Of a stretch of 44,328 nucleotides of DNA, positions 1 to 44,328 are shown one piece after another. The notes under the pieces were generated by a model that ran no database searches, was not told the DNA's origin, and saw nothing but the letters and a program-made list of their open reading frames with translations. The stretch spans positions 1 to 44,328 of the forward strand of contig NZ_JABURL010000063.1 of the NCBI RefSeq assembly GCF_014762705.1. Direction: 5' to 3'. Within the stretch, counting starts at the first letter, position 1. The number at the start of each line of letters is the position of its first letter. This DNA comes from Cyclobacterium sp. (GTDB lineage: Bacteria; Bacteroidota; Bacteroidia; Cytophagales; Cyclobacteriaceae). Made by a program: the position numbers and the translations under genes.

Positions 1-1359
1 AATCTTAATTTTAGTAATTTAAAATTTGAAATTTTATCACTGATCATTTGCCTTAATGGTTATTGGATTACAGAAGCAAGGGCCCAGGAAACTCCCTTTA
101 CCCTGGAGGAAAGTGTGTCGTATGCCCTTGAGAATAATGCAGAGGCCAGAAACGCCAGGCTTGAAATTGAAGCTGCCAGGGGATTGGTAGGAGAGCGAAC
201 CGCTGAAGGGCTGCCGCAAATTAATGCCAACCTCAATGCAACCAATAACCTGATGGTACCTGTTTCTCCCTTTCCGGCTAGGATTTTTGATCCGGAAGCA
301 GCTGAAGGTGAGTTTATTGGCATTCAATTTTCTCCCGAGTTTACGGCCGGTTTGACAGGCACCGTTTCCCAAATGATTTTCAACGGTTCTTATTTTATCG
401 GACTGAAGGCAGCTAAAACGTATCGTCAACTGGCTGAAGTGGACCGAAAGTTAACCGAACTCGAAGTTATTGAGAATGTTAAGAAAGCGTATTATTCGGT
501 TTTAGTCAGCGGGGAAAGGGAAGAACTGATAAGGGCCAATTTGAGCCGTATTGATACCCTTCTTAAAGAGACAAAAATACTCTATGATGAAGGTTTTGCA
601 GAAAAGATTGATGTCAGCCGGATTCAGGTGCAGCACAACAATATTCAAACTGAACTAGACAAGGCGAAAACGGCGACTTTGGTAAGCATGCGGCTGTTGA
701 AATTTCAGATGGGAATGCCACAAAGTCAGGAAATCACCCTTGTGGACACGATTACGGGCCTTGAGACCCTGTTGGATGCAGAAAGGTTGCTGTTGGAAGA
801 CGGGGAGCAGAGAGTGGAAATTGATCAGGTAAATACCAATTATGACTTAGCAACGCTGGATCTTAAAAACAATCAGATTCAATACATGCCCCGTCTGGAT
901 GCCAATTATACCTTCCAGCGTAATGCCTTTGGGGGCAACTTTTCAAACCTGTGGTCCGGAGATTGGTTTACAGGCTCAGTGGTAGGTGTAACGCTGCAGA
1001 TTCCCATTTTTGATGGATTTACAAAAAGGTATAAAATTCAGCAAAACAGGGTACAGCTCAGGCAACTTGAGGTGCAGAAGGAGTCTGTGCTTCAAAATAT
1101 TGTAATAGAAAAATTTCAATCTCGTCAAAACCTGATCAATAGCCTTAAGGCACTGGATGTTCAAAGGGAAAACCGGGATTTGGCCCTGGAGGTATTTGAT
1201 ATGGCTAAAATAAAATATCAGGAGGGAGTTGGTTCTAACCTCGAAGTAGTAGAGGCGGATTCAGCCCTTAAGGAGGCAGAAACCAATTATTTCTCTGCTT
1301 TGTATGATGCCTTCATCGCAAAAGTGGATTTGGAAAAAGCATTGGGAATTTTAAAATAA
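1..1359 (+). CDS. TolC-family outer-membrane efflux channel (5' end outside window)
   Basis: Outer-membrane factor of a tripartite efflux pump, expected to form the trimeric channel that meets the adaptor in the periplasm. The frame is open from the first base with no stop and no ATG before the mature part, so the true start lies to the left. The visible N-terminus has a hydrophobic stretch at about codons 11-22 and an A-R-A-Q signal-peptidase-like site, followed by a TolC opening with a TLEESVSYALENN-type helix. Two long helical repeats rich in E, Q, N and L follow (about codons 40-240 and 270-452), as expected for OEP repeats. 452 codons are visible, near full length for the family. It is first of three co-directional genes; 24 bp separate it from the adaptor gene. 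Substrate cannot be read from sequence. Confidence 0.93.
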   Translation, partial: NLNFSNLKFEILSLIICLNGYWITEARAQETPFTLEESVSYALENNAEARNARLEIEAARGLVGERTAEGLPQINANLNATNNLMVPVSPFPARIFDPEAAEGEFIGIQFSPEFTAGLTGTVSQMIFNGSYFIGLKAAKTYRQLAEVDRKLTELEVIENVKKAYYSVLVSGEREELIRANLSRIDTLLKETKILYDEGFAEKIDVSRIQVQHNNIQTELDKAKTATLVSMRLLKFQMGMPQSQEITLVDTITGLETLLDAERLLLEDGEQRVEIDQVNTNYDLATLDLKNNQIQYMPRLDANYTFQRNAFGGNFSNLWSGDWFTGSVVGVTLQIPIFDGFTKRYKIQQNRVQLRQLEVQKESVLQNIVIEKFQSRQNLINSLKALDVQRENRDLALEVFDMAKIKYQEGVGSNLEVVEADSALKEAETNYFSALYDAFIAKVDLEKALGILK

Positions 1360-1383
1360 TCAAAAAGGATACCGTAATATTTT

Positions 1384-2514
1384 ATGAAAAATACCATCAA
1401 GTTTTTAACACTAGCCCTGCTGATTGGGGTAATTGCCTGCTCTGAACCAAAGGATGAGCTGGCCGAAAAAAAGGACCAACTGGAAGCATACAAATCAGAA
1501 GCTGCTGCACTAAAAGTCTCTATTCAGGAGCTGGAAGAAGAAATCTCCCGGCTGGATCCCGAATTCAGGAGAAATCAACGTAAATCTGTTTTAATTACCA
1601 CAGCACAGCCAGAGCGGGGAAATTTTGAGCATTATGTTGAAGTTACCGGTTCAGTGTTGTCTAAAAAGAATGTCAATATCAGTGCAGAGCTTTCCGGGAG
1701 AATTGAGGAAATAGTAACCCGGGAAGGAATGTCTGTGAAAAAAGGACAAGTAATTGCCACTATTGATGCCGAATCTGTAGAGAGAAGCATAGCTGAAATT
1801 CAAACCCAGTTGGATTTGGCAAAGACAGTTTTTGAAAAGCAGGAGCGACTTTGGAACCAGCAAATTGGTACTGAAATGCAATACCTGGAGGCAAAAAACC
1901 GAATGGAAACGCTGGAAAAAAACCTGGCTTCACTCGAATTGCAAAAAGACAGGACAACGGTGAGGGCACCATTTAACGGTACAGTGGAGGAGTTGCTGAT
2001 TAGGGTAGGGGAGTTGGTGCAACCAGGTTCCCCCATCGTCAACCTGATCGGTGAGGACGACCTTTTTATAGAAGGTGATATTTCCGAAAGGTATATTGGT
2101 ATCCTTGAGCGGGGCGACTCAGTAAGTATTCGCTTTCCATCCATCAACAAATCCCTCAAGACCAAAGTGACGGCCATCGGCAGCGTCATTAATCCCGACA
2201 ACCGAACTTTCAAAGTAGAGGTGTTTTTACCCAAAATGGAGCTCGTAAAACCCAATATGCTTTCGGTATTGAATATACAGGATTATGAAAACCCCGAGGC
2301 AGTGATTGTGCCTACCTATTTGATTCTTCAGGACAATAAAGGCAGTTATGTCTTTGTGGTGGAAGAGGGCATGGCCAGAAAAAAATATGTGGAAAGGGGC
2401 ATGACTTATAAGGGTGAGACAGAAATCCTGGAAGGCCTGGATGGTACAGAAACATTGGTAGACAAGGGATTCAGAGAAGTTGGGGATAATTTTAATGTAA
2501 ACATCGCATCATAA
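1384..2514 (+). CDS. RND efflux periplasmic adaptor subunit (membrane fusion protein, lipoprotein)
   Basis: HlyD/AcrA-type adaptor of 376 aa linking the inner-membrane pump to the outer-membrane channel. The N-terminus is a lipoprotein signal ending LLIGVIAC, with Cys19 as the probable lipidated residue. A coiled-coil segment (about residues 25-60) precedes the first half of the barrel-sandwich lipoyl domain (about 85-125). A helical hairpin (about 125-180), the second lipoyl half (VRAPFNGTVEELLIRVGE, about 188-208) and beta-barrel and membrane-proximal domains follow. The gene lies 24 bp after the channel gene and 7 bp before the pump gene, so the three form one operon. The family assignment is firm; exported compounds are unknown. 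Confidence 0.93.
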   Translation: MKNTIKFLTLALLIGVIACSEPKDELAEKKDQLEAYKSEAAALKVSIQELEEEISRLDPEFRRNQRKSVLITTAQPERGNFEHYVEVTGSVLSKKNVNISAELSGRIEEIVTREGMSVKKGQVIATIDAESVERSIAEIQTQLDLAKTVFEKQERLWNQQIGTEMQYLEAKNRMETLEKNLASLELQKDRTTVRAPFNGTVEELLIRVGELVQPGSPIVNLIGEDDLFIEGDISERYIGILERGDSVSIRFPSINKSLKTKVTAIGSVINPDNRTFKVEVFLPKMELVKPNMLSVLNIQDYENPEAVIVPTYLILQDNKGSYVFVVEEGMARKKYVERGMTYKGETEILEGLDGTETLVDKGFREVGDNFNVNIAS

Positions 2515-2521
2515 GGCATTT

Positions 2522-5500
2522 ATGGATACAGATAGCAAATCAAAAAAAGGCCTGATCAGGGAGTTTGGTATTTCCACACTTTCAGTAGACAACAGGACCA
2601 GTGTGGTGATCCTTACCTTAATCATTTCATTCCTGGGCATGTTTGCCTACCGGACCATGCCCAAGGAAAGTTTTCCGGAAATTGTCATTCCTACCGTCTA
2701 TGTAGGTACGGCATATCCTGGTAATTCTCCGGTGGATATGGAAAACCTGATCACCAGGCCCATAGAAAAGGAACTTAAATCCATCAACAACCTGAAAGAT
2801 GTGAGTTCTACTTCCATTCAGGATTTTTCCTCTATTGTGGTGGAGTTCAATCCCAATGTGGATATATCCAAGGCTTTACAGGATGTTAAAGATGCGGTGG
2901 ATAAAGCCAAAAGTGAGCTGCCCACGGACCTGGACAGAGATCCTGATGTATTGGAAATCAATACCTCGGAATTCCCGATCATGAACGTAAATATTTCAGG
3001 AAACTATACTGAACAGGAACTGAAAAAATACGGGGAGTACCTGGAGGATGAGATTGAAAAACTGTCAGAAATCTCCAGTGCAGACCTGGGCGGAACTATA
3101 GAGCGGGAAATACAGATCAATGCCGATTTGTATAAAATGGAAGCCAATGGGGTTACTTTTTCGGATATTTCCAGTGCGGTGGCTGATGAAAATGTTACCA
3201 TTTCCGGAGGCAATATCCTTTCGGGTGATTACCGCAGGACCTTGCGGATTGCGGGTGAATTTACGGACCCCATGCAATTGGAAGATGTTATCATAAAGAC
3301 GGAAAATAATAAAATCGTCTACCTCAAGGATGTGGCTTCCGTGAGCGATACTTATAAAGAGCGGGAAAGTTATGCCAGAAGCAATAATCTTCCTGTGGTC
3401 ACCATCAATGTGGTCAAAAGAAGCGGGGAAAATCTCCTGGACGCTTCGGACAAAATCAAAGAACTGATAGAAGATGTAAAAATCAATCGGTTTCCCGAAG
3501 ATCTGGAGGTCACCATCACCAATGACCAGTCTAAAGCAACCCGTTCACAGGTAGACAATTTGGAAAACAGTATTGTCTCAGGTGTGATCCTGGTAGTGCT
3601 GGTGCTGATGTTTTTTCTGGGCTTCAGGAATGCCCTGTTTGTGGGTATTGCCATTCCCTTGTCCATGTTTATTTCCTTTTTGGTACTCAATTCTCTGGGT
3701 GTCACCTTGAATTTGATGGTCTTGTTTTCTCTGATTCTGGCATTGGGCATGTTGGTGGATAACGGGATTGTGGTAGTAGAAAACATTTACAGACTAATGC
3801 AGGAAGGGAAATCTGCCGTACGTGCCGCCAAAGAAGGTGTGGGAGAGGTTGCTTGGCCCATCATTACCTCAACGGCCACAACACTGGCTGCATTTCTTCC
3901 TTTGGCTTTTTGGGATGATATTATCGGGGAGTTTATGAAATACCTGCCCATTACCCTGATTATTGTTTTGTCCTCTTCCCTTTTTGTTGCACTTGTCATT
4001 AATCCGGTACTCACGGCTTTGTACATGAAGATTCAGGATGTGGACAAAAGGAAACCGGTTCAAAAACCCATGATCGTGGCTGCGGTATTGACCTCAATGG
4101 CAATCCTGTGTTACTTTGCCAGTTGGATTGCTTTGGGCAACCTGTTGTTTCTGGGGGCCCTTTTGACGATTTTCAATGTTTTTGCCTTAAGAAAAGCTAT
4201 TCGCTGGTTTCAAAATGTATTTTTGGTCAAGCTGGAAAACATGTATGAGAATACCCTTCACTTTGCCTTGAAGGGATCTAAACCCTATTTGTTTTTTGGA
4301 GGAACGGTATTGTTGCTGGTAGTATCCCTGGTCTTATTATTTATAAGAGCACCCAAGATCCTCTTTTTTCCTGACAATCAGCCTGCACTGGTGAGTATAT
4401 ATATGGAAAAGCCCATAGGTACGGATATTGAGGCTACCAATGATTTTGTCCACCAATTGGAGGACGATTTATTTGAACTTTTGGAACCCTATGATGACAT
4501 CATAGAGTCTGTCATTTCTCAAGTCGGGGAAGGAACGGGGGATCCGCTGGAGGGTCCCAGCCAGGCAAAGACCCCACATAAGGCGAAAATTACCATCGGA
4601 TTTGTGGAGTATCAGTTTAGGGATGGGGTAAATACCAATGAGGTAATGGAGAAAATCCGGAACCTGGCAGAAGGGTATCCTGGAGTACTGGTAACGGTAG
4701 ATAAGCAAAGAAATGGCCCGCCTGTAGGAAAACCAATCAATATTGAAATCAGTGGCGAGAACTTTGATCAATTGATCACTTTTGTAGGTCAGGTGCGGGA
4801 ACAAATCAACGAATCCGGCATTCAGGGCATAGAAGAATTAAAATCTGATCTGGAGCTGGGAAACCCTGAACTTATTATTGATATAGACCGGGAAAAGGCA
4901 AGGAGATTTGGCTTGTCTACTTCCACCATCGCCAATGAACTCAGGACTGCTTTGTTTGGATTGGAAGTTTCCAAATTTAAAGAAGGTGAAGATGATTACC
5001 CAATTCAATTGCGGTTGTCAGAAGAGTACCGGTATGAAATCGGCGCTTTATTGAACAAGAAAATTAGTTTCAGGGATAAATTTGGTAACCTAAAGGAAAT
5101 TCCAATTTCTTCGGTAGCCAGTCTGGAATACAGTTCCACTTATGGATCAGTAAAAAGGAAAGACCTGGAGAGGGTGATTACCTTATTTTCCAATGTCAAT
5201 GATGGATATAATGCCACAGAAATAAATAATGAGATCAAGGAATTGATGCAGGATATTGAGGTGCCGGAAGGTATCGATTTGAGTTTTACCGGGGAGCAGG
5301 AGGAGCAGGCAAAATCTGCTGAATTCCTTACCAGGGCATTGCTTATTTCCATATCCTTGATTTTCCTGATTATTGTGGCCCAATTCAATTCGGTGACCAC
5401 CCCATTCATCATCATGGCTTCTGTGGTGTTCAGTACCATAGGGGTCTTTTTGGGTTTGCTGGCATTCAATATGGATTTTGTAATCATCATGACAGGGATT

Positions 5501-5929
5501 GGCATCATCTCACTGGCGGGGGTGGTGGTAAACAACGCCATTGTACTTATTGATTATACGAATTTGGTAAGGATGAGAAAAAGGGAGGAACTTGATATCC
5601 CGGAAGATGGATTTTTATCGAAGGAGGATCTCCTGGACAGCATCATTCAGGGAGGTAAAGTCAGGTTGAGGCCGGTACTACTGACGGCTATCACTACCGT
5701 TCTGGGGCTGATTCCGTTGGCCCTTGGGATGAATATCGATTTTTATGGTCTGTTGTCTTCTTTTGATCCGAAATTTTACATTGGAGGAGACAACGCAGAC
5801 TTCTGGGGGCCAATGGCATGGACTGTGATATTTGGGTTAACCTTTGCGACCTTTTTGACGTTAGTAATAGTGCCGGTAATGTATTTATTGGCAGACAAAT
5901 TAAATTCTATTGCTCGCAAGAGCAATTAA
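2522..5929 (+). CDS. RND efflux transporter permease subunit (AcrB/HAE-like)
   Basis: Inner-membrane proton-driven pump of 1135 aa, the usual size for RND permeases (about 1020-1150). It shows the N-terminal TM1 segment (about residues 28-46), a large periplasmic porter loop, TM2-6 with the motif LALGMLVDNGIVVVENIY (about 405-425), a second periplasmic loop and TM8-12 at the C-terminus (about 935-1130). The acid pair that AcrB has in TM4 (two adjacent Asp) is Asp-Asn here, and the TM10 region reads VVVNNAIVLIDY, so the AcrB lysine is absent. This pattern resembles other Bacteroidota RND pumps (recalled family knowledge, not tested). It is last in the operon and is followed after about 40 bp by a strong terminator. 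Confidence 0.94.
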   Translation: MDTDSKSKKGLIREFGISTLSVDNRTSVVILTLIISFLGMFAYRTMPKESFPEIVIPTVYVGTAYPGNSPVDMENLITRPIEKELKSINNLKDVSSTSIQDFSSIVVEFNPNVDISKALQDVKDAVDKAKSELPTDLDRDPDVLEINTSEFPIMNVNISGNYTEQELKKYGEYLEDEIEKLSEISSADLGGTIEREIQINADLYKMEANGVTFSDISSAVADENVTISGGNILSGDYRRTLRIAGEFTDPMQLEDVIIKTENNKIVYLKDVASVSDTYKERESYARSNNLPVVTINVVKRSGENLLDASDKIKELIEDVKINRFPEDLEVTITNDQSKATRSQVDNLENSIVSGVILVVLVLMFFLGFRNALFVGIAIPLSMFISFLVLNSLGVTLNLMVLFSLILALGMLVDNGIVVVENIYRLMQEGKSAVRAAKEGVGEVAWPIITSTATTLAAFLPLAFWDDIIGEFMKYLPITLIIVLSSSLFVALVINPVLTALYMKIQDVDKRKPVQKPMIVAAVLTSMAILCYFASWIALGNLLFLGALLTIFNVFALRKAIRWFQNVFLVKLENMYENTLHFALKGSKPYLFFGGTVLLLVVSLVLLFIRAPKILFFPDNQPALVSIYMEKPIGTDIEATNDFVHQLEDDLFELLEPYDDIIESVISQVGEGTGDPLEGPSQAKTPHKAKITIGFVEYQFRDGVNTNEVMEKIRNLAEGYPGVLVTVDKQRNGPPVGKPINIEISGENFDQLITFVGQVREQINESGIQGIEELKSDLELGNPELIIDIDREKARRFGLSTSTIANELRTALFGLEVSKFKEGEDDYPIQLRLSEEYRYEIGALLNKKISFRDKFGNLKEIPISSVASLEYSSTYGSVKRKDLERVITLFSNVNDGYNATEINNEIKELMQDIEVPEGIDLSFTGEQEEQAKSAEFLTRALLISISLIFLIIVAQFNSVTTPFIIMASVVFSTIGVFLGLLAFNMDFVIIMTGIGIISLAGVVVNNAIVLIDYTNLVRMRKREELDIPEDGFLSKEDLLDSIIQGGKVRLRPVLLTAITTVLGLIPLALGMNIDFYGLLSSFDPKFYIGGDNADFWGPMAWTVIFGLTFATFLTLVIVPVMYLLADKLNSIARKSN

Positions 5930-5966
5930 TTAGATTTAATTAAAGGTTGGTGGTTTTTTAAGTGTT

Positions 5967-5997
5967 AAAACCTCCGGGGCACTGCCCCGGAGGTTTT
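5967..5997. terminator. Bidirectional intrinsic terminator between pump gene and araD
   Basis: A perfect 10-bp stem (5971-5980 with 5984-5993) closes a 3-nt loop and is flanked by AAAA on the left and TTTTT on the right. It therefore works as a rho-independent terminator in both directions, suiting the convergent genes on either side. Confidence 0.9.
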
Positions 5998-6003
5998 TAG
6001 TTT

Positions 6004-6711
6004 TCAATTTTCCTGACCATAATAAGCTCCTTTTCCATGCTTTCTTTCATAATGTTTTTGAATCAATGCAGGCTTGAGCCTTGGCGCTTTGGGATTGATT
6101 TGCAGGGTCAGATAGGCCATGTGGGCAATTTCCTCTAAAACCCTGCTGTTGTATACGGCTTTGGAAGGGTCCTTTCCCCAGGTAAAGGGGCCATGATTTC
6201 CTATCAATACCATTTCCACCTCTTCGTAAGACAGGTTCTTTTTGGAAAAACAATCCAATATCTGCTGGCCGGTCATGTGTTCGTAATCCCCAGCAATAAG
6301 TTCATCAGCCATGGGCGGGGCACAAGGTATATCTTTGGTGTTGTGGTCGGCATGTGTGGTGCCAAATATGGGAATATCCATTTGAGCCTGGGCCCAGGAT
6401 ACCGCAAAGGTGGAATGGGTGTGACAAATTCCACCGATTTTCACCCAATTTTTATATAAAAAAGCATGGGTTTTGGTATCGGAAGAGGGTCTCATTTTGC
6501 CTTCTACCACCCGATTATCATAATCTACAATCACAATATCCTCAGCCTTCAAATTACCATAGGGCAATCCACTGGGCTTAATCGCAAAAACAGCCCTGTC
6601 CCTGTCAACTGCACTAACATTGCCAAAAGTATAAACTACTAAACCAAGTTGGGGCAGTTCCATATTGGCCTCATAGCATTCCCTTTTCAATTCTTTAAAA
6701 TTACTTGTCAT
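6004..6711 (-). CDS. araD: L-ribulose-5-phosphate 4-epimerase
   Basis: Class II aldolase/epimerase of 235 aa, about the length of E. coli AraD (231). It converts L-ribulose 5-phosphate to D-xylulose 5-phosphate, the last step of L-arabinose catabolism in the cytosol. The metal-binding HTH motif is visible (His97, His99 in GGICHTHSTFAVSWAQ), as are a G-T-T-H-A-D-H segment and a downstream I-G-N-H-G-P-F-T-W-G segment carrying the third family histidine. The ATG at 6711 gives the expected N-terminus. The nearby araA supports the L-arabinose role over a fuculose-phosphate aldolase role. No ribulokinase is adjacent. Confidence 0.9.
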   Translation of the reverse strand: MTSNFKELKRECYEANMELPQLGLVVYTFGNVSAVDRDRAVFAIKPSGLPYGNLKAEDIVIVDYDNRVVEGKMRPSSDTKTHAFLYKNWVKIGGICHTHSTFAVSWAQAQMDIPIFGTTHADHNTKDIPCAPPMADELIAGDYEHMTGQQILDCFSKKNLSYEEVEMVLIGNHGPFTWGKDPSKAVYNSRVLEEIAHMAYLTLQINPKAPRLKPALIQKHYERKHGKGAYYGQEN

Positions 6712-6918
6712 AAGCTTGGTTTTTTTTTATTCAATCAGGGTCAGCCCTGTACGTTTAACTTAATCTTAAATTTCAAAGATCAACTTCTGGCCATCCCTCT
6801 GCTGACCAGCCGATGGTTCTGATCAATAGTTTTGGCCTTCCCTCATCCTATGCATCATAGCCATGGAAAATATCAACAGAAAGGCATAAATGCTGTATTT
6901 AACCTGAGAACACATTCG

Positions 6919-7503
6919 TTAATGGATTTGCTTTAATAACCTGACCTCCTGGATAATGACTGGCTCCAATAGGTATTGTTCTTTGTTCTCCAATCCCTGT
7001 ATTTGTTTCACCACATCCATTCCTTCAACTACCTTACCAAAGGCAGCAAATCCTTGACCGTCCGGATTTCGCTTGCCACCGTAGTCAAGTTCCGGTTGGT
7101 CTCCCAGGCAAATAAAAAAGCTGCTTTGAGCTGAATCGGGCCCAAGCCTTGCCATGGAAATGGTTCCATGTTCATGCAGTATCCCTGTTGTCCTGGTGGT
7201 TTCAATGGGTATTGGAGGTAATAGTTGTTCCTCAGTAACGTTTCCCCCTTGTATCACCTGGATTTTAATGTCCCTTTGAGATTCATTTTCAGGAGTACAT
7301 ACCCTAAAAAAACTGGAATTTTCATAGGCGCCGCTCGATACATACTTCAGAAAATTTGCTACTGTTCCGGGAGCTTTTTCCGGATAAAGTTCAATAATTA
7401 TGGAGCCAAAAGCCGTTGAAATCTTGCAGCGTTTCTCTGTTTGGGCGTTGACAATAGAAAAGGTGAAATAGAGTATAAGCGTTAAACAGGCGAGTTTATT
7501 CAT
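6919..7503 (-). CDS. Exported cyclophilin-type peptidyl-prolyl cis-trans isomerase
   Basis: Cyclophilin-fold prolyl isomerase, expected to help folding in the cell envelope. I chose the ATG at 7503 over a start 45 bp upstream because it gives a clean Sec signal peptide (MNKLACLTLILYFTFSIVNAQ) and a protein of 194 aa. The core is recognisable: an early strand pair with IIIELYPEKAPGTVANFLK, then SSFFRVC (catalytic Arg region), VIQGGNV, GTISMARLGPDSAQSSFFIC, and FGKVVEGMDVVKQI. It sits between the two arabinose genes, but nothing links it functionally to them. Confidence 0.9.
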   Translation of the reverse strand: MNKLACLTLILYFTFSIVNAQTEKRCKISTAFGSIIIELYPEKAPGTVANFLKYVSSGAYENSSFFRVCTPENESQRDIKIQVIQGGNVTEEQLLPPIPIETTRTTGILHEHGTISMARLGPDSAQSSFFICLGDQPELDYGGKRNPDGQGFAAFGKVVEGMDVVKQIQGLENKEQYLLEPVIIQEVRLLKQIH

Positions 7504-7610
7504 TTTGAAAGCAGATAGACTGAGTGAATAACAAAAAATTTTACCCAATATCCAAAAAAAGGACAGCCTGGAAATATATTTCTTTTGGAGGCAGGGTATG
7601 GGTTTAAGGA

Positions 7611-7640
7611 ATTGAGCATCAAAAAGAAAATATAAATTTG
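7611..7640 (+). promoter_or_regulatory. Candidate Bacteroidota promoter for araA
   Basis: TAAATTTG at 7633-7640 matches the Bacteroidota -7 element TAnnTTTG exactly. ATTG at 7611-7614 lies 18 bp upstream and resembles the -33 TTG element. The start codon of araA is about 95 bp downstream. The match rests on spacing and consensus only. Confidence 0.4.
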
Positions 7641-7734
7641 GAAAACACTTTTTTTCAGGCTAACGAATTTTCTTTATCCTTATTTTTTTATTTCCGAAAT
7701 TAAGGTGTAATTATGACAATTAATAAAAAATGAC

Positions 7735-9210
7735 ATGAAAAGTTTACCTGAGTACGAAGTGTGGTTCATAACTGGCAGCCAGCATTTGTATGGTGAAGAG
7801 ACCCTGAATACCGTAGCATTGCATGCCAAAGAAATTGCAGCAGCTTTGGATGCTTCAGAAAAAATAGCTGTCAAAATTGTTTATAAACCCATTGTTACCA
7901 CGGCAGTAGCTATTTACGAAGTACTTGCCCAAGCCAATGGGAAGGGTAATTGCATAGGGGTCATTACCTGGATGCACACTTTTTCGCCTGCCAAGATGTG
8001 GATCAGTGGATTAAAGGTTTTGCAAAAACCCCTTTTACATTTACATACCCAATATAACCGAAACTTACCTTGGGATGCCATCGACATGGATTTCATGAAC
8101 CTAAACCAAAGTGCTCATGGGGATCGGGAGTTTGGATTTATCTGTACCCGGATGGAAATTCCCAGAAAAGTAGTGGTAGGACATTGGAAAGAGCTACAGG
8201 TGCAGGTGGAAATCGATAATTGGTGTCGGGCGGCTTGTGGCTGGCACGATTGGCAAGGCGCTCAATTTGTGCGGTTTGGAGATAATATGCGGCAGGTGGC
8301 TGTCACTGAAGGAAATAAAGTGTCCGCAGAAATGCAATTTGGTTTCTCTGTCAATACCCATGGGGTAGGGGATTTGGTGGCCCAGATAGCGGAAATATCT
8401 TCTGCAGCTGTCGATCGTTTGATTGAAACCTACGAGCAGCAGTACCTGGTAGATGAACAAATGAACAAGCAGGGGAGCAGGAGGGAATCCCTGAGAGATG
8501 CTGCAAGAATAGAGTTGGGATTGAAGCAGTTTCTGGAACAGGGATCCTTCAAAGGTTTTACCAATACCTTTGAGGATTTGCATGGCATGAAGCAGTTGCC
8601 TGGCATTGCTGTTCAGCGGCTAATGGCTCAGGGATATGGGTACGCTGGAGAAGGAGATTGGAAGACCATGGCTCTGGTAAGGGCCATGAAGGTAATGGGT
8701 ACAGGATTGCCTGGAGGCAATGCCTTTATGGAGGATTATACTTATGATTTTGAGGAGCAGGGAGGACTTGTACTGGGGGCCCATATGCTGGAAGTGGATG
8801 AAAGCCTTGCAGCCGGGCCGATACGATGTGAAATACACCCATTGGATATCGGGGGTAAGGATGACCCGGTAAGACTGGTGTTTAACGCAGGGGGAGGAAA
8901 TGCACTTAATGCTTCCCTGATAGATTTAGGGACGAAATTCAGATTGGTGCTCAATGAGGTGGAAGCTATCATGCCCCCAAGGGATCTCCCTGAATTACCG
9001 GTGGCTCGCAGTATGTGGAGGCCTAAGCCAGACTTTAAAACCGCCGCTACCGCCTGGATTCTGGCAGGAGGTGCTCACCATACCTGTTTCAGTCAGAACT
9101 TGCCAACTGAAGTTTTGGAAGATTTTGCGGAAATGGCCCGTTTGGAATGTGTGTTGATTGATGGCGATACCCGGATAAGAGAATTCAAAGCCCTTCTCAA
9201 ACGGTTATAA
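7735..9210 (+). CDS. araA: L-arabinose isomerase
   Basis: Converts L-arabinose to L-ribulose in the cytosol, the first step of the pathway that ends with araD. The 491 aa are close to E. coli AraA (500). The family N-terminus [17 protein letters not shown] is present, as are the conserved [19 protein letters not shown]-like region, [16 protein letters not shown], and FMEDYTYDF with a metal-ligand Glu. [10 protein letters not shown] and the C-terminal [14 protein letters not shown] histidines complete the metal and active site. The gene runs divergently from araD and the cyclophilin gene, and no kinase or AraR-type regulator is in the window. Confidence 0.96.
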
Positions 9211-9282
9211 AGGGTAGAAACAGACCCTGCCTTACCCATGGTTTAATTAGTTACAAGAAAATGAATCCCATTTCTGGTGGCT

Positions 9283-10104
9283 TTAGTCATCTTTACAAGG
9301 GAGAATAATCAAAGGAGTAGCGCCCTCGTGTACCAAATCGTTGATAAAAAAATTTCTGAATAGTTTGTCGTTTAGTGTTCTGGAACCTTTTTGAAGGACA
9401 AGATAATCGTCCGGATACTCACTGTATCTGTTTTTGATGACTTTAAAAGCATCTGTACCCTCATAAATTTTCACCAAACATTGGTACTTATCATCTAATT
9501 TATCTTTAAGCGCATTCAAATATACCTCGCTTTCAGTTTTGTCATCTGTTTCTGAAAGGATGGTAAGTAGCTCTATTTCACCTATTGAGTTTCCAATTGT
9601 GTTAAGAAGATGGTTAAGTGCCGGTTCATTAAAAGGAAAATTAACGTGACTGGCCAAGGCAAGTCTCTTTGGAAGAGCCTGCTCAATGGATTTTGGTAAA
9701 GCAATAATAAGCCTGTTGAGGTGATTGATAATATTTGTAGCCGTACTGCCAATTAAAAATTTTTTAAGGAAACCAGTTCCTTTTAATCCCAACAAAAGTA
9801 TGTCATCTGAACTTGTTTCATTAGCTAAAAAATGGATGATCGAACTGTCAATTGCCAAAAATTCAGCTTTTTCACGTGGCAGGGCTAATTTTTTCAATTC
9901 TTCCGAAAACTTCTTGTCCGCTTCTTGTTTTTCGAAAGCTATCACTTGTTCCTTGCCTGGAGAATTGGCCAGAGTGGGCACCAAACCGGGGATTTGGTTA
10001 ATGAATTGGAGGGAAACACCGTACGAATTTTGCCACTCATAAGCCACCTTAATTATTGTTGGCGTATAGGGTGAAAAATCAATAAGTACAATTAATTTTT
10101 TCAT
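9283..10104 (-). CDS. Tandem universal stress protein (UspA family)
   Basis: Cytosolic UspA-superfamily protein of 273 aa, enough for two Usp folds. The first half begins KKLIVLIDFSPYTPTIIKVA and contains GLKGTGFLKKFLIGSTA, which fits the nucleotide-binding pattern G-x2-G-x9-G-[ST]. The second half starts near PKRLALASHVNFPFNEPA and ends PLIILP, but its loop (QKGSRTLNDKLFRNFF) does not keep the glycine pattern, so ATP binding is likely only in the first domain. These proteins typically respond to starvation or stress. It appears monocistronic. Confidence 0.85.
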   Translation of the reverse strand: MKKLIVLIDFSPYTPTIIKVAYEWQNSYGVSLQFINQIPGLVPTLANSPGKEQVIAFEKQEADKKFSEELKKLALPREKAEFLAIDSSIIHFLANETSSDDILLLGLKGTGFLKKFLIGSTATNIINHLNRLIIALPKSIEQALPKRLALASHVNFPFNEPALNHLLNTIGNSIGEIELLTILSETDDKTESEVYLNALKDKLDDKYQCLVKIYEGTDAFKVIKNRYSEYPDDYLVLQKGSRTLNDKLFRNFFINDLVHEGATPLIILPCKDD

Positions 10105-10204
10105 GGTATGAGGTGCATTTGAAAGTAAACTGTAAAAATTAAAGTTAAAGAATATCTTTCATAAAACTAGTTAACTGCATCAAATCAAAGTTTTTTGAAG
10201 GCTA

Positions 10205-10411
10205 CTATTGATCCTCATACCATTTTTCATCAAAGGTATGGGTAGACTCCAAGGCAGCTTTCAATACTTTCACCACCATCCATATCATTAATACCGGAGA
10301 AATGGAAAATAGCAACAATATCAGTGCGGTATTCAGGTTTACTGCTACAGCAACAACGTAAATCAATAGAAAGCCTGTTACCAGGCTAACTGGTACCAAT
10401 GGGTTGTCCAT
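10205..10411 (-). CDS. Small two-helix membrane protein, function unknown
   Basis: 68 aa from the ATG at 10411 (MDNPLVPVSLVT). I prefer this to a TTG start 27 bp upstream because a purine-rich AGGAAAAG lies just before it. Two predicted membrane helices (about residues 6-25 and 29-50) are followed by a charged cytosolic or periplasmic tail ending FDEKWYEDQ. I do not recognise the family. It lies 69 bp downstream of the HiPIP gene on the same strand and could be the last gene of that transcript. Confidence 0.6.
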   Translation of the reverse strand: MDNPLVPVSLVTGFLLIYVVAVAVNLNTALILLLFSISPVLMIWMVVKVLKAALESTHTFDEKWYEDQ

Positions 10412-10480
10412 AATTTGGTTCTTTTCCTGATAAAACAATCAGGAACAGGTATTTGTTCGATTAAAAAATTAGATTGTATA

Positions 10481-10804
10481 TCAGGCATTGTCCACCCTCG
10501 GAGCCCAATAGGTACAATATGCTCCGGCTTTTACAGGACCCTTAAAGAGTTGGCATCCACCACATTTTCTTTTTTCCGTAGGGGGTAGGTAGAGCTGACA
10601 ATTGTCACAACGATTGTCAGAAACCGGCGTTTCTTCTTCATATCCCAGGCTTTTTCTTTTTTCCAGTTCATCCTCGCTTAAGCCTGTCAGGTCTGCACAA
10701 TCAGTAACCTGTTCGAGTTGGTATTCTTTTTTTGGGCTGGCACAATAGGATAAAATCAGGGTTGACGATCCGAGTAAATACTTTACAAAATTCCTTCTTT
10801 CCAT
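10481..10804 (-). CDS. High-potential iron-sulfur protein (HiPIP), exported
   Basis: Small [4Fe-4S] electron carrier of 107 aa. The C-terminal half shows the HiPIP cysteine pattern: Cys66-x2-Cys69 (CDNC), Cys84 in GGCQLFKG and Cys97 in GAYCTYWAP, with spacings close to the canonical family. Cys81 is extra. The N-terminus MERRNFVKYLLGSSTLILSYC carries a twin-arginine-like motif and a possible lipobox ending at Cys21, so Tat export of the folded cluster protein is plausible. The gene begins 10 bp after the upstream dehydrogenase gene, implying co-transcription and a possible redox partnership. Confidence 0.85.
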   Translation of the reverse strand: MERRNFVKYLLGSSTLILSYCASPKKEYQLEQVTDCADLTGLSEDELEKRKSLGYEEETPVSDNRCDNCQLYLPPTEKRKCGGCQLFKGPVKAGAYCTYWAPRVDNA

Positions 10805-10814
10805 GGGTTGGTTT

Positions 10815-12926
10815 TTAAAGTGCGGTCATTAATTCCTGAAGGGGGAATTCACCATAATTTTCCCCTGCTTCCAGTTTTTTCAAAATAGCAGTTAAATTTT
10901 CAGAATGGTTATCCTTTGATAGCTCCAGACCTTTTTTCAGGTTATCCAAAGCTATTTGCTTCCAATGATCCATGTTTTCGCCTTCCAAAGAAGACAATAG
11001 TCCGATGAAATCCTTAATATTGGCTTCTTCCCCTTTTGCACCCAATATATGTGACACTTCTTTAAGGTAATCATTTTTCCAACCTTCAGAACTTTCAAAA
11101 AAATCATGCTGCTCTTTCAATTCTTCAAGGATCTGAAGTCCGGAGCCAGCATTGGAGCTAAGGATTGCTGTTCGAAACCATTTATTTGATCCCTTTTCCA
11201 TTAATACACCCGCCATTTTTTCAATGACTGAATTGTCCTCATAATTTCCCAGGCTTAAAACAGCCTGCATGGAGATCATTGGGTTTTCATGGTTTATTTT
11301 TTCCGATATATCTTCCCTTAAAGCTGGAAAGTCCTCTGCCAACACCAAAGCATTTTTAACAAGCCCCCAATGTTCGCTTTCCAATGCGGATGCTACCAAA
11401 TCTGAAGGTAAAGCATCCATGGAATGCAATAAATGAAGGGCCAGAACCTGGGCTTTTGGGTTTTCCTTTTTTGCCAATGCCAATAGAAAAGGCACCGGCT
11501 CCGCGCTGGGATTTTCCAGTATCAAGCGCTGAGCGGTAGTTCTGTTCCAGCCATTGTCATGGGCCAGTTGAGCAACAAGAGCTTCCGCGTCCATTTTTGA
11601 GAAATCAGGGGATTCCCTTTTTCCAACACCCGTGCCTTTTGGTACCAGGCGATAAATTCGCCCATGGTTTTCTCCATTCATGAAGTCCATTTCCTCTTTT
11701 AGATCATCCGGGATCGAAACCGGGGTTTCTATATGTTGCCGGTAAAAATCAACCAGGTACAGAAACCCATCAGGACCTACCGTAAAACCTACCGGCCTGA
11801 ACCAGGGATCGGTGGATGCCAGGAATTCCTTTGTGGTTTCTTCAGCATGTCGCCGGGCCAGTAGGGATGGTCCGTTTTTATCCAGCACCAACTGGTCTCT
11901 GTGTACCAGGTTTCCTGCTACATCTCCGGTAAACAGGTCTCCGTAAAATTCTTCCGGAAAGGCGCCTCCATTGTAAATCGTACCTCCGGAGGCTCCGGTG
12001 AAATAGTCCTCGGCATGTTCTACCCGGTCCAATTCCTGTTCCTGGTATTGCTTGTTCCTTCTTTGTGTCCTCTCTGCCCGCCAGTAGGGAGGCGGAGTCA
12101 TTTGAAACATTTCAAAATCATGGTCGGAAATGTTTTGATTTACAGATTTGCTGGATAGATGCCCGTGGCGCTCCAGGTATCTTCCAGGAATAACTGCCTG
12201 CTGCACATGCAAAGTGTTTTGGGTAAATACCTTATTGCCCCAGTCATCGAAGGTCTGCCCAAATTGTGCGGTGCCGCTTTCCTTTTCAAATTGGCCCTTG
12301 TCCAGTCGAAATCTGAAATCCATCCCCTGAAGGTTTATCGGCTTTTTTTCAGTTTTGTTTTGGAAGGTTACCTCACTTCTTTGCCCGTTATTGGCCGCAT
12401 AGATCCAATTATCCACACCCAGTCGCAAATTGGTAATCTGGGCTTCAGAATTATTTTCAAAAAAACCTGAAAAAATGATTTCTTTGCTGTCAGCAGCTCC
12501 ATCCTCATCCAGATCTTTCATGTAGTAGATATAGGGTGCAGCTGTTACCAGCAGGCCTCCCTTCCAGGGCATCAGACTGGTGGCATCTGCTATGCCTTCT
12601 GCAAAAACAATGGAGGAGTCTATCTGCCCATCTCCGTCTTCATCTACCAATTGTTTAATCACTCCCCTTCCCTTACCTTCTTCAGGCTTGTAGGGGTAGT
12701 CAGGCATTTCTACGGCGAAGGCCGTTCCGTGCTCATCAAATACCAAATCCACCGGATCCTTGATATGAGGCTCGGCGGCAAAGAGTTGTACTTCGAACGC
12801 TTCGTGAATATCAAAGGTAGCGATGGAGGCCTCCGGGCTCAGGGGGCCGGCATATTTGTCTTCTTTACAGGATTGTAGACCTGAAAGCAATATCATGGAG
12901 AGAATGAAGGATGCGGAAAGTTTCAT
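10815..12926 (-). CDS. Lipoprotein dehydrogenase-like beta-propeller protein (PVC-type family, no cytochrome domain)
   Basis: 703-aa secreted lipoprotein (signal ending LLSGLQSC, Cys20). Residues about 35-430 resemble the propeller of 'putative membrane-bound dehydrogenase' proteins of the Planctomycetes/Verrucomicrobia type, which are distantly related to soluble quinoprotein glucose dehydrogenases: FEVQLFAAEPHIKDPVDLVFDEHG, two calcium-binding D-x-D-x-D-G loops (DEDGDGQID; DLDEDGAAD) and FTVGPDGFLYLVDFYRQHIE. Residues about 440-700 are alpha-helical and HEAT-like. Such proteins usually end in a CxxCH cytochrome domain. This one has no cysteine except Cys20, so it carries no c-type haem. The HiPIP gene follows directly. 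Substrate is unknown. Confidence 0.75.
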   Translation of the reverse strand: MKLSASFILSMILLSGLQSCKEDKYAGPLSPEASIATFDIHEAFEVQLFAAEPHIKDPVDLVFDEHGTAFAVEMPDYPYKPEEGKGRGVIKQLVDEDGDGQIDSSIVFAEGIADATSLMPWKGGLLVTAAPYIYYMKDLDEDGAADSKEIIFSGFFENNSEAQITNLRLGVDNWIYAANNGQRSEVTFQNKTEKKPINLQGMDFRFRLDKGQFEKESGTAQFGQTFDDWGNKVFTQNTLHVQQAVIPGRYLERHGHLSSKSVNQNISDHDFEMFQMTPPPYWRAERTQRRNKQYQEQELDRVEHAEDYFTGASGGTIYNGGAFPEEFYGDLFTGDVAGNLVHRDQLVLDKNGPSLLARRHAEETTKEFLASTDPWFRPVGFTVGPDGFLYLVDFYRQHIETPVSIPDDLKEEMDFMNGENHGRIYRLVPKGTGVGKRESPDFSKMDAEALVAQLAHDNGWNRTTAQRLILENPSAEPVPFLLALAKKENPKAQVLALHLLHSMDALPSDLVASALESEHWGLVKNALVLAEDFPALREDISEKINHENPMISMQAVLSLGNYEDNSVIEKMAGVLMEKGSNKWFRTAILSSNAGSGLQILEELKEQHDFFESSEGWKNDYLKEVSHILGAKGEEANIKDFIGLLSSLEGENMDHWKQIALDNLKKGLELSKDNHSENLTAILKKLEAGENYGEFPLQELMTAL

Positions 12927-12971
12927 GTCAAATAATGTGTGTTATTGATTGATTTCCAATATTGGTTTAAA

Positions 12972-13005
12972 TCCGTTAAAATGAAAATTATTTTCCGTTA
13001 ACGGA
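12972..13005. promoter_or_regulatory. Palindromic operator candidate upstream of the dehydrogenase gene
   Basis: A perfect 12-bp palindrome TCCGTTAACGGA lies at 12994-13005. A half copy TCCGTTAA lies at 12972-12979, so the two repeats are 22 bp apart, two helical turns. They sit in the 119-bp gap before the dehydrogenase-HiPIP genes. Spacing and symmetry suggest a dimeric repressor or activator site; the protein is unknown. Confidence 0.45.
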
Positions 13006-13045
13006 TCATTTTTTTAATTACTCCATGATTTATATGAACCTTTTG

Positions 13046-15472
13046 TCACTCAAAGGCCAATTTTTTAGTCGGCTTAAAACCGAAAATATCATCCAAAAAG
13101 GCATAGGCCTCCTTTCTTATTTCCGGGGGAAAGTCATGTCCGGCATTCGGATACCTCACTTGCAGATGATCCGGAAACCCCATCCACTGGTATACAGGGG
13201 CGAGTAAATGGATACCGGTTTTGACCCCTTCCACGGAAAAATTACTATCCTGCAGGGGGGCATTGGTAAACACAGGTCTGGGAGCAATCAAGGCGATGAT
13301 ATCTGTAAAATCAAATGGAAGATAGGCATCCGGAAGTTGATTTTTGATGGCTGGCATGTATCTTTCCTGGGCCCAGGGCCCAAGCCGTCCTCCATAATTT
13401 TTCGTACCAGCTTCTCCTATATCATAAAAATCAAAGGGAGTCCAGCCACAACTGCTCACCACCACCTTGATCCGGGGATCATGAGCTGCGGCAAAAAGAG
13501 CATTGTGCCCACCCAGAGAGTGCCCGATCACACCTATGCGGTTGGGGTCTACTGCCTCCATCTGGCTCAAAACATCCACACAACGCATGTGATTCCAAAC
13601 TCCTAACAAGGTTCCTGAAGGAAAGCCATCCTGTGAAAAGTCATGGTTCTTTTGTTCCCCAAAGCTTGGATAATCAGGAGCCATCACCACGTAACCCTTT
13701 TCGGCCAGCTCCCTGGCTATAGCCCTGTTTTCTAATGGACCCTGTCCGTCTACGATTCTTTTACCCTCCTCGCCTGTGCTGTGAAGGACCAACATGGCTG
13801 GCCGGTTTTTGCTTTGGTGCGGAACATACAGATAGGCCGTTACATTATTTTTATGGTCGGACGGAAAGCTCACCTGATAACGGGTAAACCTGCTCTCCAC
13901 CAGGGAGTCGGTATAGGTCAGGGTAGGAATGGACAGACATTTACGGGAGGGTAGGGTTCCCATGATGGAGGCCATATTGTTTTTCCAAACTTTCTCTTTT
14001 TCTTTCCATTCATGAAGGCTTCTGATAGGAGTGTCACTTTCTTCCCGCAAAATGTAGGAATTGGATGCTTCCCGCTTGGGTATGGGTTGACGCAGGAGCT
14101 TTTTGATCGCCGCCATGATGACTGGCTCGGCTTCCGAAGTTACCGGGCTTGCGTCGATTTCATAACCCCCTTCCTGATAGGCCGCAGCGGTACCAATATA
14201 AAACGGTCCGTAATCCCCATAAGCTGCCATGGCCACAAATAAGTCGGGCCTTTCGGCCTTGGCTGCCAGTTGGTATTCCACAAATAGTTCTCCAGGCAAA
14301 TGGAGTATGCGGGCATCTCCAAGGGTCAGGCAGCCGATTTCAATTTTTTTCCCCAAATGCTGTCGCTTGTACCAGGCCAATTTTTGCATGTTATTGGTCA
14401 GCCAGCGAGCGTTCTGCCGGTGCATTTCCTGTTCAATATTCGGGATGTCCTCTCTTGCCGGCAGCAAAACGGGTTCCTGTTGCCAAAATATATCTGTAGG
14501 GGCCAATGCTTGTTTACTCGTGTTTTCCCAGGCCTTTTTCATCCCTGCGGCCAGCCGATCAGCCAACAGACCTCGGTTGATTTTTGAGCCATCATTGTAT
14601 TTTCCTGCAGCAATATTGGCACCGGCACCGTTGAAATGTACATGCAAGGCTTCCGGGACCTCCAGTTGCCGCATGTACCTGGCTATACCCGGAAAGTCGG
14701 GATTGGCCACTTTGGTGAGGTAGTAGCTCTGCGGGTGAACGGCATAATAACTCAGGACTGCCAGCGGCTGATCTTCATTCCAAAAGCTGATCAGTGAAAC
14801 CTCCGGATCAATCAGGCCTTCAGGGAAATCCCGGATTTTGGGATCTTTGGTAGAGGAGCTGCGAAAATATTCGATTTTCCCGTCAGTTCCTTTGATACGG
14901 CGGTTTGAAGCCACCCTTTCCACCATTGCTTTTCCTGTACCCACATGGGTCAGGGGTTGGGCATTGGGTAAAGCACTGCGTATGGCCGCTTCCAGCCTGT
15001 TCAATACAACCCGGTCAAAGGAACTTTCAAAAGCAAATGGGTCTAAACCTGCATCCACCAGGATTTTTTCCGCCCCCCAGTCACTGATGGGCGCATCGTG
15101 CTGGTGGACCGTATGGACGGCTACCCGCGAGGGTATGGTGGAAGCCGCCTTTGCCAAAGTCGCCTTGAAAGCATCCTGACTTTCATTGGCAATTCCAATC
15201 CAATCTATCGCACAGAGTACAATCGGAAGACCGCTTCCTGAAATGACAATTCCTTTTGCCCTGAGACCTAAATCATCCCTGTTTTGCATCGGGTCATAAG
15301 CTAGCCAGCTTCCGACTGGAGGAGTAGCATCCACATCAAAGACTGCAAGCGTCAGGCCACTATCCGGTTCTTTTTCTTTTTGCCGGCCCATCCCCGGAAT
15401 TGAAACCAGCAGAAAAAGCAGGCAAATAAGGGAAGGAAATAAAAACTTTGTATCAATCAATAGCTTAGTCAT
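13046..15472 (-). CDS. Exported fusion: neutral-ceramidase-like domain plus alpha/beta-hydrolase esterase
   Basis: 808 aa with a Sec signal (about residues 1-29). Residues about 38-450 resemble the N-terminal domain of neutral/alkaline non-lysosomal ceramidases: a His cluster HTVHQHDAP (His120, His123, His125) that could bind zinc, His246 in YAVHPQSYY, and the glycine-rich VHFNGAGANIAAG segment. Residues about 525-800 form a separate alpha/beta hydrolase of the dienelactone-hydrolase/acetyl-xylan-esterase type, with nucleophile Ser652 in GHSLGG, probable acid Asp742 and His779 in NAGHDFPPE. The gene overlaps the end of the upstream hydrolase gene by 8 bp. The natural substrate is unknown; a carbohydrate ester or amide is possible. 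Confidence 0.75.
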   Translation of the reverse strand: MTKLLIDTKFLFPSLICLLFLLVSIPGMGRQKEKEPDSGLTLAVFDVDATPPVGSWLAYDPMQNRDDLGLRAKGIVISGSGLPIVLCAIDWIGIANESQDAFKATLAKAASTIPSRVAVHTVHQHDAPISDWGAEKILVDAGLDPFAFESSFDRVVLNRLEAAIRSALPNAQPLTHVGTGKAMVERVASNRRIKGTDGKIEYFRSSSTKDPKIRDFPEGLIDPEVSLISFWNEDQPLAVLSYYAVHPQSYYLTKVANPDFPGIARYMRQLEVPEALHVHFNGAGANIAAGKYNDGSKINRGLLADRLAAGMKKAWENTSKQALAPTDIFWQQEPVLLPAREDIPNIEQEMHRQNARWLTNNMQKLAWYKRQHLGKKIEIGCLTLGDARILHLPGELFVEYQLAAKAERPDLFVAMAAYGDYGPFYIGTAAAYQEGGYEIDASPVTSEAEPVIMAAIKKLLRQPIPKREASNSYILREESDTPIRSLHEWKEKEKVWKNNMASIMGTLPSRKCLSIPTLTYTDSLVESRFTRYQVSFPSDHKNNVTAYLYVPHQSKNRPAMLVLHSTGEEGKRIVDGQGPLENRAIARELAEKGYVVMAPDYPSFGEQKNHDFSQDGFPSGTLLGVWNHMRCVDVLSQMEAVDPNRIGVIGHSLGGHNALFAAAHDPRIKVVVSSCGWTPFDFYDIGEAGTKNYGGRLGPWAQERYMPAIKNQLPDAYLPFDFTDIIALIAPRPVFTNAPLQDSNFSVEGVKTGIHLLAPVYQWMGFPDHLQVRYPNAGHDFPPEIRKEAYAFLDDIFGFKPTKKLAFE

Positions 15473-17837
15473 GAGTTTGTTGGGTATGCTGATGAATCCA
15501 GTCTATCATTTTATCCTGGGAGGTCTCTCTGAATCGGTTAAATCCCTTGGGTATATACTGGTAAGGGCTGTTTTTGTCCCCCATTTGATGGGTGATTTTT
15601 TTGAGATTTTGAAGGGTTCTGCTAATGGCTGGCAAATCGGCATGCCTGTCCTGAGCTGGGCTGACGACCATCAGCGGCCGTGGAAGGATGGTAGCCAGTA
15701 TTTCCGGGAAATCCACGGGTATTTCCGAGGGATTATCCGTGTAGTACCCCCAGTTGGGGATCAGGCCATAAAGGTGGGAATAAGCTTTGATTCCCTCCAT
15801 ATGCGAACCGGCCTCCCTCAAAGGGGTAAAAGCAGAAGCAACCGCTACTCCGGCAACCTGCTCCTCCAAAGCAGCAGTAAACAGCGCTACTGTACCACCC
15901 AAAGCATAGCCAGCCAGGTACAATTGATTGGTATCTACAAATGGCAGTTGACCCAGTGCCTGAATGGCATCACGGGTATCTTTGACCATTTTACCCATTT
16001 TTGACCAATCCGGATACCTGTCATAAAAACCGGAGCCTTCTTCAATGCGGCTGCCATAGCCCAACAGATCCATGGTGAATACACCCATCCCCTTAGCCAG
16101 ACAAGTTTCAATAAAATGGTTCATGCCGGTATCAAACCCTGTGTTGACATACTTATGCAGGTATATGACCATAGGGATTTTTTTTCCACTTTCTGGTTTG
16201 AACTCCCCCTTATCATTTGAAGGAAGGTAAATGGCACCATGCTGGTAATCTCCCAAAGCATTATATGGGGCTATATTGCGCCTGATACCGTTGGATACCT
16301 GCGGACGATTGAGTAACAGGTCCAGGTAATCCGTATTGTTGCTTAAATTTGCAATAGGGGAGGCGGCGATTCCCTCAGGCTGCTTTCCAAGGGTCCACCG
16401 AATCCTTTCCCGGACTTTTTCCTGCCAGGCATTCAGACCTGGTTGGTCCAGAGTAGCCGTGTGATCTATTAAGGAAGATAGTGCTACTGGCTGTTCGTTG
16501 AGTAAGCCTGGTGAGTTTCTTCCCTTTTCCCAGCTTTCAAAACCATAACTGTAATACATTTGATTGTTCCATTTTTTGTCCGATCGTCCAAACTGTATGT
16601 CCAGCCAGTCCACAAAAGATTCTATATCCCTGGCTGCAACGGCGTGTTTCCCATCCCTGAATCGGATTCCTAGTTTATCGGGTTGTCCCAGAAAGTCATA
16701 CACCTGCTGCAGAGACTTGTAATTTTGTTCGATGGCCCAGGGGTCACCTCCTCCGGCCTCCCTGATAGAAGAACTCAGCAATAAGGCATTGGGGGCAATC
16801 AAGGCCATCAGTGAGTTTTGGTCAATGGGCAGCTTGTGTTCCCTGCCGTTAAAAAACCGTAAGCGGGGATGAAACCATTGAGGCCTGATCGAATTCAGGT
16901 AATCGATCGATTCATTTTCATGTCTTTCGTCCGTATACCGGTAGGGGATCTCTCCACCCGTACCTCCGCTACTGCTTATCAGGGCGGTGATCCTTTGGTC
17001 AAAGGCTGCGGCAAAAATGGATAATTTTGCATTCCTGGAATGCCCGGTCAATGCAATTTTATCTTTATCCACATGCGGCAAAGTATACAGGTAATCGACG
17101 GCTCTTTGCGCTCCCCAGGCGCGGGTCATCAAGGCAGACCAATCGTACTCAGGGTACACTTCCTGGTAGGAAATGGTCTCATCAAAAACATCTGCCCCGG
17201 CATATATGACCCCCATGTAGCCCCTTCTTACAGCTATCTGCACCCAACCCCTGTGGTTCCACTGGCTCATAAAGACCGGGTGTGGACCATCACCGGGAGG
17301 GGTATATACTTCGAGGGTTAGCCGGGCTTTTTCATGGTCTCCAAATTTCAGCAGGACGGTTTGAACCTTGATTTCACCTTCCCGGTGTTCTGATAAGATT
17401 TCTGATGTCAGGTTTTCCGGAGGATCGGGAAAGGTTCCGGACAGTAAAAGTTTCACCTGTTCTTGTATCCATTCTCGTTTTGCCTGCCACTGTTCCATTG
17501 TTTCAACAGGGATCTGCTGACCACCTTCATCCAGGATGAGCGGATCTGGGAGAAAAGGAAGATCAGGCAGGGAGTCGAAATCAGGAGGTAATTCTCCGGT
17601 CCTTTTTTGCCAGGCATCCCAGGTGCTATCCTTATAGCTCAGCCGCTCAAAGGAAGCAAAAACGTTTCTGGCCCTCTGCTCAGGGCGCGGGTGGGGTCTG
17701 TTTAATTCACGGAGATCTTCCAAAAAGGCTTTGCGCTTCAAGGTATCAGGGGATTGAGCCATGCTCAATAGGGGTATCAGGCTGATGATTAAGATTATAC
17801 CTCCGAAAAAACAGGATCGCATATTTGATTTTTTCAT
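15465..17837 (-). CDS. Exported double alpha/beta-hydrolase: CE15-like esterase domain plus degenerate second domain
   Basis: 790 aa, Sec signal ending LLSMAQ (about residue 28). The first half (about 80-415) resembles the CE15 glucuronoyl-esterase group: the nucleophile elbow is TGHSRNAK (Ser267), close to the family form G-C-S-R-N-G-K, and His398 in DGKHAVAARD is a good catalytic histidine. The second half (about 500-785) is another alpha/beta-hydrolase fold, but its elbow reads AGYALGG, with Ala645 at the position of the nucleophilic serine; the codon is GCT. So domain two is probably non-catalytic. The gene overlaps the next hydrolase gene by 8 bp (stop inside start region), so the two are translationally coupled. 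A role in cleaving plant or algal polysaccharide esters is inferred. Confidence 0.75.
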   Translation of the reverse strand: MKKSNMRSCFFGGIILIISLIPLLSMAQSPDTLKRKAFLEDLRELNRPHPRPEQRARNVFASFERLSYKDSTWDAWQKRTGELPPDFDSLPDLPFLPDPLILDEGGQQIPVETMEQWQAKREWIQEQVKLLLSGTFPDPPENLTSEILSEHREGEIKVQTVLLKFGDHEKARLTLEVYTPPGDGPHPVFMSQWNHRGWVQIAVRRGYMGVIYAGADVFDETISYQEVYPEYDWSALMTRAWGAQRAVDYLYTLPHVDKDKIALTGHSRNAKLSIFAAAFDQRITALISSSGGTGGEIPYRYTDERHENESIDYLNSIRPQWFHPRLRFFNGREHKLPIDQNSLMALIAPNALLLSSSIREAGGGDPWAIEQNYKSLQQVYDFLGQPDKLGIRFRDGKHAVAARDIESFVDWLDIQFGRSDKKWNNQMYYSYGFESWEKGRNSPGLLNEQPVALSSLIDHTATLDQPGLNAWQEKVRERIRWTLGKQPEGIAASPIANLSNNTDYLDLLLNRPQVSNGIRRNIAPYNALGDYQHGAIYLPSNDKGEFKPESGKKIPMVIYLHKYVNTGFDTGMNHFIETCLAKGMGVFTMDLLGYGSRIEEGSGFYDRYPDWSKMGKMVKDTRDAIQALGQLPFVDTNQLYLAGYALGGTVALFTAALEEQVAGVAVASAFTPLREAGSHMEGIKAYSHLYGLIPNWGYYTDNPSEIPVDFPEILATILPRPLMVVSPAQDRHADLPAISRTLQNLKKITHQMGDKNSPYQYIPKGFNRFRETSQDKMIDWIHQHTQQTHD

Positions 17838-18159
17838 GGGAAAGGGCCGGGTTTGGCGTTTGTAACTTAATTAACCTAAAATTAATGACAAATCCTTATG
17901 TAAAAAGGGCCAATGGTAAAAATTCGCATAAGATCCTTATCATCACTGAATATCGCATGAGAAGGAGAGTTGATTTTGAACGAAACCCTGACATTTCCGG
18001 TGAAATGATTAAAAAATTCAGGGTTTATGCGTGCCAAAGCCTCAAATTGAATGATTGGAACTTACAACAGCATCTTTTACAGTTTCTTTCTTGAAAGGAT
18101 TAGGAATAATAATATCTTTGTCGAAATTAAAAAATCTATATATTTCTTTGATAGCTGAT
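17838..18159. other. Divergent intergenic region between hydrolase operon and pyrophosphatase
   Basis: The 322-bp gap separates the minus-strand hydrolase operon from hppA. It contains the well-formed hppA promoter described separately. I see no operator symmetry, hairpin or convincing small gene in the rest. Confidence 0.5.
18090..18120 (+). promoter_or_regulatory. Bacteroidota-type promoter for the pyrophosphatase gene
   Basis: TATCTTTG at 18113-18120 is an exact TAnnTTTG -7 element. TTG at 18091-18093 (CTTG, one base off TTTG) lies 19 bp upstream, the expected -33 spacing. The start codon is 40 bp downstream. Confidence 0.65.
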
Positions 18160-20382
18160 ATGGAACAATTATTTCTCTATTTGGTCCCTTTTTTGGGTAT
18201 TGTTGGGTTGGTGGTCATGGCCATAAAATCTGCCTGGGTAACAAGGCAGCCTACGGGTGAACAAAGTATGGTGGAGTTGGCAGGTTACATTGCCAAAGGA
18301 GCGATGTCGTTCCTGAAAGCAGAGTGGAAGGTCATGATCTATTTTGTGGTGATTGCAGCCATCATTTTGGGATGGTCCGGGACACTACTTGAAAACTCCA
18401 GTCCAATAATCGCAGTATCTTTCGTCATAGGGGCGGTTTTGTCGGCTTTTGCCGGATACCTGGGAATGAAGATTGCCACCAAATCCAACGTCAGAACCAC
18501 AGAGGCAGCCAAAACCAGCCTTGCCAAAGCGCTGAATGTTTCCTTTACCGGGGGTACGGTTATGGGCTTGGGAGTTGCAGGCCTTGCAGTATTGGGTATG
18601 GGTGGTTTGTTTATCATCTTTTACAACATGTTTGTATTGTCCTCCGGAGGAGATGTTAACGGACATGAAATGGAGACTGCCCTGGAAGTACTTGCAGGGT
18701 TTTCCCTGGGTGCGGAATCCATTGCTCTTTTTGCCCGGGTAGGTGGAGGTATTTACACCAAAGCTGCCGATGTGGGAGCTGACTTGGTGGGAAAAGTTGA
18801 AGCTGGAATACCCGAAGATGATGTGAGAAATCCCGCTACCATTGCAGATAATGTGGGTGATAACGTAGGGGATGTAGCCGGAATGGGAGCAGATTTATTT
18901 GGGTCCTATGTGGCCACCATATTGGCCTCCATGGTATTGGGAAGAGAAATTGTAAGTAATGACAATTTTGGAGGAATTGCTCCGGTCCTTCTGCCTCTGG
19001 TAATAGCCGGGCTGGGTCTGGTGTTCTCCATAATAGGCACCTTTTTCGTTAAAATAAATTCCGAAACAGGAAATGTACAGGCGGCCCTGAACAGGGGAAA
19101 CTGGATTTCAATATTGTTGACTGTTGCAGCTTCATTCTTTGTAATTGATTATATGTTGCCGGAGGGTGATCTGGTCATGTCCAGGTTAAATTCTATTGCA
19201 TTTACGAAAATGGGTGTTTTTGGGGCTGTTTTTATAGGTTTGATCGTTGGGGCCCTGATGAGTATCATTACCGAACATTATACCGCCATGGGCAAAGGCC
19301 CGGTGAATTCCATCATCAGACAATCCTCAACCGGCCATGCCACCAATATAATCGGAGGCCTGGCGGTAGGAATGCAATCTACAGTTTTGCCAATTTTGGT
19401 CCTTGCCGGAGGGATTTTTTCTTCCTATATGGCTGCAGGTCTATATGGAGTAGCAATAGCAGCAGCGGGCATGATGGCCACCACTGCCATGCAGTTGGCC
19501 ATAGATGCCTTTGGCCCTATTGCTGATAACGCCGGTGGAATTGCTGAAATGTCCGGGCTTCCCAAGGAGGTCAGGGAGAGAACCGATATTCTGGATGCCG
19601 TTGGAAACACCACAGCTGCTACGGGAAAGGGTTTTGCCATTGCTTCAGCAGCTTTGACAGCCCTGGCACTATTTGCAGCCTACGTGGGTATTTCGGGCAT
19701 TTCTACCATAGACATTTATAAAGCGGATGTTTTGTCCGGATTATTTGTAGGGGCCATGATTCCCTTTATTTTTTCATCCCTGGCCATTGCAGCAGTAGGA
19801 AGGGCAGCCATGGACATGGTAAATGAAGTGAGGAGGCAATTCAAAGAGATGCCGGGAATTATGGACTATACCGAAAAGCCGGATTATGAAAAATGTGTGG
19901 AGATTTCTACCAAGGCTTCCATCCGGGAGATGGTGGCACCGGGGGCCATTGCCCTTTTGTCTCCCATTATCGTTGGATTTCTTTTCGGACATGAGGTTTT
20001 GGGAGGTATGTTGGCAGGAGTGACCGTCTCAGGAGTATTGATGGGTATTTTTCAGAACAATGCCGGAGGTGCCTGGGATAATGCAAAGAAATCTTTCGAA
20101 AAGGGTGTGGAAATTAATGGAGAAATGTATTATAAAGGCTCAGAGCCACACAAAGCTTCCGTTACCGGAGATACGGTAGGAGATCCTTTTAAAGATACCT
20201 CAGGGCCCTCCATGAATATCCTGATCAAGCTGACCTCAATCGTTTCCATCATCATTGCACCATTTATTCCCCTGAACAGTCCGCTGGGAATTTCAGACAA
20301 TGCCGGGGTAGATGAAATCAAGAAAGTAGTGCAGGTACCTGAAGCATTACCAGCAGAAATTGAAGTGTTAGAGATCAACTGA
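18160..20382 (+). CDS. hppA: Membrane-bound ion-translocating pyrophosphatase (K+-dependent type)
   Basis: Hydrolyses pyrophosphate and pumps Na+ or H+ across the inner membrane; about 16 membrane helices. I start it at 18160 ([13 protein letters not shown], 740 aa), because an upstream in-frame alternative adds an unrelated N-terminus and lies before the promoter. The signature D-x7-K-x-E is present (Asp204, Lys212, Glu214), followed by the [22 protein letters not shown]-type Mg-PPi site. The segment [15 protein letters not shown] has Ala where K+-independent enzymes have Lys, pointing to the K+-dependent class. Na+ versus H+ specificity cannot be decided by eye. A terminator follows, so it is monocistronic. 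Confidence 0.95.
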
Positions 20383-20407
20383 TCTGAAAAATACATTTTT
20401 CTTAATC

Positions 20408-20438
20408 AAAGCCGCCAACGATTCACTGGCGGCTTTTT
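20408..20438 (+). terminator. Intrinsic terminator of hppA
   Basis: Stem GCCGCCA (20411-20417) pairs with TGGCGGC (20427-20433), extended by AAA/TTT, with a 9-nt loop and a T run at 20434-20438. Confidence 0.85.
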
Positions 20439-20932
20439 ATTTTGTTACTGAGTTCGAATGAAGATCGTCAATAAAAACCAATTGAATCGTCACTTCGAAC
20501 CCTTTGCCGTGGGTATAGGAGCTGGGAAAGGGTGTGGCAGTCTCGTTTGGCAGGAGATACCCACGGCTTTCACCGCTCAAAACACTCTCTAAGCCTACCG
20601 GTGAGGGGATCCCTACCGATGATGTGTTTGTTAAGTACCTGTAAATCAATGTTTTAAAATTACCGTATCGTCATCCTGATTTCTTCGTTTTTTAAAATGT
20701 TAGGTCTCGGAATGACGGTTTTTTAACGAAATTCAGTCAAACTCAGGTTTTGTTGGTTTTATTCGTAATTTTTGAAATCAAAAGGAATATGGGGGAGAAT
20801 TTTTTATTGCTTACCTGAATTTTTGATTTTTATTTTTGAAAATAAAATCAGATTTTGGGTTTTTGATTCAAGTCAATTTTGCACGAACCATAAATTTTAA
20901 AAAAGATATTTTAACAATCATTAATACAATAT
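20439..20932. other. Long intergenic stretch with inverted repeats, possible dispersed element
   Basis: No convincing gene. An 11-bp perfect inverted repeat GCCGTGGGTAT (20506-20516) pairs with ATACCCACGGC (20557-20567) around a 40-nt loop. GTTCGAA (20452-20458) is mirrored by TTCGAAC (20494-20500), and ATCGTCA occurs at 20464-20470, 20486-20492 and 20667-20673. Base composition at 20450-20650 is richer in GC than the AT-rich remainder to 20932. A 70-codon minus-strand frame spans 20437-20649 but has no ribosome-binding context. It may be a structured RNA or a repeat element copied elsewhere in the genome. Confidence 0.45.
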
Positions 20933-21940
20933 ATGTGCAAATACCTTAACACGCCTCTTTTGTTTCCCCTCCTAGCCAGCTGTTTGTTAACACTTGGTTC
21001 ATTTTCGGATATCAATATCTCAAACCCATCAGATCAGTTAAAAGGTAAAGTCATTCTCCTGGATCCCGGTCATGGGGGAACAGCAGCTACTGATTCTTAT
21101 CGCGTAGGGCCTTCTGGCGAAAGAGAGGAGTGGGTCAATTTGCGGGTTGCTCTTCTCCTGGGAGAAATGCTTGAAAAGGCAGGTGCCAATGTGATCTTTA
21201 CCCGTATGGATGATTCATTTGTTTCGTTGGATGATAGAAGTAAATTGGCACTAGACAATAAGGCAGATCTCTTTGTTTCCATTCACCACAATGCCACAGC
21301 TGATTCCACCGTAAATTTTCCTATCATTTATTTTCATGGCAGTGCTGTGGAAAATGGCGCCAGTGTGGTCCTCGGGCAGAAAGTGGCCGACCAATTGCGC
21401 AAAAACTTGTTTGATGATCAGGGTCCCTTTAGCCTGGTTTCAGATTACACCATTTTCTCTACATCCGGGGCAAGTGTACTAAGGGGGACATATGGTATTC
21501 CCGGAATTATCGCCGAGGCCTCTTTTTTCACGCATCCAGGGGAAGAAAAAAGACTCAAGTCAACAAATTACAACGAGATAGAGGCCAGGGCTTATTTCGA
21601 AGGTATAATTGATTTTTTTTCAAGTTCAGTACCGGAAATTCAGGAGAAAAAATCCCCACTGGAAATTTCTCCATTTGAAGTTTTCCAGGAGGCCGAAAGA
21701 ATGCGTCCTGAGGCTTTACAATGGAAGGCCAATTATGAGGCAGGCAAAGGGTTGATAGAATCCGGTGAAAAAAGCCAACTGGACAGTGCTTACCAACTGC
21801 TTACACTTTCCGTGAGATCCTTTCCTGATTCCTATGTTGCCAAACACTGTCATGTGTTGCGGGCGGACATTTTGGCCCGACAAGAAAAAAAAGCTGAGGC
21901 CAGAATGGAAAGAAAGCGAATTCGGGCTTTTTATCCCTGA
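20933..21940 (+). CDS. N-acetylmuramoyl-L-alanine amidase (Amidase_3)
   Basis: Zinc amidase that cuts the amide bond between N-acetylmuramic acid and L-alanine in peptidoglycan. 335 aa with an N-terminal hydrophobic export signal (about residues 8-24; a Cys at 17 is a possible lipidation site). Zinc ligands are visible: His47 in LLDPGHGG, Glu65/Glu66 in EREEWVNL, and His118 in VSIHHNA; the catalytic Glu195 lies in GIIAEASFFTHPGEE. Residues about 235-335 form an alpha-helical, TPR-like tail not needed for catalysis in the family. It ends 3 bp before the convergent Hpt gene. Confidence 0.92.
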   Translation: MCKYLNTPLLFPLLASCLLTLGSFSDINISNPSDQLKGKVILLDPGHGGTAATDSYRVGPSGEREEWVNLRVALLLGEMLEKAGANVIFTRMDDSFVSLDDRSKLALDNKADLFVSIHHNATADSTVNFPIIYFHGSAVENGASVVLGQKVADQLRKNLFDDQGPFSLVSDYTIFSTSGASVLRGTYGIPGIIAEASFFTHPGEEKRLKSTNYNEIEARAYFEGIIDFFSSSVPEIQEKKSPLEISPFEVFQEAERMRPEALQWKANYEAGKGLIESGEKSQLDSAYQLLTLSVRSFPDSYVAKHCHVLRADILARQEKKAEARMERKRIRAFYP

Positions 21941-21943
21941 TCG

Positions 21944-22309
21944 CTATTTTGCTCTTTCTTTCAGTTCGGTTTGAAGTTGGGAAATCACGGTTTCCAAAAC
22001 GGTGTTGGTTTCCATGATCAGAGGAGAAAGTTTTTCTGGTTGATCTTGCCTTTCAGCCAGGTGCTCGATTTCCCGGATGATCGGACTTAAAATGTCAATT
22101 TTAATATTATCGATGCTTGGTTTTATCTGATGTGCCAGGTTTTTGATTTCGGTAAAATTTTTCTGATCAAAGGCAGCGTTCAGCCCACTTATGGTGTTTT
22201 TTGCCTGATCAATAAATAGTTTTGTCATTTCGATGATAAACTCGTCGCTCCCCCCACTGATTTCTTCCAAATTAACGAGATTGTATAATTTTCCCTGGCT
22301 ATTTTCCAT
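21944..22309 (-). CDS. Stand-alone histidine phosphotransfer (Hpt) domain protein
   Basis: 121 aa, a four-helix Hpt domain. The phospho-accepting residue is His60 in LAHQIKPSID, which matches the family form A-H-x-L-K-[GP]-[SA]. It would shuttle phosphate between a hybrid sensor kinase and a response regulator in the cytosol. No kinase or regulator lies in the window, so partners must be elsewhere. It is convergent with the amidase gene with a gap of only 3 bp. Confidence 0.85.
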   Translation of the reverse strand: MENSQGKLYNLVNLEEISGGSDEFIIEMTKLFIDQAKNTISGLNAAFDQKNFTEIKNLAHQIKPSIDNIKIDILSPIIREIEHLAERQDQPEKLSPLIMETNTVLETVISQLQTELKERAK

Positions 22310-22456
22310 TGTGGCTTGGTCTATTTAGGCTACAAATATATCATTTGAAACGGAAAAAACCGCATGTGGGATTTTCAGTTTTTTTCCATGCTTCACAAGA
22401 AAATAGACTTAAATTGCGCCCAGTTATAAAGAATCAGCAATAAATAATTTTTGTTC

Positions 22457-24718
22457 ATGTCAGATGTGAATCATTATTCAAAGATAGCCAGCGAGTTGGG
22501 GGTTAAAAATGATCAGGTGGTCAGTACTGCCGGATTATTGGATGAAGGTGCCACCATCCCCTTCATTTCCAGGTACAGAAAGGAAGTTACCGGAAGTTTG
22601 GATGAGGTGCAGGTTGCCGCTATCCGGGATCGGCTCCAACAACTAAGGGATCTGGAAAAAAGAAAGGAAGCCATCATCAAATCCATTGAGGAACAGGGGA
22701 AATTGACCGGGGATCTTGAGGCCAGGGTTTTGGCAGCGGAAACCATGAGTTTACTGGAGGACATTTACCTTCCCTACAAGCCGAAACGTAGGACAAAAGG
22801 TACCATTGCCAGGGAAAAGGGCCTGGAGCCATTGGCCAACCAGATATTTGCTCAGGAACGCCTTCAGCCAGAAACCATTGCCAAAGATTTTGTGGATGAA
22901 GAAAAGGGTGTGCAAACCGTTGAGGAGGCCTTGCAGGGAGCAAGGGACATCATGGCCGAATGGGTGAATGAAGATGCTGAAATAAGGAAAAATTTACGAA
23001 AGCTGTTTATTGAAGAAGGGAAATTCACTTCCAGGGTAATTCCAGGAAAGGAGCAGGAGGCCATGAAGTACAAAGATTATTTTGATTGGGAAGAGCCCAT
23101 CAAATCTGCTCCGTCTCATAGGGTCCTGGCCATGAGAAGGGGCGAGAAAGAGCTTTTTCTGATGTTGGATACAGGGCCAACGGAGGCAGCAGCTCTGGAA
23201 GTAATTGAGAAGAGGGTTTTAAAAGCCAATAACCTCTGTGCCGAGCAGGTAAGTATGGCGATAAAGGACGGGTACAAACGGTTATTAAAACCTTCTATGG
23301 AAACCGAAGTCAGGCTGTATTCCAAGAAAAAGGCAGACGAAGCCGCGATAAAGGTATTTACAGAAAACCTGAGGCAACTGCTTCTGGCTTCTCCATTGGG
23401 TGAAAAGTCCGTAATGGCCATAGATCCTGGGTTTCGAACAGGGTGTAAATTGGTTTGCCTGGGACCTCAGGGGCAGTTGTTGCAGAATGAGACCATTTAT
23501 CCAAATGAACCTCAAAAGAAGACCATGGAATCAGGAGCATTGGTAAAATATTTGGTGGAAAGGCACCAGATTGAGGCCATTGCTATCGGAAACGGTACTG
23601 CGAGCAGGGAAACGGAGCTGTTCTTTAAAAATATTGGCTTGCCGCCGGAAGTACTCATTGTAATGGTCAATGAAAGCGGGGCTTCCATCTATTCTGCTTC
23701 TGATGTAGCCAGGGAAGAATTTCCCGATTATGATCTGACGGTAAGAGGAGCTGTTTCCATAGGAAGAAGGTTGATGGACCCACTGGCAGAATTGGTAAAA
23801 ATTGATGCCAAATCCATTGGGGTAGGGCAATATCAACACGATGTAGACCAGACTGCCCTGAAAAACTCCTTGGATGACACCGTAATGAGTTGTGTAAATG
23901 GAGTAGGGGTGGAAGTGAACACGGCATCCAGGCAATTGCTTACCTATGTATCCGGGCTTGGGCCCTCACTCGCACAAAATATCGTGGCATTTAGAAATGA
24001 ACACGGCCCCTTCAAAAGCAGGGAAGATATCAGGAAAGTACCCCGGTTGGGAGATAAGGCCTATGAGCAGGCTGCGGGGTTTTTGAGGATCAGAAATGGC
24101 GCCAACCCACTGGATAGTAGTGCGGTCCATCCGGAAAGGTATGATTTGATTGAAAAAATGGCCAAAGATATGGGCGTTTCTGTGGAGCAATTGATTAAAG
24201 ATGATCAGTTGGTCCAAAAAATTCCATTGTCAAAATATGTGGATGAACAAGTAGGCCTGCCCACCCTTGAGGATATTCTTGAGGAATTGGGTAAGCCTGG
24301 GAGAGACCCTAGAGAGCAATTTGAAATATTCCAGTTTCAGGAGGGAATCAATGAAATGAAGGACTTGAAAGTGGGAATGGAATTGCCCGGAATTGTGACC
24401 AATATCACGCAATTTGGTGCCTTTGTGGATATTGGCGTCCATCAGGATGGCCTGGTTCATTTAAGTCAGCTTGCAGATCGATTTGTAAAGGATCCAAAAG
24501 AAGTGGTTACAGTCAATCAAAAAGTTCAGGTGACCGTTATGGAAGTGGATTTGCCGAGAAAACGGATTGGTTTGAGTATGAAATCAGATCCATTTGCGAA
24601 AGCTACTCAGGAAAATAAATCAGAGAACCCTGGTAAAAAACGCAAAACAAAAAAGAAAGAAGAAAATGAAAGTATGGCGGAGAAATTAAATTTGCTGAAG
24701 CAAAAATTCGGAAAATAA
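22457..24718 (+). CDS. tex: Tex-family RNA-binding transcription accessory protein
   Basis: 753 aa from the ATG at 22457 (a TTG two codons upstream is less likely). Domains in order: N-terminal helical Tex domain (about 1-190), a central region, the YqgF/RNase-H-like domain (MAIDPGFRTGCKLV, about 322-450), a helix-hairpin-helix pair (about 490-560; NTASRQLLTYVSGLGPSLAQ and KSREDIRKVPRLG), and an S1 RNA-binding domain (LPGIVTNITQFGAFVDIGVHQDGLVH, about 640-710). A Lys-rich tail follows (about 710-740). The protein binds nucleic acid and affects transcription in other bacteria. It stands alone, with a terminator after it. Confidence 0.95.
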   Translation: MSDVNHYSKIASELGVKNDQVVSTAGLLDEGATIPFISRYRKEVTGSLDEVQVAAIRDRLQQLRDLEKRKEAIIKSIEEQGKLTGDLEARVLAAETMSLLEDIYLPYKPKRRTKGTIAREKGLEPLANQIFAQERLQPETIAKDFVDEEKGVQTVEEALQGARDIMAEWVNEDAEIRKNLRKLFIEEGKFTSRVIPGKEQEAMKYKDYFDWEEPIKSAPSHRVLAMRRGEKELFLMLDTGPTEAAALEVIEKRVLKANNLCAEQVSMAIKDGYKRLLKPSMETEVRLYSKKKADEAAIKVFTENLRQLLLASPLGEKSVMAIDPGFRTGCKLVCLGPQGQLLQNETIYPNEPQKKTMESGALVKYLVERHQIEAIAIGNGTASRETELFFKNIGLPPEVLIVMVNESGASIYSASDVAREEFPDYDLTVRGAVSIGRRLMDPLAELVKIDAKSIGVGQYQHDVDQTALKNSLDDTVMSCVNGVGVEVNTASRQLLTYVSGLGPSLAQNIVAFRNEHGPFKSREDIRKVPRLGDKAYEQAAGFLRIRNGANPLDSSAVHPERYDLIEKMAKDMGVSVEQLIKDDQLVQKIPLSKYVDEQVGLPTLEDILEELGKPGRDPREQFEIFQFQEGINEMKDLKVGMELPGIVTNITQFGAFVDIGVHQDGLVHLSQLADRFVKDPKEVVTVNQKVQVTVMEVDLPRKRIGLSMKSDPFAKATQENKSENPGKKRKTKKKEENESMAEKLNLLKQKFGK

Positions 24719-24740
24719 GTGAATGCAACTGCCCTGAAAG

Positions 24741-24774
24741 GCCCATGTTCATAAATTGAGCATGGGCTTTTTTT
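24741..24774 (+). terminator. Intrinsic terminator of tex
   Basis: Stem GCCCATGTTC (24741-24750) pairs with GAGCATGGGC (24758-24767), one G-T wobble, loop 7 nt, then seven T's (24768-24774). Confidence 0.88.
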
Positions 24775-25421
24775 ATCAAAAAATTGAACCCAAAACGGTG
24801 ATCATGAATTGATTGTGTGATTTTTTAAAGAAAGCCTCTGTTAAGATGATTTAAACAGAATAAAATATTTAAAATGATAAATTATACAATAAAAAAAATT
24901 ATATAAGAACCATTAATTTTTTTTGGTAAAAAAAACACCTTAAAAAAGATGAATTAATGTTTTATAAAAAAATATAGGTTTAAAATAAACTAAAAAATTT
25001 AAAAAAAGAACATAATAATTTAATTACGATAATAAAATAAACCATTTTTTGTTTTTATTATCAAAAAATAAAAATAATTAACTCATCTAAAAAATATTAA
25101 TAAAACATTAAAATATATAATAAAATATATTATTAACTCTTTAAAATTTAAATAAAAAGATAATAAAATATCAAAAACAAATATCATTTATATATTTCGT
25201 TTTATTGATTATTGTGAAAAATAATTTGGTAAATTTTTCTAATCCGGTTTCCTGTTTTATATTTATCTCGAATTGTTGGAATTAGGGTTCCATTTAAGCC
25301 ACTTTTTCCTATAAAAACAATTTTACCCCCAAAGTAACCTTTTCAGACTTCCCCAAAATCAACCGCTTGGGCCGGCCGGTGTTTATCCGGTTAAAATCTT
25401 AACTTATTAACCATTAACAAC
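24775..25421. other. Extremely AT-rich leader region before susC
   Basis: No gene seen. In 24961-25200 I count 23 G or C in 240 bases, far below the flanking genes. It contains many A and T runs and short symmetries such as AATATAT (25112-25118) with ATATATT (25125-25131). Close to the susC start the composition changes abruptly, with a GC-rich patch GGCCGGCC at 25370-25377. The region could hold the promoter, curved DNA or a long 5' leader; I cannot place a consensus promoter with confidence. Confidence 0.6.
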
Positions 25422-28400
25422 ATGATTAAAAAATTTACTCACGCAAAGGAAGGGAGTAATGGCATGACCAAACTCCTCCTTGGATTGATGATCCTGTTCG
25501 GGTCAACATTGATTAATCCGCTCTTTGCACAAGAGCGGTCAGTATCTGGAAAGGTAATTGATGAAAACAAGCAACCTATTCCGGGAGCAAGCATATTGGT
25601 GAAAGGAACGACCAAAGGAGCCGCTACTGATATTAACGGGGAGTTTTCACTTTCCTTGTCAGGAACCGAAAACCTTCTGGAGGTTTCTTTTATTGGTTAT
25701 GACAAAAAGGAAGTAAAAGTGGGCAATCAAAGTGAATTGACCATCTCTCTTTTACCCGATGAAACAGCCCTATCAGAGGTAGTTGTTACCGCCTTTGGAA
25801 TGGAACGGGAAAAGAAGGCGTTAGGCTACACTACACAGGCGGTAGAGGGTAGCCAAATCGCTGATGCCCGCCAGCCGAATATTGCCAACAACCTTTCCGG
25901 TAGAATTGCCGGCGTACAGATCAATAGCAATTCCATGCCCGGTAGTAGCTCTCATATTGTTATCAGGGGATCTTCTTCAGTAGCAGGAAACAACCAGCCA
26001 TTGGTGGTGCTGGATGGTGTTCCATTGGAACAGTCTTCAGACAGGAGATATGGCGGTGGATTGTCAGAGATCAATCCTGATAACATCAAGGAAATAAACG
26101 TTCTTAAGGGAGCTACTGCGGCAGCTCTTTACGGATCCAGAGCGGCAAACGGTGTGATCATGGTTACCACTAAAGATGGTTCCGGTGCTAAAGGCATTGG
26201 TGTGGAATACAACACCAACATGACTTTTGACAGACCATTGGTAGAACCAGGATTGCAAAATATTTATGGTGGAGGTATCGGGTACAGGACCTGGTATGTG
26301 GACGGTAGAAATGGTTTTGATGCCGATGGAATTCGCGGTACTGCCGGAGTGGATGAAAGCTGGGGTCAGCCCATGGATGGCAGCGAGGTGCCCCTTTGGT
26401 ACAGTGCTCCGGGAAGAGAGCCTTTATTGCCTCAACCTGATAATTTTCAGCAGTTTTGGGAAACCGGCAGGAGTATGACCCATAACATTGCGGTGGCAGG
26501 TTCCAATGAATCCGGTAATTTTAGGTTGTCTATGGGTAGACTTGACCAGTCTAGTATCATGTACAACAACGATTATTACAGAAACAATTTCAAGCTCAAT
26601 GCAGGATACAACTTTACCGATAAGTTAAGCTTCACTGTGAGTGCGGAATATGTGAAATCAGGTTCTGATAACAGAAGGTATACCGGAAGTTCTGATTTTA
26701 TTTGGGCGCACAGGCATACAGACTATGATAAGCTGAAAAACTGGGAGCAATATTATGACATCCAAAGGGAAACTTTCCGACCTGGTGACGATTATCCCTA
26801 CGCCAATTGGCAACATGAATATTTTACCAATCCTTATTTTCTTCAGGACCGCTATCCTAATGCCAACGAAAAAGATAGGCTGGTTGGAAATATAGCGGCT
26901 ACCTACAGTTTTACAGACGACCTTAAGGTAATGGTCAGGTCTGGTACTGACTTCTGGACCGATAGCAGAACTGATGTGACAAGTGTAGAAAGAACCAAAA
27001 ATTTTGTGCGAATTCTGGGAGCTTATACAGACACCCAAATGACCAGTCAGGAAACCAATAGTGATATTATCCTGACATATAACAAAACTTTGGATAACGG
27101 ATTTTCGCTCAACCTCCAGGGAGGGGCCATCAACAGGACCAATAATTACAAAATGACAGCTGTAAATGTCAGGGAATTGACCATTGATGGTTTGTACAAT
27201 CTGGGTAATTATGCCAGTCCCGTTGTACCATCCAGTGAGATCAGAAAGCAGGTAGTAAATAGTGTTTTTGGTTCTGCTCAATTTGGGTACATCAATTCCA
27301 TTTTCCTGGATGTAACAGGTAGAAATGACTGGTCCAGTACATTGCCCGTAAACGGCAATTCCTTCTTTTATCCTTCTGTGGCTTTGAGTGCCGTGCTTAC
27401 GGACTTATTTAACGTACAAAGCAATTTCCTTACCTTCGCTAAAGTGAGGGCCAGTTTGGCACAGGTAGGAAACGATGCAGATCCCTATTTATTGAATCAG
27501 GTTTTTGCTTCTCAGGGTCTTTGGGCAGGCACTACACCTGCATACGCAGCGGCTGATGAAATCGCCAATAGAAACCTGAAACCTGAAATTACCACAGGAC
27601 AGGAAATTGGCTTGGACATGAGGTTTTTGAATGGAAGGATTGGTTTGGACTTTACTTACTACCACCAGTCCACTACCAACCAGATTCTAGCCGTGGCCAT
27701 CTCAAGGGCATCCGGATATCAAAGCCAGATTCTGAATGCCGGAGAAATTACCAACCAGGGGATTGAATTGATGTTGACAGGGTCTTTGTTGCAAAATTCA
27801 GGAGGATTAAACTGGGATGTGGCATTAAACTTCGCCAGAAACAGGAATCTTGTAGTGGAGTTGGCCGAAGGTCTTGAAAACTACACCCTGGGTAGTCAGA
27901 ATAGTTTGACTTCAGAAGCCAGAATCGGACAGCCTTACGGAACACTCTATGGAAGAAGGTACCTGCGTTCTCCGGAAGGTGAGATTGTTTACAGCAATGG
28001 TTTGCCACAACTTGAAGCCGGTACTTTTCAGCTCGGCAACATTCAACCGGACTGGATTGGTGGCTTGTCAAACACTTTTTCCTACAGAGGATTTACCTTA
28101 GGTTCATTGATAGATGTGAGAATGGGCGGAGACTTGTTTGACGTAGGTACCGGCCTGGCCCGTAAAACAGGACAGTATGTAGAAACAGCCATTGGTAGAG
28201 AAGAGGGGGTTATCGGTCAAGGTGTGAAAAACGTTGGAACGGATGAAAGCCCGGTTTATGTAACCAATGACGTGATCGTAGGTGCCCAACCCTTTTGGAA
28301 CGCTCAAAATCCAAGGACCTATCACGAATCAGGGATATTTGATGGGTCATTTATCAAACTCAGAGAATTGTCTCTGGGCTATAGTTTGCCACAATCCCTG

Positions 28401-28586
28401 CTATCCAATACCTTTCTTCAAAGTGTCAGGATATCTGCAGTGGGAAGAAACCTGGCTATTTTATTCAGAAATCATCCCCATCTGGATCCCGAATTTGATG
28501 GAAAAGGTGGTAATGCCCAAGGTTTTGGATATGGCGAAATGCCTTCTACCAGAAACATAGGCTTTAACCTGAATGTATCCTTTTAA
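25422..28586 (+). CDS. SusC/RagA-family TonB-dependent outer-membrane transporter
   Basis: 1054-aa TonB-dependent transporter that would import a substrate held by the partner SusD-like lipoprotein. Order: signal peptide (to about residue 36, ending LFAQ; an internal Met15 is an alternative start), a carboxypeptidase-regulatory-like domain (about 38-113, SGKVIDENKQPIPGASILVKG), a plug (about 118-245, with the family hallmark LVVLDGVPLEQ and INPDNIKEINVLKGATAAALYGS split across it), and a 22-strand barrel ending NIGFNLNVSF with the terminal Phe. It is followed 30 bp later by the susD-like gene. No sigma/anti-sigma or hybrid two-component regulator sits beside it. Confidence 0.95.
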   Translation: MIKKFTHAKEGSNGMTKLLLGLMILFGSTLINPLFAQERSVSGKVIDENKQPIPGASILVKGTTKGAATDINGEFSLSLSGTENLLEVSFIGYDKKEVKVGNQSELTISLLPDETALSEVVVTAFGMEREKKALGYTTQAVEGSQIADARQPNIANNLSGRIAGVQINSNSMPGSSSHIVIRGSSSVAGNNQPLVVLDGVPLEQSSDRRYGGGLSEINPDNIKEINVLKGATAAALYGSRAANGVIMVTTKDGSGAKGIGVEYNTNMTFDRPLVEPGLQNIYGGGIGYRTWYVDGRNGFDADGIRGTAGVDESWGQPMDGSEVPLWYSAPGREPLLPQPDNFQQFWETGRSMTHNIAVAGSNESGNFRLSMGRLDQSSIMYNNDYYRNNFKLNAGYNFTDKLSFTVSAEYVKSGSDNRRYTGSSDFIWAHRHTDYDKLKNWEQYYDIQRETFRPGDDYPYANWQHEYFTNPYFLQDRYPNANEKDRLVGNIAATYSFTDDLKVMVRSGTDFWTDSRTDVTSVERTKNFVRILGAYTDTQMTSQETNSDIILTYNKTLDNGFSLNLQGGAINRTNNYKMTAVNVRELTIDGLYNLGNYASPVVPSSEIRKQVVNSVFGSAQFGYINSIFLDVTGRNDWSSTLPVNGNSFFYPSVALSAVLTDLFNVQSNFLTFAKVRASLAQVGNDADPYLLNQVFASQGLWAGTTPAYAAADEIANRNLKPEITTGQEIGLDMRFLNGRIGLDFTYYHQSTTNQILAVAISRASGYQSQILNAGEITNQGIELMLTGSLLQNSGGLNWDVALNFARNRNLVVELAEGLENYTLGSQNSLTSEARIGQPYGTLYGRRYLRSPEGEIVYSNGLPQLEAGTFQLGNIQPDWIGGLSNTFSYRGFTLGSLIDVRMGGDLFDVGTGLARKTGQYVETAIGREEGVIGQGVKNVGTDESPVYVTNDVIVGAQPFWNAQNPRTYHESGIFDGSFIKLRELSLGYSLPQSLLSNTFLQSVRISAVGRNLAILFRNHPHLDPEFDGKGGNAQGFGYGEMPSTRNIGFNLNVSF

Positions 28587-28616
28587 GCGATTTCCAACCT
28601 GGTAAAGAAAATTACA

Positions 28617-30077
28617 ATGAAAAGATTAAAATTTATACCATATACCCTAATGTTGGGTCTATTCCTTCTGGTCGGTTCCTGTACAGAGGAATTTGAAGAG
28701 ATCAATACAGATCCTAACAATCCTGTTACTATTTCTCCTGCCCTGTTATTGCCTAATGCCATTCAGGTGTCCGTAGACAGGTACTGGGGGCATAGTACGC
28801 GTTTTGAAAGATTGAATATCGATGCAGCCATGTGCTGGATCCAGCATTTGGCAAGAAACATATATATCAATGCTGAAGGAGATACCTATGAAATACCTAT
28901 TACTGTTTCCACCGGGACCTGGGATAACTTGTATAACAGTTCTTTGGTAAATCTGGAACAGGTAATTGAATTGGCCGGTGAAGGTGGAGCATTTCAAAAC
29001 CGCAATTACGAAGGTATAGCCCTGGTTATGAAAGCATTTACCTTTTCCTATTTGACAGACGTCTTTGGACCAATTCCTTATTCCAATGCCTTAAAAGGGG
29101 CGGCAGATGAACCTGTCAATTCTCCGGATTATGATTCCATGGAGGAAATTTATGCCGGTGTCTTGGAAGATTTGAAAATGGCCAATGAAAAGCTGACAAT
29201 AGGAGGTCCGGCGGTAAATGGAGATATCATGTTTGATGGGGACATCTTACGCTGGAAAAAGTTTGCCAATTCCCTGAGGATCAAATTGGCCAACCGTCAG
29301 GCTGCCAAAAAGCCCGCAGAATCCAGGGCCATCATGCAGGAAATTCTATCCTCACCTGAAACCTTTCCTATCTTCACAGGGAATGATGATTATGCACAGC
29401 TCAATCATGCCAACGTGATCGGAAGCAGAAATAAAATGTTTGATGTTTTTTCTACTCGTTCTGACTGGAATATCAGCACTACCCTAATAGATAAATTGCT
29501 GGAGTTGGATGATGATCGCATCAGTGTTTATGCCTTACCGCTGGCGGACGGTTCTTTTGCCGGATTGCCGAATGGATTAACAGATGCAGCGGCATCTTCC
29601 ATATCTGCCTCTACCATAGGACAGAAGTTTCTTGATCCCGAAGCACCAAGTATTTTGATGACGTATTCGGAATTGATGTTTATATTGGCTGAAGCTGCTC
29701 TTGAAGGAGATATAGCAGGGGATCACATGGATTACCTGGAAATGGCCATCAGCGGTTCTTTCGAACAGCATGGTTTGGAGATGCCGGCAGATTATATCAG
29801 CAGATTGGGAAATGTAGATAAGGAAGCCATCATGACACAAAAGTGGATCGCCTTGTTTGGTCAGGGTATAGAGGCCTGGACAGAATACAGGAGAACAGGT
29901 TTTCCTCAAATGCCAACACCTGATCCCAACGCTATTTTTGTAAACGATGGGGTACTGCCTACACGAATCGAGTATCCACCTTCTGAATATTCATTGAATA
30001 TGACCAATCTTGAAGAAGGAATACAAATGCTGGGTGGTGGAGATAATATGAGAACCAGGTTGTGGTGGGCGGAATAA
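28617..30077 (+). CDS. SusD/RagB-family nutrient-binding outer-membrane lipoprotein
   Basis: 486 aa, surface lipoprotein partner of the SusC-like transporter. Lipobox LLVGSC puts Cys22 as the lipidated residue. The start EEFEEINTDPNNPVTISPALLLPNAI and the helical TPR-like body (YEGIALVMKAFTFSYLTDVFGPIPYS, about 135-165; ILRWKKFANSLRIKLANR, about 210-230) fit the SusD-like_2 group. The C-terminal section has QKWIALFGQGIEAWTEYRRTGFP, a family hallmark. Ligand is not evident; no polysaccharide-degrading gene accompanies the pair. Confidence 0.93.
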   Translation: MKRLKFIPYTLMLGLFLLVGSCTEEFEEINTDPNNPVTISPALLLPNAIQVSVDRYWGHSTRFERLNIDAAMCWIQHLARNIYINAEGDTYEIPITVSTGTWDNLYNSSLVNLEQVIELAGEGGAFQNRNYEGIALVMKAFTFSYLTDVFGPIPYSNALKGAADEPVNSPDYDSMEEIYAGVLEDLKMANEKLTIGGPAVNGDIMFDGDILRWKKFANSLRIKLANRQAAKKPAESRAIMQEILSSPETFPIFTGNDDYAQLNHANVIGSRNKMFDVFSTRSDWNISTTLIDKLLELDDDRISVYALPLADGSFAGLPNGLTDAAASSISASTIGQKFLDPEAPSILMTYSELMFILAEAALEGDIAGDHMDYLEMAISGSFEQHGLEMPADYISRLGNVDKEAIMTQKWIALFGQGIEAWTEYRRTGFPQMPTPDPNAIFVNDGVLPTRIEYPPSEYSLNMTNLEEGIQMLGGGDNMRTRLWWAE

Positions 30078-30140
30078 TAGCCATCCCATTTATTTTACTC
30101 GGCTAAATGAAAATCATTCATAATCAATTGAATACAAATC

Positions 30141-30575
30141 ATGAAAAACTTATTAAATAAAATTGCCTTTCTGGGTTTGGTTGTGTCGGCATTTTCTTGC
30201 GTAGATGCAGTAGAACTGGCCACACCTAATGTCGCCTCTCCCGTTTTGGTAGTCCTCGAAGGAAATGAATTTGAGGCCAGCACAGGTGTTGCTGTTGCTG
30301 GTTCTTTTTATGAACTTGACAAAAGCGGTATTCTGGATCGGACCGTAGGCATTGATTCTATCCCGGTTTCCGGCTTGGAAATAACTGTTTTCATTAATCA
30401 GACGGAAGAAATAAGTACTTTAACTACCGATGCACAGGGAAAGATCATGTTTGAAAATCCATGGACTTCCCTTGGAGTGGCAACACCAAGCTCTGGCACC
30501 CAGATCAGATTGGAATTTGCAGGTACTTACAATGATATTGCCTTCAGACAATACCACAATGTGCGTGTAAAATAA
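30141..30575 (+). CDS. Small lipoprotein of the SusCD locus, function unknown
   Basis: 144 aa. The N-terminus ends VSAFSC (Cys20 lipobox). The mature part is rich in beta strands, with a repeated pattern (SGLEITVFINQTEEISTL; TQIRLEFAGTYND) that suggests one immunoglobulin-like sandwich. I do not recognise a family. It starts 63 bp after the susD-like gene and is probably a third surface subunit or ligand-binding accessory, as is common in SusCD loci. Confidence 0.7.
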   Translation: MKNLLNKIAFLGLVVSAFSCVDAVELATPNVASPVLVVLEGNEFEASTGVAVAGSFYELDKSGILDRTVGIDSIPVSGLEITVFINQTEEISTLTTDAQGKIMFENPWTSLGVATPSSGTQIRLEFAGTYNDIAFRQYHNVRVK

Positions 30576-30610
30576 ACCATCAAAAAGTAGGACAGTGTTC
30601 CTTAAGTGAG

Positions 30611-30705
30611 GGATGTTTTGTTTTGGTAAAAGTCTTATTCAAATATTGGTATTGTATATCTATATGGAAAGGACAGGTAAAACCCAGAACAAAACATCCT
30701 TTTTT
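30611..30705 (+). terminator. Long-armed hairpin with T run after the SusCD locus
   Basis: Perfect 12-bp inverted repeat GGATGTTTTGTT (30611-30622) and AACAAAACATCC (30688-30699). The stem extends inward to about 16 pairs with one G-T wobble (30611-30626 with 30684-30699) and is followed by T's (30700-30705). The 57-nt loop is unusually large for a terminator, so a structured or regulatory RNA is also possible. Confidence 0.55.
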
Positions 30706-30754
30706 GTATTTTAGTCTCATAAATTAATTTTAACCACTTAACACCAAATCAATC

Positions 30755-31906
30755 ATGACAAAATTAAACAGAAGAAACTGGCTTAAATCAAGTCTTACAA
30801 TGACCGCGGGCCTCATGTCAATGGGTTATGCCGGTGCGGCTTCCGGATCATCCGTTGCTTCTTTGGGACCTTCATACCTTCCAAAAAAGGACAGGTATGC
30901 CAGGTTAACCTCCAATGAAAATCCTTTCGGCCCATCCCCTTCGGCCAAGAAAGCACTTAAAGCTGCTATTGACGATTCTTTCCTTTATCCCAGAGAATAC
31001 AGGCAGACCCTGATTGAATTGATTGCAAAAGAAGAAGGAGTAAGTGAAGATCATATTTTGCTTGGAGCCGGATCCAGTGAGTTATTACATGCTGCAGCTA
31101 GGGTATATGGCGGAGCAAAGGGTAAGGTTTTATCCGCTGACCCCACCTATACATCCCTGATCAGGTCTGCCGAAATGATGGGCTCTGAATGGATCAAAAT
31201 TCCATTGGACAAAAATTTCGACCACGATTTGTCTACCATGGAGTATAAAGTAAAACCAGGTGTTTCTTTGGTTTATCTGGTGAATCCAAATAATCCAACG
31301 GGAAAAATAATGACTGGTGAAGAGATCATTGGCTTTTGTAATACGGTATCCTCTAAGGTCCCTGTATTTGTTGATGAAGCTTATTGGGATTATATGGAGA
31401 ATCCCAAGGGGTCTACCACTACTGCCTGTATCAAGGAAGGAGCAAATGTGATTGTCGCCAGGACATTTTCTAAAGTACACGCCTTTGCTGGTTTACGGGT
31501 AGGTTATTGCATTGCTCAGCCGGAAGTCATCAAAGAGTTGGCCAAAGAAGGCCCCAGAAATACCCTGAGCGGTCCTTCAATGAGTGCTGCTACAGCCAGT
31601 TTGGTGGATTATGATTTTATCAAATATTCTGTTAAAATGAATAATGAGGGTAAGAAATTCGTTTATGATGTTTTGGAAAAAACAGGTCATGATTATTTTC
31701 CCTCCCATACCAATTTCATTTTATTTCCCATAGCCATGGATTACGCAGATTTTAAAAAGAAGATGCTGGATAATGGGGTAGGAATAAAAAGCATGAATGT
31801 GGCCGGTCAAGATTATTGTCGGGTCAGTATGGGTAAAATGGAGGATTTGGAAATGTTTGCAGGTGCTTTTCAAAAAGTCATCGGTACCACTATAAACAAA
31901 TCCTAA
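30755..31906 (+). CDS. Tat-exported PLP-dependent aminotransferase (HisC-like, fold type I), copy 1
   Basis: 383 aa. The N-terminus TKLNRRNWLKSSLTMTAG is a twin-arginine signal followed by an A-rich region (cleavage near residue 30), so the folded, cofactor-loaded enzyme should be exported. The catalytic core resembles histidinol-phosphate/aromatic aminotransferases: SNENPFGPS, LGAGSSELL, NPNNPTG (Asn177-Gly183), Asp207 in VFVDEAYWDY, the PLP-binding Lys240 in ARTFSKVHAFAGLRVGY, and the C-terminal carboxylate Arg in CRVSMG. All key residues are intact. It runs in the same direction as the SusCD genes but is separated by a hairpin and 179 bp. A paralogue lies at 33344-34510. Substrate is unknown. 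Confidence 0.9.
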   Translation: MTKLNRRNWLKSSLTMTAGLMSMGYAGAASGSSVASLGPSYLPKKDRYARLTSNENPFGPSPSAKKALKAAIDDSFLYPREYRQTLIELIAKEEGVSEDHILLGAGSSELLHAAARVYGGAKGKVLSADPTYTSLIRSAEMMGSEWIKIPLDKNFDHDLSTMEYKVKPGVSLVYLVNPNNPTGKIMTGEEIIGFCNTVSSKVPVFVDEAYWDYMENPKGSTTTACIKEGANVIVARTFSKVHAFAGLRVGYCIAQPEVIKELAKEGPRNTLSGPSMSAATASLVDYDFIKYSVKMNNEGKKFVYDVLEKTGHDYFPSHTNFILFPIAMDYADFKKKMLDNGVGIKSMNVAGQDYCRVSMGKMEDLEMFAGAFQKVIGTTINKS

Positions 31907-31961
31907 ATCGGGCCGAAGTTTCTTGATTTAGCCTTATTGAACAATAATTGGTTCAGCTTAT

Positions 31962-31995
31962 AAAGCAGTCCTCTTTTTTAGGAGACTGCTTTTTT
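31962..31995 (+). terminator. Intrinsic terminator of aminotransferase copy 1
   Basis: AAAGCAGTC (31962-31970) pairs with GACTGCTTT (31984-31992); the inner bases are partly paired around a T-rich loop, and T's continue to 31995. Confidence 0.75.
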
Positions 31996-32057
31996 ACTGT
32001 ATATAGGGAAGAAACATATCTTGAGGGTTTGAAACTGTTAAAAATCAGGCTATTAAT

Positions 32058-32093
32058 AAAAAAAAAGCAGCTTTTCACCCGAAAAGCTGCTTT
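32058..32093 (-). terminator. Intrinsic terminator of the AEC permease gene (minus strand)
   Basis: A 13-bp stem (32064-32076 with 32081-32093), loop ACCC. On the minus strand it is followed by a run of about nine U's (A's at 32058-32066 on plus), so it ends the permease transcript. Confidence 0.85.
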
Positions 32094-32152
32094 CTGCGTT
32101 TACAGAGGTAAATCTGATCACATTGTAAAATTAACTGTTAGTGGTTTATTTT

Positions 32153-33271
32153 TTATGAAGAGTGTGTTTCTTTTTCCAATGCAGGCTCATATTCGATAAG
32201 GTTAAACCATTTCAACAAAGGTTTTATTATCCCTAAACCTATCAAAACAAACCCCACCAACAAAAGGGTGGTAGATGAAGCGAACAATTCGCCAAAGGAA
32301 AAAACCGTCAGCATGATTAGTGTGGAAAATGGAAGTGAACAAGCCAATATGTTTACTGCCAGTTCCATGTCAAATGTTTTATTCCAATTCTTATCATTGC
32401 CCTGTTCCAGAGCAGTAACGGATGCCATATGTGCAAATGGCCAGAAGCTTATGGCACTTTGTGGAAATACTACCAGAACCAAAATTGCTGCATAGGATAA
32501 TTGAGGAGCTAATAGTAATATCGTACCACTCAATAAGAAGGTTAGCCCGGATCGGATCATTAATAACCCGGCGATTTTTCTAATTTGTTTCCAATTAAAT
32601 ACTACAGCAATTCCTATGAAAATCAACACCAAAGGAGTCATCAGATTGCTTAGGGTACTGATGGCAGTAGACATAAATACCGGTAGATGTTCTAAATGAA
32701 TTCCCAGGCTGATCAATACCAAGGCAAGTATAATCACGATATTAATGGGCTCATTAACCAGGGACAGCAGCAGGGATTTAATTTTTTCCCCATTGCCCAC
32801 CTTGATGTCATTGTTGATTTTAAAGTACCAACTCATGGCAATCATATAGGCTATAACCAGAACAAATATTTTGTTTCCAATATCAGCCAATGCACCCCAG
32901 GCCAGCGCATCGTCTCCGAGATATTCTATCAGAAAGGGAAAGCAAGATAAACCCGGTGCCAATGAAGGAAACAACAACAAATAGGTTCTGTAGGAAGGAG
33001 AATCTTTTTCCAACCCAAATAAAGGCAATGAAAATTTTAATATAAAGTATAGTGTGAAATTGAAGGCAAGTGCCATAATAGGCAATGCCAGTAAATCCCA
33101 TTGCACTTCCGCCTTTAACAAAGCAACGAATATGATGGCAGGTAGCGCGACGGTAAGGATTATGGTTTTTAAACCTTTTTGCTGTGCAGGATCTTTTAGT
33201 TTTTTCCTTAATAAAAACCCGATAACCAATAGCAATAGCAAAGAAAGCGTCTTTTGGACAGCTAAGTTCAT
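32153..33271 (-). CDS. AEC-family (auxin efflux carrier-like) permease
   Basis: 372 aa, about ten membrane helices; the first helix LSLLLLLVIGFLLRKKL and the TVALPAIIFVALLKAE segment fit the AEC transporter family, whose bacterial members carry organic acids such as malate or 2-oxo acids (family knowledge). The C-terminal half has VVFPQSAISFWPFAHMASVT, consistent with the second five-helix repeat. The gene follows the second aminotransferase by 72 bp on the same strand and ends at its own terminator, so the two form an operon. A carrier for the amino donor, acceptor or product is a reasonable inference. Confidence 0.75.
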   Translation of the reverse strand: MNLAVQKTLSLLLLLVIGFLLRKKLKDPAQQKGLKTIILTVALPAIIFVALLKAEVQWDLLALPIMALAFNFTLYFILKFSLPLFGLEKDSPSYRTYLLLFPSLAPGLSCFPFLIEYLGDDALAWGALADIGNKIFVLVIAYMIAMSWYFKINNDIKVGNGEKIKSLLLSLVNEPINIVIILALVLISLGIHLEHLPVFMSTAISTLSNLMTPLVLIFIGIAVVFNWKQIRKIAGLLMIRSGLTFLLSGTILLLAPQLSYAAILVLVVFPQSAISFWPFAHMASVTALEQGNDKNWNKTFDMELAVNILACSLPFSTLIMLTVFSFGELFASSTTLLLVGFVLIGLGIIKPLLKWFNLIEYEPALEKETHSS

Positions 33272-33343
33272 AGGAATTGATTAGTTTGTTAGTGAGTAAA
33301 GTGGGTGGTTATTTGGGGTCTATTGCTAATCAATCAATAATTA

Positions 33344-34510
33344 TCAGGTGGTGGCTGTTTTTAGGGCATCCACAAACAATTTCATCTCGTCCATGGTACC
33401 CATACTGACCCTGCACCAAGGTGAGTCTGCGATAGAATAAACCCGTATGCCTACACCCTGGTCCATCATTTTTCCTGCGAATGCTTTACCTTCCTGCTGA
33501 ATAGGGAAAATCATAAAGCTGGTATGGGAAGTAATGGGGTCAAATCCCATAGACCTCACCTGATCTAAAGTGTATTCTTTTGATTCTTTGTTCCATTTTC
33601 TGCAGGATGCAATGAATTTTTCATCTTTTAAGCTTGCAATGGCACCTTTAAGAGAAGTGACGCAAAGTCCCATCGTACCTCTAACCATGCTGGTAATGGA
33701 CTTGATCCGCTCCTCAGTGGCAACCAGATAACCTACCCTAAGACCGGCCATACCGTGAATTTTAGAAAATGTTCTGGCTACCATTACATCATGACCTGCC
33801 TGAACCAATCCTACCATGGTATGATCTTCTGGCTTTTCCATAAATTCCAGGTAAGCCTCATCTACAAAAATGGGACGCTTTTTGGAGGCGCTTTTACAAA
33901 ATGTTTTCAATTCAGCAGGATCCGTGATGGCACCCATTGGGTTATTGGGATTACACACGTACAATAACTTGGTCTCAGAATCGATGGCACTTTCCATCGC
34001 ATCCAGGTCATGAGAATAATCGGCTTTTAATGGAACTGCCTTCCAATCTCCGCCCATTGCTTTGGCAGTATTGACCAAAGACATGTACGAAGGATCAGCG
34101 GAAATGACATTTCCTCCCTTTTGACACAATACTATGGCAGTTTTTTCCAACATATCGGTAGATCCTGGACCGAGCATTATGTTTTCGGGTTTAACGCCCT
34201 CTTTTTCTGCGAGCATGTCTATCAGGTATGCTGCATCTCCATGTCCATAACGGTTTCCCAGGCTAATGGATTCGGCGATGGCTTTCTGAACGCTGGAGGA
34301 GGGACCAAATGGATTTTCATTGGCCAGAAGCCTGGCCTTCATTTTTACATCTTTATACATGGGATTCATTTCCCACAACATACTTTCGCTGCTCCAGTTC
34401 TTTGTAGATATGGAATTGGTTTTTGCTGAGAGGTTTCCGGTTATCAACGGTATCGAACCTAAACCCAAAACGCTGGTTTTTAACCAGTCCCTTCTGTTAA
34501 AATTTTTCAT
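33344..34510 (-). CDS. Tat-exported PLP-dependent aminotransferase (HisC-like), copy 2
   Basis: 388 aa, a paralogue of the enzyme at 30755-31906. The N-terminus KNFNRRDWLKTSVLGLGSI is again a twin-arginine signal. Core motifs: ANENPFGPS, GPGSTDML, NPNNPMG (residues 187-193), Asp217 in IFVDEAYLEF, PLP Lys250 in ARTFSKIHGMAGLRVGY, Arg258, and the CRVSMG arginine near the C-terminus. Residues between the signal and core include an extra segment (about residues 36-58) absent from copy 1. It is first in an operon with the AEC permease. The two paralogues converge from opposite strands. Confidence 0.9.
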   Translation of the reverse strand: MKNFNRRDWLKTSVLGLGSIPLITGNLSAKTNSISTKNWSSESMLWEMNPMYKDVKMKARLLANENPFGPSSSVQKAIAESISLGNRYGHGDAAYLIDMLAEKEGVKPENIMLGPGSTDMLEKTAIVLCQKGGNVISADPSYMSLVNTAKAMGGDWKAVPLKADYSHDLDAMESAIDSETKLLYVCNPNNPMGAITDPAELKTFCKSASKKRPIFVDEAYLEFMEKPEDHTMVGLVQAGHDVMVARTFSKIHGMAGLRVGYLVATEERIKSITSMVRGTMGLCVTSLKGAIASLKDEKFIASCRKWNKESKEYTLDQVRSMGFDPITSHTSFMIFPIQQEGKAFAGKMMDQGVGIRVYSIADSPWCRVSMGTMDEMKLFVDALKTATT

Positions 34511-34799
34511 AAGTCTACTTTTGTAAAGTGGTTAATATTTTGGTTTAAATTTACACCAAATTCGAATGAAAAAAAATAAAAACATAAAAAATAGGTCTGT
34601 TTTTAATCCAGTAAAATTATTTTTTGTATAAAAAAATTAAAAATAAGGTTAATATATACCCTATGAGTTAAGTTAGTTATCATTTCCTGTTGGATTTGAG
34701 TTTTTCGCAATTAACGGGAGGTATTTTATGATTTTTTTGTTAGCGCATGCCTTTGCCCCCTACTGTCTGAATGCCTTAATTGTCAGGAAAAATAAAACA

Positions 34800-34824
34800 A
34801 AATTGTTTATTTTATCAACAATTT
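34800..34824. promoter_or_regulatory. Operator site 1 of the XRE/S24 module
   Basis: Inverted repeat AAATTGTT-N9-AACAATTT (arms 34800-34807 and 34817-34824). It overlaps the proposed -33 element TTG (34803-34805). It shares the form TGTT-N5-TATC-AACA with site 2, with a start-to-start distance of 33 bp, three helical turns. Confidence 0.6.
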
Positions 34825-34833
34825 ATATATTTA
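34803..34833 (+). promoter_or_regulatory. Candidate promoter of the XRE/S24 module
   Basis: TATATTTA (34826-34833) matches seven of eight bases of TAnnTTTG as a -7 element, with TTG (34803-34805) 20 bp upstream. It lies between the two operator sites, so a bound repressor would block polymerase. Confidence 0.4.
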
Positions 34834-34835
34834 CA

Positions 34836-34854
34836 ATGTTATAAATATCAACAT
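34836..34854. promoter_or_regulatory. Operator site 2 of the XRE/S24 module
   Basis: Inverted repeat ATGTT-N9-AACAT (arms 34836-34840 and 34850-34854). It lies 9 bp before the start codon at 34864 and covers the probable transcription start. Arms and spacer length match site 1. Confidence 0.6.
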
Positions 34855-34863
34855 ATACTTCAA

Positions 34864-35121
34864 ATGGAAACTTACTTCAGAATAAACTTCACTACAAAAA
34901 AACTTCCCTCTGGAAATGTTCAGGTCAAATTTCAAGTCCTTGATTCCCTTAAACCGAGTTATGGCTATCTCTTGGTTGGAGGCGACTATTCAGATCAGGA
35001 AATCGTAGATGAAATCAAAAAGAGGCTGAGCCAAAGGTCCCATTCCAAAATGGATCTGCTCAGGTTTACCTTCAAAAACGAATGGAAAGATGACCACCAA
35101 TTTTTCTTGTATTCCGCATGA
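34864..35121 (+). CDS. Small protein of unknown function coupled to the XRE/S24 repressor
   Basis: 85 aa from the ATG at 34864; an upstream in-frame start would run through the operators and promoter. Composition is typical of a soluble mixed alpha/beta protein: strands TYFRINFTTKKL, NVQVKFQVLD, YGYLLVGGD, then a helix DQEIVDEIKKRLSQR, then strands DLLRFTFKNE and HQFFLYS. I do not recognise the family. Its last codons overlap the repressor start by 4 bp (ATGA type), so the two are translationally coupled and share one operator-controlled promoter. It could be a partner, co-regulator or effector. Confidence 0.7.
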   Translation: METYFRINFTTKKLPSGNVQVKFQVLDSLKPSYGYLLVGGDYSDQEIVDEIKKRLSQRSHSKMDLLRFTFKNEWKDDHQFFLYSA

Positions 35122-35888
35122 CTTTCCTCGCTGCAAACATTAGACTTTTGCGAAAAAGCTGCGGGCTTACCCAGGTTCAGCTTGCTGAAAAATTAGGCGT
35201 GCAGAGAAGCATGATTTCTGCCTATGAGGATGGCCGGTCGGATCCAAAACTTTCAGCATTGGAAGTAATGACTGCTATTTTTGATGTCACCATGGATGAA
35301 TTGGTTTTTTGGGACATTAAAAAAAAGGGTCGTAAATACCTGCAAAAAGATCAACTAAAAATATTAACAGTTACTTTGGACAAAAAAGATGAGGAGTGGA
35401 TAAGTATGGTCGGACAAAAAGCTTCTGCCGGCTATCTAAATGGTTTTTCAGATCCTGAATACATGGAAAAATTGCCCAACTTCAGTTTGCCCCATCTTTC
35501 GAAAAACAAAACCTACCGGGCATTCGAAATCAGCGGAGACAGCATGCTTCCCCTGATGCCTGGAACATTAATTATCGGGGCTTATGTAGAAAGTGGTCTG
35601 GAAATAAAAAATGGCAAAACATATGTTTTGGTTACCAAAAACGAGGGTGTCGTTTATAAAAGGTTATTCAATTATATCCAGGAAAGGGGGAAATTATTCG
35701 CTGTGTCCGACAATGACAGGTACAAACCATATGATATTCCTGCGCAGGATATTTTGGAAATTTGGGAAGCCAGGGCCTATATCAGTACGGATTTTCCAGA
35801 GCCTTCAGCCAGTCCTCTCTCCCTGGAAGATTTGGCGGAGATGATACAGGAGATCAAAACCGATATCCGAAAAATAACAGGCAATTAA
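35118..35888 (+). CDS. XRE-family HTH regulator with S24/LexA-like autocleavage domain
   Basis: 256 aa. Residues about 5-62 form an XRE/HTH_3 DNA-binding domain (LTQVQLAEKLGVQRSMISAYEDGR). Residues about 95-215 are an S24 peptidase domain with all LexA-type features: scissile Ala104-Gly105 (SAGY), nucleophile Ser142 in SGDSMLPLMPG, and general-base Lys181 in VVYKRL. The spacings are close to LexA's (84/119/156). Such repressors self-cleave when RecA is activated by DNA damage. A C-terminal helix ends QEIKTDIRKITGN. It is second in an operon with the 85-aa protein and probably binds the two operators upstream. No phage genes surround it. Confidence 0.9.
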   Translation: MTFLAANIRLLRKSCGLTQVQLAEKLGVQRSMISAYEDGRSDPKLSALEVMTAIFDVTMDELVFWDIKKKGRKYLQKDQLKILTVTLDKKDEEWISMVGQKASAGYLNGFSDPEYMEKLPNFSLPHLSKNKTYRAFEISGDSMLPLMPGTLIIGAYVESGLEIKNGKTYVLVTKNEGVVYKRLFNYIQERGKLFAVSDNDRYKPYDIPAQDILEIWEARAYISTDFPEPSASPLSLEDLAEMIQEIKTDIRKITGN

Positions 35889-35903
35889 ATTTTGACTTCT
35901 TTA

Positions 35904-36668
35904 TCAGTCAGCTAATTCTTTGAATGCCATCAATACTTTTCCTTTAGCATCATACTCCTGGTCTAAATTGAATATTCCTTTTTCGAAGTTATGCCAAAGT
36001 CCATCCCCACAATCCAGGAATTCGCCAATTTGCTTAGGTTCTTCTTCCATGGCTGATCCGTAGTCATAATCGGGAATAAAGATAAGGGAAGCTAACTCCC
36101 TTCCTTTGTCCCAGTCCAGGGTTTTGACCTGATCATTCACCATGGCTTCCACTTTCCTTACGGAAAATTTAAACAGTAATTCGATTTTAATTTCCTGTGA
36201 AGGTCGGATGGATTTAAACCTGATGCAAAGTGGAGCTTCTTTTTTACTGATTTCATAGATGGCTTGTATGAAATCCTGGCAGGTGAGGTACCATTCATCC
36301 TGGTTTAGGGGAATATCCCTGGTGATCTTTCCATGAATGTCCTTGGCCAAAATTTTAATACCCCCTTTGTCTCCCAAAGCCTTTTGGTTTGACCACTTTG
36401 AAGAAGAGTAGAGTTTTTTTATGATTTGCTCCCAAAGTTTTGGGATTTCGCCTTTATAGCTATAGTCATCAGCCATGGTAAAACCTTCGTCGGTTATCTC
36501 TTCAGGGCTTAAGTTTTCTCTTCCGGTATATTGGATATCGAATTGTGTGTTAACGAAATTCTTGCCAAAAGACATTTTCAGCTTAAAAACATGGCTGAAG
36601 GGTGGTGGCACTTCACCCGTAACATATTCTATTTCAAGCCTGATGATGTCATCTGATTTTAAATGCAT
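35904..36668 (-). CDS. Hypothetical protein, no recognised family
   Basis: 254 aa, no signal peptide or membrane helix, acidic at both ends. It begins MHLKSDDIIRLEIEYVTG and looks like a soluble protein with strands (HVFKLKMSFGKNF, TQFDIQYTG) and a long helix (LWEQIIKKLYSSSKW). The C-terminal half has a second sheet region (EIKIELLFKFSVRKVEAMV). It is convergent with the repressor gene (15-bp gap). I cannot assign a function. Confidence 0.75.
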   Translation of the reverse strand: MHLKSDDIIRLEIEYVTGEVPPPFSHVFKLKMSFGKNFVNTQFDIQYTGRENLSPEEITDEGFTMADDYSYKGEIPKLWEQIIKKLYSSSKWSNQKALGDKGGIKILAKDIHGKITRDIPLNQDEWYLTCQDFIQAIYEISKKEAPLCIRFKSIRPSQEIKIELLFKFSVRKVEAMVNDQVKTLDWDKGRELASLIFIPDYDYGSAMEEEPKQIGEFLDCGDGLWHNFEKGIFNLDQEYDAKGKVLMAFKELAD

Positions 36669-36831
36669 GATGTATTCTTCCTGTAAGTGGATTTAAAATT
36701 AATGCTAATTCATCAAATTAAGGGATAAAAGCTAAAATTCCATTTTCTTGGCTGACAATTAGTAAGATTTTTCCAATTTAAATGAAATTAAATCCATCGG
36801 AGTTTTACAAATTTTGCCGAAATTTGTAACC

Positions 36832-37458
36832 ATGGAGCAAGGTTATACAAAAAAAAAGAATGAATTGCTGGCAGATGAGCTGTATACCAAAGGCTGGGCG
36901 GTAATGGATCAATATATTTCTGAAGACTTCAGAAAACAACTTTTAAAGGAGCAGCGTGAGTTACTATATCACGGACAGTTTCGTCATGCGGGAGTTGGCA
37001 ATGGTGACACTTTTGCCATCAAGCCGGAAATCAGAAGTGATAAGGTACTTTGGCTCGATGAATATCAATTGACTCCCCTGCAACAGACATACTGGAACGA
37101 ACTGGATCAATTAAGAATTGCCATAAACCAACGGTGTTTTCTGGGGCTGCGCTCTTTTGAAGCCCATTTTGCCATGTATCCGCCCGGCTCATTTTATCTT
37201 CGGCACCTGGATAAGTTTCAATCGGTCAATTACCGGATTGTATCAGTAATCCTTTATCTGAATGATACCTGGGATGAATCTGAAGGAGGTGCATTGAGGT
37301 TGTATTTCACAGGGTCAAATGGATTAGAAGAGCATAAGGATATCTTTCCCATTGGTGGAAGGTTGGTTGTTTTTTTAAGCGGTGAAATGCACCATGAAGT
37401 ATTGCCAACAAAAGCGACCCGGATCAGTCTCACGGGTTGGTACAAAGATATTTACTAA
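36832..37458 (+). CDS. 2OG-Fe(II) dioxygenase (prolyl-4-hydroxylase-like)
   Basis: 208 aa from the ATG at 36832; a TTG six codons earlier is less likely. Cytosolic non-haem iron dioxygenase that would hydroxylate a substrate using 2-oxoglutarate and O2. Iron ligands: His125 and Asp127 in LRHLDKFQ and His188 in EMHHEVLP; the 2-oxoglutarate-binding Arg197 lies in ATRISLTGW. The spacing fits the P4H/PiuC-type fold, and SVILYLNDTWDESEGGALRLYF is the typical core strand pair. Substrate unknown. It converges with the DUF4174 gene with a 2-bp gap. Confidence 0.9.
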   Translation: MEQGYTKKKNELLADELYTKGWAVMDQYISEDFRKQLLKEQRELLYHGQFRHAGVGNGDTFAIKPEIRSDKVLWLDEYQLTPLQQTYWNELDQLRIAINQRCFLGLRSFEAHFAMYPPGSFYLRHLDKFQSVNYRIVSVILYLNDTWDESEGGALRLYFTGSNGLEEHKDIFPIGGRLVVFLSGEMHHEVLPTKATRISLTGWYKDIY

Positions 37459-37460
37459 AA

Positions 37461-37898
37461 CTATTGGTCTTTATTTTTACCGGATTCTCTCATTTCCCGA
37501 ATCCGCATGGGCATGGCATCTATGGTTTTGAAAAGTTCATTCCAATCTACTTTTTGTTGCTCTCTTTTCAATTTTACACCTCCGTCCTTTCCAATCAGAA
37601 CATAAGTATTTTCTTTCGACCCCATCCTAAATTTCTTTTCTAATTTTTCCCGGTAAGCAGGTGTAAAAACGTAATCATTATTGCCCGATAAGGTATCCGC
37701 AAAAAGAAAATAAAGCAAATCACGGTCAAGCAATTCTTTTTCAAGATCGGTGGTCCATTCCAGGCCCGGTTCTGAGTTTTGATCGGTTCCTGGAAAAACC
37801 AGCAAAACCCGGTGTTTCCACTGAAGATCCTCCAGGGTAATGGGAGAAGGATCAAGCTTCAAGGCAAACACAAGGAGTAAAGCAATCAGGAATTTCAT
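37461..37898 (-). CDS. DUF4174-domain exported protein
   Basis: 145 aa with a short signal (MKFLIALLLVFALKLDP). The body matches what I recall of DUF4174: LEDLQWKHRVLLVF near the start, then TYVLIGKDGGVKLKREQ and the WNELFKTIDAMPMRIREM ending. The fold is probably thioredoxin-like, but there is no CxxC motif, so no redox role is visible. Function unknown. It is convergent with the oxygenase gene. Confidence 0.8.
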   Translation of the reverse strand: MKFLIALLLVFALKLDPSPITLEDLQWKHRVLLVFPGTDQNSEPGLEWTTDLEKELLDRDLLYFLFADTLSGNNDYVFTPAYREKLEKKFRMGSKENTYVLIGKDGGVKLKREQQKVDWNELFKTIDAMPMRIREMRESGKNKDQ

Positions 37899-37996
37899 GG
37901 TTAATCAACGGCATTTAAATAATACTGTGATAACCTATTGAAGCTTGTAATGTTTTTTACTGGCAAAATAATTTACAACTCCCCGCTACTTCCGGA

Positions 37997-40057
37997 TCAA
38001 CTGATGGTTGACCCGGGACTTGTAGCTTCATGTGGCGTAAGTAATTTATATTTTCCGCCGGCGTCTTCCGCCATAAGGATCATTCCCTCTGATGCAATTC
38101 CAGCCATTTTTTTTGGGGCCAGGTTGATCAGCATGGTTACCTGTTTTCCAATGAGATACCCGGGATCAAATTGTTCTGCCACACCACTTAATACCGTTTT
38201 TTGACCTTGCCCGGTATCCACGGTCAGTTGCAACAGTTTTTTTGATTTCTTTACTTTTTCGGCTTTTAATATGGTAACAATGCGCAAGTCCAACCTGGTG
38301 AAATCATCAAAGGATACCAAAGGTTTCACGGGAACTGTTTCATGCTGAACTTCCTTATTTTTGCGTTTGCTCTCCAAAAGTTTTTGTACCTGCTCCTCCA
38401 CTGTACTATCCTCCACTTTCTTGAAGAGCAAAGCGGCTGGTTTAATTTCCTCACCTGCCTTTAACAGGTCCATTTGGCCTGCATTTTCCCATTTGAATAT
38501 TTTTAAATGCAACATTTCCTTGATTTTTTCAGCTGTAAAAGGCAAAAAGGGTGCTGAAAGAATGGATAAATTGGCTGCGATATTTAAGGCTATATTCAGT
38601 ATAGTGCCGGTTCTTTCCCTGTCGTTTTTAATGGTTTTCCACGGTTCGGTATCCGCCAGGTACTTATTGCCTGTTCTGGCAAAGTCCATCATAAGTGCCA
38701 AAGCTTCCCTGAACCGATACCTTTCCAAAGATTGGGCAATCTTATCTGGATAGGATTTCAAAGCCAATAACAGTTCTTCATCAATGGGCTGGGGGTCGGA
38801 ATTTTCGGGCACTTTTCCCTCAAAGTATTTATGGGTCAGTACTACCGCCCGGTTGACAAAATTCCCGTATATGGCTACCAATTCATTGTTATTTCTGGCC
38901 TGAAAATCCTTCCAGGTGAAATCGTTGTCTTTGGTTTCGGGAGCATTGGCCGTTAGTACGTAGCGGAGTACGTCTTCTTGTCCGGGAAACTCCTCCAGGT
39001 ATTCGTGAAGCCAAACCGCCCAATTTCTGGAGGTAGAGATTTTCTGACCTTCCAGATTCAAAAATTCGTTGGCGGGAACATTATCCGGCAGAATAAAATC
39101 CCCATGTGTTTTGAGAATAGCAGGAAAGGTGATACAGTGAAAGACAATATTGTCTTTACCGATAAAATGAACCAGTTTGGTCTCCTGATCTTTCCAGTAA
39201 GGTTCCCAGGCTATGCCCTTTTCTTTGGCCCATTCTTTTGTGGAGGATATATACCCAATGGGAGCGTCAAACCAAACATACAAAACCTTTCCTTTCGCTT
39301 CGGGAAGGGGTACAGGAATTCCCCAGTCCATGTCCCGGGTCATGGATCGGGCTTGCAGGCCCTCTCCGGCTTCCAGCCAACTCCTGCATTGTCCCAGAAC
39401 ATTGTTTTTCCAGTCATGAGCATGGTCTTTCAATATCCATTGCTTGAGAAAAGGGGTGTACTTGCCCAGGTCTAAAAACCAATGCCGGGTCATTTTAAGT
39501 ACCGGTGTATTGCCACTAAGTTTGGATTTTGGGTTGATCAGGTCTGTTGGATTCAATGAAGATCCACATTTTTCGCATTGATCCCCATAAGCCTGTTCGT
39601 ACCCGCAATTGGGGCAGGTCCCCTCAATGTACCTGTCTGCCAAAAACTGTCCGGCCTCCTCATCATAGTACTGTTCGGTTTCTTTCTCTACAAATTCCCC
39701 CTTATCATACAGGTCCCTGAAAAGCTGGCCAGCCGTCTCATGGTGAATGGCTGAGGAGGTCCTGGAATAATGGTCAAAACTAATACCGAATTTTTTAAAA
39801 CTCTCCTTCATGATGCCGTGGTATCGGTCTACCACCTCCTGAGGGCTGATGTTTTCATTTTTTGCTTTGATGGTAATGGCTACACCATGTTCATCAGATC
39901 CGCAGACATAGGCCACATCCCTGTTTTGCAGCCGCAAGTAGCGCACATATATATCAGAAGGAATATAACACCCTGCCAGGTGGCCAATATGAAGTGGACC
40001 ATTGGCATAAGGCAAAGCTGAAGTAACGGTATATCTTTTAAATATTTTTTCGCTCAT
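37997..40057 (-). CDS. metG: Methionyl-tRNA synthetase with C-terminal tRNA-binding domain
   Basis: Charges tRNA-Met in the cytosol. Start chosen at 40057 ([20 protein letters not shown], 686 aa), three codons inside the longest frame. Class I signatures: HIGH at residues 23-26 and the KMSKS equivalent KISTS at 339-343. A zinc knuckle has Cys148, Cys151, Cys161 and Cys164. The anticodon-binding helix bundle follows (about 390-540). A Trbp111-like tRNA-binding domain ([17 protein letters not shown] to the end, about 580-686) closes the protein, as in other bacterial MetRS. Confidence 0.97.
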
Positions 40058-40153
40058 AGCCCACAAAGATAGCGAAAATAGGTTTTAGGCGAAATATGAA
40101 GGCACATTAATCGACCGTATGGGACCAAAGCCAGCTGGCCCCGGGCACTGTAC

Positions 40154-41062
40154 TTAATTTTTACCAAATGGCAAGGTGATTCCCAACCAGGGAATAGCAA
40201 TCAGGGTATCTAAGCCAGGAGCAATCGGTAAAAATAAACCGTAATCCAGACTGATCCTTTTGATGATCCTTCTACCTCCGGCGGACAAGATACCTATGGT
40301 TTCGCCACCTGCTGCAATAAAATAGTTTTCAGTTAAAAAGTAACCACGGGGACCTGTTCTGATCATCCCGGCAACAGAAACAGTAGGTGCATTGGCAATG
40401 GACCCTCCGGCGAAGGCCCATCCCAATCCTATGGTGAGGTTTTTATCCCGGGATCCGAAAGTGGACAGGCCGTATAGCATGCCAAACCCTCCGTCATCTG
40501 TTCCAATAACGGTTCCGGCCAATGCTCCTGCTCCAAGGTTGAATTTATCTTTTACGACTGGGATGGAAACTTTGGGAGTGATCCATACCGGGGTTTGGGA
40601 TCCTGCAAAAAGAAAAAGAGGCACCATTCCGGCTCCAATAGAAAAATTATCCGTAATCCCGGTAGAAACCTGATTGAAAAAGATCCATACGTTTTGGTAA
40701 TAGGATTCTCCTTTTTTCAACCCATACCCATTGGGAAGCCAATAGTATCGGGTGGCCTGGGGATTGGAAAACCAAAATTCCCCGTTTACCATCCTGCCAG
40801 TATCCATACCACTTATCCGTACGATATCGGAACGGAAGATGGTGATGTCACCAAGATTTTGGGTGCGAATAACGATTTTTACCTCATCCTCTGAGGTGAT
40901 TGTCCCCAGGTATTCATTGCCATCTTTGGTTTGTACGAGCACCATCTGGCTTTCCTCCGACGGTCTGCCAGTGTCCTGTGCCCTTAACACAATGGGAAGG
41001 AAGATAAGCAGGGCAAAAACCAATTGGAGATAAATGATCCGGAAACAAACTAGCGCTTTCAT
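40154..41062 (-). CDS. Exported probable outer-membrane beta-barrel protein, unknown function
   Basis: 302 aa with a signal peptide ending VLRAQ (about residue 28). Residues about 38-92 form a small beta domain (VLVQTKDGNEYLGTITSEDEVKIVIRT), LSm-like in pattern. The rest has short alternating hydrophobic strands with many Gly and aromatic residues (YYWLPNGYGLKKGESYYQN; LNFSIGAG-like repeats), typical of an outer-membrane barrel. I do not recognise the family. It stands 96 bp from metG on the same strand. Confidence 0.75.
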   Translation of the reverse strand: MKALVCFRIIYLQLVFALLIFLPIVLRAQDTGRPSEESQMVLVQTKDGNEYLGTITSEDEVKIVIRTQNLGDITIFRSDIVRISGMDTGRMVNGEFWFSNPQATRYYWLPNGYGLKKGESYYQNVWIFFNQVSTGITDNFSIGAGMVPLFLFAGSQTPVWITPKVSIPVVKDKFNLGAGALAGTVIGTDDGGFGMLYGLSTFGSRDKNLTIGLGWAFAGGSIANAPTVSVAGMIRTGPRGYFLTENYFIAAGGETIGILSAGGRRIIKRISLDYGLFLPIAPGLDTLIAIPWLGITLPFGKN

Positions 41063-41264
41063 ACAGAGATCTAAATATTTTCACACTTAACAGAAGGTAT
41101 ACCAGTCAAATTAAAGGAAACAAAATACGATTTTATATGGATTAATTAAGCAATAAAAGTAATTAATTTTTAATTAATTTAATTATAGGATAAATTATAA
41201 CCTTATAAATCAAAATCTATAAAATAATATTTTTAAGACCATTGCTATGAAATTTGCTTACAAT

Positions 41265-42563
41265 TTAATCGTCTACAGCTGCTCCTACCATTTGTTTGAA
41301 TTTCCAGGCAGTCTGGTCTCCTGTGCCACCCTGGGTTTGCTTCATGATAATACCAATGATTTGCTCCTGAGGATCTGCAAAGTATTGGGTATTGAAATAA
41401 CCTCCCCAGACAAAAGTACCCGGACTGCCCAGGCCTCCTTTGGCCTGGCCACGTTCGGTCAAAACGCCGAAAGCCAAGCCATAATGCTGGTCCGCACCCC
41501 CATAAAGTTCCAGAGTTTGGTCTGCCATCATGGTGGCAATAGTCGTCCTGCTTAAGAATCTTTTGCCATTTAACTCACCTCCATTGAGATACATTTGAAG
41601 AAAGGTAGCATAATCCTTAGCAGTACTTGACAGGCCTGCTCCTCCTGAAAAGAATGTTTTGGCACCTTTTACAGGGTAATTTACATCATAAAAAGTATTG
41701 GGATAATCTTCCCATTTTTCATTTACTTTATGTTGTATGGCCACAAGGCGGTCTGCTTTGGACTCCGGCAAATAAAACCCGGTATCATCCATGCCCAAAG
41801 GGTCGAATAACCTTTCTTCAAGAAATGCTTCAAAGGTCATTCCGGACATGATTTCGATAAAATAACCCAGCACATCTAATCCAAGTCCATAGGTGTATTT
41901 TTCACCCGGGTTATGGTGCAGGGGTAGTTTAGCCAGTTTCATGACCACGTCTTTGATTTTTACATCCTCTGCTGTAAACAGGTCGGTGGTTCCGGCTTTA
42001 TGGTAAATCATTTCCATTCTTTCATCTCCGTCGATCACCCCATAGCCCAGCCCTGAGGTATGGGTTAGCAAATGCCTGATGGTAATTTCCCTATTGGCGG
42101 ATCGGGTAGTATAAGTAGTATCCGCATAGCGAAAATTTGCCAATACCTGGGGGTTTTTAAATTCTGGAATGTATTTGGAAATAGGATCATCCAATTGAAA
42201 TTTACCTTCCTCCCAAAGCATCATTACGGCCGTGGAAGTGATGGCCTTGGATTGAGATGCAATACGGAATATGGCGTCTTTCTGTAGTTTTTTTCCTTGG
42301 GCATTGGCCTGTCCATAGGCTTTATGAAAAACAATTTTACCATTTCTGGCTATCAAGGCCACCGCTCCGGGAATGGTATTGTCAGATATGGCCTTTTCCA
42401 ACATCCCATCTATTCGATTCAACCTTTCTTCAGACATGCCAGCATCCACAGGCTTTCCTTCGCTTAGGAAGGGTGATTGCTGTTGGCTGGTAGTCTGGGC
42501 ATTGCTGCTGGCATTTACCTGAAAAATAACAATTAATACCACAAAGAATTTTTTGAGAGACAT
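41265..42563 (-). CDS. Exported serine hydrolase of the class C beta-lactamase family
   Basis: 432 aa with a signal peptide ending SNAQ. The SxxK motif is Ser103-Gln-Ser-Lys106 (RIASQSKAITS). The second-motif tyrosine lies in EKYTYGLGLDVLGYF; it reads YGL, not YxN, as in many esterase-like members. The region near GGYFNTQYFADPQEQI supplies the third-motif position. This fold includes penicillin-binding proteins, esterases and peptidases, so the substrate cannot be called. It is transcribed away from the CDF gene. Confidence 0.9.
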   Translation of the reverse strand: MSLKKFFVVLIVIFQVNASSNAQTTSQQQSPFLSEGKPVDAGMSEERLNRIDGMLEKAISDNTIPGAVALIARNGKIVFHKAYGQANAQGKKLQKDAIFRIASQSKAITSTAVMMLWEEGKFQLDDPISKYIPEFKNPQVLANFRYADTTYTTRSANREITIRHLLTHTSGLGYGVIDGDERMEMIYHKAGTTDLFTAEDVKIKDVVMKLAKLPLHHNPGEKYTYGLGLDVLGYFIEIMSGMTFEAFLEERLFDPLGMDDTGFYLPESKADRLVAIQHKVNEKWEDYPNTFYDVNYPVKGAKTFFSGGAGLSSTAKDYATFLQMYLNGGELNGKRFLSRTTIATMMADQTLELYGGADQHYGLAFGVLTERGQAKGGLGSPGTFVWGGYFNTQYFADPQEQIIGIIMKQTQGGTGDQTAWKFKQMVGAAVDD

Positions 42564-42788
42564 GTTGAATGAAGTTGGGGTTTTATGTTTTTTTACATTT
42601 TGAAAGTAAGCATTTAATTCAACATATCATCGTTTTTTTATTGAATTATCCTTCTTGGGGATCGTGGACTGTAATCTCCCGTGATTTTTTTTTTGTCCAA
42701 TATTGGATGCCAGGCAACGCCCATAAGCATTTTTATGCATCCTTTGTCATTTATTGGGCTTTAATTTTTTCGGATACCCAAATAGCTG

Positions 42789-42796
42789 TAATTTTG
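42789..42796 (+). promoter_or_regulatory. Possible -7 promoter element of the CDF transporter
   Basis: TAATTTTG is an exact TAnnTTTG match 23 bp before the GTG start. No good TTG -33 element stands at the expected spacing, only a T run, so the call is weak. Confidence 0.3.
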
Positions 42797-42819
42797 GTTA
42801 AATATCAGGTACAAAAAAT

Positions 42820-43830
42820 GTGAATTCAGAAAAGAAGCGTCTAATTATCTGGTCCGTGGCCATCAGTTTGCTGCTGCTGACCGTCAAGTTTTATTCTTTT
42901 TATATTACCCGGTCTAATGCCATACTGACAGATGCCATGGAGAGCATTGTTAATGTAGTGGCATCCTGTTTTGCGCTATACAGTATTTATCTAAGTGCTC
43001 TTCCCAAGGATAGTAATCATCCCTACGGGCATGGAAAAATAGAGTTTTTCAGTGCTGGCATTGAGGGGACATTGATCATAATTGCTGGCATATTTATCAT
43101 TTATCAGGCCATCCTTGGATTTATTTTCCCTCAGGAGTTGACGGATTTACCGATGGGAATGGCCCTTGTAGGTTTTTCAGGGCTGGTAAATGGATTTTTA
43201 GGTTATTTGCTTCAAAAAAAGGGAAAACTACTCAACAGCATTACCTTAGAGGCCGATGGGAGACATCTTTCCACCGATGCCATCAGCAGTTTTGTATTGA
43301 TAGCAGGAATTGGTATCATTTATTTTTCCGGTTGGATTTTTCTGGATAATATCATTTCCATGGCTTTTGCCATTTACATCATTTACAATGGTTATTTTTT
43401 GGTTAGACGCTCTGTCGCGGGTTTGATGGATGAGTCCAATCCGGAAGCCATTAACCAAACGGTGGAAATCCTGAACCGTAACCGAAAACCGAATTGGATT
43501 GATATCCACAACATGCGTGTTCAGCAATATGGCGGTGACAGTCATATTGATTTGCATTTGACCCTTCCTTATTATTTTGATTTGATACAGGTGCATGATG
43601 AAGTCCATGAAGTCGAAGAAGTGTTGGAGCAGGGGCTGCCAGGATATGTAGAAGTGTTTGTTCATGCGGACCCCTGTCTGCCCGATTCATGTTGTCATTA
43701 TTGCCAGGTAAAAGACTGTCATGTTAGAAAATATCCCCGGTCAAAAAAAGTAAAATGGACAGCATATAACATGTCCAAAAACCAAAAGCACTACCATGAA
43801 TTAAGTCAATTTTTCGCAGACAAACCCTGA
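42820..43830 (+). CDS. Cation diffusion facilitator (CDF) metal exporter with Cys-rich tail
   Basis: 336 aa, starting at a GTG; the only nearby ATG (42818) is followed at once by TGA, and an in-frame TAA at 42799 excludes a longer start. Six membrane helices. Metal site: Asp38 (ILTDAMES) with His149-x3-Asp153 (RHLSTD); His67 and His71 lie in NHPYGHGKIEFF. It would export Zn2+, Fe2+ or a related ion. The C-terminal cytosolic domain contains a Cys/His cluster (His282, Cys286, Cys291, Cys292, Cys295, Cys300) in a stretch DPCLPDSCCHYCQVKDCH, a candidate metal-sensing site. Confidence 0.9.
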   Translation: MNSEKKRLIIWSVAISLLLLTVKFYSFYITRSNAILTDAMESIVNVVASCFALYSIYLSALPKDSNHPYGHGKIEFFSAGIEGTLIIIAGIFIIYQAILGFIFPQELTDLPMGMALVGFSGLVNGFLGYLLQKKGKLLNSITLEADGRHLSTDAISSFVLIAGIGIIYFSGWIFLDNIISMAFAIYIIYNGYFLVRRSVAGLMDESNPEAINQTVEILNRNRKPNWIDIHNMRVQQYGGDSHIDLHLTLPYYFDLIQVHDEVHEVEEVLEQGLPGYVEVFVHADPCLPDSCCHYCQVKDCHVRKYPRSKKVKWTAYNMSKNQKHYHELSQFFADKP

Positions 43831-44067
43831 TCGATAGCAGATTGTTTTAAAATCTTAAATTTTTTTTCTTCATGAAAAATTGAGGTATTGATAAAATAAA
43901 TCATAATTTTTGTCGTTAGAAGCAATTTTTTTGCTGTAAGATATGGTTTTTCACAATAAATAACTTGGCTTTTGTTAGGTTATAAAAATTATTATATATA
44001 TAAAATTTTGTTTTATATCCTATTATTTGTATCTTAATACCGTGGTATTCATCTAAATTTTGAAGTC

Positions 44068-44148
44068 ATGAAAGATAAGCAATTTACCGTACTAATAATG
44101 GTTTCCGCAATAATCTGGTTGTTGATCATTGGTTTTATCATCATTTGA
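44068..44148 (+). CDS. Small ORF: 26-aa single-helix membrane peptide (tentative)
   Basis: ATG at 44068, TGA at 44146. The peptide begins MKDKQFTVLIMV and continues with an uninterrupted hydrophobic segment ending GFIII, a single membrane helix with a positively charged N-terminus. A strong terminator follows 82 bp downstream and no other gene occupies the space. The short length makes chance possible; the upstream AATACC-GT-GGTATT symmetry (44037-44050) may be a regulatory site. Confidence 0.4.
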   Translation: MKDKQFTVLIMVSAIIWLLIIGFIII

Positions 44149-44229
44149 TCAATATTTTCCATTTTGTTTCCTACCTAATTTTTACAATATACGGAGTAAG
44201 TCAGTTTGGTCCGTTATAAATTTTCAAAG

Positions 44230-44257
44230 AGGCTGTCCGAAAAGGGCAGCCTTTTTT
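44230..44257 (+). terminator. Intrinsic terminator near the right edge
   Basis: Stem AGGCTGTCC (44230-44238) pairs with GGGCAGCCT (44244-44252), one G-T wobble, loop GAAAA, then T's to 44257. No long gene ends just before it; it would end a transcript covering the small ORF at 44068-44148. Confidence 0.8.
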
Positions 44258-44328
44258 ATGCGGCTATTTTTCCGGAATATTCGGAAAAGTTTGAATCTCC
44301 AATATTTCGTAGCACTGATAAACAATAA

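Follow-up and report, generated by a model that had tools for sequence, protein, structure and literature searches.

Two paralogous aminotransferases encoded in a Cyclobacterium sp. genome, AT1 and AT2, are probably periplasmic transaminases that are exported by the twin-arginine translocation (Tat) pathway, are accompanied by a dedicated gene set, and act on an imported amino compound. The window, i.e., the whole stretch of DNA analysed, spans 44,328 nt of contig NZ_JABURL010000063.1 (GCF_014762705.1; positions 1 to 44,328, forward strand). An initial annotation of this DNA had read a selected periplasmic transamination function from the two enzymes and an adjacent permease, and this reading is supported by the sequence comparisons described below. 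The SusC-SusD-LP144 genes upstream of AT1, absent from that annotation, are a more telling neighbour than the permease. The features are as follows.

25422..28586, plus strand: SusC-type TonB-linked outer-membrane transporter, 1054 aa (TIGR04056)
28617..30077, plus strand: SusD-like outer-membrane protein, 486 aa (PF12771)
30141..30575, plus strand: LP144, small conserved protein, 144 aa, putative lipoprotein (Cys20)
30610..30705, plus strand: terminator-like hairpin between LP144 and AT1 (arms 30610-30620 and 30690-30700, followed by T's)
30755..31906, plus strand: AT1, Tat-start aminotransferase of fold type I, 383 aa, intact ORF
30755..30841, plus strand: AT1 Tat-type signal, about residues 1-29, MTKLNRRNWLK followed by a mildly hydrophobic stretch (end point estimated)
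32153..33271, minus strand: inner-membrane permease of 372 aa, remotely related to AEC/Mem_trans, immediately 3' of AT2
33344..34510, minus strand: AT2, Tat-start aminotransferase of fold type I, 388 aa, from the subfamily associated with the permease, intact ORF
34424..34510, minus strand: AT2 Tat-type signal, about residues 1-29, MKNFNRRDWLK followed by a hydrophobic stretch (end point estimated)

AT1 and AT2 are convergent, and the permease gene lies between them, on the strand of AT2 and 72 bases 3' of it, in agreement with the arrangement described initially.

Two aminotransferases with intact PLP sites

The two ORFs share 40% identity over 386 aligned positions and score 154.9 bits (AT1) and 167.5 bits (AT2) against PF00155, above its gathering cut-off of 19.7. 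AT1 contains RR at 6-7, NENP at 54-57, NPNNPTG at 177-183, DEAY at 207-210, K240 and R356; the corresponding elements of AT2 are RR at 6-7, NENP at 64-67, NPNNPMG at 187-193, DEAY at 217-220, K250 and R367. The catalytic Lys, Asp, Asn and Arg are thus all in place (K240/K250, D207/D217, N177/N187 and R356/R367 in AT1/AT2), and the lysines, Asp, NPNNP[TM]G loop and C-terminal Arg named in the initial annotation were all located. The chief residues of the PLP site, like the C-terminal Arg, are the same in all 16 aligned members. Judged by these signatures, the assignment of AT1 and AT2 as paralogous fold-type-I aminotransferases with intact PLP sites is confirmed.

Among the NCBIfam models, HisC (TIGR01141) ranks top for AT1 and second for AT2 (260 and 239.5 bits; equivalog cut-off 276.55), and PRK09105 (NF006580) ranks top for AT2 and second for AT1 (269 and 240.3 bits; subfamily cut-off 444), with six further family members scoring 201.9-284.6 bits against the latter. 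The PtaA model NF051461 gave 192.2 bits for AT1 and 214.5 bits for AT2 (equivalog cut-off 500). These scores lie under the curated cut-offs, which precludes the transfer of any tested function; within the HisC superfamily, the models that AT1 and AT2 resemble are those of PtaA and PRK09105. A true HisC is encoded elsewhere in the genome (378.6 bits against the cut-off of 276.55), between genes that we read as hisD and hisB, and a role of AT1 or AT2 as an extra HisC for histidine synthesis is rejected on this ground.

Conservation of the N-terminal Tat-type signal

Both enzymes carry NRR[ND]WLK near the start, with RR at 6-7 and the hydrophobic residue W at 9. The motif plus a hydrophobic stretch had been claimed for both; the motif holds in both, and the stretch exceeds our own threshold of 1.0 in AT2 (best 13-residue hydrophobicity mean 1.5) but is mild in AT1 and falls narrowly short of it (0.97). 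Tat signals are often just mildly hydrophobic.

The survey of homologues for this extension comprised 135 rows, taken from the best loci of the homologue searches plus 80 chosen stretches, with identical cores removed; they are a subset of all matches, and the queries and the profile contained the signal stretch. The rows were split, after the scores had been seen, into 111 family rows (at least 213 bits, plus the low-scoring RR row L163_1), including 16 from Cyclobacterium with the window's two among them, and 24 HisC-like control rows, of which L004 only was scanned with the HisC model. Among these fetched rows, RR is kept in 106 of the 111 family rows (four have RK and one is truncated) versus 0 of the 24 HisC-like rows. 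L163_1 falls on the family side of the core-only tree; counted as a control instead, it changes the figures to 105/110 and 1/25. A stricter signal test, i.e., RR plus a start codon plus a hydrophobic stretch with a 13-residue Kyte-Doolittle mean of at least 1.0, again our own threshold, was passed by 98 of the 111 family rows and none of the 24 controls; the 13 family rows below it include the window's AT1 and six other Cyclobacterium AT1 rows. R6 and R7 are conserved without exception in the 16 aligned members, and the linker between signal and core is variable in length and sequence. An RR start arising by chance is rejected in view of this conservation. The initial annotation had named a lack of the N-terminal extension in homologues as a refuting outcome; among the homologues fetched, the result favours the annotation instead. 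One homologue each from Proteus and Novosphingobium likewise has an RR start, and that of Novosphingobium is flanked by two TonB-dependent receptors.

A quick tree of the catalytic cores (78 rows; SH-aLRT support only, some long branches) contains a branch with a support of 99 that separates all 70 family rows from eight HisC-like rows, and places AT1 and AT2 in two separate subfamilies. Five Cyclobacterium loci were excluded from this tree, and three proteins joined to the cluster by single linkage (L086_1, L087_3 and L088_1), which have another N-terminus without RR, were taken as other aminotransferases and dropped beforehand. In two loci (L080 and L115), gene calling had kept a longer ORF in another frame and missed the aminotransferase that the search places in each. 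In a search of the phylum, 129 of 395 genomes gave a match at E <= 1e-60, a figure that is no count of the family, since most weaker matches begin near profile position 50, as HisC does.

In the host genome, TatC (206.3 bits) and TatA (73.8 bits) are each encoded once, with scores over the cut-offs. Precedents for such export are PtaA and PvdN, described in a review as PLP enzymes exported by Tat in pseudomonads: PtaA of Pseudomonas fluorescens is a normal transaminase that is exported folded and whose target is the glutamate end of pyoverdine, a siderophore with TonB-dependent uptake, and PvdN, exported with PLP, carries out a non-transaminase reaction in pyoverdine maturation (PMC6206403). 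From the kept signal, the Tat genes and these precedents, we infer that AT1 and AT2 are exported by Tat to the periplasm.

The gene set around the aminotransferases

The SusC and SusD proteins upstream of AT1 score 657.5 bits against TIGR04056 (cut-off 368.25) and 305.7 bits against PF12771 (cut-off 27), respectively. The window's SusD shows 49-58% identity (470-592 bits) to the SusD proteins of 12 aminotransferase loci outside Cyclobacterium, versus 36% identity (223 bits) to the closest paralogue within the same genome as the window. By this measure, AT1 and AT2 are accompanied by an orthologous SusC-SusD pair, and SusCD next to AT1 as a random neighbour is rejected from this orthology together with the co-occurrence of the gene set. 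LP144 is taken as a lipoprotein from its Cys20, which is invariant in 10 aligned members; its best match among solved structures had an E value of 0.38. SusC-SusD-LP144 is also found next to AT2-type genes (L094, L098 and L099) and is therefore not specific to the AT1 subfamily.

Against AEC models, the permease gives weak scores below the cut-offs (PF03547, 17.9 vs 25.7 bits; TIGR00946, 42.6 vs 246.05 bits), and would be at most a remote relative of AEC transporters. In all 15 genomes with its clade (E <= 1e-60), the permease gene is no more than 366 bases away from a Tat-start aminotransferase. In related loci, the partner is instead a flavoenzyme, which starts with RR at all 11 loci. It is nearest to the L-amino acid oxidase of Rhodococcus opacus (2jae, 473 bits), a relationship suggestive of amino-acid/oxo-acid chemistry. 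For the L-amino acid oxidases of R. opacus and Gluconacetobacter diazotrophicus, a Tat signal at the N terminus has been reported (PMC5053998). The Cyclobacterium genome itself contains no member of the oxidase clade at E <= 1e-120; a distant 452-aa flavoenzyme with an RR start is encoded on another contig, along with a partial match of 42 residues. A Hint-type protein of the related loci was likewise not found in this genome, in a search run without a positive control.

Co-occurrence was assessed in 194 genomes of the order, using E <= 1e-70 for the aminotransferase, 1e-10 for LP144, 1e-60 for the permease and 1e-120 for the oxidase. The aminotransferase was present in 21 of 22 genomes with LP144 (6.0 expected), in all 15 that have the permease clade (4.1 expected) and in 19 of the 20 that have the oxidase clade (5.5 expected); these genomes are related, and the Fisher tests count them as independent, so that their p-values overstate the significance. 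Of the 22 LP144 genomes, 11 have the oxidase only, nine the permease only, one both and one, 72% complete, neither. At 15 of 41 loci outside Cyclobacterium, the stretch examined contained none of these partners, whether SusC, SusD, LP144, the permease, the oxidase or the Hint protein.

Proposed function and alternatives

In the proposed mechanism, AT1 and AT2 would fold and bind PLP in the cytoplasm and then be exported by Tat to the periplasm. SusC-SusD-LP144 would carry an amino-bearing solute across the outer membrane, and AT1 would exchange the amino group of this solute with a 2-oxo acid. AT2 and the permease may finish the amino exchange, or they may transport the amino/oxo acid partner through the inner membrane. 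The substrate may be an L-amino acid, either as such or within a conjugate that leaves an amino acid end free. The direction of flux, the substrate class and the roles of AT2 and the permease are those that we infer from the gene set.

A possible, though doubtful, extension is that the gene set solves the cofactor recharging of an extracytoplasmic transaminase by two interchangeable arms. AT1 would need a steady supply of periplasmic 2-oxo acid to return the pyridoxamine form to PLP. An L-amino acid oxidase exported by Tat would make the oxo acid on site in one set of genomes; in the other, the second transaminase AT2 and the permease would trade amino acids and oxo acids with the cytoplasm. 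In the distribution among the LP144 genomes described above, these arms are nearly exclusive.

It is unlikely that both enzymes instead tailor a metabolite or siderophore that the cell itself makes and secretes, with retrieval by SusCD, which would make the set biosynthetic or recycling and not catabolic. Class V-type aminotransferases with Tat-like starts occur near three loci (L077, L105 and L106), and the sole one scanned, that of L105, resembles PvdN, a member of the class V family, at 143 bits against a cut-off of 650. PtaA and PvdN, in the review cited above, offer a pseudomonad model for such tailoring of a siderophore with TonB-dependent uptake. However, none of 10 scanned neighbour proteins was an NRPS or the like, a weak argument with the other neighbours mostly unannotated, and the L-amino acid oxidase and permease partners would fit degradation or assimilation better.

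Exported PLP enzymes with a chemistry other than transamination (decarboxylase, lyase or racemase) are improbable. The CobD decarboxylase model TIGR01140 does match AT1 and AT2 (153.4 and 139.5 bits), below its cut-off of 290.55, and PvdN exemplifies a non-transaminase reaction, but the model of PtaA, the normal transaminase of the same review, matches better; the invariant PLP-site residues and C-terminal Arg also favour transamination, while still being compatible with other PLP chemistry. That AT1 and AT2 are cytosolic HisC-type paralogues, with an RR start that is unused or tethers them to the inner membrane face, is highly improbable: the HisC rankings and the mild stretch of AT1 would fit, but the RR start separates the family from the HisC-like rows, recurs in the Proteus and Novosphingobium homologues and in the partner oxidase, and a true HisC is present in the genome.

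Relation to known systems

With PtaA and PvdN already known, a Tat-exported PLP enzyme is not new in kind. AT1 and AT2 share with PtaA the (here predicted) Tat export of a folded PLP transaminase and TonB-linked uptake, and differ in the phylum, the two subfamilies, SusCD, the permease and scores under the PtaA cut-off; PvdN is alike in its export with PLP and differs in its reaction. AT1 and AT2 align with PRK09105, a "pyridoxal phosphate-dependent aminotransferase", from residue 2, signal region included, but fall under its cut-off, and the model name carries no function. HisC belongs to the same superfamily, and the nearest solved relatives, 3ly1 and 3ffh, are named HisC or putative HisC, whereas HisC-like rows lack RR and lie on the opposite side of the tree. 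The L-amino acid oxidases are a partner of related loci and are absent from the window. A literature search found no description of such a gene set, which seems to be new.

SusCD systems are best known for glycans, and the present gene set suggests that some of them feed periplasmic amino-group chemistry. It also suggests that a score close to HisC may belong to an exported enzyme serving a different role. In its available part, the PtaA review leaves open the periplasmic regeneration of PLP and the role of PtaA in species without pyoverdine (PMC6206403); the concrete partners offered by the gene set, i.e., an importer and a permease or L-amino acid oxidase, make these questions testable.

Transcription of the AT1 locus

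Pattern scans for promoters and terminators gave 20 hits vs 19.9 in shuffles and 7 vs 6.6 in shuffles, respectively. A comparison with PHROGs returned one family of unknown function. The hairpin between LP144 and AT1 has a z of -3.86, and 88 of 88 cells are paired across eight Cyclobacterium sequences; the same pairing is reached by 129 of 500 shuffles, because the arms hardly vary. Given this terminator-like hairpin, a single transcript is not necessary, and a single simple operon SusC-SusD-LP144-AT1 is doubtful.

Gene layout

The window spans the full 44,328 bases of G000:C57 (G, C and L denote genomes, contigs and loci; genome size 6.08 Mb) and encodes two fold-type-I aminotransferases, AT1 and AT2, that are 40% identical to each other. 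Both open reading frames were found to be intact and to contain the active-site residues named in the initial annotation, and the convergent layout described there was confirmed, with the permease lying downstream of AT2 on the AT2 strand.

25422-28586: SusC, upstream of AT1
28617-30077: SusD, upstream of AT1
30141-30575: LP144, small conserved protein (144 aa), upstream of AT1
within 30576-30754: terminator-like hairpin between LP144 and AT1 (11-bp arms, 69-base loop, then T's)
30755-31906, plus strand: aminotransferase AT1
32153-33271, minus strand: permease, between AT1 and AT2
33344-34510, minus strand: aminotransferase AT2

Among the loci found, the closest relative with a name is Cyclobacterium plantarum, with 99% identity for AT1. 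LP144 was taken as a putative lipoprotein because its cysteine is invariant, and the permease is related only remotely to AEC transporters. The hairpin, kept in 8/8 Cyclobacterium sequences, may be either a terminator or a regulatory element; co-transcription of LP144 and AT1 is doubtful because this hairpin separates them.

Twin-arginine signals

The initial annotation proposed Tat export of both enzymes and a periplasmic transamination, a reading supported by the survey of homologues. R6 and R7 are invariant across 16 aligned members, in which the linker between signal and core varies. The survey covered 135 rows, a subset of the search matches, divided with the scores already known into 111 family rows and 24 HisC-like controls. 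RR was present in 106/111 family rows, compared with 0/24 controls, one of which has RK upstream. Four family rows have RK instead (L112, L138 and, twice, L137), and the truncated L027 row lacks RR, also in its three upstream frames. A stricter test (RR, start codon and hydrophobic stretch) was passed by 98/111 family rows and 0/24 controls; the 13 failures are the four RK rows, L027, L022 and seven Cyclobacterium AT1 rows, including window AT1, which misses narrowly with its mild hydrophobic stretch. The RK signals, NRKEWL and TRKNFL (L137 in G332, L138 in G298, and L112), represent a natural variant. The window's own genome has one TatC match and one TatA match.

A Tat-exported PLP transaminase is an enzyme kind already known. 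According to the reviews PMC6206403 and PMC9569983, PtaA of Pseudomonas fluorescens, a normal PLP transaminase, crosses by Tat in its folded, PLP-loaded form, and PvdN is a second Tat-exported PLP enzyme with a different reaction; PtaA is also present in species that lack pyoverdine and may act in further periplasmic pathways, and periplasmic PLP must somehow be regenerated. AT1 and AT2 scored 192.2 and 214.5 bits with the PtaA model, far below its cut-off of 500, and are therefore said to work like PtaA, not to be PtaA. Near three of the related loci, aminotransferases of class V type were also observed whose N-termini look Tat-like ([RK]R[NQ]FL).

L077:1701-2984, plus strand: class V-type aminotransferase
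L105:6253-7521, plus strand: class V-type aminotransferase, the sole one scanned (PvdN model 143 bits, cut-off 650)
L106:14607-15899, minus strand: class V-type aminotransferase

Beyond the phylum, three of ten matches in a plasmid collection were inspected. On a Novosphingobium megaplasmid, the gene of an RR-start homologue shares one base with the end of a TonB-dependent receptor gene and is followed by another such receptor gene, a Proteus homologue (MNRRSFL) adjoins a BCCT transporter, and a Priestia match lacks RR and is an ordinary HisC-type protein.

Two subfamilies

In a quick tree of 78 rows, based on the catalytic core only, all 70 family rows fall on one side of a branch with support 99*. 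AT2 belongs to a 16-row clade (100*) with the same permease among the neighbours in 11 of the 12 rows with gene context (exception L100_9; four rows have no context), and AT1 to a 30-row clade (94) whose neighbours are SusCD-LP144, a flavoenzyme or Hint protein, or none of these. Given this placement in two separate subfamilies, the AT1/AT2 paralogy is old and does not reflect a recent duplication. SusC-SusD-LP144 also adjoins AT2-type genes in L094, L098 and L099 and is therefore common to both subfamilies. The own genome has a true HisC above the curated cut-off, without RR, in a position read as flanked by hisD and hisB. At L078, two tandem AT1-type paralogues (8810-9955 and 10118-11281) are nearly identical over ~100 central residues and differ in the remainder, which looks like gene conversion.

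A conserved gene set

The order SusC-SusD-LP144-AT1, permease-AT2 is common to 8/8 Cyclobacterium loci (window and L009-L015). Among 194 genomes of the order, 53 have a match to the Tat-start aminotransferase family (E <= 1e-70), and its co-occurrence with the partners is summarized below.

Co-occurrence with the aminotransferase in 194 order genomes
LP144 (E <= 1e-10): 22 genomes; aminotransferase in 21 (6.0 expected), within 11 kb in 17/22
Permease clade (E <= 1e-60): 15 genomes; aminotransferase in 15 (4.1 expected), within 366 bases in all 15
Flavoenzyme (E <= 1e-120): 20 genomes; aminotransferase in 19 (5.5 expected), within 11 kb in 16/20

G177, the sole exception for both LP144 and flavoenzyme, has no aminotransferase at the cut-off used; its LP144 (C1:4804601-4805014) and truncated oxidase fragment (C1:4798658-4799536, model positions 229-522 of 524) may represent a gene set in decay. 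Window SusD matched its counterparts at 12 non-Cyclobacterium aminotransferase loci with 470-592 bits and its best own-genome paralogue with 223 bits, so the importer looks dedicated. Counting against the gene-set reading, many family members have no partner nearby: no SusC, SusD, LP144, permease, oxidase or Hint protein was found in the stretches available for 15/41 loci outside Cyclobacterium. No description of such a gene set was found in the open-licence literature searched.

The flavoenzyme carries an RR start in 11/11 loci and is closest to 2jae, the L-amino acid oxidase of Rhodococcus opacus (473 bits with the profile, 388 with a single member); PMC5053998 reports a Tat signal in this oxidase and in its Gluconacetobacter relative. 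The 22 LP144 genomes comprise nine with permease only, 11 with oxidase only, one with both (G180) and one with neither (G110, 72% complete), a split with Fisher p 1.9e-4, kinship ignored. For the 53 aminotransferase genomes the numbers are 14, 18, 1 and 20 (p 0.0045). Both types occur within family f11, and the split is therefore not simply lineage versus lineage. The oxidase clade is absent from the own genome, which has a distant 452-aa RR-start flavoenzyme (MKRRDFLQ; L118:1480-2838, plus strand, contig C62) and a 42-residue partial match.

The established basis for a mechanism consists of the signal motifs, active sites and gene sets. On the most likely reading, AT1 and AT2 would fold and bind PLP inside the cell, cross by Tat in folded form, and transaminate an amino compound admitted by SusCD-LP144. 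The boldest proposal, of fairly low probability, is that the oxidase or the AT2-permease pair may keep the oxo-acid partner supplied.

Hint-type neighbour protein

A recurrent neighbour of AT1-type genes, found at the following loci and eight more, is a protein of ~280-360 aa whose N-terminus resembles a signal peptide and whose C-terminus carries a Hint (hedgehog/intein-type) module.

L016:9603-10649, minus strand: Hint protein
L077:6075-7052, minus strand: Hint protein
L086:10487-11476, plus strand: Hint protein

The one member scanned scored 33.4 bits with PF01079 (cut-off 29.7). The junction Cys-Phe and a T-x-x-H block are kept in 8/8 aligned members, and the C-terminal residue is not Asn in 7/8. 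With these features, the protein is possibly self-cleaving and may couple another group to its N-terminal half.
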